This document shows positions 1 through 64,000 of a stretch of 64,000 nt of DNA, one piece after another. The stretch's first letter is position 1. Each line of letters opens with the position of its first letter. This DNA comes from a bacterium (GTDB lineage: Bacteria; Armatimonadota; UBA5829). The stretch covers positions 1 through 64,000 of the forward strand of contig JAJFUS010000046.1 of NCBI GenBank assembly GCA_021372295.1, in the 5' to 3' direction. The position numbers and the translations under genes are program-made. The notes under the pieces were generated by a model. That model did no database searches. It saw only the letters and a list, made by a program, of their open reading frames with translations, and was not told the DNA's origin.

Positions 1-60
1 TGGTTTCCTTGCAGAGTCCAGAGACAGGGTCTCTGGCAGGGTTTGGGGCAGAGCCCCAAA
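1..60 (-). repeat. Composite hairpin repeat, copy A (cut by window start)
   Basis: This is the end of a multi-hairpin repeat whose other part lies before base 1. It shows three modules of the family: the GGTTTCCTTG arm, the CCAGAGAC/GTCTCTGG hairpin and the TTTGGGGC/GCCCCAAA hairpin. It reads in the opposite direction to copies D, G, H and I. Confidence 0.8.
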
Positions 61-360
61 TCTCCCCACATTTGACATACACCCTGTTATTTGGCTCGTT
101 TTGCGAATTCGTGCAAAAAACCTGTTAATTGTACGAGGATTGGCACGATTTTTGCCGATATACATGTTGAGAAAAACATCTTTTCTCCTTCCTTAAAAGT
201 GTTGTGGCTTATATCCGCGAAGAGAGCTCCCAGTTCTCGAAAACGGGCCCGTCGGCAAAATGTGCAGGCGGGATTCTTTTTGTACAGTCTCGGGCTATCC
301 AACAACATGGCGCATCCAAACCTCTTGCGGATATTCTATTACCTATGGTAGTCTTTTTCT
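61..360. other. Gene-free stretch before the first gene
   Basis: No recognisable gene is seen in these 300 bases. An open frame at 91-351 gives an 86-residue product with no recognisable domain, no ribosome binding site and an overlapping frame of similar length on the other strand, so it is not called. A TTGACA hexamer at 72-77 has no matching -10 at 17 nt. Confidence 0.5.
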
Positions 361-2115
361 ATGAGAAATAAGAAGCGCAGCAGCAAGCCATCGCCTGCAA
401 AGATGAATGGAAATAAGCGACCATTAGTAACATGGCTGCTGGGAGCGATAACCGCGTCTATAATACCCTACGTTTATTCTCTGCGTGGCGGGTTCGTAAG
501 GGACGACCTGCAACTGATAATTATGGACCCGGCTTCGCAGAACATCTCGTTTTTTGCAAAGGCGTTTCAGAAACCTTTTCTTTATGGATTTTCGAAAAGC
601 GAGGCTCTTTATTATCGTCCTCTGGTTACTATCTCATACCAACTCAATAATACGCTCTCGCTGCATAACTCAGTCCTGTGCAGGCTCACAAATGTGATGC
701 TATATGCCGCCGCGACGGCGCTGGTGGTGCTCTTTTTATGGAAGCTCACATCGAAGGCAGCTGTGGCGGGAGTTGGCGGAATCGCTTTTGCCGTATTGCC
801 CAGCCATACGGAATCAGTCGCATGGGTCGCGGGACGCACCGACATCATCGCCGGCATATTTATGCTGGGAAGTTTTCTTGCATTCATTGAGGCGTGCCGA
901 GCAAGGCCGCGTTTCCACTGGCCTCTGGCGGGAATATGCTCGCTCTTGTTTGGATGCGCCCTGCTCTCCAAAGAACATGCGCTGGTTCTGCCATTACTGC
1001 TCGGAATATACGCCTGGGTGTTTTTAGACTCGATCAGGCGGGACGAGGTCTTGAAGTGGACTGCAGTTTTAATGCTGCCGATGGTAATCTATGTCGTTAT
1101 GCGACGGTATGCGCTGGAAGCTCCGTTCGACAGCCAGATAACCCATCTGTTCAAGGAACGCATACTCCGAACAGGTTTTCTATGCACTCAATATGTGCGA
1201 ATGCTTTTTATTCCGCAGCTTCTGCGTCCTGTTTATGACGACCCAAGCACGTGTACTCTGTCCACACCTGCACTGCTGGCAGCCTGGCTGACACCGATTG
1301 CTCTTGTAGCCACGTCCATTTGGGCAAGACGAAAAGCGCCCATCGTAGCGTTCGGAGCCGCCTGGGTACTTGTCGGGCTGCTGCCGGTAGTCGATATCAT
1401 TCCTTTGCGAGGAGGAATGGTCGCTGAGCGTTTTGTCTATATCTCGAGCATCGGTTCATCCATGATTATAGGATGGGTAATCTGCAAGATATACGAATGC
1501 CGCCCTAAGTCCTTTCAAATAATGCCGATTGCAGCAGCCATTTTGGCCTCGGGTTACTTGATCTACAGCGGCGCATGCGCGATGTCGAGCAGCCTGTACA
1601 GTGAGTCCAATCTCGAATGGGCTCGCCGAGTGGCACAGACAAAACCACGTCACGCTTTCAGCCTGTTTGCCGCCGGCGAGTTTTTTGCCGCCACAGGCTA
1701 TTATAAAGAAGCTGCACAGCAATTTGAGGCCGCTTTTGACCTCAATTTGTCCGGCGTTCAGACATCTCAGTTAGCCCAGTGGAAAAATCTGCTGGGAATC
1801 ATCTACACACGCGGCGGAAATACCTCAAGCGCAGATCGGGCATTCGTCGATGCCGTGCGTCTGGATCCGAATTACGCCCAAGCCTGGCGCAACCTGGGGC
1901 GGGCAAGGTTCAAACTCGGCAAATTTGATGCAGCCGTCAGGGCTTACGAGCACGCATTTCAGTTGGCTTCTCCAAGCGCAAGAGACCTGTTCGACAGCGC
2001 CGCCGCTTACGAATGCGCCGGTATGACCGGCAAAGCGCGCCGCATGTATGAGCTGGTCGTCAAACGATATCCCAACAGCAAATACGCGCAAAAGGCATCT
2101 GATGGTTTGTATTGA
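361..2115 (+). CDS. Polytopic membrane glycosyltransferase-like protein with C-terminal TPRs
   Basis: The 584-residue product has an N-terminal hydrophobic helix (about 23-42) followed by a GGFVRDDLQ loop. Acidic residues in that first loop are characteristic of GT-C glycosyltransferases. A YYRPLVTISYQLN segment and roughly nine further hydrophobic segments follow. The last 160 residues hold three to four TPR units (motifs such as DPNYAQAWRNLGRARFKLGK). This arrangement resembles TMTC-type O-mannosyltransferases, so transfer of a sugar from a lipid carrier is the likely job; donor and acceptor cannot be told. No clear Shine-Dalgarno sequence precedes the ATG. Its stop codon lies inside the first hairpin of repeat copy B, so the transcript must run into that structure. 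Confidence 0.75.
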   Translation: MRNKKRSSKPSPAKMNGNKRPLVTWLLGAITASIIPYVYSLRGGFVRDDLQLIIMDPASQNISFFAKAFQKPFLYGFSKSEALYYRPLVTISYQLNNTLSLHNSVLCRLTNVMLYAAATALVVLFLWKLTSKAAVAGVGGIAFAVLPSHTESVAWVAGRTDIIAGIFMLGSFLAFIEACRARPRFHWPLAGICSLLFGCALLSKEHALVLPLLLGIYAWVFLDSIRRDEVLKWTAVLMLPMVIYVVMRRYALEAPFDSQITHLFKERILRTGFLCTQYVRMLFIPQLLRPVYDDPSTCTLSTPALLAAWLTPIALVATSIWARRKAPIVAFGAAWVLVGLLPVVDIIPLRGGMVAERFVYISSIGSSMIIGWVICKIYECRPKSFQIMPIAAAILASGYLIYSGACAMSSSLYSESNLEWARRVAQTKPRHAFSLFAAGEFFAATGYYKEAAQQFEAAFDLNLSGVQTSQLAQWKNLLGIIYTRGGNTSSADRAFVDAVRLDPNYAQAWRNLGRARFKLGKFDAAVRAYEHAFQLASPSARDLFDSAAAYECAGMTGKARRMYELVVKRYPNSKYAQKASDGLY

Positions 2116-2275
2116 GGGTTTCACCCTCAAACTCCTGACCAAGGGCCTCCGCCCTTGGAACCCGCTGGGGCCGCAGGCCCCAGACCCCTGTAGCGAACTT
2201 AATTATCCCTTTAAAGGGATAATTAAGTTCGAGTCAGAAGGTCCAAGAAACCGGGTTTCCTGGCAGAGCCCCAAA
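2112..2275 (-). repeat. Composite hairpin repeat, copy B
   Basis: Five consecutive inverted repeats are visible: TTGAGGGT/ACCCTCAA, CCAAGGGC/GCCCTTGG, GGGGCC/GGCCCC, the central GAACTTAATTATCCC stem (2196-2231) and CCGGGTTTCC. The GAGAC hairpin and half of the last module are missing. The TGA stop of the upstream gene (2113-2115) is part of the first stem, and the MEMO gene ends 5 nt after the repeat. Confidence 0.9.
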
Positions 2276-2279
2276 TCAA

Positions 2280-3143
2280 CTAGGAACTGCGTAACACACT
2301 CAGCGCACCATATCCCACTACTTGATCCGTATCACCTGTGACATCGCCAGAAGTGTAATATGTAAGCTGCCGGGCGCAAGTCGCTCCCATGGCTTTGCAT
2401 GCTTCGAGCATAATAGCCGTTCCTACGACTCCGCACATTGTGATGGATCGTTCGTAAACGGTCTCGATAAGCCCCTCAGGATCGAGGTTCACGATGTGCC
2501 GCATAGCCTCGGCGTCCTTTGCCCGCGCGGATTCGCGTGACTCATAGTGGGAGAAATCGGTGCTGGAGATTATCACCGCGCTCTTGCCCTCAAGCGACCG
2601 CGCTGTGGCGCTGCCCAAATCTTTTACCAGCATAAATGCCTCAGACTTGTTCATATAAGCGACAGCAATCGGAACTATTTTGACTGACGACCCTCCGATA
2701 TACTGCAAAAACGGCAGTTGCACCTCCACCGAGTGCTCTCGCGAGTGGGCGACGTTATCGGCTCGGGCGAAATTTGAGCGCCTGAGGATCTCCTCTGCGA
2801 TGTTGGTATCCACCTTGACGGTTCCAAGCGGCGTGATCCACTCATCGCCGGTGCTGACGGCCGCTGCCGCGCCCGCGCCGTGATGGTTTGGCCCGAGTAT
2901 CACCGCAGTGTCAGGCAGTCCGTCCTGTGCGAGTTCCATATAGGCGTAGGCGGCCGCAGAACCTGAGTAAATATAGCCCGCGTGGGGACAAACCAGCCCC
3001 ACCACACGCCCGATCCTGGTCGTATTTGCGTTTGGGAGCGCGCCGGGCCCAAGGTTGCCCAGAAAGCATCCCTCTATGCTCTCAACCAGCTCTTGTTTGG
3101 TCTCCTCATAAAACACTCCGGCCACTGCAGGTCTTCGCGTCAT
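2280..3143 (-). CDS. amrB: MEMO1 family protein (AmmeMemoRadiSam system protein B)
   Basis: The 287-residue product is a full-length MEMO-like protein. It opens MTRRPAVAGVFYE, as family members do, and carries the conserved blocks LVCPHAGYIYSG, GPNHHG, HSVEVQLPF and SSTDFSHYE, which supply the metal or active-site histidines and the acidic and cysteine region. The fold is related to extradiol dioxygenases. Its molecular role in bacteria is unsettled; it often sits with AMMECR1 and radical SAM partners, neither of which is in this window. The ATG at 3143 is chosen over the GTG at 3152 because GAGGTGG lies 6 nt upstream of it. Confidence 0.88.
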   Translation of the reverse strand: MTRRPAVAGVFYEETKQELVESIEGCFLGNLGPGALPNANTTRIGRVVGLVCPHAGYIYSGSAAAYAYMELAQDGLPDTAVILGPNHHGAGAAAAVSTGDEWITPLGTVKVDTNIAEEILRRSNFARADNVAHSREHSVEVQLPFLQYIGGSSVKIVPIAVAYMNKSEAFMLVKDLGSATARSLEGKSAVIISSTDFSHYESRESARAKDAEAMRHIVNLDPEGLIETVYERSITMCGVVGTAIMLEACKAMGATCARQLTYYTSGDVTGDTDQVVGYGALSVLRSS

Positions 3144-3161
3144 TTTGTCCACCTCGCGATA

Positions 3162-3191
3162 AGTTTACAGTAATATTGCGTCGATACGCAA
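3162..3191 (-). promoter_or_regulatory. Probable promoter of the MEMO gene
   Basis: On the minus strand TTGCGT and TAAACT are separated by 18 nt. This places the transcription start about 10 nt before the GAGGTGG ribosome binding site. The -10 is imperfect. Confidence 0.45.
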
Positions 3192-3194
3192 GCA

Positions 3195-3281
3195 TTTTGG
3201 GGCTCCGCTCCAAACCTCGCAAAGGACGCTGTCGATACGGCGGTTCAGGGGCCGATGGGAGTCTGAGGGTGAAATCCTCAG
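3195..3281 (+). repeat. Composite hairpin repeat, copy J (degenerate)
   Basis: Only the two ends of the element remain: a decayed TTTTGGGGCTCCGCTCCAAA hairpin and CTGAGGGTGAAATCCTCAG, followed by the GATAATTC tail seen after copies G and K. The central stem is lost. Confidence 0.65.
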
Positions 3282-3318
3282 ATAATTCCCACAGAACTCG
3301 GGTCGGTTTCCCGCCGGT

Positions 3319-3347
3319 TTGCTTTTTTCTTGATTGGGCTATATAAT
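3319..3347 (+). promoter_or_regulatory. Promoter of the RRM gene
   Basis: TTGCTT and a perfect TATAAT are separated by 17 nt. Transcription from here would give a 5' leader of about 145 nt before the TTG start at 3500, unusually long for this window. Confidence 0.65.
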
Positions 3348-3499
3348 CTTGTCGGTGAAAATCAACGCAGGCGCATCGGTGTTTTGGTCAAGGCCGTGGA
3401 TTGCCTTACATTCTGCGACTGATCGAGTCCGTGTGTGGCTGTAACTCAGCCAGTGCCCCGTTGAAATGTTTGGGTTTATCCCGGAAAGAAGGCAAGCAA

Positions 3500-3799
3500 T
3501 TGGCCAACAAATCACTTTACGTAGGCAACATGCCCTACAGCGCCAGTGAAGATGACGTTCGCGAGCTGTTTGAGCCTTTTGGCCCAATCGGCGAAATCAG
3601 GATCATCGGCGACAAGGGATTCGGATTTGTCGACGTTCCCGAAGAGAACGTCGCGGCGGCTATCGAAGCCACCAACGGCAAGGAGCTTGGCGGAAGAACT
3701 CTGACCGTCAACGAAGCTCGTCCTCGTACCGAGCGCAGCGGTGGTGGTGGACGAGGCGGAAGTCGCGGCGGCTTTGGTGGCGGCGGGCGACGCTGGTAG
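3500..3799 (+). CDS. RNA-binding protein, single RRM with glycine-rich tail
   Basis: The 99-residue product has one RRM. RNP2 is LYVGNM (residues 5-10) and RNP1 is KGFGFVDV (about 36-43), followed by a tail rich in Gly and Arg. This matches the cyanobacterial Rbp type of RNA chaperone found across many bacteria and often induced by cold. The start is TTG at 3500: AGAAGG lies 8 nt upstream and the product then begins as family members do (xANKSLYVGNM). An upstream in-frame codon at 3401 would add 33 residues unlike the family. The gene stands alone, with its own promoter and a strong terminator. Confidence 0.9.
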   Translation: MANKSLYVGNMPYSASEDDVRELFEPFGPIGEIRIIGDKGFGFVDVPEENVAAAIEATNGKELGGRTLTVNEARPRTERSGGGGRGGSRGGFGGGGRRW

Positions 3800-3828
3800 G
3801 TTCAGCTTCATAGTAGATAGAAAAGTAT

Positions 3829-3860
3829 AGCGCTCGAGCACATGTTTCGAGCGCTTTTTT
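3829..3860 (+). terminator. Rho-independent terminator of the RRM gene
   Basis: A 9-bp stem, AGCGCTCGA with TCGAGCGCT, encloses a 9-nt loop and runs into six T residues. Confidence 0.9.
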
Positions 3861-3875
3861 GGAGAAAGGGTTTTG

Positions 3876-5840
3876 ATGAGATACACTAACTTAATTGTGT
3901 TTGCAATGTTTGTTTGCGCCTTGTTGATGCCGATTACCGCCCTCTGTGCGGATTCCGCAGGCGTTGCCTGGAATACGCTTCCAGAAAATGGCATGTGGCT
4001 TGAAAACGTAGACTTGTCCGGGATGGAGCAAGGTTGGGGTTCACCAGGGGTTGCGAAGAATTGCAGCGGAGACCTCATAAGGCTCTCCGGGGTCACATAT
4101 ACTCACGGAGTCGGAACCCACGCTCTCAGTGAACTCAGAGTTGATTTGGACGGGACAGCGGAAAAGTTCGAATCTATGGTCGGCGTTGATGACTGCGTGG
4201 GCAAGACCGGTTCCGTTGTCTTCCAGGTGTGGGTGGACGGCGTAAAAGCAGCCGATTCGGGCATTATGCGAGGTGGAGACGCCGCCAAAGTGTTGTCGGC
4301 GGATCTTTTGGGCGCAAAGTATATGGATTTGATTGTCTTGGACGCCGGCGACTACGTCGAATCCGATCACGCCGACTGGGCCGGCGCGCGGTTTATTCTT
4401 GTTGCTGACGCCAAATCAAAACCCAAAGCGTACGTTATGGACAAGACTCCAATGCCGATTGCTTCGGGCGTGGGCATAGAGCCTCGCATCAACGGCCCGA
4501 GAGTTGTCGGCACCACCCCAGGCCGGCCGTTTTTGTTTATGATCCCGGCAACCGGCGAGGGGCCGTTAAAGTTCCTGGCGGAAGGGCTTCCAGACGATCT
4601 GACTATTGATACATGCACGGGAATCATAACCGGCGCGGTCAAAAAGGCCGGAATATACAAAGTCGACATAATGCTCGTAGGAACCCATGGTTCAGTCGAA
4701 AGAGAGCTTACGATTGTCGCCGGAGACCACAAACTCGCGCAGACTCCTCCGATGGGCTGGAACTCGTGGAACGTCTGGGCGAACAATCTGGATGCCGAAA
4801 AAGTGCGCGCAGCCGCGGACTGGATGATCAAAAGCGGGCTTGCGTCTCACGGTTATCAATACATCAATATAGATGACTGCTGGCAAGGCGAGCGCGACGC
4901 CGACGGCGTACTTAAACAAAACGAGAAATTCGGCGACATGAAGGCACTGGCCGATTACGTTCACAGCAAGGGTCTCAAGCTCGGAATTTATTCCTCTCCA
5001 GGCCCGAAGACGTGCGCCCAATATGCAGGCAGCTATCTTCATGAGGAGCAGGATGCCAAAACCTGGGCACAGTGGGGCATGGACTACGTTAAGTATGACT
5101 GGTGCTCTTACGAAGATATTGCCGGGGGCCACACTCTGGAAAAACTCCAAAAGCCATATACAGTCATGCGCGGTGCCCTGGATAAGTGCGACAGGGACAT
5201 AGTCTACAGCCTCTGCCAGTACGGCATGGGCGATGTGTGGCAGTGGGGCGAAGAAATGGGTGGCAATCTTTGGCGAACCACGGGAGATATCACCGATACG
5301 TGGTCGAGCATGTCCAACATCGGTTTTGGCCAGAGTGCGGCTAGCCCTTACGCAAAACCAGGGCATTGGAACGACCCGGATATGCTTATTGTCGGACGAG
5401 TGGGTTGGGGCAATCCGCATCCTACCAGGCTTAATCCCAATGAGCAGATCACTCACATAACCCTCTGGAGTTTGCTGGCCGCGCCGCTGCTGATCGGCTG
5501 CGACATGACCCAGATGGATCAGTTTACCATCGACATTCTATCAAATGACGAAGTGATTGAGGTCGATCAAGATCCGTTGGGAAAGGCAGCGAACAGGGTA
5601 TCGACTAAAGGCGCGACGGAAATATGGTCGCGGCCGTTGTGGGATGGAACCATTGCAGTGGGTCTTTTTAATCGCGGCCGGAATGAGACTCCTGTGACTG
5701 TCGATTGGTCCGAGATCGGTCTGTCTGGAACTCATCACGTGCGCGATCTATGGCAGAAGAAAAACCTGGGCGAGTTTAAAGATTCATACAGTGTTATGGT
5801 TAAACCTCACGGTTGCGCGCTTGTAAAGATAAGCAAATGA
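3876..5840 (+). CDS. Secreted alpha-galactosidase, GH27, with NPCBM and Ig-like domains
   Basis: The 654-residue product has a signal peptide ending near ALCADS. An NPCBM carbohydrate-binding domain covers about 25-175, and a He_PIG/Ig-like domain about 200-280. A GH27 barrel begins at TPPMGWNSWN. YVKYDWC holds the nucleophile Asp408, and WRTTGD holds Arg467 with the likely acid/base Asp471, as in plant and animal GH27 enzymes. WNDPDM and a C-terminal beta domain complete the family pattern. It should release terminal alpha-galactose from polysaccharides outside the cytoplasm. ATG 3876, 5 nt after GGAGAAAGGG, is preferred to the TTG directly before it. No transport or sugar-use genes adjoin it. 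Confidence 0.92.
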   Translation: MRYTNLIVFAMFVCALLMPITALCADSAGVAWNTLPENGMWLENVDLSGMEQGWGSPGVAKNCSGDLIRLSGVTYTHGVGTHALSELRVDLDGTAEKFESMVGVDDCVGKTGSVVFQVWVDGVKAADSGIMRGGDAAKVLSADLLGAKYMDLIVLDAGDYVESDHADWAGARFILVADAKSKPKAYVMDKTPMPIASGVGIEPRINGPRVVGTTPGRPFLFMIPATGEGPLKFLAEGLPDDLTIDTCTGIITGAVKKAGIYKVDIMLVGTHGSVERELTIVAGDHKLAQTPPMGWNSWNVWANNLDAEKVRAAADWMIKSGLASHGYQYINIDDCWQGERDADGVLKQNEKFGDMKALADYVHSKGLKLGIYSSPGPKTCAQYAGSYLHEEQDAKTWAQWGMDYVKYDWCSYEDIAGGHTLEKLQKPYTVMRGALDKCDRDIVYSLCQYGMGDVWQWGEEMGGNLWRTTGDITDTWSSMSNIGFGQSAASPYAKPGHWNDPDMLIVGRVGWGNPHPTRLNPNEQITHITLWSLLAAPLLIGCDMTQMDQFTIDILSNDEVIEVDQDPLGKAANRVSTKGATEIWSRPLWDGTIAVGLFNRGRNETPVTVDWSEIGLSGTHHVRDLWQKKNLGEFKDSYSVMVKPHGCALVKISK

Positions 5841-5859
5841 TCTGCCTTTGGATACCACC

Positions 5860-6004
5860 AGCCGAGTGGTTCCTACACCCAGTATCGAACTTGATTATCC
5901 CCTTAAGGGGATAATCAAGTTCGGGTCAGAAGGTCAAGGAAACCTGGTTTCCTTGTGGAGTCCAGAGGCAAAGCCTTTGGCGGAGATTGGGGCAGAGCCC
6001 CAAA
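5860..6004 (-). repeat. Composite hairpin repeat, copy C
   Basis: The central stem at 5887-5922 is GAACTTGATTATCCCC paired perfectly with its complement. Compared with copies B and D, one A-T pair has become a G-C pair, changed in both arms. CAAGGAAACC/GGTTTCCTTG and GGGGCAGAGCCCC follow. The distal modules are degenerate. Confidence 0.9.
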
Positions 6005-6012
6005 TCTCTCCT

Positions 6013-6663
6013 TTATTCCCCCTGGATAAGCCGTCGATTGAGGCCATTCAGGCTGCGCTGAAGATCGACAAGAGCGGAGCGCAGGTGTTTTAGCTTTTCG
6101 CTGATTTCTTTTACTTCGATTCGGAAATCGGTGTCGCTGGGGCCGGAAAGTCCGGATCTTTCGAGCAACGACTTTACTTTGGCCATCTGATAGCGCTCGT
6201 ATGGACTTTCGTAGACCACGTCGAAGAATCCACACACTTTGAATGGCAGCGGATACCCGTCGGTTCCATATAGTTCGATAAACCCGTAACCGTCGCCTCC
6301 CTCGGGGGCCGGAGGAATCGCTCTGAACGGCGTGTCGAAATCTGTGACCGGCAGCTCTATCTCTTCTATGACGGTCTCAAGGGTGTTCGCCGTCAGGAAG
6401 TAGCCCTTTATAGTATCGACCTCTTCCCTGGTAAACAGCTGATCCACATAAGCTTGCAGGCGGTCGGCATATTCTGGATTGCGTTTCGACTGGTCGGGCG
6501 ACGAAAGCATATCGTCCCATCCGGGAATTGCTTCACTGTAAGAAAAAGCAGGAGTGTCGCGTTTGTCACGAAACCAGTACACGCACACTTCGGTATTCTC
6601 CTCGCCGCAAGGTGTGAGTGCGGTCATCTGACCTGTTGTCTTTATCCTGTACAGCTTTTTCAC
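6013..6663 (-). CDS. Hypothetical protein, 216 residues
   Basis: The family is not recognised. The product is acidic, without a signal peptide or membrane segment. Its N-terminal two thirds look globular and rich in aromatic residues, and the last 60 residues (EIKEISEKLKHLRSALVDLQRSL region) look like an amphipathic or coiled-coil helix. The start is a GTG with TGGGGGC about 8 nt upstream. It lies alone between a repeat and the divergent paaK gene, so context gives no clue. Coding is supported by length, a plausible ribosome binding site and the absence of a better frame on the other strand. Confidence 0.7.
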   Translation of the reverse strand: MKKLYRIKTTGQMTALTPCGEENTEVCVYWFRDKRDTPAFSYSEAIPGWDDMLSSPDQSKRNPEYADRLQAYVDQLFTREEVDTIKGYFLTANTLETVIEEIELPVTDFDTPFRAIPPAPEGGDGYGFIELYGTDGYPLPFKVCGFFDVVYESPYERYQMAKVKSLLERSGLSGPSDTDFRIEVKEISEKLKHLRSALVDLQRSLNGLNRRLIQGE

Positions 6664-6890
6664 CGATCAGCCCCCAGATATGCATTTACCCACAATTACT
6701 TATTCCGGGCTATCGACGCATGCCATGCCGGTAAAATTGCGAGGGTTTGCCGGCCGGACATACTTTTTGGTTCGAATTTTACTCATGGAGGGAGGATAAG
6801 CGTCGAGCGAGAAGAAGCACATGTACCGGGGATCAAACCCCGCGCGATAAACTTTTAACCTCCAGCTTCCATTCCCGAAGGAGGGATCAA

Positions 6891-8204
6891 ATGACGGATT
6901 TGTCTGAACGGATCGGCGAACGGTTCGAGAAAATGTCCCGCGACGAGATCGCGGAGTTCCAATCTGAAGCGCTCCAAACCAGCGTTGCGCAGGCGGCGAA
7001 ATCGCCATGGTTTGCCGCTAAGTTCAAGGAGATGGGGCTTGAACCCGGCGACATCAAGTCCAGGGACGACGTCGTCAAGTTGCCGTTTACCACCAAAAAC
7101 GACCTGCGCCTCAGCTATCCTGCTCAAATGCTTGCTGTCGACCCCACTGAAGTGATCCGAATGCACACATCCAGCGGAACCACCGGCAAGCCCACGGCCA
7201 TATTTCACACCCGCCAGGATGTTTCGAACTGGGCCGAGCTCATGGCGCGCAGCCTGTATATCGCGGGCGCAAGACCCAACGATGTATTCCAGAACATGTC
7301 CGGCTACGGCCTGTTTACGGGCGGGCTGGGCCTGCACTACGGCGCTGAGCGGCTGGGTATGTGGGTGATTCCCGCGGGCCCGGGAAACACGGCAAGACAG
7401 ATCACCTTGATCCGCGATTTCCATGTGACTGTGGTTCACGCAACCCCCAGCTACGCCATGCATGTCGCCGAGCGCATGATCGCCGAGGGTGACGATCCTA
7501 AAAGCCTCGGCATCAAAATTGCGGCGCTGGGAGCGGAGCCGTATACCGAAGAGATGCGGTTCAAATTGCAAGACCTTTACGGCTTCAAGGCGATGAACAG
7601 CTACGGCCTAAGCGAGATGAACGGCCCCGGCGTGGCATTCGAGTGTCCATACCAAAACGGCATGCATTTGTGGGAAGATTCCTATATAGTGGAGATAATC
7701 AATCCCCAGACGCTGAGGCCTGTTCCTGAAGGAGAGATCGGCGAACTTGTGCTGACAACTCTGCGTCGTGCCGCTATGCCGATTATGAGATACCGCACGC
7801 GCGACCTCACTCGCCTGATAACCGAAAAATGTCCATGCGGCAGGCAGCACGTGCGGATCGCGAGATTTGTCGGTCGATCCGACGACATGCTGATCATAAG
7901 AGGCGTAAATGTCTTCCCCAGCCAGATAGAAGAAGTGTTGATGCGACACAAGTGGCTCGGCGGAAACTACATCATAATACTCACGAAAGCCGCCGCCCTC
8001 GATCAGATGACCATAAAAGTGGAAATATCCCGCGACGGCTTCGACGGCACGGTCGAGACCCTGCGAAAGCTGCGCGGTGATCTTCAAAGGCAGCTCAAGG
8101 AGCAGATCGGGTTTACGGCCAATGTGGAAGTCGTCGAGCCGGGCAGTCTTCCCGCAAGCGAAGGCAAAGCAAAGAGAGTTATCGACGAGAGAACTGCTGG
8201 CTGA
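6891..8204 (+). CDS. paaK: Phenylacetate-CoA ligase
   Basis: The 437-residue product is the usual length for PaaK-type adenylate-forming ligases. HTSSGTTGKPT (about residues 85-95) is the phosphate-binding A3 motif. YGLSEM is the A5 motif, MRYRTRDLTRL is the A7/A8 region, and a C-terminal AMP-binding domain with a DMLIIRGVNVFPSQIE hinge follows. It would activate phenylacetate or another aryl acid with ATP and CoA. ATG 6891 has AAGGAGGG at ideal spacing; an in-frame extension back to 6747 is rejected. The ACT-domain gene that follows is a common partner and suggests anaerobic aromatic amino acid breakdown, though no indolepyruvate ferredoxin oxidoreductase is visible here. Confidence 0.9.
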   Translation: MTDLSERIGERFEKMSRDEIAEFQSEALQTSVAQAAKSPWFAAKFKEMGLEPGDIKSRDDVVKLPFTTKNDLRLSYPAQMLAVDPTEVIRMHTSSGTTGKPTAIFHTRQDVSNWAELMARSLYIAGARPNDVFQNMSGYGLFTGGLGLHYGAERLGMWVIPAGPGNTARQITLIRDFHVTVVHATPSYAMHVAERMIAEGDDPKSLGIKIAALGAEPYTEEMRFKLQDLYGFKAMNSYGLSEMNGPGVAFECPYQNGMHLWEDSYIVEIINPQTLRPVPEGEIGELVLTTLRRAAMPIMRYRTRDLTRLITEKCPCGRQHVRIARFVGRSDDMLIIRGVNVFPSQIEEVLMRHKWLGGNYIIILTKAAALDQMTIKVEISRDGFDGTVETLRKLRGDLQRQLKEQIGFTANVEVVEPGSLPASEGKAKRVIDERTAG

Positions 8205-8257
8205 TATTTAGTATTTCAGATTGAATATTTTTAATATCTGGCGCACTTCGACGCATG

Positions 8258-8353
8258 TGAAACCGAAGCAATACAGGCAAAACTGAGCGGTGATGAGTCT
8301 GAGCTCTCTGCTCTCCATTCTCCGCTCTCAGCTACTTTCGGGGGAGCAAATTA
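8258..8353 (+). promoter_or_regulatory. Shared 5' leader element with heptad tract (ACT gene)
   Basis: The leader contains GAAGCAA, then CTGAGCGGTGATGA, then a tract of period 7 at 8300-8334 (units TGAGCTC, TCTGCTC, TCCATTC, TCCGCTC, TCAGCTA), then GGGGGAGC as ribosome binding site. The same order of parts occurs before the genes starting at 11678, 31404 and 62090. Confidence 0.7.
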
Positions 8354-8770
8354 ATGTATAACGAAATCAGAGTATTCGTAGAAAACAAGCCCGGCAAGCT
8401 GGCGAAAATATCCGGCGTGTTGGGCGAGGCTGGAATAGACATAATCAACCTCGATCTTGCCGACGACGGGCAGTTCGGCATATTCAAACTGCTTACAGCC
8501 GATCCGGCCAAGGCGAAGCAGGCGCTTGCGGACGCTGGCATGACAGTCGCGTTCAACAAAGTCGCGGTTATCGAGATAGACGATCAGCCGGGTGGGCTGG
8601 TAAAGCTCGCGAGGGCACTCGAGGGTTCAGGATTGAGCGTGCAGGACGCGTACGGCTGCATCCTTGAGCGCGGCAAGCGGGCGATATTTGTCGTGAAGGG
8701 CGAAAACGTCGAAGCGATAGAGACCGCCGTCAAAAACGCCGGCCTGACTCTTCTGGATTCGCTTATATAG
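8354..8770 (+). CDS. Tandem ACT-domain protein
   Basis: The 138-residue product is two ACT domains (about 1-65 and 70-138), beginning MYNEIRVFVENKPGKLAKISGVLGE, with the second repeat marked by IDDQPGGLVKLARALE. ACT pairs usually bind amino acids. Stand-alone tandem forms commonly follow paaK, so it may sense aromatic amino acids or their acids for that pathway; this is inference. GGGGGAGC lies 9 nt before the ATG. The gap of about 150 nt after paaK holds an AT-rich dyad (AGATTGAATATT, 8218-8239) and the shared leader, so separate regulation is likely. Confidence 0.88.
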   Translation: MYNEIRVFVENKPGKLAKISGVLGEAGIDIINLDLADDGQFGIFKLLTADPAKAKQALADAGMTVAFNKVAVIEIDDQPGGLVKLARALEGSGLSVQDAYGCILERGKRAIFVVKGENVEAIETAVKNAGLTLLDSLI

Positions 8771-8814
8771 GGTACGCGTCAAATCTACAGATAGATGAGT
8801 AAACAATTTGCTTT

Positions 8815-8852
8815 GGTGGGAGCCTGAGGGCTTTACCCTCAGATAATTCTTG
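8815..8852 (+). repeat. Composite hairpin repeat, remnant K
   Basis: CTGAGGG/CCCTCAG, the last hairpin of the family, is kept with its GATAATTCTTGA tail. The TTGACC at 8850-8855, the -35 box proposed for uvrB, begins within this tail. Confidence 0.6.
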
Positions 8853-8878
8853 ACCCGACCCGGGGTATATCCTATCAT
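8850..8878 (+). promoter_or_regulatory. uvrB promoter, possibly leaderless
   Basis: TTGACC and TATCAT are separated by exactly 17 nt. The -10 box ends 7 nt before the ATG at 8886, so transcription would begin at or next to that codon. Confidence 0.6.
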
Positions 8879-8885
8879 GGCGAAT

Positions 8886-10883
8886 ATGAACAGATTCAGG
8901 ATCAGAGCGGATTTCAAACCCACAGGCGATCAGCCCAGGGCTATAGCCCAGCTTGTGGAAGGCATAGAGGCCGGGTATCGGTTTCAGCAGCTGTTGGGGG
9001 TCACCGGTTCCGGCAAGACTTTCACGATGGCCAACGTCGTGGAGGCCGTGCAGCGCCCGACGCTTGTGATCGCGCACAACAAAACCCTTGCGGCTCAGCT
9101 TTGTTCGGAGTTTCGCGAGTTTTTTCCCGATAACGCGGTCGAATACTTCGTCAGTTATTACGATTACTATCTGCCTGAGGCATATATCCCGCAGTCAGAC
9201 ACGTATATCGAAAAGGATTCCGCCGTAAACGATGAAATCGACCGTCTGCGCCACTCGGCCACTCAGGCCGTGCTCGAAAGGCGCGACGTGCTGGTTGTCG
9301 CGAGCGTCAGCTGCATATACGGCATCGGCGCGAAAGAAGATTACGGCGAGACGCTTCTCATCCTGAAAGTCGGCCAAACCTATGAGCGCGAGCAGATTCT
9401 TCATCGCTTGATCGACATGCAGTTCACCCGCAACGATATCGCTCTTGGCCGCGGCACGTTCCGGGTTCGAGGCGATATATTGGAGATCCAGCCTGTCGAC
9501 GAGGAAGTCTGGACTCGAATAGAGTTTTTCGGCGACGAGGTCGAAAAGATCAGCGTCATTCATCCCGTCACGGGCGAGGTGACTGCAGATCGCGATTCCA
9601 TCACAGTGTTTCCGGCCAGCCATTTCGTTACGTCGCCGGAAAAGATGGAACGCGCGCTGGTGGATATCGAGCAGGAACTCGATCAGCGGGTCAAGTATTT
9701 CACCGACAGAAATATGCTCATTGAAGCGCAGAGGATCGAACAGCGCACGCGGTTCGATATGGAAATGATGCGTGAACTGGGCTATTGCAGCGGCATCGAG
9801 AACTATTCGCGCATACTCGACAACAGGCCGCCCGGAAGCACGCCGCACACGCTGGTGGAGTATTTTCCTGAAGACTCGCTGATATTTATCGACGAATCGC
9901 ATCAGACTCTCCCGCAGCTAAACGCCATGTACGCGGGCGACAGGTCGCGCAAAGAGACTCTGGTGCAGTACGGCTTCAGGCTGCCGTCGGCTCTGGATAA
10001 CCGCCCGCTGAAGTTCGCGGAGTTCGAGAAGATTGTAAACCAGGCGGTGTTCGTCTCGGCTACCCCCGGCCCTTATGAGAAGGAGCATGTGTCGAACGTG
10101 GTCGAGCAGCTTATTCGTCCGACCGGCTTGCTCGATCCTGAGGTGGAGGTTCGTCCGACTTCAGGCCAGATCGACGACCTGATCGACGAAATTCGCCGAC
10201 GCATCGAAAAGGGCGAAAGAATTTTGGTCACGACACTTACCAAGAAGATGTCCGAGGACCTCAGCGAATATCTGCGCGAGCTCGGCCTGAAAGTGAACTA
10301 CCTGCACTCAGAGATCAAAACGCTCGAGCGCACTGAAATCCTTCGCGACCTGCGCCTGGGCGTGCATGACGTGATCGTTGGAATCAACCTGTTGAGAGAA
10401 GGGCTTGATCTGCCGGAGGTGTCACTTGTCGCGATACTCGACGCGGATAAAGAGGGCTTTCTGCGTTCGGAGACATCGCTCATCCAGACGATAGGCCGGG
10501 CGGCTAGAAATGTTTCAGGCAAGGTGATAATGTATGCCGATAACGTCACGGACTCCATGCGCCGCGCCATCTCCGAGACAAATCGCAGGCGCGCGATCCA
10601 GGCTGAGTATAATCAGGAGCACGGCATCACCCCGACAACTATCGCCAAAGCTGTGCGCGATCTCATAGAATCCGGCAAAGATATGGACTCGCTGGCCTAC
10701 GGCAAGACAGGAGAGGCAGAGAGAAGTCAGCCTTTGTCTCTGGACGATTTGCTGGAAACGATTACCAAAACCGAGCGCGAGATGAAGAAAGCTGCCAAGA
10801 ATTTGGACTTCGAGCGTGCTGCACAGCTTCGCGACGAGATTGCTGCAATGAAAAAGCTCTTGCCGGATTCTGGGCGGCGATAG
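8886..10883 (+). CDS. uvrB: Excinuclease ABC subunit B
   Basis: The 665-residue product is a complete UvrB. The Walker A motif GVTGSGKTF is at about residues 38-46, the [12 protein letters not shown] damage-binding beta-hairpin at about 85-100, and helicase motifs such as [18 protein letters not shown] and QTIGRAARN follow. A C-terminal UVR domain (about 620-655) binds UvrC. It loads onto damaged DNA from UvrA for nucleotide excision repair. MNRF at 8886 aligns with the N-termini of known UvrBs. An ATG at 8877 and a TTG at 8850 are in frame, but they lie within the promoter. No ribosome binding site precedes any of the starts. Confidence 0.96.
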
Positions 10884-10896
10884 GCCGATTTTTTGT

Positions 10897-11096
10897 TTGG
10901 GGCTCTGCCCCAAACCCCGCCAGAGACTCTGTCTCTGGGCTCTGCAAGGAAACCAGGTTTCCTTGACCTTCTGACCCGAACTTAATTATCCCCTTAAGGG
11001 GATAATTAAGTTCGCTACAGGGGTCTGGGGCCCGTGGCCCCAGCGGGTTCCAAGGGCGGAGGCCCTTGGTCAGGAGTTTGAGGGTGAAACCCTCAA
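10897..11096 (+). repeat. Composite hairpin repeat, copy D (full length)
   Basis: All seven hairpins are present in order: TTTGGGGC/GCCCCAAA, CCAGAGAC/GTCTCTGG, CAAGGAAACC/GGTTTCCTTG, central GAACTTAATTATCCCC stem (10978-11013), CTGGGGCC/GGCCCCAG, CCAAGGGC/GCCCTTGG and TTGAGGGT/ACCCTCAA. Joining segments are only about 3-20 nt. This is the reference copy. It separates the convergent uvrB and 11118 genes. Confidence 0.92.
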
Positions 11097-11117
11097 TACA
11101 AATATTGCGGGACTAAG

Positions 11118-11678
11118 TCATATACTAATGCCGACTGCTTCGCCCGCTACCTGCAGGAGTTTCATATAGTCGATCTTGCCTACAATCTTTATGGCCTCTA
11201 CACGCTTCGCCGGCTTGCCGTCCGTGGACACCGAGCGTATCCTGTAGCCGTATATACTCTCGATTCCGGCCTGCATATAAAGAGTGATCGCGCCTAACTT
11301 GGGGTCCGACTGCCGGAAGACCCTTGTCCACTGACCACTGGGCATGTTTTTGGCATAGTAATTCGCGATGTCGGCGTCCTTGACCTTGGTGTTGTTGATG
11401 TCCATCTGCACCATTTCGATCTGCTTGACGTCCTTGAGCACTTCGCCGAGTTTGTCGATGTCGATTTTGTCGAGCACCGGCCCGAGTTTACCTGAAAGCA
11501 TCGGCAGCATCGCCTTGGCCATCGGAAGTATGTCCTCATTGCTCATGTTTACTTCCATAGCAGTTTCTGCGCCAGGATAGACCGGCAGATCCATGGGCGG
11601 TTTTTCTTCCTGGGCGAAAGCCGCGCCGCATATCGCGACAGCCATTACAATAAAAGCTATTCGCAGTCTCACAAGCAT
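11118..11678 (-). CDS. Secreted hypothetical protein, 186 residues
   Basis: A clear signal peptide (MLVRLRIAFIVMAVAICGAAFA) precedes a mature part starting QEEKPPMDLPVYPGAE. The DLPVYPGAE phrase and a later NYYAKNMPSGQW segment resemble small periplasmic or lipoprotein-like proteins that begin with a YPGA motif, but no function is known. GAAGGAGC lies directly before the ATG, and the leader before it belongs to the shared heptad-tract family. It is the last of three minus-strand genes after the lytic transglycosylase gene. The spacing and separate leader suggest its own control. Confidence 0.75.
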   Translation of the reverse strand: MLVRLRIAFIVMAVAICGAAFAQEEKPPMDLPVYPGAETAMEVNMSNEDILPMAKAMLPMLSGKLGPVLDKIDIDKLGEVLKDVKQIEMVQMDINNTKVKDADIANYYAKNMPSGQWTRVFRQSDPKLGAITLYMQAGIESIYGYRIRSVSTDGKPAKRVEAIKIVGKIDYMKLLQVAGEAVGISI

Positions 11679-11691
11679 TGCTCCTTCAAAA

Positions 11692-11746
11692 GTAGTTAAG
11701 AGCCGAGAGTGGAGAGCTTAGAGCTCAGACCTGTCAGCGCTCGGTT
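11692..11746 (-). promoter_or_regulatory. Shared 5' leader element with heptad tract (gene at 11678)
   Basis: Read on the minus strand it gives AACCGAGCGCTGA, then period-7 units GAGCTCT, AAGCTCT, CCACTCT, CGGCTCT, TAACTAC, then GAAGGAGC. Its 5' part overlaps the last codons of the upstream gene, which ends at 11734. Confidence 0.7.
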
Positions 11747-12249
11747 AAACTAAGTTGATTCTGTTCTGCAGGGCCAACACATTTCTCATTTTTATCTATA
11801 TCATGTAGCAGTTTATCGACCGATATTGCCTTTTCATCTGAAACGGGTTGACCTGAACGTTTCATCACGACCACGCATGCCGCCGCCGCGATCAATACTT
11901 GACTCAGGCGTTCGCCGCTGTCGGGCCCGTGATATTTGCCGTCATGGATGTGCGTAGGGAATATTTCGTGGTCGGCGTCGATCAGGCCCGATATCAGCAG
12001 GGCATGTTCGGCATCCGGCGCAATCGCTCCCAGCGCTCCCCAGAACTCCGGTGAGTCGATGCCGCGCCATTTTGCGATCATCGCGACCGCCGCCGCCATA
12101 AGAGGCGCTTCCACCGCTGGACTGCAGTCTCTGTGAGGCAAAACATCGGCGACCGCGTGCGAAACCACTCCCGCCGCGAACGCTCCAGCCTTATTCTTCA
12201 TCAGCGAGCCTATGGCCGCGCCTATCAGAGCATGAACCGCTCCGCCCAT
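11734..12249 (-). CDS. Hypothetical protein with histidine/aspartate motifs, 171 residues
   Basis: The product begins MGGAVHALIGAAIGSL, then has SHAVADVLPHRD, PDAEHALL and FPTHIHDG. The spaced His and Asp residues in a hydrophobic alpha-helical protein recall membrane-bound metal-dependent hydrolases of the YdjM/DUF457 kind, but the match is loose. A hydrophobic segment (LIAAAACVVVM) lies near the C-terminus. Its ATG is separated by one base from the stop of the lytic transglycosylase gene, so the two are translationally coupled. Function is unknown. Confidence 0.7.
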   Translation of the reverse strand: MGGAVHALIGAAIGSLMKNKAGAFAAGVVSHAVADVLPHRDCSPAVEAPLMAAAVAMIAKWRGIDSPEFWGALGAIAPDAEHALLISGLIDADHEIFPTHIHDGKYHGPDSGERLSQVLIAAAACVVVMKRSGQPVSDEKAISVDKLLHDIDKNEKCVGPAEQNQLSLTER

Positions 12250-12250
12250 T

Positions 12251-13255
12251 CTATTTCACCCCGCAGAGTTTCTTGTATATCGAGACGACCTTCCGCACGT
12301 AATTTTGAGTCTCTTTATACGGAGGCACTCCGCCGTGCTTCTTAACGGCTCCAGGCCCTGCGTTATAAGCCGCCAGAGCCAGAGCCAGGTCGTTCCATGT
12401 AAGTTCATTCCATACTTTGCCGGGTGAAGTCATTCTGTCGAGCATGCTTCTTATATATCGCACCGACCCATAGACGTTCTGAACCGGGTCGTAAGCATTG
12501 TCCACTCCCAAACCGGCCGCCGTGCCGGGCATGAGCTGCCCCAGCCCCTGCGCACCGCAGCCGGACGTAGCTCCGATTCTAAAATGCGACTCTGCAAGAA
12601 TGACGGCGCACACCAGCCGTGGATCCACTTTATACTTCCAACTGAACCCAAGCACGCTGCGTGCGATGGTGTCGGCCTGTGAGTCTGTAAGTTTGCCGTT
12701 GAAACCCTTGATCGCGTTTTTGTAGACGCCTATCAACTGCTCGGACGACAACTGCTCCGCCGTTTTTTTCTGCGAACTCTCCGGCTTGCCGGCCTTTGTT
12801 CTCTGGGCCTCGGCCTTTATGATCTTTTGCTCGACGGCATTCCTGACGGCCTCATCGAACCTCTTGACATCGACCTCATAGGCGCACGCGACAAGCCGCA
12901 GATCCGACAGCGAGTGCTTCGACCCCTCACCTATCTTTACCAGGCATGCGAGTTCCGAACCGGGGTTGTCCGATGGCATGCTCTCCGTGCTCACCAGAAA
13001 CGAACCGGACTCGCGAGTGGATATGATAAGGCTCCCGCCGCTCTGATTTTTGGAGAACCCCGAGACCGTCCCTCTGATCTCAAACACCTTGCCTATATAC
13101 GACGGCGCGTCCGCGCGAAGCGTAGCAAGCGGCAGTTTAGTGAGAAGCTTTTTCCTCAGCGACATATACTCTTTCACCCCAATAGGCGCAGAAGCGAGCG
13201 CCGCAGAGCATGTCGCGACAAGCAATATCAGAATTATGCCAACACGAACTTTCAA
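12251..13255 (-). CDS. Secreted lytic transglycosylase (SLT family)
   Basis: The 334-residue product has a signal peptide (residues 1-22), an OB-like segment (about 50-130) and a charged linker (about 135-170). A C-terminal SLT domain follows: AESHF with the catalytic Glu222, GAQGLGQLMPGTA, and ALAAYNAGPGAV. It should cleave peptidoglycan between MurNAc and GlcNAc, giving anhydro-MurNAc ends. The N-terminal OB-like domain is unusual for this class and might aid binding. The start is TTG, with GGAGAG 7 nt upstream. Confidence 0.9.
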   Translation of the reverse strand: MKVRVGIILILLVATCSAALASAPIGVKEYMSLRKKLLTKLPLATLRADAPSYIGKVFEIRGTVSGFSKNQSGGSLIISTRESGSFLVSTESMPSDNPGSELACLVKIGEGSKHSLSDLRLVACAYEVDVKRFDEAVRNAVEQKIIKAEAQRTKAGKPESSQKKTAEQLSSEQLIGVYKNAIKGFNGKLTDSQADTIARSVLGFSWKYKVDPRLVCAVILAESHFRIGATSGCGAQGLGQLMPGTAAGLGVDNAYDPVQNVYGSVRYIRSMLDRMTSPGKVWNELTWNDLALALAAYNAGPGAVKKHGGVPPYKETQNYVRKVVSIYKKLCGVK

Positions 13256-13290
13256 ACCGGACTCTCCATAAAACAGAGCTTTACATTAAA

Positions 13291-13299
13291 AGTATACCA
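13291..13299 (-). promoter_or_regulatory. Extended -10 promoter of the lytic transglycosylase gene
   Basis: On the minus strand the motif TGGTATACT fits the extended -10 pattern TGnTATAAT. No good -35 box is seen at 16-18 nt. Confidence 0.45.
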
Positions 13300-13437
13300 C
13301 AGCCGCAAAATCATTTGTATGATTCACATTTACTTCATTGAAAGCACGCTCGCCATAGATTAATCACTGCCAAAATTATAGCGACCCACCTCTATGTTAG
13401 CACTATATGCGATATCATCGCGACATCTCAGTCTCTA

Positions 13438-13443
13438 TATAAT
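13438..13443 (+). promoter_or_regulatory. Possible -10 box for the secreted SdrD-like gene
   Basis: A perfect TATAAT lies about 100 nt before the proposed TTG start. No matching -35 box is seen, so the call is tentative. Confidence 0.35.
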
Positions 13444-13545
13444 ACTGCTGGCGACTACTTGTTTACAGCCTTCGCGCCAATGGGTATATGCCTCCAAGAC
13501 AGGATTTCTGCGGCAAGCCACAAACTTATGAAGGGAGAGACCAAG

Positions 13546-15849
13546 TTGCGACACACAAAACTAATCAACCGAATTACGCTTTGTATCGCATTGCTGATTG
13601 CCTGTGTGACAGCTCAGGCCTTGACGCTCGACAGTCCGGGTATCGCCCTTTGGCGCGATCCGGCTCCGCCAGACGCAGTGCTCAACGATGGTGCAGACAC
13701 CATCACTTTCAACTGGGTCATCAAGTATGACACCACATGCAGCACGCCGTATACCTTCGAGATTATCGATCCGACGGATACGGTCATTGTGACGCAGAAC
13801 TTCAACTGCAGCGCATCGCCCATCGAGGACTCCTATACGTGGAATCCCGATGGCCAGGACTGCGGCTGCTACTATGCCAGAATCAGGTTTTACTCAAATT
13901 GGTGCTCTGGATCAGCTCGAAAAATCGAGGACGAAGCGCGCGTGGGATTCCTTGTCGCTCCATCGGCCAGGTTCCGAATCTGCAAGTTCCACGACCTCAA
14001 CGGCAACGGCATTGAAGATCCGGGCGAACCCAGGCTCGCCGGTTGGTCGTTTACGGTCGAAAGACCGCTTGGGACAGTCGTGGAAATGGCCACAACCGGT
14101 GTAGACGGCTGCACAGATTACATTGTAGTGGATGCCGAATGTGACGACACCATCCAATACTACATCAGAGAGACCGTTCAAGATGGTTGGGCCAAGACGG
14201 CCCCCGACGGAGCCACCAACCCTATCACCGTGAACCTGTCGCCCGGAACCAATAGCGATGTGGTATTCGGCAACTGGCAGCCCGTGTTCATAACCGGCTA
14301 CAAGTTGCTGGATCAGGCTCCATGGCCGTGGACCGACCCGCAGTACGTCGGCCCGGAAGGCCAGACCAATCCTCCCGAATGGGAACCCACCCCAAACTGC
14401 GCGGCTCAGCCCGATCCTCCGAGCGCGTGTATCAGCCCATTCCAGCCGGATCAGGAAGGAATTGGCGGGGTAACCGTAACACTCTATGAATCCGACGGCA
14501 CTACGCTTGTCACAAGCGGCGCAGTTGGGTTCGTCAACCCGACCACTACCAACGCCGACGGCTCATACTCGTTCGGGCCGTTCCAATATCAGCAGGACCT
14601 CGTTATCAAGATGAACGATCCCGATCCGTCTCCGTCCGATTGCGATACGTCTCCTGAGGATGGCGAGCTTGATCCATGGCCGGGAGATTACTTCGGCACA
14701 GTTGCCACGTCGGTATGGCCTTGTCCGAATATCGACTTCGCCAACCCGCACGAACTCACCATAACCATACCGCCGCCCGTCACGGCCAGCGAGTCGTACG
14801 GCTGCAACTATTTCTGGAACAACCAGCCGTCGCGGTTGTGGGGTCTGTTCTGTCCGACCACATCCGAATTCGTTTCGCCCACCATCGGCATCGACAAAGA
14901 CGGGTTCGTCTACCCGACGCCATCGGTCAATGCCGATGAATTGCCGAGCGGATACTTCCTGTATGTGGTTCCTGAAATCAACGTGGAACCCCAAGGCTTA
15001 AGAGCCGGCACATATACACTCACACCGCCGGTGCTGCCAAATCCCAGCACGCAGTCGTGGAGAGTGACAACATACTGCGACGAAGACTGCAGCGGAGGAA
15101 GCACGTTCATTCTGGATTCGGGAGAATCAGTGGAAGTGACGCTGCCGCCCGGATGCGACGTGAGAGTGGACTTCTGCGTCGAAGAAGAAGGAAATAACAG
15201 ACAATGCTTCCTGCCGGTGACATTCACCCAGCAGGGTTGGCACGACTTCTCGAATACCGACAACACAATCATTCCAGGAGGAATGCTATTCAACAAGTTC
15301 GGAACGGCGTTTGCCACGTTCAGTTACTACGGATCGCTCCTGACCGATACTATGATCGTCGGCAAAGGCAAAACCATCACTTACTACAACACCACAAGCA
15401 GCCTTACCAGGCTTGCTCTGTTCCTGCCGCAGACCGGCACGCCAGGTAAGTTGACCAACAACTATGTGAGCCCCTGGAGCACGACAAGCGCGGGTTCGCT
15501 GGCGGGCGAAACGATAGCGCTGATGATGAACATCGCCTACAACGACCGCAGACTCATGCCCAGAACGCCGGGCTATGACCTGGAGCAGTTCACCATAAAC
15601 AGCGGCATCTACAAAGGCCGGAAAGTCGGTGAGGTGCTCAACGACGCTTATCTGTTAATCGGAGGAACCGCGCCTTGCGTTGTTGGTCTGAGCGACTATG
15701 CGTCGCTGGTAGAGGTAATACAGAACATCAATGCAAACTATGAATGGGTCGATTACAATACATACAATAATCGCGGGTATCTGACCCCCAACAGGGTCTT
15801 GGGACAGCCGGATGCCGCGACAACTCCCACGGTGCCGTTCGTGCCGTAA
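13546..15849 (+). CDS. Large secreted protein with SdrD/CNA-B-like domains
   Basis: The 767-residue product begins with a signal peptide (INRITLCIALLIACVTAQA). The first domain looks Ig-like. Then come two SdrD_B-like modules, marked by KFHDLNGNGIEDPGEPRLAGW and by EGIGGVTVTLYESDGTT with NADGSYSFGP. The C-terminal 250 residues are not recognised and contain several cysteines. No sortase motif, dockerin or PEP-CTERM signal is seen, so attachment is unclear. The start is probably TTG 13546, with AAGGGAGAG 6 nt upstream; ATG 13528 and a start at 13459 are in frame but have poor ribosome binding sites. An adhesive or structural role is inference. Confidence 0.8.
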   Translation: MRHTKLINRITLCIALLIACVTAQALTLDSPGIALWRDPAPPDAVLNDGADTITFNWVIKYDTTCSTPYTFEIIDPTDTVIVTQNFNCSASPIEDSYTWNPDGQDCGCYYARIRFYSNWCSGSARKIEDEARVGFLVAPSARFRICKFHDLNGNGIEDPGEPRLAGWSFTVERPLGTVVEMATTGVDGCTDYIVVDAECDDTIQYYIRETVQDGWAKTAPDGATNPITVNLSPGTNSDVVFGNWQPVFITGYKLLDQAPWPWTDPQYVGPEGQTNPPEWEPTPNCAAQPDPPSACISPFQPDQEGIGGVTVTLYESDGTTLVTSGAVGFVNPTTTNADGSYSFGPFQYQQDLVIKMNDPDPSPSDCDTSPEDGELDPWPGDYFGTVATSVWPCPNIDFANPHELTITIPPPVTASESYGCNYFWNNQPSRLWGLFCPTTSEFVSPTIGIDKDGFVYPTPSVNADELPSGYFLYVVPEINVEPQGLRAGTYTLTPPVLPNPSTQSWRVTTYCDEDCSGGSTFILDSGESVEVTLPPGCDVRVDFCVEEEGNNRQCFLPVTFTQQGWHDFSNTDNTIIPGGMLFNKFGTAFATFSYYGSLLTDTMIVGKGKTITYYNTTSSLTRLALFLPQTGTPGKLTNNYVSPWSTTSAGSLAGETIALMMNIAYNDRRLMPRTPGYDLEQFTINSGIYKGRKVGEVLNDAYLLIGGTAPCVVGLSDYASLVEVIQNINANYEWVDYNTYNNRGYLTPNRVLGQPDAATTPTVPFVP

Positions 15850-15893
15850 CATATAAGCCACTGCATAGGAAAGCAGAGAACTGGTACCCTCAC

Positions 15894-15924
15894 AAGGCCC
15901 GGAGAACAATATTCTCCGGGCCTT
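15894..15924. terminator. Strong hairpin after the SdrD-like gene
   Basis: A perfect 13-bp stem (AAGGCCCGGAGAA with TTCTCCGGGCCTT) encloses a 5-nt loop. No T-run follows, but it sits between convergent genes. Confidence 0.7.
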
Positions 15925-15927
15925 GAT

Positions 15928-16137
15928 TCAAGCGATATTAAGTGGAGACTCCAGAGATGCAAGTATCTTCAGCGATCTCTTGACGTATCGATCCGCATAC
16001 TCGACTCCCGATATTTGTCCCGAGCTACACTCCGATACCAGTTCGCGAATCAGAATTTTTTGCTTTTGACCAAGCCTGTTAGAGCGAAGATACTGCACGA
16101 GGTCATCTGAAAGACACTTCATAGAGCACTCAACCAT
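15928..16137 (-). CDS. Small hypothetical protein, 69 residues
   Basis: The frame encodes a soluble, helical-looking product (DDLVQYLRSNRLGQKQKILIREL). No family is recognised and no good ribosome binding site precedes the ATG; a second ATG at 16121 is also possible. The composition, rich in Leu, Ser, Lys and Arg with no stop-like bias, makes it plausible but not certain. It lies between a terminator hairpin and repeat copy E. Confidence 0.4.
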   Translation of the reverse strand: MVECSMKCLSDDLVQYLRSNRLGQKQKILIRELVSECSSGQISGVEYADRYVKRSLKILASLESPLNIA

Positions 16138-16179
16138 CCGTCGGCGTGCATGAGCAAAAGTTTTGTGACAGAGGCCATC

Positions 16180-16312
16180 TTGAGGGTTTCACCCTTGGAG
16201 CCCGCCGGCCGAGTGGCCCCTGGACCCTCTTATCGAACTTAATGATTCCCTTAAGTAATCAGAATGTCAAGGAAACCTGGTTTCCTTGCAGAGTCCAGAG
16301 ACAGAGTCTCCG
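16180..16312 (-). repeat. Composite hairpin repeat, copy E (decaying)
   Basis: TTGAGGG/CACCCTTGG, CAAGGAAACC/GGTTTCCTTG and CCAGAGAC/GTCTC remain. The central stem has lost part of one arm (GAACTTAATGATTCCC against AAGTAATC), so pairing is broken there. Confidence 0.8.
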
Positions 16313-16382
16313 CAAATTATTCGCTCGCGCAAAGCCCTAATATCATTCAACTACAACCATTATACCCATCAATGCTGACAGA

Positions 16383-17378
16383 CTATGTCAGTCCGCCCGC
16401 AAATTGCTCAACTTTTTTTTCTGCGAACGAATAAAGCGCAAGCATCTCTCTGGCATGATCCAGTATGTGTTCTCTAAGGCTCTTCGGCTCCAGCACTTCG
16501 GCATCCTTGCCGTAGCCCATAATCCAGATAGCGATTTCTTCAATACCGGCGACGCACACCTCGAAGATTACGCTTCCATCTGGCTGAGGATACAAAACCT
16601 GCTGCGTATGGCGCTTGGATTCTTCGATAATAGGCGCGACCCTGGGCGAAAACCGCACCCTCACGACAGTCGGTTCGCCTCCGGCCCATGCTTCCCAACT
16701 CAGGTGAAAAAACTCGTCTGCGTCAAAGTTGGTCGGCGCATTAAAGAGCTCGTGCGTGTCGATTACGCTTTTGAAGCGCACCAACTTGAACTGCCGCACT
16801 TCGCCATGCTGGTGGCTGAATGCAAGAAGATACCAACTGTGTCTTCTGAAGACCATTGCGTAAGGATCTAGAAGATATTCTTTCACCTTGCCGCTGTTCT
16901 GCGAATAATAGAGCGCGCGCAGCCGATGGCGATTGTTGACACCTATCTCCAGGGCGCTGATAATATGCTGATCGGCCTTAAACGACGATGCGTTCACGCG
17001 CACCGAGTGAGTCGCGGACATATCTCTGGCCGCGATCAAGTCATCGCAAGAGACGGCATCCCGAATTTTCCGCCAGGCCGACTGGGCATGCGCGCCGATT
17101 GGAGATGAAGAGCCAAACGGCGACGATCTCAAACTAAGGCGCAATGCGAGTATCTCTTCCGGCATCAGATCCACAGTGCCTGCCGCAAACTGCTCGTTTA
17201 TATAATAGCCGCCGTTGTTGCAATAGATAGGCGTGCCCAGATCGCCCGCCAACTCGCTCAGCCAGCGATAAATCGTGCGCTCCGACCGATCCAGGTCTAC
17301 TGCAAGGTCTCTGACCGTCATGCCGGGACGCTTCTTGAGCAATTCGATTGTTCTAATCAAAAGAGCGGATTTTGCCAT
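16383..17378 (-). CDS. HTH and WYL-domain transcriptional regulator
   Basis: The 331-residue product has an N-terminal winged helix (MTVRDLAVDLDRSERTIYRWLSEL, about 20-45), a middle linker and a WYL domain containing HSWYLLAFSH, then a WCX-like C-terminal part (FEVCVAGIEEIAIWIMGYG). WYL proteins sense ligands such as nucleic acids and act as repressors or activators. ATG 17378 has AGGGG 6 nt upstream. An in-frame GTG at 17387 lies exactly 7 nt after a -10 box and could be used on a leaderless transcript. It is divergent from the dehydrogenase at 17594, which it might control; this is only suggested by position. Confidence 0.88.
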   Translation of the reverse strand: MAKSALLIRTIELLKKRPGMTVRDLAVDLDRSERTIYRWLSELAGDLGTPIYCNNGGYYINEQFAAGTVDLMPEEILALRLSLRSSPFGSSSPIGAHAQSAWRKIRDAVSCDDLIAARDMSATHSVRVNASSFKADQHIISALEIGVNNRHRLRALYYSQNSGKVKEYLLDPYAMVFRRHSWYLLAFSHQHGEVRQFKLVRFKSVIDTHELFNAPTNFDADEFFHLSWEAWAGGEPTVVRVRFSPRVAPIIEESKRHTQQVLYPQPDGSVIFEVCVAGIEEIAIWIMGYGKDAEVLEPKSLREHILDHAREMLALYSFAEKKVEQFAGGLT

Positions 17379-17394
17379 TGCCATCACCCCTGGC

Positions 17395-17423
17395 AGTCTA
17401 GCAAGCAAATCGCAAAGTGTCAA
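17395..17423 (-). promoter_or_regulatory. Promoter of the WYL regulator
   Basis: TTGACA and TAGACT are separated by 17 nt on the minus strand. The -10 ends 7 nt before an in-frame GTG (17387), so the mRNA would have almost no leader. Confidence 0.65.
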
Positions 17424-17544
17424 CTGCAAAATCCAGCATACGGCGCATTGGTGCTAGACTTCCTCTCTCCAGGGAGAGGAAACATGTTATACAAGTTTTA
17501 AGAAGGAATCGCGCGCCATTTCAATTAAGTACATGCGGGGATTT

Positions 17545-17575
17545 TAACATCTAACCTCTAACATCCAACTTCAAG
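17545..17575 (+). repeat. Heptad leader tract before the dehydrogenase gene
   Basis: Four units of period 7 (TAACATC, TAACCTC, TAACATC, CAACTTC) end 5 nt before the GGAGG ribosome binding site. Confidence 0.7.
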
Positions 17576-17593
17576 TAACGGAGGATACGTTTC

Positions 17594-18652
17594 ATGCATA
17601 AAATAGCCGTCCTGGGTGGCGACGGTACCGGCCCGGAAGTCGTCAGAGAAGGACTCAAAGTGCTCGAGGCCGCAAGCCACAAGCTCGGGTTCAAATACGA
17701 GACCGTCGATTACGATTGGGGTGGAGACCGCTATCTGCGCACAGGCGAAATCCTGCCTCCAACGGCCATCGACGAAATGAAAAAGTTCGACGCCATATAC
17801 CTCGGAGCCATCGGCCACCCGGACGTTAAGCCCGGAATCCTGGAAAAAGGGATCCTTCTTTACTTGAGGTTCGGCCTGGATCAGTATATCAACCTGCGCC
17901 CGGTCAAGCTCTATCCTGGAGTCGAGACTCCGTTGAAAGACAAGGGTCCCGCAGACATAGACTACGTGGTCGTCCGCGAAAACACCGAAGGCCTTTACAC
18001 AGGAGCAGGCGGAGTGCTTAAGAAGGGGACTGCCGACGAAGTCGCGGTGCAGGAGTCGATCAACACTCGCAAGGGCGTCGAGCGCTGCATTCGCTATGCA
18101 TTCGCCTACGCACAGAAGCGCAACAAGGACAAGAAACTGACCCTCTGCGGCAAGACCAACGTCCTGACTTACGCCTTCGACCTCTGGGAGCGCGCGTTCT
18201 ACGAGGTTGCAAAAGACTATCCCGACATTACTACCGACTACGCTCACGTCGATGCCACGACCATGTGGATGGTGAAAAACCCCGAGTGGTTCGACGTCAT
18301 TGTCACCGACAACATGTTCGGCGACATCATCACCGACCTGGGCGCGATGACTCAAGGCGGAATGGGTATAGCGGCAGGCGGAAACATCAACCCCGAAGGC
18401 GTATCCATGTTCGAGCCCATCGGAGGTTCCGCACCTAAGTACACGGGCATGAACGTCATTAACCCGCTCGCGGCTATCGGCGCTGTGCAGATGATGCTGG
18501 AAACTCTCGGCGAGACGAAAGCCGCCGAGCTTATCGATAAAGCCATCGCGTATGTCACCGGTTCCAAGCTCAAGAGCATGAGCGCGGGCAAGATGGGCTT
18601 TACCACCACCGAAGTCGGCGATATGGTCGCCCAGTTCGTGGCGGACGCATAA
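17594..18652 (+). CDS. leuB: Isocitrate/isopropylmalate dehydrogenase family enzyme (probable 3-isopropylmalate dehydrogenase)
   Basis: The 352-residue product is a single-domain beta-decarboxylating dehydrogenase: [10 protein letters not shown] at the N-terminus, [24 protein letters not shown], and the metal-binding [30 protein letters not shown] is the cofactor region. Enzymes of this exact type are usually annotated as 3-isopropylmalate dehydrogenase, but homologues acting on tartrate, homoisocitrate or isocitrate are close, and no leuA, leuC or leuD gene is near. Isopropylmalate oxidation in leucine synthesis is the best guess. GGAGG lies 9 nt before the ATG, after a heptad tract. Confidence 0.85.
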
Positions 18653-18657
18653 TTATT

Positions 18658-18762
18658 GTGGGCTCCACCCCCAACCACGCCAAAGGTTTTGCCTCTGGAC
18701 TCCACCAGGAAACGGGGTCCAGGGGTCATGGCGGGTCGGGAGCCTAAGGGTTTCACCCTCAG
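18658..18762 (+). repeat. Composite hairpin repeat, copy F (degenerate)
   Basis: Decayed forms of modules 1-3 (GGGCTCCACCC, CCAAAGG, CCAGGAAAC) and a CTAAGGGTTTCACCCTCAG end are visible. The central stem is deleted. Confidence 0.65.
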
Positions 18763-18778
18763 ATACACGCCGACGAGT

Positions 18779-18807
18779 TTGGAAAACCACATAGTGGTCA
18801 ATATACC
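18779..18807 (+). promoter_or_regulatory. Peroxiredoxin promoter with spacer palindrome
   Basis: TTGGAA and TATACC are 17 nt apart. The spacer holds a CCAC-ATA-GTGG palindrome (18787-18797), a possible operator. A short CTCCG/CGGAG hairpin lies in the leader. Confidence 0.55.
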
Positions 18808-18862
18808 TCCTGGCAAGCTCCGTAAGCGGAGTTATGCAAGATCAGCATAGGAGGATCAAGTT

Positions 18863-19513
18863 ATGGAGCAGGAAGTCGTCGCGTACGGAAGACTGCCGCT
18901 GTTGGGCGACCCGGCGCCGGAGTGGGAAGCGATCACTACACATGGAAAACTGAAACTGTCCGATTTCAAGGGAAAGTGGGTGGTGCTGTTTTCGCACCCG
19001 GCGGACTTTACGCCCGTCTGCACCACCGAGTTCGTGGGATTCGCCCAGCTAAATGACGAGTTCGTCAAGCGAAACGCGCAGCTCATCGGCCTTTCGATCG
19101 ACAGCGTGTTCTCGCATCTGGCGTGGACTCGCAACATTAAGGAAAAATTCGGCGTTGAGATTCCATTTCCGGTTATTGCCGACCTGGATATGAACATCGC
19201 TCGGACTTATGGAATGCTGCATGTGCCTTCCTCTACAACATCCACGGTGAGGTCGGTGTTTGTGATCGATGACAAGGGCATCATGCGCGCCATATTATAT
19301 TATCCGATGTCCAACGGCCGCAATATGGACGAAATCCTGCGCCTGCTCGACGCATGCCAGACCTCCGACAAGCATGGCGTCGCAACTCCCGCCAATTGGC
19401 GTCCGGGCGAGAAAGTCATAGTTCCTCCGCCCAGCACTTCCGAGGGCGCAGAAAAGAGAATGACCGAAGGCTACGAATGCGTGGACTGGTACCTGTGCAA
19501 GAAGGAAGTTTAG
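18863..19513 (+). CDS. Peroxiredoxin, Prx6/archaeal thioredoxin peroxidase type
   Basis: The 216-residue product has the peroxidatic Cys53 in DFTPVCTTE. It also has Cys206 and Cys212 near the C-terminus (YECVDWYLC). The spacing of the three cysteines matches the large oligomeric peroxiredoxins of hyperthermophilic archaea, in which the C-terminal pair takes part in resolving the oxidised thiol. It should reduce hydrogen peroxide and organic peroxides. AGGAGG precedes the ATG. The gene is monocistronic, with its own promoter and terminator. Confidence 0.93.
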
Positions 19514-19541
19514 GCCGAAAGGTTAAAACAGTATATACTTC

Positions 19542-19567
19542 GACCCCGGTCGGCCCGGGGTCTTTTT
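19542..19567 (+). terminator. Rho-independent terminator of the peroxiredoxin gene
   Basis: An 8-bp stem, GACCCCGG with CCGGGGTC, and a 5-nt loop are followed by TTTTT. Confidence 0.85.
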
Positions 19568-19583
19568 ATGTCAGGATGAAAAA

Positions 19584-20165
19584 ATGCCCTTAGAGAAACT
19601 GCCCCGCGAGTTTTACATGCAGGACACAATACAAGTGGCGCGTGAATGCCTGGGCAAGATATTGGTGCATGAGACCGGCGAGGGTGTGGTGTCGGGAAGG
19701 ATAATCGAGACCGAAGCCTATCTTCACGACGACCCCGCATGTCACGCCAGCCGGGGCATGACTCAGCGCAACTGCGTGATGTTCGGAGAACCGGGGCACG
19801 CTTATGTATACTTCACATACGGTTTCCATCACTGCATGAACCTGGTCACACAGCCGAAAGGCACTGCCGAGGCAGTTCTCATCCGAGCCCTGGAGCCCAT
19901 TGACGGCATAGAGCTTATGATGCGCAATCGTGAAAAGACACGTCCGCAGGACTTGTGCAGCGGCCCGGGAAAACTGACCCAGGCGCTCGGGATCGGACAT
20001 GCCCTCAACGGAGAAGACCTTTTGGGCGGCACGCTTTACGTTCTTGACGACCACACGGATGTCGGGCAAATCGTCACGCGCCCCCGTATTGGCATCAAGC
20101 TGGCCGCCCATGAGCCGTGGCGGTTCTACCCACTCGATTATCAAGGGTGGGTATCAAAGGTTTAA
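19584..20165 (+). CDS. 3-methyladenine DNA glycosylase (AAG/MPG family)
   Basis: The 193-residue product is a full-length AAG-type glycosylase. GRIIETEAYLHDDPACHASRG contains the catalytic Glu that activates water, and AYVYFTYGFHHCMN is the base-flipping region. VLIRALEP and SGPGKLTQALGI follow, the usual pattern for this family. It removes alkylated purines to start base excision repair. AGGAT lies 8 nt before the ATG. The start lies 17 nt after a terminator, so its promoter is not evident. It converges on metG with only 6 nt between the stops. Confidence 0.92.
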   Translation: MPLEKLPREFYMQDTIQVARECLGKILVHETGEGVVSGRIIETEAYLHDDPACHASRGMTQRNCVMFGEPGHAYVYFTYGFHHCMNLVTQPKGTAEAVLIRALEPIDGIELMMRNREKTRPQDLCSGPGKLTQALGIGHALNGEDLLGGTLYVLDDHTDVGQIVTRPRIGIKLAAHEPWRFYPLDYQGWVSKV

Positions 20166-20171
20166 CAAAAA

Positions 20172-22121
20172 TTATCTGACCTTCGACCCGGCAGGAACAT
20201 CCGACTCCGGCGTCAGAATGACCGCTCTATCATCTTCTCCCGTGGCGGCGAGAAGCATTCCGTTCGATACTATTCCCCTGATCTTCGCGGGCTCCAGGTT
20301 TGCAAGCAGCACGATTTTTTTGCCCACCAGCGACTCCGGTTCGTAATACTGTGCAATTCCCGCCACAATCTGTCGCTGCTCATCGCCAAGGCTCACCTGC
20401 AGCTTCAGGAGCTTGTCGGCCTTCTCGACTCGCTCGGCGGATATAACTTCAGCTATGCGAATCTTGAGCTTGCTGAAGTAATCATAAGATATAGTCTCTT
20501 CGGTCTTCTCCGAAAGAGGAGTCTCTTCGGGTTTGGGTTCCAATTTCACAGCCTCTACTTTCTTTTTCGTATCGAGCCTCGGGAATATCGGGTCGGGGCC
20601 TTGAGTCTTAGTGCCCGGCTTGAACGGATTGCCGGCGATTGTATCAGCCCAAGTAAGCGAAGCGAACTCGTCCGCAATTCCGAGCTGACGCGCAATCTCG
20701 ACCGACGTCGCGGGCATAAACGGCGAGATCATAATCGCCGCCGCCCGTGCGACTTCCAGCGCCGAATACAGCACACCGGCGAGCTCGTCGGTCTTGCCCT
20801 GCTTTTCGAGTTCCCACGGCTTCATATCGTTGACAAACTTGTTTCCCGCGCCGATCATCTGCCATATCGCTTCGAGCGCCCGAGTAAACTCGAACTTATC
20901 ACAATATTCTTCAGCGGTTTTGGCGGTCTGCGCGATAGTCTCTTTGAGGCCGCCGGAGAAACCCTTCGGGTCGGGTATCCGGCCGTCGAAATATTTGTTG
21001 AGCATGCTCAACGTCCGATTGAGCAGATTGCCTAGGTCGTTAGCTAGGTCGGAGTTGAACCTGTTCCTGAACGACGCGATAGAAAAGTCGCCGTCCACAC
21101 CGAACGTCACTTCCCTGGCCACGAAATATCGAACCGCATCCAGGCACACTCCCCTGCTCGCGCCAGATTCGGCTGCCAGGTCATCCGCGAGTTTTGCGGG
21201 AGATATGGCGTTGCCCTTAGACTTGGAGATCTTCTCGCCGTTTATCGTCCAAAAACCGTGCCCAAAGAGCGTTTTAGGCTGCTCAAGCCCCAGAGCCATC
21301 AGCATGGCGGGCCAGAACGTGCAGTGGAACCGCACGAAAATGTCTTTGCCCATAAGCTGCAGGTCGGCAGGCCAGAGTGAGTTGAACTTCTCGTCGTCGC
21401 TCAGATATCCAATTGCGCTGATATAGTTGATGAGCGCGTCGAACCAGACGTAAATCACTTTGCTCTCGTCACCGGGAACGGTTATACCCCAGCCCTTATT
21501 GTCGCGGGTGATGGAGACGTCGCGCAGGCCTTGTTTAATAAAGCTGACGACCTCGTTCTTACGAAACTCCGGCTGCAGAAATCCGGGGTGCGATTCTATA
21601 TAGTCCAGCAGTTTGTCGCTGTAAGCGGACAGCTTGAAGTAATAGTTTTCTTCCTGAACCCATTCCACCGCCCGGCCGCACTCCGGGCACTTGCCCTCGA
21701 CCAGGTCACTTTCGGCGAGGAACGTCTCGCAGGGCACGCAGTACCAGCCTTGATATTCGCCCTTGTATATGTCGCCCTGCTCCAGCAGCCGCGAGAAGAT
21801 TGCATGAACAACATTGATATGGCGCGGCTCGGTGGTGCGGATAAAATCGTCGTATTGAACGTCGAGGCTCGCCCAAACCTGCTTGAACTTTTCCACCAGG
21901 CCATCGACGAACTCTTTTGTCGGCAGGCCCTTATCACCGGCGGCCTGAGCGACTTTGATCGCATGCTCATCGGTTCCGGTAAGCAGGAACGCCCTCTCGC
22001 CTTTGAGCTTGTGATAACGCGAGACCACATCTGCTATTATTGTCGTGTAAGCGTTGCCTATATGCGGTACGTCGTTGACGTAATATATCGGCGTGGTTAT
22101 GTAGTAAGTGTTTTTTGACAT
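20172..22121 (-). CDS. metG: Methionyl-tRNA synthetase with C-terminal tRNA-binding domain
   Basis: The 649-residue product begins MSKNTYYITTPIYYVND. PHIGNAY is the HIGH motif, CVPC...CPEC is a zinc knuckle (about residues 125-145), and KISKSKGN is the KMSKS motif. A C-terminal EMAP-type tRNA-binding domain (about 540-649, YFSKLKIRIAEV) is present, as in dimeric bacterial MetRS. It charges tRNA-Met for translation initiation and elongation. A start at 22187 is in frame but lies upstream of the predicted transcription start, so 22121 is used. Confidence 0.95.
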   Translation of the reverse strand: MSKNTYYITTPIYYVNDVPHIGNAYTTIIADVVSRYHKLKGERAFLLTGTDEHAIKVAQAAGDKGLPTKEFVDGLVEKFKQVWASLDVQYDDFIRTTEPRHINVVHAIFSRLLEQGDIYKGEYQGWYCVPCETFLAESDLVEGKCPECGRAVEWVQEENYYFKLSAYSDKLLDYIESHPGFLQPEFRKNEVVSFIKQGLRDVSITRDNKGWGITVPGDESKVIYVWFDALINYISAIGYLSDDEKFNSLWPADLQLMGKDIFVRFHCTFWPAMLMALGLEQPKTLFGHGFWTINGEKISKSKGNAISPAKLADDLAAESGASRGVCLDAVRYFVAREVTFGVDGDFSIASFRNRFNSDLANDLGNLLNRTLSMLNKYFDGRIPDPKGFSGGLKETIAQTAKTAEEYCDKFEFTRALEAIWQMIGAGNKFVNDMKPWELEKQGKTDELAGVLYSALEVARAAAIMISPFMPATSVEIARQLGIADEFASLTWADTIAGNPFKPGTKTQGPDPIFPRLDTKKKVEAVKLEPKPEETPLSEKTEETISYDYFSKLKIRIAEVISAERVEKADKLLKLQVSLGDEQRQIVAGIAQYYEPESLVGKKIVLLANLEPAKIRGIVSNGMLLAATGEDDRAVILTPESDVPAGSKVR

Positions 22122-22157
22122 CTCAGGAAACGACCTTTCAAATGGTGTGACGGCGTC

Positions 22158-22187
22158 ATGGTACTTTTTAGAGCGGGCAGTTGTCAA
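22158..22187 (-). promoter_or_regulatory. metG promoter
   Basis: On the minus strand TTGACA and TACCAT are separated by 18 nt. The leader would be about 30 nt. Confidence 0.65.
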
Positions 22188-22211
22188 TGGTAAGTAAGAA
22201 GTTCAATCTTG

Positions 22212-23417
22212 CTAGTTATTCGGAAATATCATTCGTTTCTGAAACGCGAGGTCTTTTGCAAGTTGGAGAGTCCGCTCCGCAAATCTGCGCCACTCACTTT
22301 TCGGGTATCGTTCCATGAATCCATTGAGCACTGCGATTGACGCGGCAGGGTCATGTCGGAAACTCAAATGCAGGTGCGCTATCTTCAAAAGAGACATCTG
22401 CGCTTCGGCGGAGTCCGGCTCATCGTCCGCGATTTCTTTGAACTCATCAATGGCCCTGTCATAGCGACCGTCTTCTGCAAGGTAAGAAGCAAGTCTGAAC
22501 CTTCGAGCCACGCTGCGACGATTTGCTGGCCAAAACTGCTGCATTTCCTCGCCTACACGCAAAGCCTCTTCCTCATTGCCCTGATTTATGTACAACTTGA
22601 CGGCATTCCGATAATAAGGCAGCGACTGCGTCTCTTCCTCCATAATCGCCCAGAGTTTTCCGAGCTCGGCGTAGGCATGCGCGTTGTCCGGGTCATATTT
22701 AATGAGTGAATCGTAGTCCTGCGCGGCTTCCAGCAGATTGCCGTCGTCATAATCGCGTCGGCCTTTTTTTGTAAGATACTCTCGCTCGCCCTGAAGCGCC
22801 ATATTGGCTATGAGCGCGGTCACTATGCCGAACGTGAACCCGCCCAGGTGGCTCCAGTAAGCGACATATCTAAGCCTGAGCCCGAATATGTCGTCCCTGT
22901 AGAGCGCCGCGACTCCCAGCCCGAGCTGCATCATGAGCCAGCACATTATCAGGAACAGCGCCGACACCTCGATGCCGTCCAGCTTAAAAATCCGCCGGTG
23001 AAACCTGACGGCGTACAGCCCCATAACTCCGGCTATCGCTCCCGACGCGCCCACCACAGCCCTGCCTGCGTAATACGGGTCCATCGACGCCAGCACAATA
23101 GCTATATGCATAATCGACGCGGCAAAACACGCGCCAATGTAGAAGATCAGGAATTCCAGCCTGCCGATCGCCCACTCGACCTCTCTGCCGAATATGTAGA
23201 GCAGGGTCATATTCATAACCAGATGAATGACCCCATCGTGGAGGAAGCTGGAAGTAATCAGCCTGCCGATGCGAAACGAGTTGGGGATCAGGCCATAGTC
23301 GCGCGCTGCATTATCGAAATGACGGCTCAAGACTATCGCAAGTATCACATTGACCGCGATGATCGAAATCACAGCCAACGGAATGCCTTGTTTGCCGGAC
23401 GGTTTCTCGAGAGTCAT
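22212..23417 (-). CDS. Rhomboid-like intramembrane protease with C-terminal TPRs
   Basis: The 401-residue product has an N-terminal rhomboid domain of six to seven membrane segments. The catalytic Ser125 is in GASGAIAG and His190 in WSHLGG. His65 and Asn69 (HLVMN) match the oxyanion-hole pair of GlpG. Residues from about 230 onward form TPR-like helices (YAELGKLWAIMEEETQSLPYYRNAVKLY). It should cut membrane proteins within the bilayer; the TPRs may hold substrates or partners. ATG 23417 has GAGG 5 nt upstream; the upstream ATG at 23435 has none. Confidence 0.88.
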   Translation of the reverse strand: MTLEKPSGKQGIPLAVISIIAVNVILAIVLSRHFDNAARDYGLIPNSFRIGRLITSSFLHDGVIHLVMNMTLLYIFGREVEWAIGRLEFLIFYIGACFAASIMHIAIVLASMDPYYAGRAVVGASGAIAGVMGLYAVRFHRRIFKLDGIEVSALFLIMCWLMMQLGLGVAALYRDDIFGLRLRYVAYWSHLGGFTFGIVTALIANMALQGEREYLTKKGRRDYDDGNLLEAAQDYDSLIKYDPDNAHAYAELGKLWAIMEEETQSLPYYRNAVKLYINQGNEEEALRVGEEMQQFWPANRRSVARRFRLASYLAEDGRYDRAIDEFKEIADDEPDSAEAQMSLLKIAHLHLSFRHDPAASIAVLNGFMERYPKSEWRRFAERTLQLAKDLAFQKRMIFPNN

Positions 23418-23450
23418 CACGCCTCGCTTGCGCATTTCAGATTATTTACA

Positions 23451-23479
23451 ATTATACACCAGCCGCGCTAAAGTCACAA
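23451..23479 (-). promoter_or_regulatory. Promoter of the rhomboid gene
   Basis: TTGTGA and a perfect TATAAT are separated by 17 nt on the minus strand, giving a leader of about 25 nt. Confidence 0.7.
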
Positions 23480-23494
23480 AACGCACCCGGCGGG

Positions 23495-23518
23495 CATGGT
23501 TTGGGCGGAGCCCTCAAT
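23495..23518. repeat. Composite hairpin repeat, remnant L
   Basis: TTTGGGCGGAGCCC resembles the terminal GGGGC hairpin of the family. Nothing else of the element remains. Confidence 0.35.
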
Positions 23519-23535
23519 CCCGTAAGTATGAACTA

Positions 23536-24288
23536 TTATTTTCTCACCGGTCGTCTATATACGGTGAAGACAACTATCACAGCTGCGATCACCATAGCAG
23601 CACTCACCCATTGCGCCTGCGTCAGCCCGAGCATCCAGACTTCGGCGGAATATCCCTTTCTCAGGATTTCAATAAGGAACCTGTATACGCCGTAAAGTCC
23701 AAGGTAACCGACGAACACAAACCCCGGCTCGCGGTTAAGCTTTTCAAGACGGGTAAGAATGGCGAATATGATGAGGCTCGAGGCGAATGCGTAGAGCTGA
23801 GTGGGGTGGGAAGGAGGCGTGAATTGACCGTTTTCCAGAAAGCGCACGCCCCACGGCAAGCCCGTCGGAGCGCCGTAGCAGCAGCCGTTGAGGAAGCACC
23901 CGATCCTGGTAAACGCATATCCTATTGCAACCGACGGAGCCAGCAAATCCGCGCAGCTCCAAAACGAGAGCTTCACGCGCCGGGTATATATGTAGCCCGC
24001 CAGCACGGCGAAAATCACTCCGCCATGAAAGCTCAACCCGCCGTTCCAGACCGCCAGAAACCCGCCGAACGTCTCCGTTTTCAGGTTCAGGAGAACAAAC
24101 ACAAGCCTTGCGCCGAGAATGCCGCTCACCAGCGCAATAAGCGCGAGGTCATACACCCGGTCACGATCAATGCCCCGATGCGCCGCGACCCTCACAGCCC
24201 TCCACAGGCCAAGAGAGAAACCCACGACCATCATCAGTCCGTAGGCTCGAATGGGGATTCCGAATATCTCAAAAAGTGTTGAATGCAT
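23536..24288 (-). CDS. lgt: Prolipoprotein diacylglyceryl transferase
   Basis: The 250-residue product has about seven membrane segments and the Lgt signature region NGGLSFHGG, with the essential His. The conserved YGAPTGLPWGVRF loop and a C-terminal RFLIEILRKG segment are also typical. It moves diacylglycerol from phosphatidylglycerol to the lipobox cysteine of lipoproteins. It follows lspA by 6 nt, so the first two lipoprotein-maturation steps are made together. The ATG start is the natural one for the family (xTLFEIFGIPIRAYGLMM). Confidence 0.95.
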   Translation of the reverse strand: MHSTLFEIFGIPIRAYGLMMVVGFSLGLWRAVRVAAHRGIDRDRVYDLALIALVSGILGARLVFVLLNLKTETFGGFLAVWNGGLSFHGGVIFAVLAGYIYTRRVKLSFWSCADLLAPSVAIGYAFTRIGCFLNGCCYGAPTGLPWGVRFLENGQFTPPSHPTQLYAFASSLIIFAILTRLEKLNREPGFVFVGYLGLYGVYRFLIEILRKGYSAEVWMLGLTQAQWVSAAMVIAAVIVVFTVYRRPVRK

Positions 24289-24294
24289 GATAAA

Positions 24295-24792
24295 TTATGC
24301 GCTATGCGTCGTGTCGCGGCTCTTCTCAACTATGTATACGTGGTAAAACACAAAAAACGCGCCCAAAACAACCGCAATATCAGCGATATTAAACGTAGGC
24401 CACGCGCGCACCTGCCCACCGATTGTCAGATGTAAAAAGATGAAATCGGTGACTTTACCGGCAACCACCCGGTCGATCAGATTGCCCAAAGCCCCGCCCA
24501 TAAGAAGTCCCAGGCCTATCACAAGGCTCTTAGAGGTCAATACGTTGCTTCCGAGCCTGACCATCGCGTATATCGCGACCAGCGCCACAATAATAAACAG
24601 CGGCGCCCACTCCGGCAACACACCGAACGCTCCGCCTTTGTTATATACCAGCCCAAGATCGAAGAAACCGGGCACAACGGTCACCACTGAGTCCGTCGAA
24701 AGGAACCTTCGGGCAAAAAACTTGGCGGCCTGGTCCAATACCGCGACCGCGCCGGCTAGCGCGTAAAAAATGACTGTTTTCTTTGTGGCCAA
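24295..24792 (-). CDS. lspA: Lipoprotein signal peptidase (signal peptidase II)
   Basis: The 165-residue product has four membrane helices and the two catalytic aspartates: Asp107 in GNLIDR and Asp138 in FNIADI. DQAAKF (about 20-25) is the conserved first-helix motif. The start is TTG 24792. It lies one base after the dksA-like stop and has AGAAGG 5 nt upstream; an in-frame ATG at 24840 would add 16 residues overlapping the upstream gene. It cleaves signal peptides from diacylated lipoproteins. Confidence 0.94.
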   Translation of the reverse strand: MATKKTVIFYALAGAVAVLDQAAKFFARRFLSTDSVVTVVPGFFDLGLVYNKGGAFGVLPEWAPLFIIVALVAIYAMVRLGSNVLTSKSLVIGLGLLMGGALGNLIDRVVAGKVTDFIFLHLTIGGQVRAWPTFNIADIAVVLGAFFVFYHVYIVEKSRDTTHSA

Positions 24793-24793
24793 G

Positions 24794-25153
24794 TTACCTT
24801 CTTTCGAGTGTTTCCTGACATTCGATGCAAAGCGTCGCATAGGGTATTGCCCTCAGCCTGTTCGGATGAATGGCCTTGCCGCAACGGTCGCACTGACCGT
24901 AAGACTCGTTGTCTATTTTTTTGAGGGCATCACTGATCCGGTCGAGAATTTCCCTGTAGTTCTCGTCGATCGCCAGATCTTTGGTGCGTTCGTAAGTATC
25001 GCTCGCGGCGTCAGCCGGATGGTTGTCATAATCAGCCAGTTCATAGCCTTCCTCGGCGGCGCTGGCACTCAGCACGCGATGCTCCAGCTCAATACGATCT
25101 CGCTCATTCAAAAGAAGCTTTTTGTACTTCTGCAGATCCAGTTTTTGTTCCAT
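24794..25153 (-). CDS. TraR/DksA-type zinc-finger protein
   Basis: The 119-residue product has an N-terminal coiled coil (about 1-80) and a four-cysteine zinc finger (Cys88, Cys91, Cys109, Cys112; CDRC...CIEC). DksA-like proteins reach RNA polymerase through the secondary channel with an acidic coiled-coil tip, often with ppGpp. The tip here carries several Asp and Glu residues (ADYDNHPADAASD). Association with lspA is common in several phyla. GGAGAG is 5 nt before the ATG. It may follow ileS in one transcript, across a 212-nt gap. Confidence 0.88.
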   Translation of the reverse strand: MEQKLDLQKYKKLLLNERDRIELEHRVLSASAAEEGYELADYDNHPADAASDTYERTKDLAIDENYREILDRISDALKKIDNESYGQCDRCGKAIHPNRLRAIPYATLCIECQETLERR

Positions 25154-25200
25154 CTCAACTCTCCGATCCGGAAGGCTTTCAGGCGAACCTTTTAGTCCTG

Positions 25201-25281
25201 GTCATTCCGAGGAAGCACGACGAGGAATCCGCTTTGAACCAAACGTACAAAAAGTAGATTCCTCACTGAGTTCGGAATGAC
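25201..25281. repeat. GTCATTCCGAG-type inverted repeat element, 81 bp
   Basis: Perfect 10-bp ends (GTCATTCCGA with TCGGAATGAC) and inner arms (GAGGAATC with GATTCCTC) enclose about 27 nt. Short elements with these ends are scattered through many environmental bacterial genomes. It lies between ileS and the dksA-like gene. It is small, has no gene and looks like a MITE-type or REP-type element. Confidence 0.75.
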
Positions 25282-25365
25282 AAAACACAATACAGAGTTC
25301 AAAAACCGAGCACTGCTGAACACCCAAAAACTCCGGGCTCTCAGCTTTTTGCTTTCAGTTATCTG

Positions 25366-28116
25366 CTATCCAATCGCCTGGCGGCAGCGGTCGCACAGCG
25401 TCGGATGATCGGCGTGACTGCCCACCGACTCCAAAACCAGCCAGCACCTCTCGCACTTGCCGCCGACGGGTTGGCCCACCTCAACTTCAAGCTCCTCGCC
25501 CGATCCCTTGACCAGCTCGACCTGCGACACAATAAACACCGACGCCAGCGCGTCCGCGTAGCCGCTCAAAAACTCATAAAGCCCCTCCGGCGCGGACAGC
25601 CTCACGCGGCTCTCCAGCGGCTTGCCTATCCTGCCGCTCTGCCTGGCCTCTTCCAGCGTCAGAAGCACTTTGTCCCTTACTTCAAGTATCTTTGCCCAGC
25701 GCCCGGCAAGCTCCTCGTCGATCCATTCCGAGTGCGCTTCAGGAAAATCGGCCAACAGCACCGACTCAGCTTTCTCGCCCGGCAGCTCCTGCCAAGCTTC
25801 CTCGGCAGTGTGCGATATTATCGGCGCAAGAATTCTCGTCAACACCGAGAGAATCTCATACAAAGCCGTCTGCGCGGAACGTCTCTCCAGCGAGTTTTGC
25901 GCAGAAGCATAAAGTCTATCCTTCAGGATATCCAAATATAGGCTGCTCAAATCCACCGAACAGAAATTATGCACCGCATGATACACTTTATGGAACTCAT
26001 TGGCCTCATAGAACGACGTCACCTGCTCGATAAGTTGCGCAGTGCGATGCAGCGCGTACCGGTCGATCTCAAGCAAATCCGAATAAGCGACTTTGTCCGC
26101 CGCCGGATCGAAATCGTTGATATTACCGAGCATATATCTAAACGTATTTCGCATCCGCCTGTAAGCGTCGGTCGCCCGAGTAAACATCTCCTGGCCAAAG
26201 CGCGCGTCCTCAAAATAATTTAATGATGACACATACAATCGCAGTATGTCCGCACCGAGTGTCTTAATTGACTGCTTGGGCGAGATGGCGTTGTCACCAG
26301 ACTTGCTCATCTTCTTGCCTTCGGCGTCCAATATATAGCCGTGCGTCACCAAGTTTTTGAACGGCGCACTGCCTCTGGTTGCGGTGCCAATGATTATCGA
26401 CTTGTTGAACCAACCCCTATGCTGATCCGACCCCTCAAGGTAGACATCAGCCTTGTGCGTACCATACAAACGCTCTGTGACGGCTCTGCAACTGGACCCG
26501 GAATCAAACCACACGTCCAGCACGTCAGTTTCCTTTATAAACTCCTTGCCGCCGCACTTTGGGCATGTGAACCCTTCCGAAAGAAACTCGGCCGCATCTT
26601 TTGTAAACCACGAATCCGACCCGTTCACGAGAGCATCCTCGTAGACACGGTCGATCATATCTTCGCTCATTATGGGCTCGCGGCACGCTCTACAGAATAT
26701 CACCGGAATGCCCACTCCCCACGACCTCTGGCGCGACAAACACCAATCGGGGGAACTCTCTATCATTGAATAGAGTCTGGTGCGTCCCTCGGGGGGGAAG
26801 CACCTCACTGACTCAATCTCGTTAAGGATTCGCTTCCGCAAATCATTGTGATCCAGAGACATGAACCACTGTTCCGTGGTGCGGAAAATGACCGGCTTGT
26901 GGCATCTCCAGCAATGCGGATAGCTATGACTGATCTGGTCACTCGCAAGCAGATTGCCCACCTCGCTGAGCTTGTCCAGAACAGCCTTATTGCCTTCGCG
27001 GATTATGTGTAGTCCTTCAAACTCACCGGCTTCCTTTGTGTAATAACCGCGATCATCAACAGGATTGATTGGCGTAAGGCCATATCGCTGACCGGTTTCG
27101 AAGTCTTCGCGGCCATGACCGGGAGCCGTATGCACGACGCCGGTACCATCTTCCAGGGTGACATAGCTGGCATGAACGAGCATGGAATCGCGGTCAAAGA
27201 TGGGATGTTTGAAAACCATGCCTTCAAGTTCGGAGCCCTTGACTGTTTTCACGACGCAGTAATCGCTCTTACCCATCGCGGACATAGCTTTGCCAACCAA
27301 CTCAGCTGCTATGACGTATCTGTCACCATCTGTGTTAACAAAGGCGTAATCGTAATCGGGATGTACCGCGACAGCCATATTCGCCGGGATCGTCCACGGA
27401 GTTGTTGTCCAGATTATGGTGTAGCAATTTCGGCTCGAACCGGCGTCAAACAGGCCATTAGGGTCCGAAACGAGAGGAAATCGGACAAAAATGGACGTAG
27501 ACACGTGATCGGCGTATTCTATCTCAGCCTCGGCCAGAGCGGTCTCGTCATAAATGCACCAATGTATCGGTTTTAGCCCGCGATATATGTAACCCTCTTT
27601 GACAAGTTCGCCAAAAACTTTAATTATTGTGGCCTCATACTCGCGGTTCATGGTCAGATACGGATTGTCCCAATCGCCCAAGCATCCCAGACGCTTCACC
27701 TGATCACGCTGAATATTGACCCATTTGTCGGCATAGGCGCGGCAGGCAGTGCGCATCTCCAGTTTCGTCGGGACCTGATGCTTCTTGCGAAATTCCCCCG
27801 ACACTTTGTTTTCGATGGGCAGGCCGTGATTGTCCCAGCCTGGAGTATACGGCACGCGATAGCCACTCATGGCCTTATACTTGATAATGAAGTCTTTTAA
27901 CGTCCTGTTGAGCGCATGACCCATGTGCATATCGCCATTGGAGTAAGGCGGGCCGTCGTGGAGTATGAACGTGCCGTTGGGCGCGTCACGCTCGGACATC
28001 TTGGCGTATACGTCTTTGTCTTGCCAGAGCTTCTGGATCAGAGGCTCTCTGTTGGCGAGATCCGCCTTCATAGGGAAAGACGTTTTCGGAAGATTTACTG
28101 TTTTGCTGTATTCCAT
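25366..28116 (-). CDS. ileS: Isoleucyl-tRNA synthetase
   Basis: The 916-residue product is a standard bacterial IleRS. It has DGPPYSNGDMHMGHALN with the HIGH-like HMGH, the editing domain, DVWFDSGSS, the KKMSKSGDN motif and an anticodon-binding helical domain. The C-terminal zinc finger is CERC...CDRC. It charges tRNA-Ile and edits valine. ATG 28116 is preferred; an in-frame codon at 28149 would add 11 unusual residues. It overlaps the end of rfbD by 22 nt and so is probably coupled to it. CxxC pairs at the C-terminus are typical of bacteria resistant to less mupirocin, but this cannot be concluded here. Confidence 0.96.
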   Translation of the reverse strand: MEYSKTVNLPKTSFPMKADLANREPLIQKLWQDKDVYAKMSERDAPNGTFILHDGPPYSNGDMHMGHALNRTLKDFIIKYKAMSGYRVPYTPGWDNHGLPIENKVSGEFRKKHQVPTKLEMRTACRAYADKWVNIQRDQVKRLGCLGDWDNPYLTMNREYEATIIKVFGELVKEGYIYRGLKPIHWCIYDETALAEAEIEYADHVSTSIFVRFPLVSDPNGLFDAGSSRNCYTIIWTTTPWTIPANMAVAVHPDYDYAFVNTDGDRYVIAAELVGKAMSAMGKSDYCVVKTVKGSELEGMVFKHPIFDRDSMLVHASYVTLEDGTGVVHTAPGHGREDFETGQRYGLTPINPVDDRGYYTKEAGEFEGLHIIREGNKAVLDKLSEVGNLLASDQISHSYPHCWRCHKPVIFRTTEQWFMSLDHNDLRKRILNEIESVRCFPPEGRTRLYSMIESSPDWCLSRQRSWGVGIPVIFCRACREPIMSEDMIDRVYEDALVNGSDSWFTKDAAEFLSEGFTCPKCGGKEFIKETDVLDVWFDSGSSCRAVTERLYGTHKADVYLEGSDQHRGWFNKSIIIGTATRGSAPFKNLVTHGYILDAEGKKMSKSGDNAISPKQSIKTLGADILRLYVSSLNYFEDARFGQEMFTRATDAYRRMRNTFRYMLGNINDFDPAADKVAYSDLLEIDRYALHRTAQLIEQVTSFYEANEFHKVYHAVHNFCSVDLSSLYLDILKDRLYASAQNSLERRSAQTALYEILSVLTRILAPIISHTAEEAWQELPGEKAESVLLADFPEAHSEWIDEELAGRWAKILEVRDKVLLTLEEARQSGRIGKPLESRVRLSAPEGLYEFLSGYADALASVFIVSQVELVKGSGEELEVEVGQPVGGKCERCWLVLESVGSHADHPTLCDRCRQAIG

Positions 28117-28961
28117 GCTGCTACAAACTCCGCTACCGCATCTTGCCACGGCCTGGCACTGTCGCGGCCAAGCAGTTCCATCCGATAATGTCTCAGGACG
28201 GAATACTTGGGCCGTCTGGTGGGCGTGGGCCAGTCTTCGGTTTTGATGGGCACGACCTCGACATCGGTCATACCGGCTTTAGATAATATCTCTTTCGCGA
28301 ACTCATACCACGAGCAACTGCCCGCGTTGGTGTAATGGTACACTCCATATAGAGGCGAGCCTACCAGTCCGATCAAGAAGCTGGCCAAATCTTTTGCGTA
28401 AGTCGGGCAACCGACCTGATCGGCGACGATCTTCAGCTGCTTGTTTGTCTGCGCGGCCCTGAGTATCGAGAGCGGGAAGTTCTTGCCGTGCGGTGCGAAG
28501 ACCCATGACGTCCGCACGACATAGTGCTTCGGGCAAATTTCTCTGACGGCCATTTCACCGGCGAGCTTGCTGGCTCCGTATGCGCTGATCGGGTTTGTTT
28601 GATCGAACTCGGTATACGGCACGCCGCTCTCGCCGTCGAAGACATAGTCAGTGCATACATAGGCCATCGCGCAGTCTATCGACGCGCAGGCGCATGCCAG
28701 GTTCCACGTGCCGACCGCGTTGATTTTGAACGCCTTGTCGGGCTCGCGTTCGCAGCCGTCAACATCGGTCATTGCGGCGCAGTGGATTACCATATCAGGC
28801 CTGATGCGGTTGAGCACATCGAAGACCGCGTTGGTATCGGATATGTCCAGCATTTCGCAGCCGGAAAGGACGTCAGTGGGTATCACGTGATGTTCTTTTC
28901 CCAGGCCGTCGCATACCAGACTTCCCAACATTCCGCAAGCGCCCGTCACCAATACTCGCAA
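28095..28961 (-). CDS. rfbD: dTDP-4-dehydrorhamnose reductase
   Basis: The 288-residue product is an extended SDR enzyme. LVTGACGMLGS is the nucleotide-binding glycine motif, YVCTDYVFDGE and YGASKLAGE hold the Tyr-x-x-x-Lys catalytic pair, and VVRTSWVFAPHGKNF is the RmlD signature. It makes dTDP-rhamnose in the last step of that route. rmlA, rmlB and rmlC are not in the window, and its pairing with ileS is unusual. The start is TTG 28961, eight nt after GGGGG; longer starts would add 18 unrelated residues. Confidence 0.85.
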   Translation of the reverse strand: MRVLVTGACGMLGSLVCDGLGKEHHVIPTDVLSGCEMLDISDTNAVFDVLNRIRPDMVIHCAAMTDVDGCEREPDKAFKINAVGTWNLACACASIDCAMAYVCTDYVFDGESGVPYTEFDQTNPISAYGASKLAGEMAVREICPKHYVVRTSWVFAPHGKNFPLSILRAAQTNKQLKIVADQVGCPTYAKDLASFLIGLVGSPLYGVYHYTNAGSCSWYEFAKEILSKAGMTDVEVVPIKTEDWPTPTRRPKYSVLRHYRMELLGRDSARPWQDAVAEFVAAWNTAKQ

Positions 28962-29036
28962 AACCGCACCCCCGGTACATGCCGCAAAGCCCCTGGCGCA
29001 CAGCAGGGGCCTCACTTATAAAGTAACTACGGCTAT

Positions 29037-29065
29037 ATTATACCGGCCCGCGAAAGACAGGTCAA
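29037..29065 (-). promoter_or_regulatory. Promoter of the rfbD-ileS operon
   Basis: TTGACC and perfect TATAAT are separated by 17 nt on the minus strand. A GCCCCTG/CAGGGGC hairpin (28989-29010) lies in the leader, close to the ribosome binding site. Confidence 0.75.
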
Positions 29066-29081
29066 GGAAGCGCGTAATTTT

Positions 29082-29105
29082 CAGGGTTTGGGGCGGAGCC
29101 TCAAG
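29082..29105. repeat. Composite hairpin repeat, remnant M
   Basis: GGGTTTGGGGCGGAGCCTCAAG matches the GGGGC end module only. Confidence 0.4.
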
Positions 29106-29111
29106 AAAACA

Positions 29112-30176
29112 TTATTCAGCTTCCGGGTAACTTCCCAGCACTCTCACGAAGAGAGCCTGTTCGCCCAGTTTCTTGAGCGCTCTTTGCATGTTGTCGTTCT
29201 TTTCATAAGTCTGGCAGTCTACGAAGAAGATATATTCCCACGGCATTTGCTTGGTGGGGCGGCTCTCGATCATAGTGAGGTTGATGCCTTCGTCTTCAAA
29301 CACCGTCAGCGCGTGATAGAGTGCGCCGGCCTTGTTTGGGACGGCAAACACCACCGAAGTCTTGTCCTTGCCGCTGGGGCCGGGCTTGGAATAACCAACC
29401 ACCAGGAAGCGGGTCTTGTTATGAGGGTTGTCTTCGATCCCTTCGGCGATGATATTCAAGCCGTACTCTCGAGCGGCCAGGCTCGACGCGATAGCCGCGC
29501 TGGTCGGGTAACCTTCGCACATCTTGGCTCCCTTTGTCGTGCTGGACACTTCCAGGATCTCGACTCCAGGCAGATGCGCGGCCAGCCAGTTGCGGCACTG
29601 CGCGATCGCCTGAGCAATTGAGTATACCCGTTTGATTTGCGAGATATCGGTTCCGGCGGAGAGCAGATTGTGCGAAATTGGGGCGTATATCTCGGCGCAG
29701 ATGCGCAAGTCCGACAGCAAAAACATATCCAGGGTGTGGCTGACGATCCCCTCAGTGGAATTCTCGACTGGAACCACACCGTAATTTGCCTCTGAGTGCT
29801 CGACCGCGCTGAAAACATCCGGGATGGTATTGACCGGGACAAATTCCGTGGACGCTCCAAACTTTGTAATGCTTGCGATATGGCTGTAACTGCCCGCCGG
29901 ACCGAGATATGATACGCTGATAGGTTTTTCCAGCGCCCTGCAGGCCGATACGACCTCTCTGAAAATCGCGCTCATTGTGGTGTCACTCAAGGGGCCTTTG
30001 TTATTCTTGAGCACGCCGCCCAGCACTTGCTTTTCGCGTTCGGGAGCAAAGATGCTTTTGGAGCCTTTATCTTTCATCTTGCCGATCTCCAGCGCGCAGT
30101 TGGCACGCTCGTTTATCATCTCGACAAGCTGTTTGTCTATATCATCTATTCGTTTGCGATATTCGGATATGTCCAA
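29112..30176 (-). CDS. pheA: Chorismate mutase/prephenate dehydratase (P-protein)
   Basis: The 354-residue product joins an AroQ chorismate mutase domain (1-85, EYRKRIDDIDKQLVEMINER), a prephenate dehydratase domain (about 90-270, LGPAGSYSH and VVPVENSTEG) and a C-terminal ACT domain (about 275-354). The ACT domain has ESRP, the phenylalanine-binding motif. It converts chorismate to phenylpyruvate and is likely inhibited by phenylalanine. Its TTG start lies one base after the stop of the PRPP synthetase gene, so the two are coupled. This order is a little unusual, though both feed aromatic metabolism. Confidence 0.94.
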   Translation of the reverse strand: MDISEYRKRIDDIDKQLVEMINERANCALEIGKMKDKGSKSIFAPEREKQVLGGVLKNNKGPLSDTTMSAIFREVVSACRALEKPISVSYLGPAGSYSHIASITKFGASTEFVPVNTIPDVFSAVEHSEANYGVVPVENSTEGIVSHTLDMFLLSDLRICAEIYAPISHNLLSAGTDISQIKRVYSIAQAIAQCRNWLAAHLPGVEILEVSSTTKGAKMCEGYPTSAAIASSLAAREYGLNIIAEGIEDNPHNKTRFLVVGYSKPGPSGKDKTSVVFAVPNKAGALYHALTVFEDEGINLTMIESRPTKQMPWEYIFFVDCQTYEKNDNMQRALKKLGEQALFVRVLGSYPEAE

Positions 30177-30177
30177 T

Positions 30178-31404
30178 TTAACTCTTTGACTCCCTGATTA
30201 TATTGTCTTGCTCGGGAAACCTGACTCGCATATCGGCCATCGATATCCATCTGGGGTTTTTGCTCGACATGTCCACCGTATAATCTTCCCACACCAGGTG
30301 AGAAGTTCCGAGGCCCAGATAGTCCAGCAGGTAGCGCGAAATCCATTTTTCCAGCTTGAGCACCGTGAGCTTCCGCCGCAGTCGCCCCTGCATATCTCGA
30401 TTGAGGATGCATGGAAGGGTATTGGTGGTGACGATTTCGTCGATGGCGGGCGCGCTGAGGCATTCGCGAACCTCGGGAGATGAATAGAAGTGCGTCACGA
30501 AAAATACCACTCTGCCCGCTCCGGCTTCCTTTAGGAGCCTGCAGCACTCGCGGATCGTATTGCCAGTGCGAACCATATCGTCAAAAACCACCACGTCCCT
30601 GCCCGCAATCGCTTCAGGCGGACATGGCGACTCGGGATCGATACAGCTCGACACGTTGCGCTCGTCCTTGCGCCGTTTGGTCATATACAGCAGGTCGACC
30701 GACGGCATGTCCAGGCATTGGTGAACCTGCTTGGCGAACCCTCGCGCTCCGGCGTCCGGCGCGCACACCAGCAGACCCGCGCCCGAATGCAGACTGGGAG
30801 TGACGTCGCTCGACTTGATATAGTCCGCGAACACTTCAGCCGGGCACAGGTTCAAAAACCCGCCATTCATAACCTTGCCGAACGTCTTTTCGACCGAACA
30901 CGAGTGATTGTGCACTGTGATAACCGTGTCCACTCCGGCAAGCGCCAGGGCTTCTGCGTAAAACTTGCTGGTGAACGGCTGGCCGTCGAACTTTTTGTAG
31001 TCTTCCAGACTGCGCTCGAACGCAACGGCCCCGTGACCGGGCTGAGGCCCTCGATCCTGCGCGCTGAAATACAAGTCGGGCTCGATCAGGATCACTTTCC
31101 GGGCGCCGTTGTCTTTGGCCGCGCGCGAGATGAGCAGGTTGCGCAGGCTCAGTTCGTTGCGGGAAAGCGTATTGGAAACGGTGGAGACCATCGCGACGGT
31201 CATGCCTTTGAGTTTTGCGCCGATGTCGCTCATATCGCTTTCGTCGCTGATAAAACGCGGGCAAAATTCGCTGTTGGCGAATGTTTTAAGTGATAGTATG
31301 TCCGCGATGTCGGTCGCCTGCCCGCAAAAGACGCCTATGTCTATCGCGAATGGGTTGTCCGACTCCGTCCCCACTATCAATACCGGAGTATCGCTGGTTA
31401 TCAC
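30178..31404 (-). CDS. prs: Divergent ribose-phosphate pyrophosphokinase
   Basis: The 408-residue product is about 90 residues longer than ordinary PRPP synthetases. The core is recognisable: FSAQDRGPQPGH replaces the usual ARQDR region, ITVHNHS the DLHA segment, and VVVFDDMVRTGNT is the PRPP-binding loop with its acidic pair. The last 70 residues (KWISRYLLDYLGLGTSH onward) have no counterpart in the classical enzyme. It probably makes PRPP from ribose 5-phosphate and ATP, but a phosphoribosyltransferase with other substrates is possible. The start is GTG with GGGGGAC upstream, after a shared leader element. It is coupled to pheA. Confidence 0.78.
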   Translation of the reverse strand: MITSDTPVLIVGTESDNPFAIDIGVFCGQATDIADILSLKTFANSEFCPRFISDESDMSDIGAKLKGMTVAMVSTVSNTLSRNELSLRNLLISRAAKDNGARKVILIEPDLYFSAQDRGPQPGHGAVAFERSLEDYKKFDGQPFTSKFYAEALALAGVDTVITVHNHSCSVEKTFGKVMNGGFLNLCPAEVFADYIKSSDVTPSLHSGAGLLVCAPDAGARGFAKQVHQCLDMPSVDLLYMTKRRKDERNVSSCIDPESPCPPEAIAGRDVVVFDDMVRTGNTIRECCRLLKEAGAGRVVFFVTHFYSSPEVRECLSAPAIDEIVTTNTLPCILNRDMQGRLRRKLTVLKLEKWISRYLLDYLGLGTSHLVWEDYTVDMSSKNPRWISMADMRVRFPEQDNIIRESKS

Positions 31405-31417
31405 TTTGTCCCCCTAA

Positions 31418-31472
31418 ATAGTTGAGAGCGAAGAGTGGAGAGCCTAGAGCCCGGAATCATCATCGCTCGGTT
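31418..31472 (-). promoter_or_regulatory. Shared 5' leader element with heptad tract (prs gene)
   Basis: On the minus strand it reads AACCGAGCGATGATGA, then period-7 units CGGGCTC, TAGGCTC, TCCACTC, TTCGCTC, TCAACTA, then GGGGGAC. It matches the leaders of the genes at 8354, 11678 and 62090. Confidence 0.7.
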
Positions 31473-31493
31473 GTGTGTTACCGCAACCTTATT

Positions 31494-32318
31494 CTAATTT
31501 TCAAAAGTTCTGAATCGTCTTATTGTGAAATATGCTCTGCCCACATACTTGCGCGCCAGCCTGGGCAGCAGTCTGATTTTGTCGGCTATCGGCGCAACTC
31601 GCCAGTAACGCCATATCAGCGCCGTCAGCAGTATATTGTCGTTGAGTCGATCCACCGTATAGTTTACGTTCGAGCCGTGCAGCCTGTATTTCGCAAGCTT
31701 CTCGGGCAAGTGCACTACAGGCGCCAGCATCAAAGCCTTCAGCCATGCGTCGAAATCGTCGCAAGTCGAGTAACGATCGTCGAAAAGACCGATATCGAGC
31801 ATAATCTGCCGCTTAATGAGCACGGCGCTCGCCGATATTGTAAAGTTTCCGTGCGCCACGAACCAGTAAAACCCGGGTCTCGCGGGTATGATGCTCTGAT
31901 CTATATTCAGCCGGCCGGCATGCTCGCCAAATGTAATCATATCACAGAACACCATCGCTGCGTCGGGGTTGGCGTCCATTATTTCGATTTGCCGGGCGAG
32001 TTTGCCGGGCATCCAGATGTCGTCGTGATCGAGAAACGCCACAAACTCGCCGCGCGCCGCTCTGACGCCCGCATTGCGCGACTGGGCATGCCCCACGTTT
32101 AGCACATTTCTCAGGATGGTTACATCCGGTAGATTGTTTACACTATCGATAATCGGCGCGATATCTTTTGGCGAGACATCGTCCACGATTATTACTTCAA
32201 AGTCTCTGAAGCTCTGCCCGGCGACCGACTCCAGCGCCTCGCGCAGATACTGAGCGTGATCGCTGGTGTGACAATACACCGGCACAACTACCGATACCCT
32301 GGGATGACTTTCCACCAT
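31494..32318 (-). CDS. Family 2 glycosyltransferase
   Basis: The 274-residue product begins VSVVVPVYCH. It has EVIIVDDVSPKD as the UDP-sugar-binding part of the GT-A fold and FVAFLDHDDIW as its DxD region. The C-terminal helices are amphipathic and basic, fitting a peripheral membrane enzyme. It should add a sugar to a glycan or lipid; the acceptor is unknown. It lies outside the polysaccharide operon. ATG 32318 is exactly 7 nt after a -10 box, without a ribosome binding site; an ATG two codons upstream is in frame. Confidence 0.86.
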   Translation of the reverse strand: MVESHPRVSVVVPVYCHTSDHAQYLREALESVAGQSFRDFEVIIVDDVSPKDIAPIIDSVNNLPDVTILRNVLNVGHAQSRNAGVRAARGEFVAFLDHDDIWMPGKLARQIEIMDANPDAAMVFCDMITFGEHAGRLNIDQSIIPARPGFYWFVAHGNFTISASAVLIKRQIMLDIGLFDDRYSTCDDFDAWLKALMLAPVVHLPEKLAKYRLHGSNVNYTVDRLNDNILLTALIWRYWRVAPIADKIRLLPRLARKYVGRAYFTIRRFRTFEN

Positions 32319-32325
32319 ATACATG

Positions 32326-32354
32326 ATTGTATCGCAAAATCGGTTTTTGGCCAA
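32326..32354 (-). promoter_or_regulatory. Promoter of the glycosyltransferase gene, possibly leaderless
   Basis: On the minus strand TTGGCC and TACAAT are separated by 17 nt. The -10 ends 7 nt before ATG 32318, as in uvrB. Confidence 0.55.
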
Positions 32355-32396
32355 TAGCGGCAAGAGTTCAGTTCTGTGGGATTTTCTTGGGGCTCC

Positions 32397-32557
32397 GCCC
32401 CAAACTCCGCCAGAGACTCTGTCTCTGGACTCTGCCAAGAAACCTGGTTTCCTGGACCTTCTGACCCTGAATTGATTACCCTCATAATATGGGGGTAATC
32501 AATTCAGAGATGGGGGTCTGGGGCCCGCGGTCGCGAGTTTGAGGGTGAAACCCTCAG
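32397..32557 (+). repeat. Composite hairpin repeat, copy G
   Basis: TTGGGGC/GCCCCAA, CCAGAGAC/GTCTCTGG and CAAGAAACC/GGTTTCC lead into the central stem (32467-32507). Its arms are GAATTGATTACCC, quite different from copies B-D yet still paired with their complement. CTGGGGCC and TTGAGGGT/ACCCTCA follow; module 7 is lost. A GATAATTCTTGA tail follows, as in remnant K. Confidence 0.9.
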
Positions 32558-32622
32558 ATAATTCTTGAGGAACCAAATTCTTACGCTAATAGCGGTTGAA
32601 CAGGTATTATTGCCGAAGCTAC

Positions 32623-32651
32623 TTGGCACACTTTTTGAACATACATAGAGT
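32623..32651 (+). promoter_or_regulatory. Possible promoter of the first DUF5658 gene
   Basis: TTGGCA and TAGAGT are 17 nt apart. Downstream in the leader is a CTTCGG/CCGAAG hairpin (32658-32680) followed by CAAGCAG, similar to parts of the leaders at 8258 and 61990. Confidence 0.4.
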
Positions 32652-32715
32652 ATTAGACTTCGGGCTTTGTATAACCGAAGCAAGCAGCTACTGGCCGGGA
32701 AAGAGGTTGATAAAG

Positions 32716-33021
32716 ATGAAATATAGAGTCAGTGTCGAAAGTCTCATATTAGTCGCAATTTGTCTGGCGGATATGCTGGTGACCCTTTATTGCGTAACTG
32801 CAGGGCTGGCCGTGGAGCAAAATCCGATCATGGCAGCGTGTTTCAACAGAGGCCCGGGGATGTTTGTGGTTGTAAAGATGCTTAGTTTTGTGCCGTTTGT
32901 AGTCGCCGTGGAGCTATACAGGAAAAAGAATCCTGATTTCGCGCGCAACGCCTGTCGATGCGCGATCGGACTCTACGTAGTGACATTCACGATACTGACT
33001 CTTGGTATTAATATGGCGTAG
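32716..33021 (+). CDS. DUF5658-like small membrane protein
   Basis: The 101-residue product has three hydrophobic segments and the phrase CLADMLVTLYCVTAGLAVEQNPIMAA. Nearly the same phrase recurs in the gene at 62090 (LADLVTTLFWLATG, VNPIMAAV), so the two are paralogues. Proteins of this size and pattern are grouped as DUF5658; no function is known. AGAGG lies 8 nt before the ATG at 32716. A frame open back to 32596 runs through the leader and is not used. Confidence 0.75.
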   Translation: MKYRVSVESLILVAICLADMLVTLYCVTAGLAVEQNPIMAACFNRGPGMFVVVKMLSFVPFVVAVELYRKKNPDFARNACRCAIGLYVVTFTILTLGINMA

Positions 33022-33051
33022 TAAGAAGGTTTGCTTCCCTGCCCGCTCCAT

Positions 33052-33085
33052 GATAACCGGCCGGACCCGATACCGGCCGGTTATC
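33052..33085. terminator. Bidirectional terminator between DUF5658 and mgtC genes
   Basis: A perfect 13-bp stem (GATAACCGGCCGG with CCGGCCGGTTATC) and an 8-nt loop lie between two convergent genes. Confidence 0.75.
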
Positions 33086-33099
33086 TGTGTACGAAATGG

Positions 33100-33762
33100 T
33101 CAATCCCACCTGCAACTGATGACTTTCGCGCCAGTTGTAAGGTCGCGGTTCAAGGCTTGTTCATCGAGACCAGCCGGAAGTCGAATCCGAAGCGTGATCA
33201 ACTGGACATTTTCTTCGGGGCACTCGTCTCGGCTGATCATGTGGATGCGGATATTGTGTTTTGACAGGATCGACAAAATATCGCAAATGTGCTCAGTGTC
33301 GAGGGATGTTGTTATATTCAGAGAACGCTCGTCCTTGTGGGCAGTTAGAAGCGCCTCAACACGAGGCATAAGGCTGAGCACGACAAATACCAGAATGCTC
33401 GCAACTGCGGCCAGATAAAGCATCTGACCACCGATCCCGGCCGCTACCCCGATTGCGGCGACCGTCCATATACTGGCCGCTGTGGTCAGACCCCTGATTA
33501 CGCTTCCCTGGTGGATGATTGTTCCTGCTCCCAGGAAACCGACTCCAGTCACGATCTGCGCCGTCACACGAGCAGGGTCGAACCTTGTCCCCGCCATTTG
33601 ATACGAGCTCAGCGTGAAGAGCGTCGCACCGAAACATACAAGTATATGCGTGCGTAGCCCGGCGGGACGGCCGTGCGTCTCGCGCTCCAGTCCGATCAGA
33701 GCGCCCAGAAGCACGCTTACCACCAGCCTGATAACCATTTCCAATAATGACAAATCCTGCAC
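33100..33762 (-). CDS. MgtC/SapB family membrane protein
   Basis: The 220-residue product has about five membrane segments with the family motifs LLGALIGLERE, GLRTHILVCFGA, GVGFLGAGTII and GLTTAASIW. It ends in a soluble ACT-like domain (SLNITTSLDTEHICDILSILSK). MgtC proteins act in growth under low magnesium and modulate the F1Fo ATPase in some pathogens; SapB homologues are less clear. The start is GTG with GAGGGGA upstream. An octad tract lies before the ribosome binding site. Confidence 0.9.
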   Translation of the reverse strand: MQDLSLLEMVIRLVVSVLLGALIGLERETHGRPAGLRTHILVCFGATLFTLSSYQMAGTRFDPARVTAQIVTGVGFLGAGTIIHQGSVIRGLTTAASIWTVAAIGVAAGIGGQMLYLAAVASILVFVVLSLMPRVEALLTAHKDERSLNITTSLDTEHICDILSILSKHNIRIHMISRDECPEENVQLITLRIRLPAGLDEQALNRDLTTGAKVISCRWD

Positions 33763-33776
33763 GCTGTCCCCTCGGG

Positions 33777-33802
33777 TAAAAGTCAAAAAGTTACAAAGTT
33801 GG
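33777..33802 (-). repeat. Octad leader tract before mgtC-like gene
   Basis: Minus-strand units CAACTTTG, TAACTTTT, TGACTTTT have period 8 and match those before proS. Confidence 0.6.
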
Positions 33803-33836
33803 CGGTTGAGATGTATTATGTGGCTTAGTCAATCCT

Positions 33837-35582
33837 TTAAGCCCTTTTAGCCGCCGACTGCGCCTTGTCTTCCAGTCCTTGATAGAGAGCCTTGCGCAGT
33901 TGCAGTATATGCGCAGTGGCCTCGTCCAGGGTGATTTCTTCCTTGCTCTTGTCTGATCGCAGCCTGACCTCGACCTTGCCCTCGCTTGCCAGACGGCCCG
34001 CCACAACCTGAATCGGCGTGCCCATCAGATCGGCGTCCTTGAATTTTACGCCGGGCCGCTCATCGCGCTCGTCCAGCAGAACATCGACGCCGCCGGCTTG
34101 CAATTCCTCGTATAGACGAGTAGCCGCGTTGCACTGTGCTTCGTCGTCCGAATTGAGCAGGATCACGGTTACCTCGAACGGCGCAACGCTGATCGGCCAG
34201 ATTATGCCGTCCTTGTCATTGTGAACCTCGGGAATTGCCGCCAGCATCCGGCTGACTCCCGCGCCGTAGCAGCCCATAATAAAGGGCTTTTCCTTGCCGT
34301 CATCGTCCAGGAACTTTGCGCCCATAGCGTCCGAGTAGCGCGTTCCCAGCTTGAATATATGCCCGATCTCCATGCCACGTTCGGCTTTAAGAGTGCCATC
34401 GCACCTGGGACATGCGTCACCTTTCGAGGCCACGCGAATGTCAGCGAACTGCCCGACCTCAAAATCGCGGCATAGATTGGCGTTGACGTAATGCGCGTCG
34501 GTCTTATTTCCTCCGACCACGAAGTTGGCCATTCCCTCGACCTCGCGGTCAGCTACAATCTTGACGCCTTTGAGACCAACCGGCCCCGCAAACCCGACAT
34601 CCGCGCCTGTCACGTTCATTATCGTCTCAGAATCAGCGAGTTCTACGGACTTTGCGCCCAGAGCGTTGCGCAGTTTCGGCTCATTGACCTCTCGGTCGCC
34701 GCGCACCAGAGCCGCCACGACTTCGCCATCCGCCAGATATATAAGCGTCTTAACGAGCTTCTTCGGTGATTTCTTCAGGAACGATGTCACTTGCTCAATG
34801 GTGCGAGCGTTGGGCGTATCGACCAGCTCCAGCGCCGCGAGTTCTTCGCTCGACTTCTTAATCGGACGAATGCCGATCTCGCACTTTTCAGCGTTGGCGC
34901 CGTATCCGCAGGACTCACAGATCAGCACTGTGTCTTCACCCGCGTCTGTGATGGCCATATACTCCTGGCTGTCCTTGCCGCCGATTGCGCCCGAATCGGC
35001 TTCGACCACCGCCGCATCCAGCCCGCACCGGGCGAATATGCGCGAGAAAGCCACATACATTTTGTCGTACGCGCGGTCCAGATCGTCCCAGTTTCGGTCG
35101 AAACTGTACGAGTCTAGCATTATAAACTCTCGCCCGCGAACCACTCCGCCGCGAGGCCGTGGTTCGTCCCGGCCCTTGGTCTGGATCTGATAGAGATTGA
35201 GCGGAAGCTCGCGATAACTTCTCACGTCTCGCCGGACGATGTCTGTAATCACTTCCTCGTGCGTGAAACCGATGGCGTAATCCCGGGCGTTTCTGTCCCT
35301 GAATTTGAAGATAACGTCCAGATCCCATCGACCGCCTTCCTGATAGAGCTCGGCAGGAACCATCGCGGGCATCAGGAGTTCCTGAGCGCCCTGGGCGTCC
35401 ATTTCCTGGCGCACGATCCTCTCGATCTTTTTTATGACCTTGTATCCCAGCGGCAGATAGTCGTATATCCCCGCCGCCACGTTGCGTATAAACCCGCCGC
35501 GCAAGAGCAGCCTGTGGCTCGCCATCTGCGCATCGGCGGGAACTTCTCTTAAAGTTGGAAAGAATAGATTAGATGCTCGCAT
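33837..35582 (-). CDS. proS: Prolyl-tRNA synthetase (bacterial type)
   Basis: The 581-residue product is a class II synthetase: GIYDYLPLGYKVIKKIE is motif 1, RPRGGVVRGREFIMLDSYSF is motif 2, and MGCYGAGVSRML is motif 3. An insertion of the YbaK/INS editing type (about 225-400) removes mis-charged alanine, and a C-terminal anticodon-binding domain follows (about 470-581). It makes Pro-tRNA. GAGG precedes the ATG by 7 nt. A well-formed octad tract lies before that site. Confidence 0.96.
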   Translation of the reverse strand: MRASNLFFPTLREVPADAQMASHRLLLRGGFIRNVAAGIYDYLPLGYKVIKKIERIVRQEMDAQGAQELLMPAMVPAELYQEGGRWDLDVIFKFRDRNARDYAIGFTHEEVITDIVRRDVRSYRELPLNLYQIQTKGRDEPRPRGGVVRGREFIMLDSYSFDRNWDDLDRAYDKMYVAFSRIFARCGLDAAVVEADSGAIGGKDSQEYMAITDAGEDTVLICESCGYGANAEKCEIGIRPIKKSSEELAALELVDTPNARTIEQVTSFLKKSPKKLVKTLIYLADGEVVAALVRGDREVNEPKLRNALGAKSVELADSETIMNVTGADVGFAGPVGLKGVKIVADREVEGMANFVVGGNKTDAHYVNANLCRDFEVGQFADIRVASKGDACPRCDGTLKAERGMEIGHIFKLGTRYSDAMGAKFLDDDGKEKPFIMGCYGAGVSRMLAAIPEVHNDKDGIIWPISVAPFEVTVILLNSDDEAQCNAATRLYEELQAGGVDVLLDERDERPGVKFKDADLMGTPIQVVAGRLASEGKVEVRLRSDKSKEEITLDEATAHILQLRKALYQGLEDKAQSAAKRA

Positions 35583-35592
35583 GTTTACCTCA

Positions 35593-35645
35593 GTCGGAAA
35601 GTTTGAAAGTCAAGAAGTTAAAAAGTTAGAAAGTTGGAAAGTTAT
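35593..35645 (-). repeat. Octad leader tract before proS
   Basis: Six units of period 8 on the minus strand (TAACTTTC, CAACTTTC, TAACTTTT, TAACTTCT, TGACTTTC, AAACTTTC) end just before the ribosome binding site. It is the most regular of the set. Confidence 0.75.
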
Positions 35646-35666
35646 CGGCCAACCCCAATTCAAAAT

Positions 35667-36116
35667 TCATAATTCTATTGCCACCGCTTCCTCGCCGCAG
35701 TCGGGAAACTTCGGGCAGTTGATGCATTCCGACCATATCTTGTGCGGCAGAGCGCTCTTGTCCACCGGCGAGAACCCCATCTTCTCAAAGAATCCGGGTA
35801 CGTATGTCAGCGCAAAAACTTTCGGCACGCCCATATCCTTTGCGTCATCAAGGCACGCCTGCACAAGCATCCTGCCGTAACCTTTACCCTGAACGCTGGG
35901 ATCCACAGCCAGCGACCGCACTTCCGCGAGGTCTTCCCACGTTATATGCAGCGCGCAGCAGCCCAGTATTCGACCGTCTTCTTCGATAATCAGGAAGTCG
36001 CGTATGTCCTCATAGATTGCATTGAGGGATCGCGGCAGCATTTCGTCGTTGTTGGCAAAATGATTTATCAGGCCCTGCAGCGTAGGCACATCGGAAATTT
36101 TCGCTTTGCGAATCAA
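35667..36116 (-). CDS. GNAT N-acetyltransferase, ArgA-like
   Basis: The 149-residue product is a GNAT fold. VRSLAVDPSVQGKGYGRMLV is the acetyl-CoA-binding motif A, and ALTYVPGFFEKMGFSPVDK is motif B. The C-terminal KIWSECINCPKFPDCGE cysteine cluster is typical of stand-alone N-acetylglutamate synthase-like acetyltransferases, so arginine synthesis is possible. The start TTG 36116 gives MIRKAKISDVP, the usual beginning for this family, with GGAG upstream and one base after the ispG stop. An ATG at 36137 would overlap ispG. Confidence 0.85.
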   Translation of the reverse strand: MIRKAKISDVPTLQGLINHFANNDEMLPRSLNAIYEDIRDFLIIEEDGRILGCCALHITWEDLAEVRSLAVDPSVQGKGYGRMLVQACLDDAKDMGVPKVFALTYVPGFFEKMGFSPVDKSALPHKIWSECINCPKFPDCGEEAVAIEL

Positions 36117-36117
36117 C

Positions 36118-37167
36118 TTATAGCTTCTCCACTTCATTCATCAGTTCATCAACCAGCGCGTCTTCGGGCACGGTGCGGAGCATTTCACCTTTGGCAAAGA
36201 GAATCCCCGCGCCCTTGCCGCCGGCTATGCCTACGTCCGCCAGCGACGCCTCGCCGGGGCCGTTAACCACGCATCCCATCACCGCGACAGTAATCGGCTT
36301 CGACGGCGGGTCTGCTTCCAAACGACGCCTGACTTCGTCTGCGATCTGCGTCAAGTCTATCGCGCACCTGCCGCATGTCGGGCAGGACACCAGCGTGAAT
36401 GCCTTCTTTCGCAGCCCGAGACTGTTTAATATTTCAAAGCCGACCCTGACTTCCTCAACAGTGTCGCCGGTAAGCGAAACCCGCAGAGTATCACCGATTC
36501 CTTCGGCAAGCAGCGCGCCGATTCCTACGCAGCTGCGAATTGTGCCTTCCCAGGCAAGCCCGGCTTCCGTTACGCCAAGATGCAGTGGATAGTCGCAGCG
36601 CTCGCTCGCAAGTTCGTACGCGCGGATCATAGTCGGGACATCGAACGCCTTCAGCGATAGCACAATATCTTCAAACCCCAGCTTTTCCAGCACGCGGACT
36701 TCGTCCAACCCGCTCTCGACCAGTGACTCGGCGGTCGGAATTCCGTAGCGTTTTCGGTCGATTGAACCCGCGTTTACGCCGATTCTGATCGGGACATTGC
36801 GTTCTTTCGCCGCTTTTGCGACGATCTCGACCCTGTCCTGAGAGCCGATGTTGCCGGGGTTGATCCTCAGCTTATCGACGCCCGCCTCGAGACTTGCCAG
36901 CGCGAGTTTATAGTCGAAATGAATGTCCGCCACCAATGGTATCGAGATCGCCTGCTTGATGGATTTAAGAGCGGCTGCGGCCTCATGATTGGGCACGGCG
37001 ACGCGGATAATATCGCACCCGGCGGCCTCGAGTCGTTTGATCTGCGCGACTGTGGCCTTGACGTCGGTGGTCGGCGTGTTGGCCATAGACTGCACCGACA
37101 CGCTTGCGTCTCCGCCTATCTCAACACCGCCTACACTGACATTCCGGGTTTTGTGTCTATCAGCCAT
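36118..37167 (-). CDS. ispG: 4-hydroxy-3-methylbut-2-enyl diphosphate synthase
   Basis: The 349-residue product has the TIM-barrel part (QSMANTPTTDVKATVAQIKRLE) and the C-terminal iron-sulfur part. SCPTCGRC supplies two cluster cysteines and VMGCVVNGPGEA the third. It reduces methylerythritol cyclodiphosphate to HMBPP in the MEP route. dxr and uppS lie 2.6 kb away on the same strand. ATG 37167 is preceded by AAAGGTAG; longer frames reach into the promoter. Confidence 0.95.
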   Translation of the reverse strand: MADRHKTRNVSVGGVEIGGDASVSVQSMANTPTTDVKATVAQIKRLEAAGCDIIRVAVPNHEAAAALKSIKQAISIPLVADIHFDYKLALASLEAGVDKLRINPGNIGSQDRVEIVAKAAKERNVPIRIGVNAGSIDRKRYGIPTAESLVESGLDEVRVLEKLGFEDIVLSLKAFDVPTMIRAYELASERCDYPLHLGVTEAGLAWEGTIRSCVGIGALLAEGIGDTLRVSLTGDTVEEVRVGFEILNSLGLRKKAFTLVSCPTCGRCAIDLTQIADEVRRRLEADPPSKPITVAVMGCVVNGPGEASLADVGIAGGKGAGILFAKGEMLRTVPEDALVDELMNEVEKL

Positions 37168-37189
37168 TATTCTACCTTTCAGCAACAAG

Positions 37190-37219
37190 ATTATACTGCA
37201 TCCGGCGATTCGCAGGCAA
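37190..37219 (-). promoter_or_regulatory. ispG promoter
   Basis: On the minus strand TTGCCT and TATAAT are 18 nt apart, with CAG directly before the -10. The uppS promoter has the same layout. Confidence 0.65.
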
Positions 37220-37338
37220 TCGGCAGTTGAAACAGCCAATTTACGATAATATCCAAAAAAGGAAACAGGCAACCGATGGCGAATAAATTATCAACTATTA
37301 TCCATTGTTGAGAAATGAGATTTACAGGAGGGTTTGCA

Positions 37339-38247
37339 ATGAGTGTGTCTCCGGAAGAGATAACTAAAGAAAAGGCCGTAAATCTCCTCAAATCGGGTCG
37401 GATAGATGAAGCAATATCGGCACTGGAGAATGTCGCGCAACTCTATCCCAATGATCCTCAAATACACTCATATCTGGGAATGGCATTCAATCAAAAGGGC
37501 AATGTGGACCAGTCAGCGGCGGCGTTCGAGAAGTCGCTTCACCTGCAGCAGACGCCCAAAGCGCACTACAACTTGGGGCTGGCTTATAACGCCGCAGGAA
37601 AAACCGACGATGCGGCCGAACAGTTTCGCCGGGCCGTAGCTCTCGACCCCAATTACACACTTGCACAGGACGCGCTGAGAAAACACACGGCATCGGCCAC
37701 ATCAACCTCCGTGCCCGCAGCAGCAGGCGAAGCAACAGTGACGATGAACGCCGGTTCCGCTATAGGCATCGCCCCAGACCCGATAGAGGTCTTCGCAACC
37801 CCCAAGGCTCCGCCTGATCTGACTCAGGAAAAGATCCGTAAAGAGTTGGAGTGGCAGGAGCGCAGGCGGGATATGATCAAGGCTGGCGCAATCTACGGGG
37901 CAATTGCCGGAGCGTTTTTCTTGGTGGCGTCGTTCTTTCTTGTCGGCATATTCAGCGTTGTACCGGCAATTTTGATGTCGAAAGTCGGCACAGTGGTATT
38001 CCTGACGGTCACCGGAATCATCGGGGCGATTTACGGGGCAATCATCGGCCTCTGGATAGGATACACGTGTGGGGGCGAAGACGCCGGTCTGCGCGCCGGA
38101 GCAGTAATTGGAGCTGTGGCAGGACTTCTGAGTGGGCTTATCACGGGAATGGGCGCGGCATCTATAATTCCGATGGCGGTCGACACAATTGTAAGCGGAG
38201 CGCTGGGGTTCATGATCGGAAAGATTGTAGAGACCAGCGTCAACTGA
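37339..38247 (+). CDS. TPR protein with C-terminal glycine-rich membrane domain
   Basis: The 302-residue product has three TPR units (about 8-110, e.g. AHYNLGLAYNAAGKTDDAAEQFRRAVALDPNY), a Ser/Thr/Pro/Ala linker and a charged helix (EELEWQERRRDMIK type). About four glycine-rich membrane segments follow (GAIYGAIAGAFF, GIIGAIYGAIIGLWIGY, GAVIGAVAGLLSGLITGMGA), reminiscent of glycine zippers. The TPR part would face the cytoplasm if no signal peptide is used; none is seen. It has no known function. AGGAGGG precedes the ATG. It is the only plus-strand gene in a long minus-strand block. Confidence 0.8.
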   Translation: MSVSPEEITKEKAVNLLKSGRIDEAISALENVAQLYPNDPQIHSYLGMAFNQKGNVDQSAAAFEKSLHLQQTPKAHYNLGLAYNAAGKTDDAAEQFRRAVALDPNYTLAQDALRKHTASATSTSVPAAAGEATVTMNAGSAIGIAPDPIEVFATPKAPPDLTQEKIRKELEWQERRRDMIKAGAIYGAIAGAFFLVASFFLVGIFSVVPAILMSKVGTVVFLTVTGIIGAIYGAIIGLWIGYTCGGEDAGLRAGAVIGAVAGLLSGLITGMGAASIIPMAVDTIVSGALGFMIGKIVETSVN

Positions 38248-38261
38248 CCCGCTTTCCGATG

Positions 38262-39809
38262 CTACTGGGGCACCAGTCCCTGCGATATCTTAAATAGATC
38301 CGACCATATCACCGTCACGAAAATCACGCCCAAAATCGCCATGCCGATCAGGGTTATTACCTGCATCTGCTCGCGCGTGAGCCTCTTGCAGCGTATCGCT
38401 TCGACCGCAAGTATCACCAGATGCCCGCCGTCTACAACCGGGATCGGAATCAGATTGATAAACGCCAGGCTCAGGCTCAATCCGCCCAGAAGCGACATAA
38501 CCGGGTATATTCCGCGCGCCACGGAGGATGCCGTGACTTTCGCGATCATCAGCGGCCCGCCGACTTCTTCCTTGATGCGGCTGCTGGTGAGCGTGTCGAT
38601 GAGCTGTTCCGCCATGCCTTTGGTAATCAGGAGCCCTTTCTTGATCGAGTCCACAAAACCTGTTTTTACAAGAGTCTGTTCGGGCATGAACCCCAACAGC
38701 CCTATCGCCGTATATACGCCATGTTTGACCGCTTGATATTCGACAAGATACGGATGCAGAACTATCCGTTTTTTTTCGCCGTCTCGCTCGATCTGCGCCG
38801 ACATCCGCATACTCTTATTTTTGCGTAAGACTTTGAGCATGTCGTCGCCGGTTTTAATCTTCTTTCCGGCGATGCTTGTCAGCATATCGGCATACTTGAA
38901 CTGTGAGCCTTTCGAGACTTTGTCCGCGATACCGCCGGGGAAGACCCAGTGCGCGCCGCCAAATTCAACCCACTCCGTGTTCGGACGAGCCGTGATATTA
39001 ATTGTTTTGCGACCCCGCTTGAAAATAATACTGACCGGCTTATCGCCACTGGTTTCGATTGCGCTCACAAAGTCGGAACCCGATTTGGTATTCTTGCCGT
39101 TTACGCCAACAATCTTGTCGTTCTTTTTGATGCCCGCTTTCGCGGCGGCGGACTTCTCGGCGACGTACTCGACAGTCCCGTTCTTACCCTGCGCAAAAGA
39201 CCATGCCGCGCCCAGATAGTATATATTCCAACTGGGAGAGGCCTTTTTGGTCAGAGTATGGTCGTTGCGTTTGACGGTAAGAGTAAGCTGCTCGCCGGGA
39301 TTGTCGTGAATGAGGCCGGTCATGTCCTTGCCGCTTGCGATCTTCACGCCGTTAATGCTGACGATCCGATCACCCGCGCGAAGCCCGATCCGATGAGCCT
39401 CGGTTTTAGGGCTGACCATCGCGATCCTGTTTTCGGTTGTGCCGGTCGGGAACCCCCAAAACAGCCCCATGACTATGAACACTATCACGGCCAGCACGAA
39501 ACTGGCGAACGGCCCCGCGAATATTACCAGAGCGCGTTTCCATATAGCCTGCGCCTGGAAACCGTCGGGGATGTCTTCCTCGCCCGGCTCCATACCTGCG
39601 ATCTTAACGAACCCGCCCAACGGATATGGATGGATGGTGTATTCGGTGTCACCCCGTTTGAACAGAGTCAGCAGTTTTGGCCCGAAGCCGAACGCAAACT
39701 CCTCCACACGCATGCCCACCAATCGAGCCGCGCTGTAGTGCCCCAGCTCGTGGAACATTATCAGGATCGCAAATATGAAAATCAGCGCAATCGCCGTTTC
39801 TATGATCAA
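38262..39809 (-). CDS. rseP: Site-2 protease RseP with two PDZ domains
   Basis: The 515-residue product has the zinc motif HELGH at 20-24, two PDZ domains (about 115-190 and 200-275) and the second metal site NLIPIPVVDGGH near the C-terminus. Two PDZ-like repeats are followed by a third shorter PDZ-like region. It cuts anti-sigma factors or signal peptide remnants within the membrane. It comes directly after dxr. The TTG start has AGGAG about 6 nt upstream, overlapping the end of dxr. The longer middle section, compared with E. coli RseP (about 450), may hold an extra PDZ. Confidence 0.93.
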   Translation of the reverse strand: MIIETAIALIFIFAILIMFHELGHYSAARLVGMRVEEFAFGFGPKLLTLFKRGDTEYTIHPYPLGGFVKIAGMEPGEEDIPDGFQAQAIWKRALVIFAGPFASFVLAVIVFIVMGLFWGFPTGTTENRIAMVSPKTEAHRIGLRAGDRIVSINGVKIASGKDMTGLIHDNPGEQLTLTVKRNDHTLTKKASPSWNIYYLGAAWSFAQGKNGTVEYVAEKSAAAKAGIKKNDKIVGVNGKNTKSGSDFVSAIETSGDKPVSIIFKRGRKTINITARPNTEWVEFGGAHWVFPGGIADKVSKGSQFKYADMLTSIAGKKIKTGDDMLKVLRKNKSMRMSAQIERDGEKKRIVLHPYLVEYQAVKHGVYTAIGLLGFMPEQTLVKTGFVDSIKKGLLITKGMAEQLIDTLTSSRIKEEVGGPLMIAKVTASSVARGIYPVMSLLGGLSLSLAFINLIPIPVVDGGHLVILAVEAIRCKRLTREQMQVITLIGMAILGVIFVTVIWSDLFKISQGLVPQ

Positions 39810-39812
39810 TAT

Positions 39813-40985
39813 CTAACTCCTTGCGGCAAGCTCCGCCGCTTTTAGTCTTGTTTCGGTATCGACTTCATAAATCTCTTCGAGCGCAGGCGACGGCCTGGAC
39901 TCATGACTTTCCATCACCCGCCGCACCAGCTTTGCTATGTCCAGGAACCTGATCCGGCCTTTCAGGAACAGGTCGACTGCAACCTCATCGGCGGCGTTCA
40001 TCACCACCGCAAGCGTCCCGCCGACTTTTGCCGCTTCCATAGCCAGAGACAGACACTCGAATTTGTCCATGTCGACCTTATCGAACTGCAGCGTCCCGGC
40101 TTCGAGTATATCCAGCCGTGGCAACTGCGAATCCACGCGCTCAGGGTAAAGCAATGCATATTGGATCGGCAGCCGCATGTCCGGCAGGCCGAGCTGCGCG
40201 ATTATCGAACCGTCGCAGAACCTCACCATCGAATGCACGATGCTTGTCGGGTGAATCAGCACCTGGATTTTGTCGGCATCAACGCCGAACAGCCACTTCG
40301 CTTCGATTATCTCGAGGCCCTTGTTCATCAAAGTGGCCGAATCGACGGTCACTTTCCTGCCCATTTTCCACGTTGGGTGAGCTAGAGCCTGTTCGGCTGT
40401 CACATTGGCCAGTTCCGATAAGGGTTTGTCTCGAAACGCTCCGCCGGACGCCGTAAGTAATATCTTTTCGATGCTGTTTCGGTTCTCGCCGTTCAGACAC
40501 TGGAAAATTGCGGAGTGCTCGCTGTCGATCGGCAGCAGAGCGACGTTTTTCCCGGCGGCCGCATCCATTACCAGATGCCCCGCAGCCACCAGCACTTCCT
40601 TGCTGGCGAGAGCCACGTCTTTACCGGCCTCGATTGCTCGAAGGGTAGGCGAGAGCCCCGGCGTTCCCGCAACCGATACTACTATTCTATCAGTTTCCGG
40701 CTCGACGGCAAGCTCATCGAACCCGTCGCGACCGCTGCAGACTCTGATTCCGGTTCCAAAAAGGGCGGATTCCACCCGATCTCTGAGCGTTTCGTCGCCG
40801 ATGCACACCTTTTGCGGCATAAACTCCAAGGCCTGAGAAATAAGCAGGCCGGCATTGTTTTGCGCGCCAAGCCCTGCCACGCGCACGCGCGCAGGACCGA
40901 GTCGCTTCACCACGTCCAGCACTTGCGTGCCTATGGAACCGGTTGAACCAAGAATAGATATGCGTATGGGCTGTTTGTTATCCAT
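39813..40985 (-). CDS. dxr: 1-deoxy-D-xylulose-5-phosphate reductoisomerase
   Basis: The 390-residue product has the NADPH motif LGSTGSIGTQVLDVV, the substrate region PIDSEHSAIFQCL, the metal-binding ASGGAFRD and the LIHPTSIVHSMV strand. It makes methylerythritol 4-phosphate in the MEP route. It lies in the order uppS, dxr, rseP, a common one in bacteria. The ATG comes directly after a period-7 tract with no strong ribosome binding site other than AGGA at 4 nt. Confidence 0.96.
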   Translation of the reverse strand: MDNKQPIRISILGSTGSIGTQVLDVVKRLGPARVRVAGLGAQNNAGLLISQALEFMPQKVCIGDETLRDRVESALFGTGIRVCSGRDGFDELAVEPETDRIVVSVAGTPGLSPTLRAIEAGKDVALASKEVLVAAGHLVMDAAAGKNVALLPIDSEHSAIFQCLNGENRNSIEKILLTASGGAFRDKPLSELANVTAEQALAHPTWKMGRKVTVDSATLMNKGLEIIEAKWLFGVDADKIQVLIHPTSIVHSMVRFCDGSIIAQLGLPDMRLPIQYALLYPERVDSQLPRLDILEAGTLQFDKVDMDKFECLSLAMEAAKVGGTLAVVMNAADEVAVDLFLKGRIRFLDIAKLVRRVMESHESRPSPALEEIYEVDTETRLKAAELAARS

Positions 40986-40989
40986 GTCC

Positions 40990-41021
40990 TAACTCAAAGT
41001 TCAGAATTCAGAATTCAAAAT
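40990..41021 (-). repeat. Heptad leader tract before dxr
   Basis: Minus-strand units TGAATTC, TGAATTC, TGAACTT, TGAGTTA have period 7 and fill the gap between uppS and dxr. Confidence 0.65.
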
Positions 41022-41759
41022 TTACTCCACCACTTTGCCGAACTTGCGTGTGCGCCCCTGATAGTCCGCCACAGCCACGTATAAGTCGCTCTTGGAGAAA
41101 TCCGGCCAGAGGGTTTCGGTCACATAGAGTTCGGAGTAAGCGGTTTCCCAGAGAAGGAAATTGCTGACACGCATCTCTCCGGCAGTGCGAATGAGAAGAT
41201 CGGGCTCGGGCAGTTCGGGATGATACATCAGGCCGGAGAGCATCTTATCGTCAATATCATCCGGTGAAAGTTTTCCCTCAACCACCATACGGGCAGCCGA
41301 CCTTGCGGCGTCGACAATCTCGTTGCGGCCGCCGTAGTTGACCGCGATGTTGAGCACGATACGATTGTTGTTCTTTGTTTCCTCGTAGTCCTCGTTAAAC
41401 TGATCCTGAAGCTCCTGCGGAAGCTCGTAAAAACGCCCGCTGGTAACTATGCGAACACCCTCTTTTTTCATATAATTGAGTTCGGCTTTTGCCGCATAGC
41501 GAATCAGCTTCATAAGCCCGCTGACTTCTTCCGCGGGCCGATTCCAGTTTTCCGACGAAAACGCGTACGCCGTAATCACCTCGACCCCTATGTCAGCCGC
41601 GTTTACAACAAGGTTTTTGAGAGCTTTGTAGCCCCTGCGATGCCCTTCGAGCCGGGGCAGGCCGCGCCGCCGCGCCCATCGGCCGTTTCCGTCCATAATC
41701 ACGGCGATGTGCGCGGGAATTCGCTCGGGGTCAATATCTGTATGCTTCTTTGTGCTCAA
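41022..41759 (-). CDS. uppS: Isoprenyl transferase (undecaprenyl diphosphate synthase)
   Basis: The 245-residue product has the cis-prenyltransferase motif IAVIMDGNGRWARRRGL with its catalytic Asp, then TAYAFSSENWNRP, NIAVNYGGRNEI and LIRTAGEMRVSNFLLWETAYSEL. It makes the lipid carrier for peptidoglycan and other glycans. The last motif has GEMRVSN where GExRLSN is usual. The start is TTG with AGAGGA 6 nt upstream. It heads the uppS-dxr-rseP operon. Confidence 0.95.
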   Translation of the reverse strand: MSTKKHTDIDPERIPAHIAVIMDGNGRWARRRGLPRLEGHRRGYKALKNLVVNAADIGVEVITAYAFSSENWNRPAEEVSGLMKLIRYAAKAELNYMKKEGVRIVTSGRFYELPQELQDQFNEDYEETKNNNRIVLNIAVNYGGRNEIVDAARSAARMVVEGKLSPDDIDDKMLSGLMYHPELPEPDLLIRTAGEMRVSNFLLWETAYSELYVTETLWPDFSKSDLYVAVADYQGRTRKFGKVVE

Positions 41760-41796
41760 CGTGTCCTCTGCAACTGATCTTCTTTCCTAAGGTCAG

Positions 41797-41826
41797 ATTA
41801 TACTGTGAATGAGCCCTGGTCGGCAA
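41797..41826 (-). promoter_or_regulatory. uppS operon promoter
   Basis: On the minus strand TTGCCG and a perfect TATAAT are 18 nt apart, with CAG before the -10 as in the ispG promoter. Confidence 0.65.
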
Positions 41827-41930
41827 CCCAAAGAAGGACATTACTGCCCTTTGCGTCAACTTTTAATAGACAAACGGACACGGCTTGCGCGCGAGTGAAC
41901 AATTTGTGTCTGCAGACGCTTTTGGGACTC

Positions 41931-42122
41931 CGTCCCAAACCCTGCCAGAGACTCTGTCTCTGGACTCTGCCAGGAAACCCGGTTTCCTGGACCTTCTGAC
42001 TCAGAGTTATATGCTCCCTTAAGGGAGCATATAACTCTGCACTAGGGGTCTGGGGCCCGCGGCCCCAGCGCGGGTTCAGGGGCGCGGAGCCCCTGATGGG
42101 AGTTTGAGGGTGAAACCCTCAA
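41931..42122 (+). repeat. Composite hairpin repeat, copy H (full length)
   Basis: All seven hairpins are present, but several stems differ from copy D in both arms. Module 1 is TTGGGAC/GTCCCAA, module 3 is CCAGGAAACC/GGTTTCCTGG, the central stem (42004-42037) has GAGTTATATGCTCCC paired with its complement, and module 7 is CAGGGGC/GCCCCTG. These are coupled changes that keep pairing. The distal end lies about 40 nt before the next gene. Confidence 0.93.
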
Positions 42123-42163
42123 GACGTTTTGCTGTCACAAATCTTCTGCTTACGGAGGACGCA

Positions 42164-44230
42164 ATGATGAACGACAAGGCCATCGGATTCGTGCAGGATA
42201 TACCCGGAGGGATCGTATTCGAGATCGGCAACAGCTGGCTGGTGCGCCGGGTTCATGGAATATCGGGCAGGATCGGCACAACCAGTTTCACCAACGTCCT
42301 CAACAGCGAGGAATACCTGGAAGAGACCCTCGCCGAGTTCGAGATCGTCATATCGGGCGAGGGTCAGACAGTGTCTTTGGACTTTCGTGATTTTATTATT
42401 ACCAGCTGCTCAACACCCAACTGGGACGATGGCCTTAAAACAATCGAAGTGCGCCTGGAGTCGGATCTCAACGGCGTGAAACTGCCGGTGTCTGTGTTTT
42501 ACGAATCTAGGGCGGGAACGGATTTCATTCGCAAGTGGATCACAATTCACCCGTGCGACATAGAAGGCTGGACGATCCGCTCCGTCACCATCGAGAATAT
42601 GAGGTTCAAGGAGATGGTAGAGGGCGTGACTCCGCAGCCGCGATATATCAAAACTCACGCCAACCATGAGGACAATGTCCACATCGAACCTGAGAATGTG
42701 AATGCTGCCGAGTCGCAAAGGCCTTTTGCGTTTGGAGACAGCGCGCGGGCGGTGTTGAGCTATTGGGGCTACGGCGAGGGTCTGTATTTCTTTACCGAGT
42801 CTCTTACCGGCGAAGAGAGCTTTTACCGGCCGACCGGCCTTATGATGAAGCATATCGACTGCGTCCCTCTCACCGAGGGTCTCACCACGGGCGCGGCAGT
42901 TATCGGCGGCTACGCGGGTCCGCCTGAAATCGGGTTCAAGCGATATAGTCGGCATCTGATGGAGCATTGGTGCGTCGTGCGGGAAAAGAGCATTCCGGTG
43001 GCTTGGAACACGTGGCTTGTGACTCGCGAGGGCAACCGCCCGATCCTGTCATATTACGACCGCACACTGCTTCTCGATTACATCGAACTCATAAAGCAGG
43101 CAGGCTTTTACGAGCTTCTGCACCTCGATTTGGGTTGGGAGTCGGGTTGGCCGCTCAAAGTCGATGCGGACAAGTTCCCCAAGGGCATCTCGGAGATCGC
43201 AAAACGCGCTAAAGAGGCCGGAATGGATATGGGCTTCTGGACGAACCCGTTTAGCTGCAGTTACTGGCGGGGGAATGTCGAAGACGAACACCCCGAGTGG
43301 ACTGTCCCGAACTCCGTTTCAGGGCGGTCGAACGCGCTGTCATTATGCGCGGTTTCGGACTATTACGAGTATGTTAGGGAACGTTTCGTGGCGCTTGCGA
43401 CCGATATGAACGCGGCCTCGATCTACTGGGACGGCAACGACTGGAACACGCCCGATTGCTCCGCGCGCAATCACAGTCATCGAGACCGGCATGAGTTGGA
43501 AGTCAAAGCGCGAAAACGTCTGGCGGAAATGTGCCGGCAGGCGCATGAAGCGCGTCCCGATCTAATCATAGCGGCGTTCAGCCCGCCGGTTGACAACCAC
43601 AGGCTCTGCGCGCTCGATCAGGAGCAGGCCGCCGATACGCATAGGTTCCCGACCATTCAGGCCGAGTTGATCCAGCGCCAGCAGATGTATCAGATGACCT
43701 GGGAACACCCGTTTCACGCGATCAGACCGAGTTGGCATGGGGTCGACTGGCACGAGGCGGGCGAGGACAACCTCACCAGGCGACCTCTGCACGAACTCTT
43801 CCACGCTGAGATGAGTATGATTGCGTGCGGACTTGCTCAGGCAGGCGGCAGCATAGATCTCAAACGGGCCAGACCGCATTTTCTCGAATTCCTGAGGAAA
43901 CTGTTTGCGTTCAGGAAGCGGTTCGAGCATTATTTCGACACTTACCAGCACGTTTTGGGCTTCCCGGACGGCAAGAGCATAGACGGCTCCGGGCATATTG
44001 TTGATGGCTCGGGGTTCATTGTGTTGGTGAACCCGACGGAAGACGATCTGACTGTCAAAATTCCGCTGGATGCGCCCGAGTTGGAGCTGTCGTCGGAGAA
44101 GGAGCTTGTTCTCACCGACTGGAGCGGCCTTGAAAGCGGCGGCCCGCTGGGTTCGGCAAAAACCGGCTCTCCGCCGGAGATCGAGCTTACAGGTTTGCAG
44201 GTGAGGTATATCGGTGTAAATGTAGGGTAA
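42164..44230 (+). CDS. Alpha-galactosidase-like glycoside hydrolase, clan GH-D
   Basis: The 688-residue product has an N-terminal beta-sandwich (about 1-270) and a TIM barrel. The barrel starts around WNTWLVTREGNRPILSY and contains LHLDLGWESGWPL, MGFWTNPFS and IYWDGNDW. The last holds the probable nucleophile Asp, as in GH36/GH27 (YxKxD-like). A beta domain closes the chain. It has no signal peptide, unlike the GH27 enzyme at 3876, so it may act in the cytoplasm. Exact family (GH36 or a neighbour) and sugar are uncertain. ATG 42164 has GGAGG 6 nt upstream; an extension to 42104 would translate part of the repeat. Confidence 0.8.
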   Translation: MMNDKAIGFVQDIPGGIVFEIGNSWLVRRVHGISGRIGTTSFTNVLNSEEYLEETLAEFEIVISGEGQTVSLDFRDFIITSCSTPNWDDGLKTIEVRLESDLNGVKLPVSVFYESRAGTDFIRKWITIHPCDIEGWTIRSVTIENMRFKEMVEGVTPQPRYIKTHANHEDNVHIEPENVNAAESQRPFAFGDSARAVLSYWGYGEGLYFFTESLTGEESFYRPTGLMMKHIDCVPLTEGLTTGAAVIGGYAGPPEIGFKRYSRHLMEHWCVVREKSIPVAWNTWLVTREGNRPILSYYDRTLLLDYIELIKQAGFYELLHLDLGWESGWPLKVDADKFPKGISEIAKRAKEAGMDMGFWTNPFSCSYWRGNVEDEHPEWTVPNSVSGRSNALSLCAVSDYYEYVRERFVALATDMNAASIYWDGNDWNTPDCSARNHSHRDRHELEVKARKRLAEMCRQAHEARPDLIIAAFSPPVDNHRLCALDQEQAADTHRFPTIQAELIQRQQMYQMTWEHPFHAIRPSWHGVDWHEAGEDNLTRRPLHELFHAEMSMIACGLAQAGGSIDLKRARPHFLEFLRKLFAFRKRFEHYFDTYQHVLGFPDGKSIDGSGHIVDGSGFIVLVNPTEDDLTVKIPLDAPELELSSEKELVLTDWSGLESGGPLGSAKTGSPPEIELTGLQVRYIGVNVG

Positions 44231-44275
44231 AGGTAATTGCAGGAAGTATCGCGCTTGTAAGCGAACTCTTAATAG

Positions 44276-44304
44276 TTGACTTCTAGCCTCTGACTTCTAA
44301 ATCT
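44276..44304 (+). repeat. Heptad leader tract before the coiled-coil gene
   Basis: Units TGACTTC, TAGCCTC, TGACTTC, TAAATCT of period 7 end at the GGGAGGG ribosome binding site. Confidence 0.6.
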
Positions 44305-44317
44305 GGGAGGGTGCAAA

Positions 44318-44920
44318 ATGCCCGAGTGGACTCTTGTTGCAATAGCTGTTTGTCAGATAATAATCACCGCAACGATCTTTTTGACCGCGGCGGCTCTGGT
44401 GGTGGCGGTGTTTATGATCCGAAGCGCGATCAATCGCAAGGCCGATGAAGCCATGGATAAGGTGCAGCCTATCATCAACCAGGTCAGGGCGATGTCCGAG
44501 CAGGCCAGGGACACCGTGGATGAAGTCAGCGCCAGGGTCGACTCAATTATGGAGAGAGTCGATACCACAACGCAGAGCGTCAGTGATAAAATCGACTCCA
44601 TAATGACCAGGGTGGACGGCACGGCCGAGCATCTGTCGGGCACTGTGGAAAGCGTTGCCGGGCAGGTGGACACGACCGTTGGATCCATCATGCACAAGGC
44701 CGAAAACACTGTCGATCAGGTGACCGGAAGCGTTACGGGGGTCACGAAGAAAGTCGAGGAGGCAGTGAACCCGCAAGTCGCGGCGGCTGCGAGCATCATC
44801 GAGACCGCCACGCGGTGTTATGATCTATATAAAATCCTCTCAAAAAAAGGACATGTCAAACCCGGCGGCGAGTCGGATAATTTACAAGCGCCAGACCAGA
44901 CCGGTGACAGCCCGGTCTAG
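44318..44920 (+). CDS. Membrane-anchored coiled-coil protein (DUF948-like)
   Basis: The 200-residue product has one N-terminal membrane helix (residues 6-32) and a long amphipathic helix built of imperfect 11-residue-like repeats rich in Val, Asp, Thr and Ser (VDSIMERVDTTTQSV, TVESVAGQVDTTVGSI). DUF948 and apolipoprotein-like proteins share this design. No enzyme motif is present. Roles in envelope or stress are only a guess. GGGAGGG lies 5 nt before the ATG. Confidence 0.75.
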   Translation: MPEWTLVAIAVCQIIITATIFLTAAALVVAVFMIRSAINRKADEAMDKVQPIINQVRAMSEQARDTVDEVSARVDSIMERVDTTTQSVSDKIDSIMTRVDGTAEHLSGTVESVAGQVDTTVGSIMHKAENTVDQVTGSVTGVTKKVEEAVNPQVAAAASIIETATRCYDLYKILSKKGHVKPGGESDNLQAPDQTGDSPV

Positions 44921-44935
44921 CGCCACATAGCTTGA

Positions 44936-46840
44936 TTATTTTGCCGTCTCAGGTTTCTGTTCTTCTTTTGGCTGCTCTTTAGGTGGTTCTTGGTACTTTG
45001 GAGTGGTGAAAGTCCACTCAATGGGCTGCAGGTCGTCCGTGGTTGTTATTGTGAATGTGTAATCGAACAGGTTGTCCTTAGGATTTCGCGTTCCGCTGAG
45101 AGTGAGAACTGCGTCGGTATCTTTCAAGTATTCCGGCATGCGATGATAAAAGAGTTTCTCGAACTGGCTCCACTGATCCGGTGAGAGAATGCTCAAATCC
45201 AGACCGGAACCGGCAAATACCGCCGCGCGCTGAGCCTCATTCAACTGTGCATAGGTTCTCAGCAAATCCCGATTCGGGTATATGACGCCTGTGATGCCGC
45301 AGCGCATCAGGTCATCGTCAGGCTCGATATTGATATTGAACTGCTCCTGCGTGAGCGTCGCAATCTGAGCCAGGCCGCCTATATCGAGAGTGCCTGTGTC
45401 CTTCAAAGTCTTCTTCCAAGCGTCGATCCATGCCTGCGGAATCTGAGCGCTGCGCTTGCGAAACCAGTTGCGGTCGCGAAGCTCCAGGACGCTGGCGCGT
45501 TTATCCCAGTTATAGCGGAAGCTGTCGGCTATTTTCTCAAGAGCGTCCTTTATGGTAATCTCTTCATCGCCGAATTTGGCAAGCCCACTGTCATTTTCAA
45601 AGCTGTCGGAGACCACGGCAAACCCGGAAGCTTCGGCAAGGCCGGCTTCAATTTCCGCAAGGACAGATTTCTTGGGTGCCTTGATTTTGGCTTCAAGAGC
45701 CGAGTCATCTGGGTGTTTATTGAGAGGCTCGCCGGAATCGTCCTTTTGTATGTCAGCCATTACGGCTGTCATTATGTCATCATCACGGCCTTTCATGACA
45801 TCGTCGACCGTTTTACCCTCTTCATAGCATTCAGCAAATATACTACCAAACAGATTGGCCAGTTTACTGTTCGGGTCAAGTAGCGGAAAATAGGCGCCAT
45901 AGTTTCCGAGTCCGAATCCGATACTATTGGGATTGCTGGTAGATGCTTTGCCCAGTTGTATGCTTATGTCTCCGAGCATCATTGACCGCAATGGCGAAGA
46001 TTGCATATTCTCCAAACCGCCGTTGATCTGGATTGTGATATTGTTCAGATTCTCGATTATGACGTCGGGCAGGGTCACGCAGTCAGATTTGCCGCTCAAT
46101 TTATTAGCCACATCTCCGAATGTCTGCATGGACTGTAAAATGCTCTGCTGAGCGGCCTCGGGCAAATCGCCTGCATTCAAAGTCATCGACTGGCTACTGG
46201 CAATGGATTCAATTGCCGACGGCACTTGCTCGAAGAGACTGACCAGAGGAGACGCCAGGCCGGAAGATGCAGCAAAGTACATGAACGGGTTCTCATTCTT
46301 GAGATTTGCTATTTCTTCCGGCGAAAGACTGGCCAGTTTGCCGTAATCGCCAATCATTTTTTCGCGCTTGGCAGCCAGTTCTCTCTGTAAATGTTCTTCT
46401 TCGCGCAGAGCCTGGGTCTCAGCATCCAGCAGAGCCTTACGATCCATGTAGAGCCGATATGTTGTCTTTTCGCCCTCACCTGAAAGCAGCCACTTGAACT
46501 TCATTACTCTGGAAATCGAACTCATCAGATCGGTGAGGGCAGTGTCCTTGGCGTATATATTCATCTTGCGGTCGCGCACTTGCCAGTCTTTGGAGTTGTA
46601 GCCCGCATGAAACTTGACGCCGGTCATATTGGTCATATCCTCGAGAATATCAACCACGGCGCGACGGCTGGCGCTGTAAGTTATCTTCTGAGCAAGACGC
46701 GCGTCGGACTTAACGCCGGAATTTACCGAAGGCCCGGCTATAGATGAGTTAGGATCAGTGGTAATCTTTCCCTGCGAATATACGCAATTGGGCATCAGGA
46801 TAAATAAGGTGAGCATTAAGATTATCGTTCGCATAGGCAT
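44936..46840 (-). CDS. Large secreted protein with STN-like segments, 634 residues
   Basis: A signal peptide (about 1-22) precedes a chain with two segments that look like STN/secretin N domains. One is at about 50-110 (ASRRAVVDILEDMTNMTGVKFHAG). The other is at about 395-455 (SGFAVVSDSF, then TIKDALEKIADSF). Between them lies a charged helix (EEEHLQRELAAKREKM), and the C-terminus ends in a Pro/Glu/Lys-rich tail. No secretin pore domain or TonB plug is seen. It may be a periplasmic or surface protein particular to this lineage. GAGAGG is 5 nt before the ATG. Confidence 0.75.
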   Translation of the reverse strand: MPMRTIILMLTLFILMPNCVYSQGKITTDPNSSIAGPSVNSGVKSDARLAQKITYSASRRAVVDILEDMTNMTGVKFHAGYNSKDWQVRDRKMNIYAKDTALTDLMSSISRVMKFKWLLSGEGEKTTYRLYMDRKALLDAETQALREEEHLQRELAAKREKMIGDYGKLASLSPEEIANLKNENPFMYFAASSGLASPLVSLFEQVPSAIESIASSQSMTLNAGDLPEAAQQSILQSMQTFGDVANKLSGKSDCVTLPDVIIENLNNITIQINGGLENMQSSPLRSMMLGDISIQLGKASTSNPNSIGFGLGNYGAYFPLLDPNSKLANLFGSIFAECYEEGKTVDDVMKGRDDDIMTAVMADIQKDDSGEPLNKHPDDSALEAKIKAPKKSVLAEIEAGLAEASGFAVVSDSFENDSGLAKFGDEEITIKDALEKIADSFRYNWDKRASVLELRDRNWFRKRSAQIPQAWIDAWKKTLKDTGTLDIGGLAQIATLTQEQFNINIEPDDDLMRCGITGVIYPNRDLLRTYAQLNEAQRAAVFAGSGLDLSILSPDQWSQFEKLFYHRMPEYLKDTDAVLTLSGTRNPKDNLFDYTFTITTTDDLQPIEWTFTTPKYQEPPKEQPKEEQKPETAK

Positions 46841-46944
46841 TTATTCCTCTCAGGTTGCAGCATTTTCCAATAGATAAGACGCCACAAGTAATCGAATTGT
46901 TAATAAAAGACGCATCGGAAGCTGGTATATCGCTCTGCACTCGT

Positions 46945-46971
46945 TTTGTACCGTCACGCGGAGGGTACAAG
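46945..46971. promoter_or_regulatory. Possible operator palindrome between divergent genes
   Basis: TTGTACC and GGTACAA form an inverted repeat about 12 nt apart in the divergent region between the 634-residue protein and the basic peptide. No regulator is implied. Confidence 0.3.
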
Positions 46972-47004
46972 CGTCAATAACAACATTTAAGGAGCGCGGT
47001 CGAC

Positions 47005-47136
47005 ATGGCAAACAAAAAAGCAAAGCAAAAGAAACCCAAACAGATGGACAAGGCATCGGGACAAAAAGGCGGATCGGCATCTTACGAGGATATGGGATCA
47101 CTGCAGCCCGCGAAAAAGAAACGAAAGAATAAATAA
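47005..47136 (+). CDS. Small lysine-rich basic peptide, 43 residues
   Basis: The frame encodes MANKKAKQKKPKQMDKASGQ followed by a Gly/Ser middle and a PAKKKRKNK end. It is nearly one third Lys or Arg. AAGGAG lies 10 nt before the ATG. The peptide is too basic to be chance reading of a structural gene, and no longer frame covers it. It could bind nucleic acid or the ribosome, or be a small stress peptide; none of this is shown. It lies between the secreted-protein gene (divergent) and the phosphate transporter, with its own start signals. Confidence 0.65.
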   Translation: MANKKAKQKKPKQMDKASGQKGGSASYEDMGSLQPAKKKRKNK

Positions 47137-47188
47137 GCGCCCAACCCATTAATCCTTACATGCAGATTGCAAAGAGACTACATATTGC

Positions 47189-47217
47189 TTGACGCGGGGG
47201 CTTTGCTGCAGTAGAAT
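47189..47217 (+). promoter_or_regulatory. Promoter of the phosphate transporter operon
   Basis: TTGACG and TAGAAT are separated by 17 nt. The leader of about 60 nt contains a CCCGA/TCGGG hairpin (47235-47250). Confidence 0.7.
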
Positions 47218-47286
47218 AAATGGGCGCAGGGAAACCCGAGACTATTCGGGCAGCCTGGTCCAGACTTGGCAGCAAGTAGGTCACTA

Positions 47287-48318
47287 ATGTCCCTGGCTCT
47301 TGTAATAACGATTATTGTAGTAGCCCTCATATTCGACTTCTTGAATGGCTTCCATGACGCGGCAAACTCAATCGCGACGATTGTCGCGACGAAAGTGCTG
47401 TCGCCGTTTCAGGCAGTGCTGTGGGCTGCGTTCTTCAACTTTCTGGCTCCGCTGGTGTTCGGCGTGCATGTTGCCGATACGGTGGGCAAAGTGGTTAACG
47501 CCAGCCTGTTTTCATCGCACACAATGTTGCTGATCGCGCTTGCGGGGCTTGCGGGAGCGATTTTTTGGAACATCATAACCTGGTATTTCGGGCTTCCCAC
47601 CAGTTCTTCTCACGCTCTTATCGGCGGGCTTGCAGGCGCGGGGCTGACTGCCGCCCACTTTTTAACCGGCTCGATGAAGAACGTGCTGAGCTGGGAAAAG
47701 ATCGACCTGATTGTAATATTCATAGTCCTCTCGCCGCTGCTGGGTATGATTATGGGCTATATCATCCAGGTCATAGTCTACTGGATATTCCACAAGACGG
47801 CGCCCTCCAAAGTCGATAATCTGTTCAGGCGGTTGCAGCTTTTGTCGGCGGCGGCGTACAGCATCGGCCATGGCACAAATGACGCTCAAAAGACGATGGG
47901 GGTTATCGCGATAATCCTTTTGACCTCGGGGCATTTGCAGCCGATGGCTAACGGCAGCATACCGGTGCCGATATGGGTCAAGCTGATATGCGCTATGGCG
48001 ATCGCTCTGGGGACGATGTCCGGCGGCTGGCGGATCGTAAAGACAATGGGGCTTGGGATCACAAAGCTGCGGCCGGTCGGAGGGTTCTGCGCTGAAACGG
48101 CGGGTGCAGCGACAATCATCGGGGCGTCGCTGGCGGGAATTCCGGTCAGCACTACTCATACTATCACCGGCGCGATTGTCGGCGTTGGAGCCACTCACAG
48201 ACTCTCCGCCGTGAAGTGGGGAGTGGCTGGAAGAATCGTCTGGGCGTGGGTTTTGACAATGCCGCTTTCAGCGATAATGGCCGCCATTGTATATACTATT
48301 ATTCACTTCTGTCAGTAA
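47287..48318 (+). CDS. pit: PiT-family inorganic phosphate transporter
   Basis: The 343-residue product has ten or so membrane segments and the duplicated PiT motif: FDFLNGFHDAANSIAT near the N-terminus and SIGHGTNDAQKTMG in the second half. It carries phosphate, likely as a metal-phosphate complex or with sodium or protons. ATG 47287 has TAGG about 8 nt upstream; a TTG at 47266 is in frame. It pairs with the DUF47 gene that follows 27 nt later. Confidence 0.93.
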   Translation: MSLALVITIIVVALIFDFLNGFHDAANSIATIVATKVLSPFQAVLWAAFFNFLAPLVFGVHVADTVGKVVNASLFSSHTMLLIALAGLAGAIFWNIITWYFGLPTSSSHALIGGLAGAGLTAAHFLTGSMKNVLSWEKIDLIVIFIVLSPLLGMIMGYIIQVIVYWIFHKTAPSKVDNLFRRLQLLSAAAYSIGHGTNDAQKTMGVIAIILLTSGHLQPMANGSIPVPIWVKLICAMAIALGTMSGGWRIVKTMGLGITKLRPVGGFCAETAGAATIIGASLAGIPVSTTHTITGAIVGVGATHRLSAVKWGVAGRIVWAWVLTMPLSAIMAAIVYTIIHFCQ

Positions 48319-48345
48319 TTAAATTTCAGGAAATGGAGCCCGATA

Positions 48346-48972
48346 ATGGGACTGAGAATTATCCCTAAAGAAGAAGCGTTTTTCGATCTTTTCAAGGCGC
48401 AGGCGTCTAACGTCGTCGAGGGAGCTATACTCCTAAAGGATCTGCTTGAAGACTATACCGACATCGACCAAAAGCGTATGAAGATTGACAAGGCCGAAAG
48501 CTTCGGGGACGAAATCGCGCATAAGATCATCGAAAAACTCAACACCACGTTCATCACTCCGATGGATCGCGAAGACATTCACGCGCTCACATCGGCTCTG
48601 GATGACATCTTGGATTACATCAATGCCACGGCTCAACGCCTGCACCTCTATGGCGTGACGTCGATTGGCACAGATGCAAGGGAACTGGCCAACATCATCC
48701 TGCGCGCCGCCGAGGAGACCGAGGCGTTGATCGAGAACATGAAGAACCTCAAAGATGTCAAAAGCATGAAGTCGCGTTGGATTGAGGTCAACAGGCTCGA
48801 AAATGAAGGCGATAAAGTCAGCCGTGATGCAATCGCCGGGCTTTTTAAGCATGAGAAAGATCCGATTGAAGTCATCAAATGGAAAGAACTCTACGAGCAC
48901 CTTGAAACCGCTATCGACAAGTGCGAAGACGCGGCGAATATAGTCGAGGCCGTGGCTCTCAAGAACGCTTGA
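48346..48972 (+). CDS. DUF47 (PhoU-like) accessory protein
   Basis: The 208-residue product is all helical with the DUF47 pattern: FFDLFKAQASNVVEGAILLKDLL, then TTFITPMDREDIHALTSALDDILDYI. The latter holds the acidic residues that bind metal in PhoU-like bundles. DUF47 proteins sit with Pit transporters in most bacteria and are thought to control them. GGAG lies 8 nt before the ATG. Repeat copy I comes 10 nt after the stop. Confidence 0.92.
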   Translation: MGLRIIPKEEAFFDLFKAQASNVVEGAILLKDLLEDYTDIDQKRMKIDKAESFGDEIAHKIIEKLNTTFITPMDREDIHALTSALDDILDYINATAQRLHLYGVTSIGTDARELANIILRAAEETEALIENMKNLKDVKSMKSRWIEVNRLENEGDKVSRDAIAGLFKHEKDPIEVIKWKELYEHLETAIDKCEDAANIVEAVALKNA

Positions 48973-48982
48973 TGGGATTTTA

Positions 48983-49183
48983 TTGGGGCTCCGCCCCAAA
49001 CCCGGCCAGAGACTCTGTCTCTGGACTCTGCAAGGAAACCAGGTTTCCTTGACCTTTTGACTCAGAGTTGAATGATCCCTTAAGGGATCATTCAACTCTG
49101 GAACGGGGGTCCAGGGGCCACTTGGCTCTTGGCGAGATCCAAGGGCAGCGACATTGGTGGAAGTCTGAGGGTGAAACCCTCAG
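48983..49183 (+). repeat. Composite hairpin repeat, copy I
   Basis: TTGGGGC/GCCCCAA, CCAGAGAC/GTCTCTGG and CAAGGAAACC/GGTTTCCTTG are perfect. The central stem (49063-49100) has GAGTTGAATGATCCC paired with its complement, a fifth version of that stem. Modules 6 and 7 are degenerate. CTGAGGGT/ACCCTCAG closes the copy. Confidence 0.92.
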
Positions 49184-49207
49184 GTAAAACTCTCTTCCAG
49201 GTTTAGC

Positions 49208-49236
49208 TTGACACTATCTTTGCTCATTCATATAAT
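49208..49236 (+). promoter_or_regulatory. Consensus sigma70 promoter of the six-gene membrane operon
   Basis: TTGACA and TATAAT, both perfect, are separated by 17 nt, the strongest promoter seen in the window. It drives the operon starting at 49268. Confidence 0.85.
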
Positions 49237-49267
49237 GAACTCAATATCCACACAGGCTGTAGGAGTC

Positions 49268-49666
49268 ATGTTGACCTGGAAAGTGCATCTCGCTCGAAAA
49301 CATCCCACGAAACTTCTGTGCTTGATCGGCATCAGCGCATTTGTGGCAACAACTGCTTATTGGGTTATCGGCAGCCTTGGATCAGTGTTTACGGCTGTGC
49401 TGATGATCGCATCGTCCGCCGAATTTATTTTCCCGACAAGATATACGCTGACTCGGGAAAGCGCGGTGTGCAGGACGCTGCTTAAGCAAAGCGAGATTAA
49501 GTGGGCGGATGTTCGGCGTTGTTATGTCGACGATATGGGCGTCAAGCTCAGCCCACTCGACAGGCAGTCTCGGTTGGAGGCTTTCAGGGGTGTATACCTC
49601 AGGTTTGCGGACAATGAAGCCGGAGTAATCGAGGCCGTGAAGTCTCTGCGGCCCGACGGAAAATAA
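49268..49666 (+). CDS. Membrane protein, operon gene 1 (132 residues)
   Basis: The product has two adjacent membrane helices (about 15-55) and then a soluble part of about 75 residues (SAEFIFPTRYTLTRESAVCRTLLKQSEIKWADVRRCYVDDMGVKL). Its pattern of strands resembles a PH-like domain of the bacterial bPH2 kind. ATG 49268 has TAGGAG 3 nt upstream; the frame back to 49208 would overlap the promoter. It opens an operon of six genes with gaps of 1-22 nt. Family not recognised with certainty. Confidence 0.75.
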   Translation: MLTWKVHLARKHPTKLLCLIGISAFVATTAYWVIGSLGSVFTAVLMIASSAEFIFPTRYTLTRESAVCRTLLKQSEIKWADVRRCYVDDMGVKLSPLDRQSRLEAFRGVYLRFADNEAGVIEAVKSLRPDGK

Positions 49667-49667
49667 A

Positions 49668-49955
49668 ATGTCTGGAATTGATATCATTTCGCCGCTGGGC
49701 GAGGAAGAACGAGCCTCGCTCATTAACTCCATAGCGGGGAAGATCGTCGCGAGACGTCTGGAGACTCCGGTTGTGCTGTTTCTGGAGATGCACAAGCCGC
49801 TGTCTTTTATAGCAAGCCAGACAGCTCTTGTGACAATGCCGTTTTTTGCGCCGTTTATAGGAGCGCAGGGCATGGCGGATTTCAGCAAATTATTGCGGGA
49901 TCGTGAGAACATTGACCGCCTTATCACTCGTATAGAAGAATTGGCGAACGAGTAA
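49668..49955 (+). CDS. Small protein, operon gene 2 (95 residues)
   Basis: The product begins MSGIDIISPLGEEERASLINSIAGK and has one moderately hydrophobic middle segment (PLSFIASQTALVTMPFFAPFIG), then a charged helix. It starts one base after the previous stop, so translation is coupled. The hydrophobic segment could pack against the membrane proteins of the operon. No family is recognised. Confidence 0.75.
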   Translation: MSGIDIISPLGEEERASLINSIAGKIVARRLETPVVLFLEMHKPLSFIASQTALVTMPFFAPFIGAQGMADFSKLLRDRENIDRLITRIEELANE

Positions 49956-49977
49956 AACAGACATCATAGGAGCCTAA

Positions 49978-50805
49978 ATGGGCGATTATGCAAATGGAGC
50001 AGTCTGGATTGTGGAAGGACTGCTGGTCTTCTTTATACTCTTTAAAATATTCTCGGCGCGCCGGGGACGCGAGCTCTTTATCCGGCGAATAGCCGGGCTT
50101 GCGTCGCTGGATGATGCGGTCGGACGTGCCACCGAGATGGGCAAACCAATGCTGTTTGCGCCGGGGATCGCGCCGGTTGATATCGTTGGGTTGCAGGCAA
50201 TGGCGATATTGTATCATATCGTCAGGCGCGCGGCGAAATATGGAACCCGAATAATAACTACGGCTGCCGACCCGGTGATCTACACCGTCGCTGAAGAAGT
50301 GACCAAAGACGCTTATGCCGTCGAAGGCGTGCCCGAGCAATTCAACCCCGAAGACGTCAGGTTTCTTACGGATCGCCAGTTCGCGTGGGCGTCGGCGTTT
50401 GTAGGAACGATATACCGGGAAAACGTTGCGGCGATTTTCTACTTCGGGTACTTTTTTGCTGAGTCTCTTATTCTCTCCGAGAACGGCCAGATGGCAGGCG
50501 CAATCCAAATTGCGGGCACTCCCTCTACCACGCAGATTCCGTTTTTCCTGGCTTCATGCGATTACACGATCATCGGCGATGAGTATTACGCGGCAAGTGC
50601 GTACCTTTCGCGAGAACCCACTCTTATGGGCAGCTTGGTGGGGCAGGATTGGGGCAAGCTGATGGTAATTGGTATAATTGCAACCGGCGCGATTGTCGCG
50701 ACTGTTGTTGCCCTGACATCCGGCAGCCACGCATTGCAGTTCTTACATGACATTGCCCGGGTGCTGCAAACGGGCTTTTTCCGATTCTTCGGCGGAGGGT
50801 GTTAG
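49978..50805 (+). CDS. DUF6754-like membrane protein, operon gene 3 (275 residues)
   Basis: An N-terminal membrane helix (residues 9-24) precedes a soluble alpha/beta part of about 190 residues: LFAPGIAPVDIVGLQAMAILYHIVRRAAKYGTRI, then DPVIYTVAEEVTKDAY, then GYFFAESLILSENGQMAGAIQIAGT. A second membrane helix lies near 230-250. I recall this kind of protein as DUF6754, without function. The start has AGGAG 7 nt upstream. It is the most conserved-looking member of the operon and would be the best probe for finding related loci. Confidence 0.75.
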   Translation: MGDYANGAVWIVEGLLVFFILFKIFSARRGRELFIRRIAGLASLDDAVGRATEMGKPMLFAPGIAPVDIVGLQAMAILYHIVRRAAKYGTRIITTAADPVIYTVAEEVTKDAYAVEGVPEQFNPEDVRFLTDRQFAWASAFVGTIYRENVAAIFYFGYFFAESLILSENGQMAGAIQIAGTPSTTQIPFFLASCDYTIIGDEYYAASAYLSREPTLMGSLVGQDWGKLMVIGIIATGAIVATVVALTSGSHALQFLHDIARVLQTGFFRFFGGGC

Positions 50806-50806
50806 G

Positions 50807-51628
50807 ATGCACGGATCGCTTATGAATTGGCTTGCAGCCCCGAAGCACGGCTGGCAGCTGGCTGCATTTATATTCGGCGGGCTGGGAGTGGGAGCAATCA
50901 TTCTCGGGTTGATGATGAGCACGCCTGCGCGTTATCGAAAGACCGTTGTGGCGCTGGCGACATTTGTTGCGGGGCTGTTTTACTCGCTTGAATTCCTTAT
51001 ACCTCCGCAGCTTTGGCCTCTCAAGCCGCATCGCAATCCTCTTACTGACGCTCGGCCTTTGGTCGGCGAAGTTCTTGTCGTGGTGTTTAGTTTTGCGCTG
51101 CTTTTGGGAGTCTGGAATCTGATTCAGATCCACGGGCATGCCATCGTAAAACGAAGCCATGGTTGGTACAACAGCGCGGCGTTTTTCGTGTCGTTTATCG
51201 TGATACTGGCGACGGGGTTTCTCAAGGACGCGCATATTAAAGGCGCAGCCGATGTGTTTACGGTTACATTTAATGGTTTTCTGAACCCGATGGATGCGAC
51301 TATGTTCTCGCTGGTGGCGTTTTATATAGTTTCGGCGGCATATAGAGCTTTCCGCGTGCGTTCGGTGGAGTCGGCGCTTATGATGGTGACCGCCGCGATA
51401 GTTATGCTGGCGCTGGTGCCGGTTGGCGTGCAACTTACCAACTGGCTGCCCAAGACCGGGTTTCTTTCGGTATTCAGACTCGAGAATCTTGGCTACTGGC
51501 TTCTGATCTGGCCAAATATGGCGGCGCAGCGCGCAATCGCGTTTGGAATAGGTGTGGGTGCGATGGCGATGGGTCTAAGGGTTTGGTTGAGTCTTGAGAG
51601 AGGCAGTTTCTTTGATAAGCAGTTATAG
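50807..51628 (+). CDS. Polytopic membrane protein, operon gene 4 (273 residues)
   Basis: Seven to eight hydrophobic segments cover most of the chain, with short charged loops (RPLVGEVLV, VKRSHGWYN, LKDAHIKGAAD). There is no transporter or enzyme motif I recognise. ATG 50807 comes one base after the previous stop and has GGAGGG 8 nt upstream; the frame back to 50747 would overlap gene 3. Its partner genes suggest it is the channel or scaffold part of a complex, which is inference. Confidence 0.75.
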   Translation: MHGSLMNWLAAPKHGWQLAAFIFGGLGVGAIILGLMMSTPARYRKTVVALATFVAGLFYSLEFLIPPQLWPLKPHRNPLTDARPLVGEVLVVVFSFALLLGVWNLIQIHGHAIVKRSHGWYNSAAFFVSFIVILATGFLKDAHIKGAADVFTVTFNGFLNPMDATMFSLVAFYIVSAAYRAFRVRSVESALMMVTAAIVMLALVPVGVQLTNWLPKTGFLSVFRLENLGYWLLIWPNMAAQRAIAFGIGVGAMAMGLRVWLSLERGSFFDKQL

Positions 51629-52486
51629 ATGAGTATATTCGACAGACTTCAAAAGATTGACAGGCGCATACTTTATGTGTTGTTGGCCCTTGTAATAGTG
51701 GTGCCACTGGTGCGCAGGCCGGGCGTGCACCCTCATATCATAGCACGAGAAGTGAGCAGCGCTTATAAAACGCTGGACAATGCGTCGAAGAATAAGATCG
51801 TTGTCCTTTCCACTACCTGGAGCGCCAGTACGCAGGCCGAAAACGGTCCACAGACGGAAGCGTTGATGCGGCATCTATTCAAGAATGGAACCAAATTCGT
51901 GCTGATAAGCTGGGACCCGGTCGGATCTGAACTGACGTATCGGATGGGCAGCAACATAGCCAAAGAAATGGGCAAGAAATACGGCCGCGACTGGGTTCAT
52001 CTCGGGTACACTCCATACGCTTCGATAGTCACTGTGACAAGTGGAATGGGCAAAGACTTCCAGAGAATTTTCAAGCGCGACCGGTTCAACACCAAACTTA
52101 GCAACATTCCTGTGACTGCAAACGTCAAAGATTACAATCAGATAGGTGCGGTGGCAGACATCACCGGAACAGGTTCACTTCCTTATTGGATGGCTTACTT
52201 CAGTGTGCCTAATCACGTACCTCTTATATTTTGCACAACCGCCGTGGGCGCCGCCGAGGCTTACCCTTATCTGGATTCCGGGCAGGTTGCTGGGATGCTA
52301 AATGGTGTGATCGGGGCATCGCAGTACGAGACTCTGCTGGGAATGGAAAATGTCCCGACATATTCGGTCGCCGCATCATGGGCGCTTTCCGCGGCTCACA
52401 TATATATCATTGCTCTGATCGTGCTTGGAAACATCGGTTATCTGGTGGTCTCGCGGTCTTCGAGAGGAGGCCGGCGAAATGGCTGA
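51629..52486 (+). CDS. Membrane protein with large soluble domain, operon gene 5 (285 residues)
   Basis: A helix near the N-terminus (residues 14-30) and one near the C-terminus (about 255-275) flank a soluble domain of about 220 residues. That domain resembles the GldG/ABC-type extracytoplasmic fold in its layout: KNKIVVLSTTWSAST, VLISWDPVGSEL, VHLGYTPYAS, VPLIFCTTAVGAAEAYPYLDSGQVAGMLNGV. It directly abuts the gene before it with no gap. Topology places the domain outside the cytoplasm. Confidence 0.75.
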   Translation: MSIFDRLQKIDRRILYVLLALVIVVPLVRRPGVHPHIIAREVSSAYKTLDNASKNKIVVLSTTWSASTQAENGPQTEALMRHLFKNGTKFVLISWDPVGSELTYRMGSNIAKEMGKKYGRDWVHLGYTPYASIVTVTSGMGKDFQRIFKRDRFNTKLSNIPVTANVKDYNQIGAVADITGTGSLPYWMAYFSVPNHVPLIFCTTAVGAAEAYPYLDSGQVAGMLNGVIGASQYETLLGMENVPTYSVAASWALSAAHIYIIALIVLGNIGYLVVSRSSRGGRRNG

Positions 52487-53231
52487 TTGGCTTTCTGCCC
52501 ACACAGGGGCTATCACTATCTGGTGCGCGGCTCTGTGCACATTCGCCATATACAGCGTATTGTATGCGGAGAACAAGTTCTATAGACTCTTTGAGCACAT
52601 TTTCCTGGGGCTTGCCACAGGTTACGGTGTATATATCACTTGGTCGGAGTTGCTGCTGCCGAAATGGTGGCAGCCGATGGTGGTCGATGGGCAATGGTAC
52701 TGGATATTTCCCGGCATACTGGGAAGCATGTTCTTCTTTATGTATAGTCGCAAGCATGCATGGATCAATCGAGTGATATTCGGTCTTATAATGGGGCTTC
52801 TCTCGGGCGGTATATTCAGGGAGTTTTACGAGCTTTACTTTCCGCAGATGGGCGCGTCGATGAAGCCTATTGCCGCGCCGGGAATGAGCATCTGGGACAG
52901 CCTGAACGTCGTTGTGTTCTATATTATTCTCTTTTCCGCGATGTCGTATTTCTTCTTCAGCTTCGATCACAAGAATGTGGCTATTAAAAAGACTACGTCT
53001 GCGGGAAGATGGTTTCTTATGATAGGGTTCGGCGCGATTTTCGGCGCCACCGTCATGGGAAGAATGACGCTGTTTATCGGGCGCTTCAACTTCCTGGTTA
53101 ACGAGTGGGTTCCACAGGTGCGCAGCGACTGGTCAAGCGGCATCTTCAGGATTGTTGCCGGATTGGCCGCAGTCGCGCTGATTGCGTTGGTGATCCGCAA
53201 GTTCCGCCGGACGAACGCTACGGGCGAATAG
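52479..53231 (+). CDS. Polytopic membrane protein, operon gene 6 (250 residues)
   Basis: Six to seven hydrophobic segments (IWCAALCTFAIYSVLYA, ILGSMFFFMYSRK, VIFGLIMGLLSGGIFREFY, VVVFYIILFSAMSYFFF, WFLMIGFGAIFGATVMGRM, and the end) show no known enzyme motif. The ATG overlaps the end of gene 5 by 8 nt and has AGAGGAGG upstream. It closes the operon, converging on the flavoprotein gene 17 nt away; no terminator is obvious. Confidence 0.75.
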   Translation: MADWLSAHTGAITIWCAALCTFAIYSVLYAENKFYRLFEHIFLGLATGYGVYITWSELLLPKWWQPMVVDGQWYWIFPGILGSMFFFMYSRKHAWINRVIFGLIMGLLSGGIFREFYELYFPQMGASMKPIAAPGMSIWDSLNVVVFYIILFSAMSYFFFSFDHKNVAIKKTTSAGRWFLMIGFGAIFGATVMGRMTLFIGRFNFLVNEWVPQVRSDWSSGIFRIVAGLAAVALIALVIRKFRRTNATGE

Positions 53232-53248
53232 CCTCACGTTAGACTGAG

Positions 53249-54661
53249 CTATTGCCGCGATGTTTCATGGTACTCGGCGTCTTCATTGACCGACCATGGG
53301 TCAAGTTTCTCGCCGGTAACAAGACTGCGAACAGCAATCACTGAGGTCATCATTGAATGATCCATGTTGTTGTACCTGTGCTGGCCGTTTCGGCCGACGC
53401 AGTACAGGCCTTCAATTGATTTGACCCAGTTGATTATTGTCGAGAGGCGCTCACTGTAGCCGGTGTCGTAGACGGGATAGGCTTTGGGCATCCTGACGAC
53501 ATAGCCCTTGTCCAGACTGCCGCCCGCCAGATTTATCTGTGAAAGCTCTTTATATGCCATCTCAACCAGCTTGTCATCGGGAGAGCGCCAGACATCGTCG
53601 CCCTCATTGCAGAAATATTCCAGGCCCAGGCACGTCTTTGACTGATCCGGGACCATTTTTGGGCTCCAGTTCTTGAAGTTCTGAATTCTGCCGAGATTGA
53701 CTTCGGGCGAATGTATGTAGATCCAGTTATCCGGGAACAGAGACTCCGCGTCTAAAACAAGCGATACGGTGAGAAAATCCCTGTATTTCAGGCTGCGCGC
53801 GGCGGCGGCGACATCATCCGGCACGCCGTCGATGCCGCAAACCAGCTCGCGCAAAGGCATGGACGAAAAGACATGCGAGCAAGCTATATCGATGTCCGTT
53901 CCGTCTGGTTGAGTGGCGCGCAGACCCGTAACATGTCCGTTTTCAACAATAACTGACTTCACGCTGGTGTTCTTCACAAGAGTCCACCCTCGTTCCACCA
54001 CGGCGTCGGCACATGCTTGCCATAACTGGCCGGGGCCAAACGGCGGGTATCTGAACTCGTCGATAAGCGTTTTTACGACCTTGCCGCTTTTTTGTCCGAA
54101 AATGGCATTCCTGACGGCCTCGCCCAGGCTCAATCCCTTGATTCGCTGCGCGGCCCAATCCGCTCCTATTTCGCTGCACGGAATGCCCCAGACTTTCTCT
54201 GTGTAAGCCTTGAAAAACATACCATACAGCTTAGCGCCGAACTGATTGGTTACCCATTCCTCGAAGTTGCGCGGGTTGCTGATGGGGTGAGCTTTCGCGA
54301 GGCCATAGCTGATCATGCACGCCGCGGCCGTCGTAAAACCCATATTAAAAAGCGCATTGCGGGCGTTGAGAGGATAATCGTAGAACTTGCCGTCATAGAA
54401 AATGCGCGAAAGCCGGGGGCGGGTCATCATTTTGCCCGGAAGGATTTCATCCCAAAGAGTCTGAACCTCTGCGGCTTTGGTGAAAAACCTGTGCCCGCCG
54501 ATGTCGAATCGGTAGCCGTCGCGCTCTTCAGTGCGGGATATTCCTCCAACTACCGAATCCGCTTCGATAATTGTGCCGGCAGCGCCGTGTTTCGCTAACT
54601 CGAAGGCCGCGGTAAGACCGGCCGGCCCGCCGCCTATAATTGCAATCTGAGGATCAGACAT
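53249..54661 (-). CDS. FAD-dependent oxidoreductase of the UDP-galactopyranose mutase/protoporphyrinogen oxidase type
   Basis: The 470-residue product has an N-terminal FAD motif (IIGGGPAGLTAAFELA, residues 6-21), then RFDIGGHRFF, typical of the mutase-like flavoproteins in polysaccharide clusters, and a C-terminal FAD motif region (IEGLYCVGRNGQHRYNNMDHSM). The substrate may be a nucleotide sugar or a polyprenyl-linked one. It is the last gene of the nine-gene minus-strand operon. GGGGG lies 8 nt before the ATG. Confidence 0.8.
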   Translation of the reverse strand: MSDPQIAIIGGGPAGLTAAFELAKHGAAGTIIEADSVVGGISRTEERDGYRFDIGGHRFFTKAAEVQTLWDEILPGKMMTRPRLSRIFYDGKFYDYPLNARNALFNMGFTTAAACMISYGLAKAHPISNPRNFEEWVTNQFGAKLYGMFFKAYTEKVWGIPCSEIGADWAAQRIKGLSLGEAVRNAIFGQKSGKVVKTLIDEFRYPPFGPGQLWQACADAVVERGWTLVKNTSVKSVIVENGHVTGLRATQPDGTDIDIACSHVFSSMPLRELVCGIDGVPDDVAAAARSLKYRDFLTVSLVLDAESLFPDNWIYIHSPEVNLGRIQNFKNWSPKMVPDQSKTCLGLEYFCNEGDDVWRSPDDKLVEMAYKELSQINLAGGSLDKGYVVRMPKAYPVYDTGYSERLSTIINWVKSIEGLYCVGRNGQHRYNNMDHSMMTSVIAVRSLVTGEKLDPWSVNEDAEYHETSRQ

Positions 54662-54704
54662 TCAGTTACCCCCGCTCACTTTGCATGCGCAATTACAATC
54701 GAAA

Positions 54705-55721
54705 TTATCCGAACTGCACTTCGATTTCAGATCCGTTAGCCGCGAGCGATTCATCTGAAGCTGCAAGAATCTTAACCATATTAAGCCCGCTTTCGCCCGA
54801 ACTGCGCGGAGTCTTACCGATTTCACAGCACTCCAGGAAGTGCTTGCACATTACGCTCAAAGGCTCGGCTTCCTGCAGGCGGGGAATGTGGATGTCGCCA
54901 TAGTGATACGAACACAGGAACTCGCCAAATGTGTCGTAGTGCGGCGGGTTGTCCACGCCCTTGTCGTAAATCTGGATCTTGCCGAGGGTGTCCAGGTCAT
55001 CGTAGACCAGCATCTGTTTCGTTCCAACCACGCTCACCGTGCGAACCTTGAGCGGATCGACCCAACTCACATGAATCACGGCGCTGGCATCGCCGCAGTT
55101 GAGCGTCACGAATGCTGCGTCCTCGACTTTGGGGTGCAGCAGCTTCATACCGACCGTGCGCACGCTCTGGGGCTTCAGACCGGTGGCGTAAAGTATCACC
55201 GACAGGTCATGTGGAGCGAGATCCCAGACAACGTTGATATCGCGCTGGAAAATCCCTAGGTTCAATCGAGAGCAGTGGACATAGAGCACATCCCCCAGAA
55301 TGCCGCTTTCGATGATCTCTTTCATCTTGTTGACCCCGGCGGTGTACTCGAATGTGTGGTCGACCATCAGAACTTTACCGTTCTTCTTCGCCAGATCCAC
55401 CAGTTCCTGAGCCTGGTCGACTCTGCTTGTCAAAGGCTTTTCCACAAGAACATGCTTGCCGGCCTCCAGAGCCTTTTTAGCTAGAGGATAGTGAGCGGAA
55501 ACATGCGTGCACACCGCGACGGCGTCTATGGTCGGGTCGCTGATTATGTCGTCGAAGCGCGTGGTTGTTTTGACGCTCGGATAAAGACGGCTCATGTGCG
55601 CAAGGCGCTTTTCGTCCATATCGCAGCACACGGCCATCTCGCACGTGGGAATCTGATTGAAATTGCGAATGATGTTGGGTCCCCAGTAACCCGCCCCAAC
55701 TACGCCTAATTTAATACCCAT
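54705..55721 (-). CDS. Gfo/Idh/MocA family sugar dehydrogenase
   Basis: The 338-residue product has an N-terminal Rossmann fold (KLGVVGAGYWGPNIIRNF) and the EKPLTS motif with the catalytic Lys region (VLVEKPLTSRVDQAQELV). A C-terminal alpha/beta domain contains VHCSRLNLGIFQRDINVVWDLAPHDLS. Enzymes of this type oxidise UDP-GlcNAcA-like or related sugars (WlbA kind). Together with the DegT aminotransferase and the LbH acyltransferase in this operon it fits a WlbA-WlbC-WlbB-like route to a diacetamido sugar acid; this is inference. GAGGGAG precedes the ATG. Confidence 0.88.
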   Translation of the reverse strand: MGIKLGVVGAGYWGPNIIRNFNQIPTCEMAVCCDMDEKRLAHMSRLYPSVKTTTRFDDIISDPTIDAVAVCTHVSAHYPLAKKALEAGKHVLVEKPLTSRVDQAQELVDLAKKNGKVLMVDHTFEYTAGVNKMKEIIESGILGDVLYVHCSRLNLGIFQRDINVVWDLAPHDLSVILYATGLKPQSVRTVGMKLLHPKVEDAAFVTLNCGDASAVIHVSWVDPLKVRTVSVVGTKQMLVYDDLDTLGKIQIYDKGVDNPPHYDTFGEFLCSYHYGDIHIPRLQEAEPLSVMCKHFLECCEIGKTPRSSGESGLNMVKILAASDESLAANGSEIEVQFG

Positions 55722-55738
55722 TAGTTCTCCCTCGAAAT

Positions 55739-56422
55739 TTAGTTCACAAATTTGTATTTAATCAGCGTCCAGATCGCTTCGACCCCATCAGTCCACCGTA
55801 TTTTCTTTCCATCTGCGGCGGTTCTACCCACATAGTTTATTGGAACCTCAGCGATTGCGATGCCTCTCTTGCGCAGTTTTGACGTTATCTCAGGGCAAAA
55901 CTCGAACCGTTTGCACTTGAGAGCCAGACTCTTAATTATATCCGTCTTAAACGCTTTGTAGCAGGTGGCCTCATCAGTGATGTGGGCGGAATACAACAAA
56001 TTGGCAGTCCAGGTCAGCAGGTAATTGGCAATCCTGTTTTGAAGCCGCATGCCGCTAATGCTTCCCTTGAAACGCGACCCGTATACAACGTCGGCCTTGC
56101 CGTCTATGATCGGTTTGATGATCGAGCTATATTCTCTTGGGTCGTATTCGAGGTCGGCATCCTGAATGATGACGATATCGCGCGTGACATAACCCAACCC
56201 CGCGCGAATTGCAGCGCCCTTGCCCGTGTTTTGCGCAAGCGAGTGAACGATGATCGAACCGTCGCTATTATAGTCAGCGAGAATTTTGCGGGTGTCGTCG
56301 GTGGAGCCGTCATCGACTACAATAATCTCTTTGACGAAATCGCCTCCCTGCTTTACCGCCTCGAGAACTTGCCGAATATGGTCAGACTCATTGTGGCACG
56401 GAATAATTACCGATAGTTCCAA
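55739..56422 (-). CDS. Family 2 glycosyltransferase (dolichol-phosphate mannosyltransferase-like)
   Basis: The 227-residue product begins [21 protein letters not shown] and has [12 protein letters not shown] and [13 protein letters not shown], the DxD-type metal site. ATCYKAFK and [22 protein letters not shown] follow, typical of DPM1/DPG-like enzymes. It likely loads a sugar on a polyprenyl phosphate or extends a lipid-linked glycan. The start is TTG with AAGGTGAG 6 nt upstream. It comes between sugar-phosphate transferase and dehydrogenase genes. Confidence 0.88.
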
Positions 56423-56446
56423 ATCTCACCTTGCAGGACACATAGA

Positions 56447-57148
56447 TCAACAGGCTCCGCGTCCTACTATCGCCTTTGTGATCGTCCTAAGCATTATCCG
56501 TATGTCCAGTATGACCGACTGGTGCTCAAGATACCATATATCCATCCGCACGCTTTCGTCGAAGGTCACCCTGCTGCGCCCGTGAATCTGCCACCAACCC
56601 GTGATGCCGGGCAGCCCCTGCAATCGACGGCGGTGCCAGTCCTGGTAGAGGTCTACCTCATACGGTATATGGGGTCTCGGGCCGACCATGCTCATATCGC
56701 CCTTGAAAACGTTCAGAAGCTGGGGCAGTTCGTCCAGACTGGTGCGTCTGAGAAACTTGCCGACGGCCGTGACGCGGTCGTCACCGGTCATTTTATAGAT
56801 TTTTTTGCCGCTATGGAATTTCTTCAGACCTTCTTCGTCACCCTCGATAAAGAGTTTTATGTATTGCCGGTGCGAAGTGTCATCGCAGCCCACACGCATG
56901 CTGCGGAACTTGTAAAACGTAAATTCCTTGCCGCCTCTGCCTATTCTTGTCTGCTTGAACAGCACCGGCCCGGGGCTGGAAAGCTTTATCAGCAGAGCTA
57001 CAATACCAGCCAAGGGCGCTGCCAATATCAGACATACGGATACAGCAATGATGTCCAGAATACGTTTTGACTTGTATGGCCTGATTTTTATCACGCTTTG
57101 AACCCGCGTGTCCTTTTCCTTCGCAGCGGTGCCTTCCACCGTTGCCAT
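56447..57148 (-). CDS. Undecaprenyl-phosphate sugar phosphotransferase (PglC/WbaP-type core)
   Basis: The 233-residue product has one membrane helix (about 30-55, [21 protein letters not shown]) and the conserved core [47 protein letters not shown] and PGITGWWQI. It is the small form without the N-terminal four-helix domain, so it should move a hexose- or HexNAc-1-phosphate onto undecaprenyl phosphate to start a glycan. ATG 57148 is used; a GTG at 57175 is in frame. Confidence 0.9.
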
Positions 57149-57240
57149 GATACTTCTCTTTCTCCTATTCCTCACTTCCGACCAGAGACTGCCGCTCTTA
57201 CGGCGGCTTTAGTAATAGTGCTAACGAAATAGAACTCCAA

Positions 57241-58338
57241 CTAAACACTTTCTTTTATGATTCGCGCTGCTTCGGCCACTTGTTCCGGCGTCAGTTCCGG
57301 GAACATCGGGATCGAAACAATTTGCTTTGCGTAATTCTCGACAACCGGACAATCGCCTTCCTTGCCGCCAAGGAAGCTGAACGCAGGCTGAAGATGCAGC
57401 GGCAGCGGATAGTGAATAGCGCAGCCGCAGCCTTTCTCCTTGAGTTTGGCCATAAAGGCGTCTCTGTTAGATGTCCGAATCACGTATACATAGTACGAGT
57501 GCTGCGCGTAAGGTTTCTCGATCGGCAGCGTCAGCCCGTCGACGTCACTCAGCAGCTCCTGATATTTCTTTGCGTGAGCGCGCCTCGCCTCGACCCACTT
57601 GTCCAGACATTTGAGCTTTACCCTCAATATGGCCGCTTGCAAGCCATCCAGCCTGGAATTGTAGCCGATAATTGCATGCTCGTACCAGGTGGTGCGGCCG
57701 TTGTCGCGCAGAAGCTTGAGCTTATCGGCTGTTTCGTCGCTGTTTGTGAGTACGATCCCCGCGTCGCCGTAAGCGCCCAGGGTCTTGCTGGGATAAAAAC
57801 TGAAGCCCGCTGCGTCGCCTATCGAACCGACTTGTTTGCCTTTGTAATGCGTGCCATGCGCCTGAGCGCAGTCCTCGACGACTTTCAGACCGCTGTTTCG
57901 CGCGATATTCATGATCGCGTCCATGTCAGCGGGATGGCCGTAAAGGTGGACGGGCATGATGGCTTTGGTCTTGTCGGTGATCGCGGCGCTGATCCTGGCG
58001 GGGTCGATGCAGTACGTCTCGGGGTCGCAATCGACGAAGACCGGGGTTGCGCCCGCATGAGAGACGGCTGCCGCTGTGGCGATAAAGGTGTTTGAAGGCA
58101 CGATGACTTCGTCGCCGGGGCCGATGCCCAGCGCCAGCAGCGCCAAAAACAGCGCTTCAGTGCCGTTTGCCACGCCGACGCCATGCCTGGCTCCGCAGTA
58201 GGAGGCAAACTCTGCCTCAAACTCTTTCATTTCGTCGCTGAGAATAAACGCGGTGTTGTCGCAGACCCTCTTAATGGCGGTCTCGACCTCGGACGCGATT
58301 GTTTTGTGCTGCGTTTTCAGGTCGATAAGGGGAACCAT
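57241..58338 (-). CDS. DegT/DnrJ/EryC1/StrS sugar aminotransferase
   Basis: The 365-residue product is a PLP aminotransferase of the sugar type: [33 protein letters not shown], and [17 protein letters not shown] with the PLP Lys. [28 protein letters not shown] follows. It converts a keto nucleotide sugar to an amino sugar using glutamate. It directly follows the acyltransferase, which would acetylate the new amine. AGAGG lies 7 nt before the ATG. This matches WlbC/WbpE-like enzymes. Confidence 0.92.
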
Positions 58339-58346
58339 GTATACCT

Positions 58347-59018
58347 CTATTCTTGTCGGGGTTTTGAGGAGCCAGATAGAAGTATATCTCTATACGGCCT
58401 ATCTGTCAACCCGGACTGGCATTTGAGATCGTGTATGGAGCATATTACGCGGCATGGGTTGCCGACAACCACCGATCCGGGAGGAATGTCCTTATTTACA
58501 ACCGTACCAGATCCGATGACCGAGTGCGCTCCTATGCGAACGAACGGGAGAATCGTGACGTTGACGCCTATCTCGACCCCTTCTTCAATATGGGGCCCGC
58601 GCATACATTGGCCGGAAAACTCGCATCCTGGGTGAATGTCGTTGGCGATGGTCACGCCAGGAGCCATGAACGCATTGTCCTCGATGACCGTAAACTGCGC
58701 GATGTAACAGTTGCAGTGAATCTTGACGTTGCTGCCTATTTTGCAGCCGTAGTCTATTGTGGTGCAGTTCCAGACATTGAAAGCGTCGCCGATCTCATTT
58801 TCTTCCCTGATCGTGACGTTGTGACCCGTGGCCAACCGGTTTCCGATGGTTGTGCCGCCGTAGATTACCGTTCCGAACCGAATGCAGGCATCGTCACCTA
58901 TGCGAAGCGTGTGGTCGCCTATTTTGCGGCCGGTTTTGTAGCCCAGTTTAACGCATTCGTCGATGACGGCGTCCCTGCCGAGTATGACAGGTCCCAATTG
59001 TTGCATATTCTCGCTCAT
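58347..59018 (-). CDS. Hexapeptide-repeat (LbH) acyltransferase, WlbB/WbpD-like
   Basis: The 223-residue product is a left-handed beta-helix with many hexapeptide repeats ([78 protein letters not shown]). The last of these is the usual C-terminal repeat. It should N-acetylate an amino sugar nucleotide using acetyl-CoA. GGAGG is 8 nt before the ATG. The preceding 144-nt gap to the YjbH-like gene shows nothing else. Confidence 0.9.
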
Positions 59019-59162
59019 ATAATATCCTCCATGCAGCGGCGGTTTGGGTCAACAGTTCCTATACGTCATCATTACCCCTAAAAGATTCCCGCCAGAGCGG
59101 AAATCGGAGGCGCATGCTCCTTTGATCATTCCTCAACCGAGCGAAGTGCCCGACCGGAGACA

Positions 59163-59975
59163 CTAACGTCTGAGTAACATTATGGTGACAGGAATTGCCC
59201 ATATACCGTTCATTTTGCCGGTGGTGTGCGCTCCGAGAACCCATCCGGTCTGGCCGTTATAGCCACCAGACACCGTAACACAGGAATATCTGCCGTACGG
59301 ACGCCAACCTGCCGCAGTGTTGATTTGGAACCCGTCGTATTCGGTGGCCAGAGAGATGTAGTTGTTTACCGGTACCGAAACTCCACCAAACGGTCTGTCC
59401 AGGAATCGTCCGGCTCCGTAACCGGCTGTAACGTAAACGCTTTTACCGGAAACATGTACATTTTTCGTTGCAACGCCGTAATAGCCGACCCCCGTATTGC
59501 ACGTGTCGCCGAAGTCGGCTTCTTCTTTGTTGAGGATATCCTGCGCTCCGATGGCAATCGCCGGTGTGGCGCCGGACTCCTTCACGATTTGCAGTTGAGC
59601 GCTTAAGACCTTGCTGTCGTCAAAGATCAGAGAGCTCACGGCCATCCCGGATCCATAGAATCGAGGCCATGTTCCAAACCCGAAACCGATTGTTCCAGTG
59701 CCGTTTTTCCAGTTTGGGTCGCTCTTATTGTCGTTAACAAACTGCCCGGCATACGCGCTCAGTTCAACGTAGTCTTTTCCTGGAGTATAGGCAACGGGGA
59801 TGTTTATCTGCATCGCGCCCGCGCCGTCAGGTTTGCCGTCGCTGTCGAGAGCCATACCGCTTCCCGGCAGAGGAGCGACGTTGACATACTGCGGAGCGGG
59901 CTGCTTCATTGCGTGGGATGCCGACCCGAACAGCAAAAGCGCAAGCAGTCCCCCGCTTATGGTAAGACCGTTCAT
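59163..59975 (-). CDS. YjbH-like outer-membrane beta-barrel protein
   Basis: The 270-residue product has a signal peptide (SGGLLALLLFGSASHA). The body shows alternating residues typical of beta strands: TIGFGFGTWPRFYGSGMAVSS, ATPAIAIGAQDI, YVTAGYGAGRFLDRPFGG, ISLATEYDGFQINTAAGWRPYG. These resemble YjbH-family proteins linked to exopolysaccharide export. It is much shorter than E. coli YjbH (about 700 residues). The ATG overlaps the transketolase stop (ATGA), so it is coupled to that gene; a frame back to 60281 is read in the wrong phase of transketolase. Confidence 0.7.
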   Translation of the reverse strand: MNGLTISGGLLALLLFGSASHAMKQPAPQYVNVAPLPGSGMALDSDGKPDGAGAMQINIPVAYTPGKDYVELSAYAGQFVNDNKSDPNWKNGTGTIGFGFGTWPRFYGSGMAVSSLIFDDSKVLSAQLQIVKESGATPAIAIGAQDILNKEEADFGDTCNTGVGYYGVATKNVHVSGKSVYVTAGYGAGRFLDRPFGGVSVPVNNYISLATEYDGFQINTAAGWRPYGRYSCVTVSGGYNGQTGWVLGAHTTGKMNGIWAIPVTIMLLRR

Positions 59976-60910
59976 ATACGCGATAATCCTCCCAGAACCC
60001 GGTTCTTTATGGACTTTGTTATAGCCGCCGCATCCATTTCGTAGCGCGCGCGCAAGTAATCCTGTGATCCGACAATGCAGGAAAATCCTGCCCTGAGGCC
60101 GATCCTGTGAAATACGCCGGGGTTCAGGCCCATCTCCAGACACGCCTCGGCTACAGCGCCTCCCAGGCCCCCGTCCACTGTATTTTCCTCCACCGTGATG
60201 ATGCCGCCTGTGGTATTGCATGCATCGGCGATGGCGGCCAAGTCCAATGGTTTGATTGTGTGCATACTGACCACCCTGCACGAAATTCCCGCCTCAGCCA
60301 GCGCATCCGCGGCCTTTATGGCCTCTCCCAGAATTCCTCCGCAGGCTATGATAGTAATATCGGAGCCGGCTCTCACTACACGCGCTCTGCCGAGTTCGAA
60401 CCGCTCACCCGGCGCATGCGAATCGGGCGCCGAAGACTTGTCCAACCTCAAATAGCACGCGCCGGGCGTTTTAATCAACTCCTCGACCACTTCTCCGGCT
60501 TCCCACTTGTCTGACGGCACGACAACCGTGATATCCGGCAGTGAACGCATAATGCCGATATCCTCTGTGGCGTGATGTGAAATTCCGAGCGAACCATAAC
60601 TGAACCCGCCTCCCACAGAGACGATCTTCACATTAGCGCCGTGGTAACACGCATCGTTTCTAATTTGCTCCAGGCATCGAAGGATCGGAAAATTGCCTAT
60701 CGAGTAGGTGAACACGGTTTTGCCGACCATAGCCAGCCCCGTGGCAAGGCCGGTCATGTTCTGTTCGGCGATCCCCGCATTGATGTATCGCTTAGGAAAC
60801 TTTTCTTGAAATTTAGTCAGCACACCGAAACCGAGGTCACCCGTAATCAACATTATGCTCGGGTCTTCCTGGGCAAGCTGCATTAACCTGGCAACGAATG
60901 TATCTCTCAC
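59972..60910 (-). CDS. Transketolase, C-terminal half (split)
   Basis: The 312-residue product covers the pyrimidine-binding (YINAGIAEQNMTGLATGLA, with the catalytic Glu) and C-terminal domains. TPP is bound across the interface with the N-terminal half, encoded by the gene just upstream. Its GTG start overlaps that gene by 4 nt. The two together should move two-carbon units between sugars. Split transketolases also occur in secondary or polysaccharide sugar pathways, and this one heads such an operon. Confidence 0.92.
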   Translation of the reverse strand: MRDTFVARLMQLAQEDPSIMLITGDLGFGVLTKFQEKFPKRYINAGIAEQNMTGLATGLAMVGKTVFTYSIGNFPILRCLEQIRNDACYHGANVKIVSVGGGFSYGSLGISHHATEDIGIMRSLPDITVVVPSDKWEAGEVVEELIKTPGACYLRLDKSSAPDSHAPGERFELGRARVVRAGSDITIIACGGILGEAIKAADALAEAGISCRVVSMHTIKPLDLAAIADACNTTGGIITVEENTVDGGLGGAVAEACLEMGLNPGVFHRIGLRAGFSCIVGSQDYLRARYEMDAAAITKSIKNRVLGGLSRI

Positions 60911-61719
60911 GACCGGCTCTCCAGTTCCTTCATTGCAGCCTCGAATTCCTCGCCCCGCGCGGTTCGGTAGTGCCAGAGCACGGAGTTTTCCATAAACGAA
61001 ACTCCCTTGCCCTTTGTGGTATGGGCTATGACGCAGGTCGGCCGGCCGGCTTCCTTTGGTATCGCGAGCAGTGCATGTCGGAGTTGATCGTGGTCATGAC
61101 CATCCGACTCGACCACATTCCAGCCGAAACTGCGCCACTTGTCCGCAAAAGGCTCCAGCGCGACCGTATTGCGCACCCAATCCATTGCCTGCATTTTGTT
61201 ATAGTCGACAATTGCGACCAGATTGTCCAGACCATGATGGGACGCGAACATAATCGCCTCCCAGTTCGACCCTTCATCGCACTCGCCGTCGCTCAGCAGC
61301 ACAAATACTCGAAATGTGTCTCCGTCCATCTTTGCGCCAAGCGCCATGCCCGTTCCAACCGACAGCCCATGACCGAGCGAACCAGTGGAAAGATCTACGC
61401 CGGGTATCCTTTTGTGAGACACGTGCCCGCTCAAGTCCGAACCGTTCTGGTAGTGGGTCGAAAGCTTTTCCACCGGGAAGAATCCGCGCTCGGCAAGCGT
61501 CGCATAGACGGCGGCGCCCGCGTGCCCTTTACTCAGGATAAACCTGTCGCGATCCGGCTTTTGTGGATTCTTCGGATCGACATTGAGGATATCCGTATAC
61601 AGGACGGCCAGGATGTCGGCGATGGACAGCGCCGAGCCGATATGAGAACTGCCGCCGCTGCTGGTCATGCGCAGCGCGTGCATACGCACCTTGTTTGCCA
61701 GTATTTGCGTGGAAATCAT
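60907..61719 (-). CDS. Transketolase, N-terminal half (split)
   Basis: The 270-residue product has GGSSHIGSALSIADILAVLY, DLSTGSLGHGLSVGTGMALGAKM, and the TPP-binding motif DGECDEGSNWEA...N (GDGX-type), followed by VAIVDYNKMQAMDW. It is the PP-binding domain and pairs with the C-terminal half. AAAGGAG lies 9 nt before the ATG. It is the first gene of the nine-gene operon. Confidence 0.93.
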   Translation of the reverse strand: MISTQILANKVRMHALRMTSSGGSSHIGSALSIADILAVLYTDILNVDPKNPQKPDRDRFILSKGHAGAAVYATLAERGFFPVEKLSTHYQNGSDLSGHVSHKRIPGVDLSTGSLGHGLSVGTGMALGAKMDGDTFRVFVLLSDGECDEGSNWEAIMFASHHGLDNLVAIVDYNKMQAMDWVRNTVALEPFADKWRSFGWNVVESDGHDHDQLRHALLAIPKEAGRPTCVIAHTTKGKGVSFMENSVLWHYRTARGEEFEAAMKELESRS

Positions 61720-61784
61720 GCGGCTTGTCTCCTTTCCTGCGAGACGATTGTCATTATCGGTTCAAAGCGTCAATCTTCGCCCTA

Positions 61785-61815
61785 ATGATAGCACACCGCA
61801 TGCCCGGTTCGTCAA
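61785..61815 (-). promoter_or_regulatory. Promoter of the polysaccharide operon
   Basis: On the minus strand TTGACG and an extended -10 (TGCTATCAT) are present with 19 nt between. The spacer is a little long, but the extended -10 could compensate. Confidence 0.5.
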
Positions 61816-61873
61816 GGCAGGAGTCCAGTTCTGCGAGAATTACCTAAGGGTTGCAACCTCTGCCATTTGGATT

Positions 61874-61922
61874 GCGCCGGGGCCGCGGGCTCCAGACCAG
61901 GGATTGGGGCAGAACCTCAAGA
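61874..61922. repeat. Composite hairpin repeat, remnant N
   Basis: CCGGGGCCGCGGGCTCCAG and GGGATTGGGGCAGAACCTCAAG look like decayed modules 6 and 1. The rest is gone. Confidence 0.4.
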
Positions 61923-61989
61923 AAATTCCGCAAGATTGAACTATTACCCGGCACATTTACTGATAGACTGTCGAGGTGTCGTTATGCTA

Positions 61990-62076
61990 TTCTTTGTATA
62001 TATGAAGCAACCGGCAGTTGACTGAGCGGCGATGATCCGGGCTCTTAGCTCTCCACTCTCTGCTCTCAGCTATTTT
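61990..62076 (+). promoter_or_regulatory. Shared 5' leader element with heptad tract (second DUF5658 gene)
   Basis: CTTTGTATATATGAAGCAA is followed by ACTGAGCGGCGATGAT, then period-7 units GGGCTCT, TAGCTCT, CCACTCT, CTGCTCT, CAGCTAT and a GTGAGG ribosome binding site. The first part also resembles the leader of the other DUF5658 gene at 32658. Confidence 0.7.
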
Positions 62077-62089
62077 GTGAGGCACGAGC

Positions 62090-62419
62090 TTGAAAACCAG
62101 GACAATGATGATAATGCCCGCCAATATCGTTTTGCTGGCCGTGGGGCTGGCGGACCTGGTGACGACATTATTCTGGCTGGCTACCGGCCGTGTCATTGAG
62201 GTCAACCCGATTATGGCGGCAGTGCTGGACACCGGGGTCTTGCTGTTCGTGCTGGTAAAGCTGGCCACTCTCGGGGCTTATATAGTCGTGATGGAATGGT
62301 ATCGACGGCATCGCAGCCCGGCTTTCGCCAAAGCAATGGGCAATTTCACCCTCATTGCATACCTGTGCATATACGCTGTGTCGTTTTATTCGGTCAACCA
62401 TAGTTACTTCCTCGGATAA
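62090..62419 (+). CDS. DUF5658-like small membrane protein (paralogue of 32716)
   Basis: The 109-residue product has three hydrophobic segments and LADLVTTLFWLATGRVIEVNPIMAAVLDTGVLLFVLVKLATL, aligning closely with the 32716 protein. The start is TTG (GTGAGG 9 nt upstream); an ATG at 62105 is also possible. Function is unknown. Confidence 0.75.
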   Translation: MKTRTMMIMPANIVLLAVGLADLVTTLFWLATGRVIEVNPIMAAVLDTGVLLFVLVKLATLGAYIVVMEWYRRHRSPAFAKAMGNFTLIAYLCIYAVSFYSVNHSYFLG

Positions 62420-62505
62420 ACACTTCGACCACAACTAATTTCCCTCCCCTTGCCTGCCGATATAGATAATGGCTCGGCACGTCTGCGCGAGCCGGATAAA
62501 TAGGC

Positions 62506-63657
62506 ATGCTTGGTCATCAAAACAAATTAGACACTACAGCCAGGGTCGGACTCGACATCGGCCACCACACAGTGAACGGGGTCGAGGTGGTCGAGCGCGC
62601 CTCGGAGATCGTGATCCGGTCTGCGGGCAGCGCGGCAATACCCGGGCTGCGCTCGAAACAAGACCTGCCGGAACCGTCGGCAGTCGCTCATGCCATTAAG
62701 AGCTTGTGGTCGTCGGCAAGGTTCGCGTCGAGAAAAGTCGTGCTGGCTCTTCCCCCGACCGCCGTCTATATGAAATGGCTTCATCTTGAGGCGGCGGACG
62801 AAGAAGAACTGGAACAAACCGCGTCGGCTGCGGCTTCGCGGGGCGCTCCGTTTCCAGCCGGTGATGCGATAACTGACTATCGAATACTATCGTGGCGCTG
62901 CGCCGGGTCGAGAAAAGTGTATTTCACGCTTCTTGTGGCCGCATCGGCTTCAATCATGGAGGACATGCTCAACACTGTCGAGAGCGCCGGTCTGGAACCT
63001 GTAGCGGTGGACATAGGCGTAGCAGCGGCTGTCAGAAGCGCGTCTTCGCGGACACAAGCGTCGGGAATACTCTGGAGCGGGCAGCCTAAAGCGCACTGCA
63101 TAATGGGCGCGAAGAACACCACCATAGCGGTGATCCGCGAAAACGCGCTCGAGTTCGCGCGTACTGTGCCGGTGGGCGGAAACGACTTCACCGAACGCAT
63201 CGCCGAACATGCGGGGCTGAGTTGGGCGGAAGCCGAGAAGATAAAGATGGCCCCGGGCGTTCGATTGAACGGAGAATGCGCCATGGTGGCATCCGGCGGC
63301 AGCGGAGAGATTCGAGTGCCCTGCGAGCAAGTGGTGGGCCGGTTGGCGCGGGAAATTCAGCGCTCGCTGAAATTTTTCAAAAGCCAATACGCCGAGGGAA
63401 GTTATCTGGGCATGATCGGCGGCACTACTGCAAGCGGCGGCGGCGCTCTGCTGAAAGGGCTGGATTCCTGCCTGCAGGATCACGGCATTGAGATCAATGG
63501 CATAGTGAACCCGTTCGCGGGGTTTTCGGTGGCCGCCGAATCGGGAGGCGTTCAGGATGTCGGCGACAACGCGGCGGCATATACAACCGCAGTGGGTCTT
63601 GCGACCGCGGACTACTGGCATGCTGCCCGCGATGAAGATTTGGAGGCGGTGGCTTAG
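62506..63657 (+). CDS. pilM: Type IV pilus assembly protein PilM-like
   Basis: The 383-residue product is an actin-like ATPase of the PilM/SHS2 type: RVGLDIGHHTVNGVEVV at the N-terminus (phosphate 1), KVVLALPPTAVYMKWLHLE, VDIGVAAAVRSASS, ARTVPVGGNDFTERIAEHAGLSWAEAEKIK, and LGMIGGTTASGGGALLKGLDSCL (adenosine motif). It forms the cytoplasmic ring that binds the PilN N-terminus in type IV pilus or type II secretion assembly. The PilN-like gene begins 2 nt after its stop. Confidence 0.85.
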   Translation: MLGHQNKLDTTARVGLDIGHHTVNGVEVVERASEIVIRSAGSAAIPGLRSKQDLPEPSAVAHAIKSLWSSARFASRKVVLALPPTAVYMKWLHLEAADEEELEQTASAAASRGAPFPAGDAITDYRILSWRCAGSRKVYFTLLVAASASIMEDMLNTVESAGLEPVAVDIGVAAAVRSASSRTQASGILWSGQPKAHCIMGAKNTTIAVIRENALEFARTVPVGGNDFTERIAEHAGLSWAEAEKIKMAPGVRLNGECAMVASGGSGEIRVPCEQVVGRLAREIQRSLKFFKSQYAEGSYLGMIGGTTASGGGALLKGLDSCLQDHGIEINGIVNPFAGFSVAAESGGVQDVGDNAAAYTTAVGLATADYWHAARDEDLEAVA

Positions 63658-63659
63658 AA

Positions 63660-64000
63660 ATGAGACCATTTAACCTCGCTGAAATGAGAATAGCGGAGCG
63701 CGGCTTTTGCAGGCAGCACATCAACCGTCACCTGCGGGCGATTATGCTGCTGATCGCGGTTGCGTTGTGCGTTGCGGTCGGATCGCAGGCGTGTAGGCAG
63801 ACGATCATGAACAAGGCCACTCGCGTAAAGTCCGAACTGGCCGGGGTTCAGCAGAAACGTGTCGCAATCAAGCGGCGCACCGCCGGTGTGGACGCTCGCC
63901 TGAGCCAGCGTGGGTGGCAGAGACAGCTCGCCGCCGGAAGCAGGCAAAAACTGAAAATGATGGAGTCCGTGACCGCGTGCGCGCCGGATGACGTTTGGTT
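63660..64000 (+). CDS. pilN: PilN-like pilus assembly protein (truncated by window end)
   Basis: The frame starts at ATG 63660 and runs to the window edge (113 codons). The product begins MRPFNLAEMRIAERGF, where the short N-terminal motif would bind PilM, then has one membrane helix (IMLLIAVALCVAVG, about 29-42) and a coiled-coil region rich in Arg, Lys and Gln (RVKSELAGVQQKRVAIKRR). This is the usual PilN plan. GGAGG lies 13 nt upstream. It is not complete, and no PilO follows inside the window. Confidence 0.75.
   Translation, partial: MRPFNLAEMRIAERGFCRQHINRHLRAIMLLIAVALCVAVGSQACRQTIMNKATRVKSELAGVQQKRVAIKRRTAGVDARLSQRGWQRQLAAGSRQKLKMMESVTACAPDDVW

Follow-up and report, generated by a model that had tools for sequence, protein, structure and literature searches.

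The central palindrome (M4) of a seven-hairpin array that occurs in about 100 copies in a bacterial genome of the phylum Armatimonadota (lineage UBA5829) changes its sequence from copy to copy while its two arms stay complementary. In 71 of the 87 copies in which M4 could be read, from array-bearing stretches fetched from the genome, the 16 outer base pairs on which perfection was scored are flawless, and these copies carry 27 different perfect genotypes. We propose, with moderate confidence, that this pattern arises because each arm can serve as the template for its partner, combined with a filter on the spread of copies.

The copy described here, element H, occupies positions 41902–42142 of the window, by which we mean the whole stretch of 64,000 nucleotides analysed (contig JAJFUS010000046.1). 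It lies between uppS (41022–41759, minus strand) and an ORF on the plus strand, and is bounded by an outer inverted repeat (ATTTGTG, 41902–41908; CACAAAT, 42136–42142) that is short in this element and much longer in many other copies. The array within it, of around 200 bp, is symmetric about M4, with M1–M3 on one side and M5–M7 on the other. M4 itself (CAGAGTTATATGCTCCCTT/AAGGGAGCATATAACTCTG, 42002–42039) is a 38-bp palindrome with 19-bp arms and a loop of zero, and its allele over the outer 16 positions is identical in six copies in the genome; the first-pass annotation had recognised the palindrome correctly, at 42004–42037, and its full extent is somewhat longer. The left-hand hairpins are M1 (TTTGGGAC-TCC-GTCCCAAA, 41921–41939), M2 (CCAGAGAC-TCT-GTCTCTGG, 41945–41963) and M3 (CCAGGAAACC-C-GGTTTCCTGG, 41970–41990); M1 carries a paired G/C to A/T change compared to the common TTGGGGC allele. 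On the right are M5 (CTGGGGCC-CGC-GGCCCCAG, 42050–42068), M6 (TCAGGGGC-GCGGA-GCCCCTGA, 42076–42096) and M7 (TTGAGGGT-GAA-ACCCTCAA, 42104–42122). Reading outwards, every flanking hairpin is preceded by a GRGT-like tag (among 434 modules, GAGT 122 times, AGGT 80, GGGT 75 and GGAT 33). In element H the linker between M4 and M3 (ACCTTCTGACT, 41991–42001, plus strand) reads outwards as an AGGT tag followed by M3, and GGGGT stands just before M5.

Six copies in the window retain a recognisable M4. Besides H, these are B (2112–2284, minus strand; M4 2194–2231, matching arms 2195–2230), C (5886–6011, minus strand, truncated beyond M4; M4 5886–5923, matching arms 5887–5922), D (10895–11099, plus strand; M4 10977–11014, matching arms 10978–11013), G (32386–32560, plus strand, lacking M6; arms 32469–32505) and I (48982–49183, plus strand; M4 49063–49100, matching arms 49065–49098). 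There are also at least two decayed copies, one degenerate with a collapsed M4 (16259–16309, minus strand) and one lying within an outer inverted repeat of family A (61823–61940, minus strand). Five central-stem arm sequences, each with an exact complement, had been quoted for copies B and D (shared), C, G, H and I, and all of them are present; in G the complementarity is exact over the quoted 13 nt only, as the next pair is T/G (32482/32492), leaving one mismatch in its M4. The annotation had further stated that modules 1, 3 and 7 differ between H and D in both arms. This is so for M1 (TTTGGGAC/GTCCCAAA in H, TTTGGGGC/GCCCCAAA in D) and M3 (CCAGG../..CCTGG in H, CAAGG../..CCTTG in D), and also for M6, but M7 is identical; the 'module 7' of that statement must belong to another numbering scheme, since the outermost M7 hairpin is the same in both copies.

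The window corresponds to contig C45 of the host genome (G000; 2.65 Mb, 98.7% complete). A BLAST search of this genome returned 40 array-sized matches, while the M3 core is found at 120 sites with at most one mismatch, 93 of them perfect. ORFs beside the arrays end or start at the element, and the arrays are thus intergenic. Only 0–4 perfect M3 sites are present in each of four genomes of the same genus (G001–G004), compared to about 100 array copies in G000, which suggests either a recent burst in G000 or heavy loss elsewhere.

The outer inverted repeats around them (G000 flanks; 61823–61940 in the window) are about 20–40 bp long and fall into at least three sequence families, one of which also encloses unrelated interiors without any array (L295, L297). 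The inner block M2–M6 occurs in both orientations relative to M1 and M7 (C18:12128, C39:4032, C39:29404 and C40:76628 in G000; L058 and L051 in G003; L066 in G004). Another palindromic cassette, AAAGCAAATTGTTTAC...GTAAACAATTTGCTTTG, lies between modules (C10:17573, C20:61637, C40:78835, C20:43412, C34:32701 and C42:30406 in G000; L307) with an apparent 2-bp duplication (CC/GG); it therefore resembles a small mobile element in its own right that targets hairpin feet.

At ten M4 positions (2, 3, 5 and 8–14) the two arms vary in concert, and several of these positions take all four pair types. The covariation over many copies that had been anticipated is evident, as nine of these ten positions (2, 3, 5 and 8–13) share more mutual information with their pairing partner than with any other position, the exception being position 14. 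Positions 1, 4, 6, 7 and 15–16 are nearly constant, giving a half-site CNNANTT.......CC, and at pairs 15–16, next to the tip, all changes are single. When the 42 distinct M4 genotypes are joined in a minimum spanning tree, 52 changes affect both arms and 18 affect one. The paired changes had been ascribed either to selection for structure or to arm copying, and that pair of explanations is supported. Frequent mismatched arms, which would have made the perfect pairing of the first few copies a matter of chance or recent duplication, are not what the 71 perfect copies of 87 present. Such copy statistics count related copies as units, so that comparisons between near neighbours and at shared sites weigh more than raw counts. 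Among tree edges of no more than two base differences, 17 changes coincide where the positions pair and 0 where they do not. With a tree that uses the flanking modules alone, paired columns account for 232 coincidences on the same branch, compared to 61–81 with slid partners; this count is inflated, because M4 has also been swapped between copies.

The other six hairpins also show paired changes, for example in M2, where CCAGAGAC/GTCTCTGG becomes CAAGAGAC/GTCTCTTG. Perfect pairing is not demanded of every module, since non-matching alleles have spread in M2 (A.C, 17 copies) and M5 (G.T, 47 copies). The linkers diverge by 3.0% per base, compared to a one-arm divergence of 0.9% in M3 and 0.7% in M4, which we do not use as proof because the linkers include subfamily differences. 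Transitions and transversions number 26:26 in double and 14:4 in single changes, and do not discriminate between the models.

Array flanks from three species of the same genus were translated and matched against those in G000 (best matches ~78–94% amino-acid identity), and four comparable sites were found to be occupied by arrays in more than one species: copy D of the window (G004 C69), C45:68489 (G004 C13), C1:62106 (G002 C102) and C18:47182 (G003 C9 and G004 C20). Independent insertion at a preferred site could also account for this shared occupancy. Of the stem pairs that differ at these four sites, 33 do so in both arms and 5 in a single arm, as counted from hand-transcribed arms with one inserted base in the G002 M4 excluded. 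This comparison of orthologous positions, which had been proposed for close strains, involves species that are too far apart for single steps to be visible because their genes have already diverged. M1 and M7 have traded places at two of the shared sites, while the direction of M2–M6 is kept.

We suggest that M4 serves as the palindromic spacer in a composite repeat resembling REPINs or BIMEs, with three outward-facing hairpins on each side; single-stranded or cruciform DNA would allow the hairpins to fold. A mutation in one M4 arm would then be transferred to the other arm or removed by hairpin-templated synthesis, which could proceed by template switching or by fold-back repair, either at the replication fork or in the course of mobilisation. 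The stem sequence could then drift while its pairing stayed perfect, and copies that remained imperfect would fail to spread. The last step is suggested by the recurrence of genotypes: each of the 16 mismatched M4 genotypes is confined to a single copy, whereas 12 of the 27 perfect ones recur (P = 0.0013), which argues that structure matters for the spread of what we take to be a mobile element.

The same observations could be produced if the stem were required in mobilisation or had a role as a structure in RNA or DNA, so that mutants in one arm were impaired until a second mutation restored the pair. Strong paired change with few mismatches is expected under such two-step compensatory selection, as is the restriction of imperfect M4 alleles to single copies, and the invariant C1, A4, T6 and T7 would reflect a constraint on sequence as well. 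We nevertheless regard it as an unlikely explanation. Only about 0.02 complementary double changes private to a copy would be expected by chance (86 copies, 19 one-arm deviations), whereas the copies show 52 double changes and 27 perfect genotypes, and at least ten singleton genotypes lie one paired change away from another perfect genotype, which would require either separate selection in each copy or a lost ancestor for each allele. Nor is there the wobble bias that an RNA route through G-U pairs would leave. Copying is favoured over slow compensatory selection by this discrepancy and also by inversions of spacers or loops between unchanged arms: the M3 loop base shows seven exchanges for its complement and no transitions, a complement-only pattern that two-step selection does not predict, one copy (C22:46977) carries an inverted M7 loop, and in alphaproteobacterial arrays the spacer is inverted inside unchanged flanks (L075 and L139 compared to L089 and L152). 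Homogenised arms and inverted spacers are published marks of template switching (PMC8604942, PMC8794818).

Other observations count against arm copying. The comparison between species spans many differing positions, and no single-step event is seen in it. Priming by fold-back depends on a small number of unpaired bases, and the M4 tip, being almost without a loop, is poorly suited to it. Some of the double changes in M4 are replacements, because M4 has been exchanged between copies as a cassette together with its linkers; this is evident since M4 families are associated with certain right linkers and M5 types while the tree of the flanks does not predict M4. Carried to its limit, recombinational swapping of M4 and linkers would make the perfect palindromes old master alleles, with no change of arms in place, and the exchange of M1 and M7 at two shared sites would also agree with this. 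As the whole explanation we judge it improbable, since it leaves unexplained the origin of some 27 perfect alleles, many of them one pair apart and found once. The data therefore lean towards arm copying with a filter on spread, yet it is not possible to separate copying fully from two-step selection, because the species are too distant for single events to be seen and cassette exchange adds double changes of its own.

M4 might alternatively be the binding site of a symmetric protein dimer, whose half-sites track the shifting preference of the protein and for which the hairpin is irrelevant. The loopless centre and the invariant half-site positions (CNNANTT...CC) would suit such a site, but we consider it very unlikely, as the six further hairpins, which have loops, also change in pairs, and within each copy, singletons included, the variable positions are symmetric.

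The hairpin structure is maintained at the level of DNA. If pairing were kept for an RNA made from one strand, G.T mismatches should exceed A.C mismatches. In M4 the counts are 7 G.T and 8 A.C, and across M1–M4, M6 and M7 they are 53 and 43 (summed by hand, without M5 and one widespread M2 allele); the mismatches that have spread, A.C in M2 and G.T in M5, indicate opposite strands. Neither RNA strand is therefore favoured, given the similar frequencies of the two mismatches. An Rfam search gave no match, on which we rejected identity with an RNA family. The arrays are likely transcribed, and a structured RNA, or an element of the mRNA 3' end acting on one strand, would be consistent with the folding of the 221-nt array as RNA (z = -7.5; -9.4 as DNA), with one terminator-like match at M7, and with the finding that in 60 of 87 copies M1 lies beside an ORF directed into the array (P = 0.0005). 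We hold this to be scarcely probable: besides the mismatch counts and the Rfam result, most hairpins are not followed by a run of T, and REPs commonly lie downstream of genes (PMC3733652). A phage origin was also rejected, as no similar phage record was found.

A search with the pattern of M5 and its linker recovered similarly built arrays from many Acetobacteraceae, Rhodospirillales and Sphingomonadales and from some Ruminococcaceae, which may represent one family or convergence. The central palindromes of the alphaproteobacterial arrays have perfect arms of 22–27 bp (TTCCGCCTTCGGCGGGAGGGGCC...) and long spacers in both directions (L075, L078, L089, L139, L152, L170 and others). In another family of the same phylum (G035; L049, L053, L057), hairpins resembling M6 and M5 accompany an unrelated GC-rich central stem (CGTGCGGATTCCGG...CCGGAATCCGCACG). 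It is possible, and we put it forward tentatively, that symmetric arrays of several hairpins, tagged GRGT and enclosed by an outer inverted repeat, form a third REP-like superfamily, distributed over several phyla in the absence of RAYT transposases, in which the central palindrome is renewed by arm-to-arm copying and so diversifies while remaining perfect. If they are one family, abundant intergenic repeats in Alphaproteobacteria, Ruminococcaceae and this lineage would lie outside the two described REP superfamilies. Covariation is usually taken as proof of a selected RNA structure, and its strength here, with no sign of RNA, calls for caution in that reading. The hundred or so copies, together with the arrays at shared sites, offer a natural data set for asking whether compensatory selection or mutational arm copying lies behind perfect stems.

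The array looks, and probably works, like a REP or REPIN. It is a short extragenic palindromic repeat in many copies, in which inverted REP-like modules surround a hairpin-forming spacer whose stem shows compensatory changes. We do not file it as one, because none of the 434 modules carries a GTAG, GTGG or CGTC tag and the 98.7% complete genome has no match to the RAYT/Y1 transposase (PF01797). A Y1/RAYT protein was accordingly rejected as the mover, the four Y1 loci of relatives also having no perfect 8-bp hairpins nearby. Genes lying between closely spaced arrays were considered as an autonomous partner; judged by eye from their translations they appear to be ordinary cellular genes, with no transposase among them (we take them to include pyruvate kinase, RecQ, chorismate synthase, TypA and ABC transporters). 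No published description of these array sequences was found in open papers.

Compensatory changes in the REPIN spacer are already known, having been stated to be common (Bertels and Rainey 2011, PMC3116915). Like REPINs, the arrays consist of inverted short palindromes, are extragenic with a high copy number, and keep the length and hairpin capacity of the spacer while its sequence varies (PMC3116915). They differ in having three hairpins per side rather than one, in the tag, which is neither GTAG nor GTGG, in a spacer that is a loopless palindrome, and in that no RAYT/Y1 transposase gene was detected in the genome. Two REP superfamilies are defined by the tags GTAG and CGTC, untagged families being said to need study, and structured spacers between inverted REPs have been described (Di Nocera 2013, PMC3733652); in Stenotrophomonas the REPs are perfect 16-nt palindromes with a 3-nt loop beside the tag (PMC8266576). 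The present modules resemble these repeats (PMC3733652, PMC8266576, PMC3686654) in their perfect 8-bp arms and 3-nt loop directly after a short tag, and the arrays resemble them in lying downstream of genes and forming inverted dimers with structured spacers. Unlike the GTAG and CGTC repeats, their tag is GAGT, AGGT, GGGT or GGAT, and many such arrays occur in Acetobacteraceae, from which CGTC repeats are reported to be missing (PMC3733652). They share with enterobacterial BIMEs a mosaic of several palindrome types and linkers in a fixed order, and are distinguished from them by a global inverted symmetry around a variable centre and by the enclosing outer inverted repeat. The homogenised arms and inverted spacers are those of template-switch (quasipalindrome) mutation (PMC8604942, PMC8794818, PMC7202029), which was reported there in genes or reporters and is suggested here by about 100 copies and the shared sites of a repeat family.
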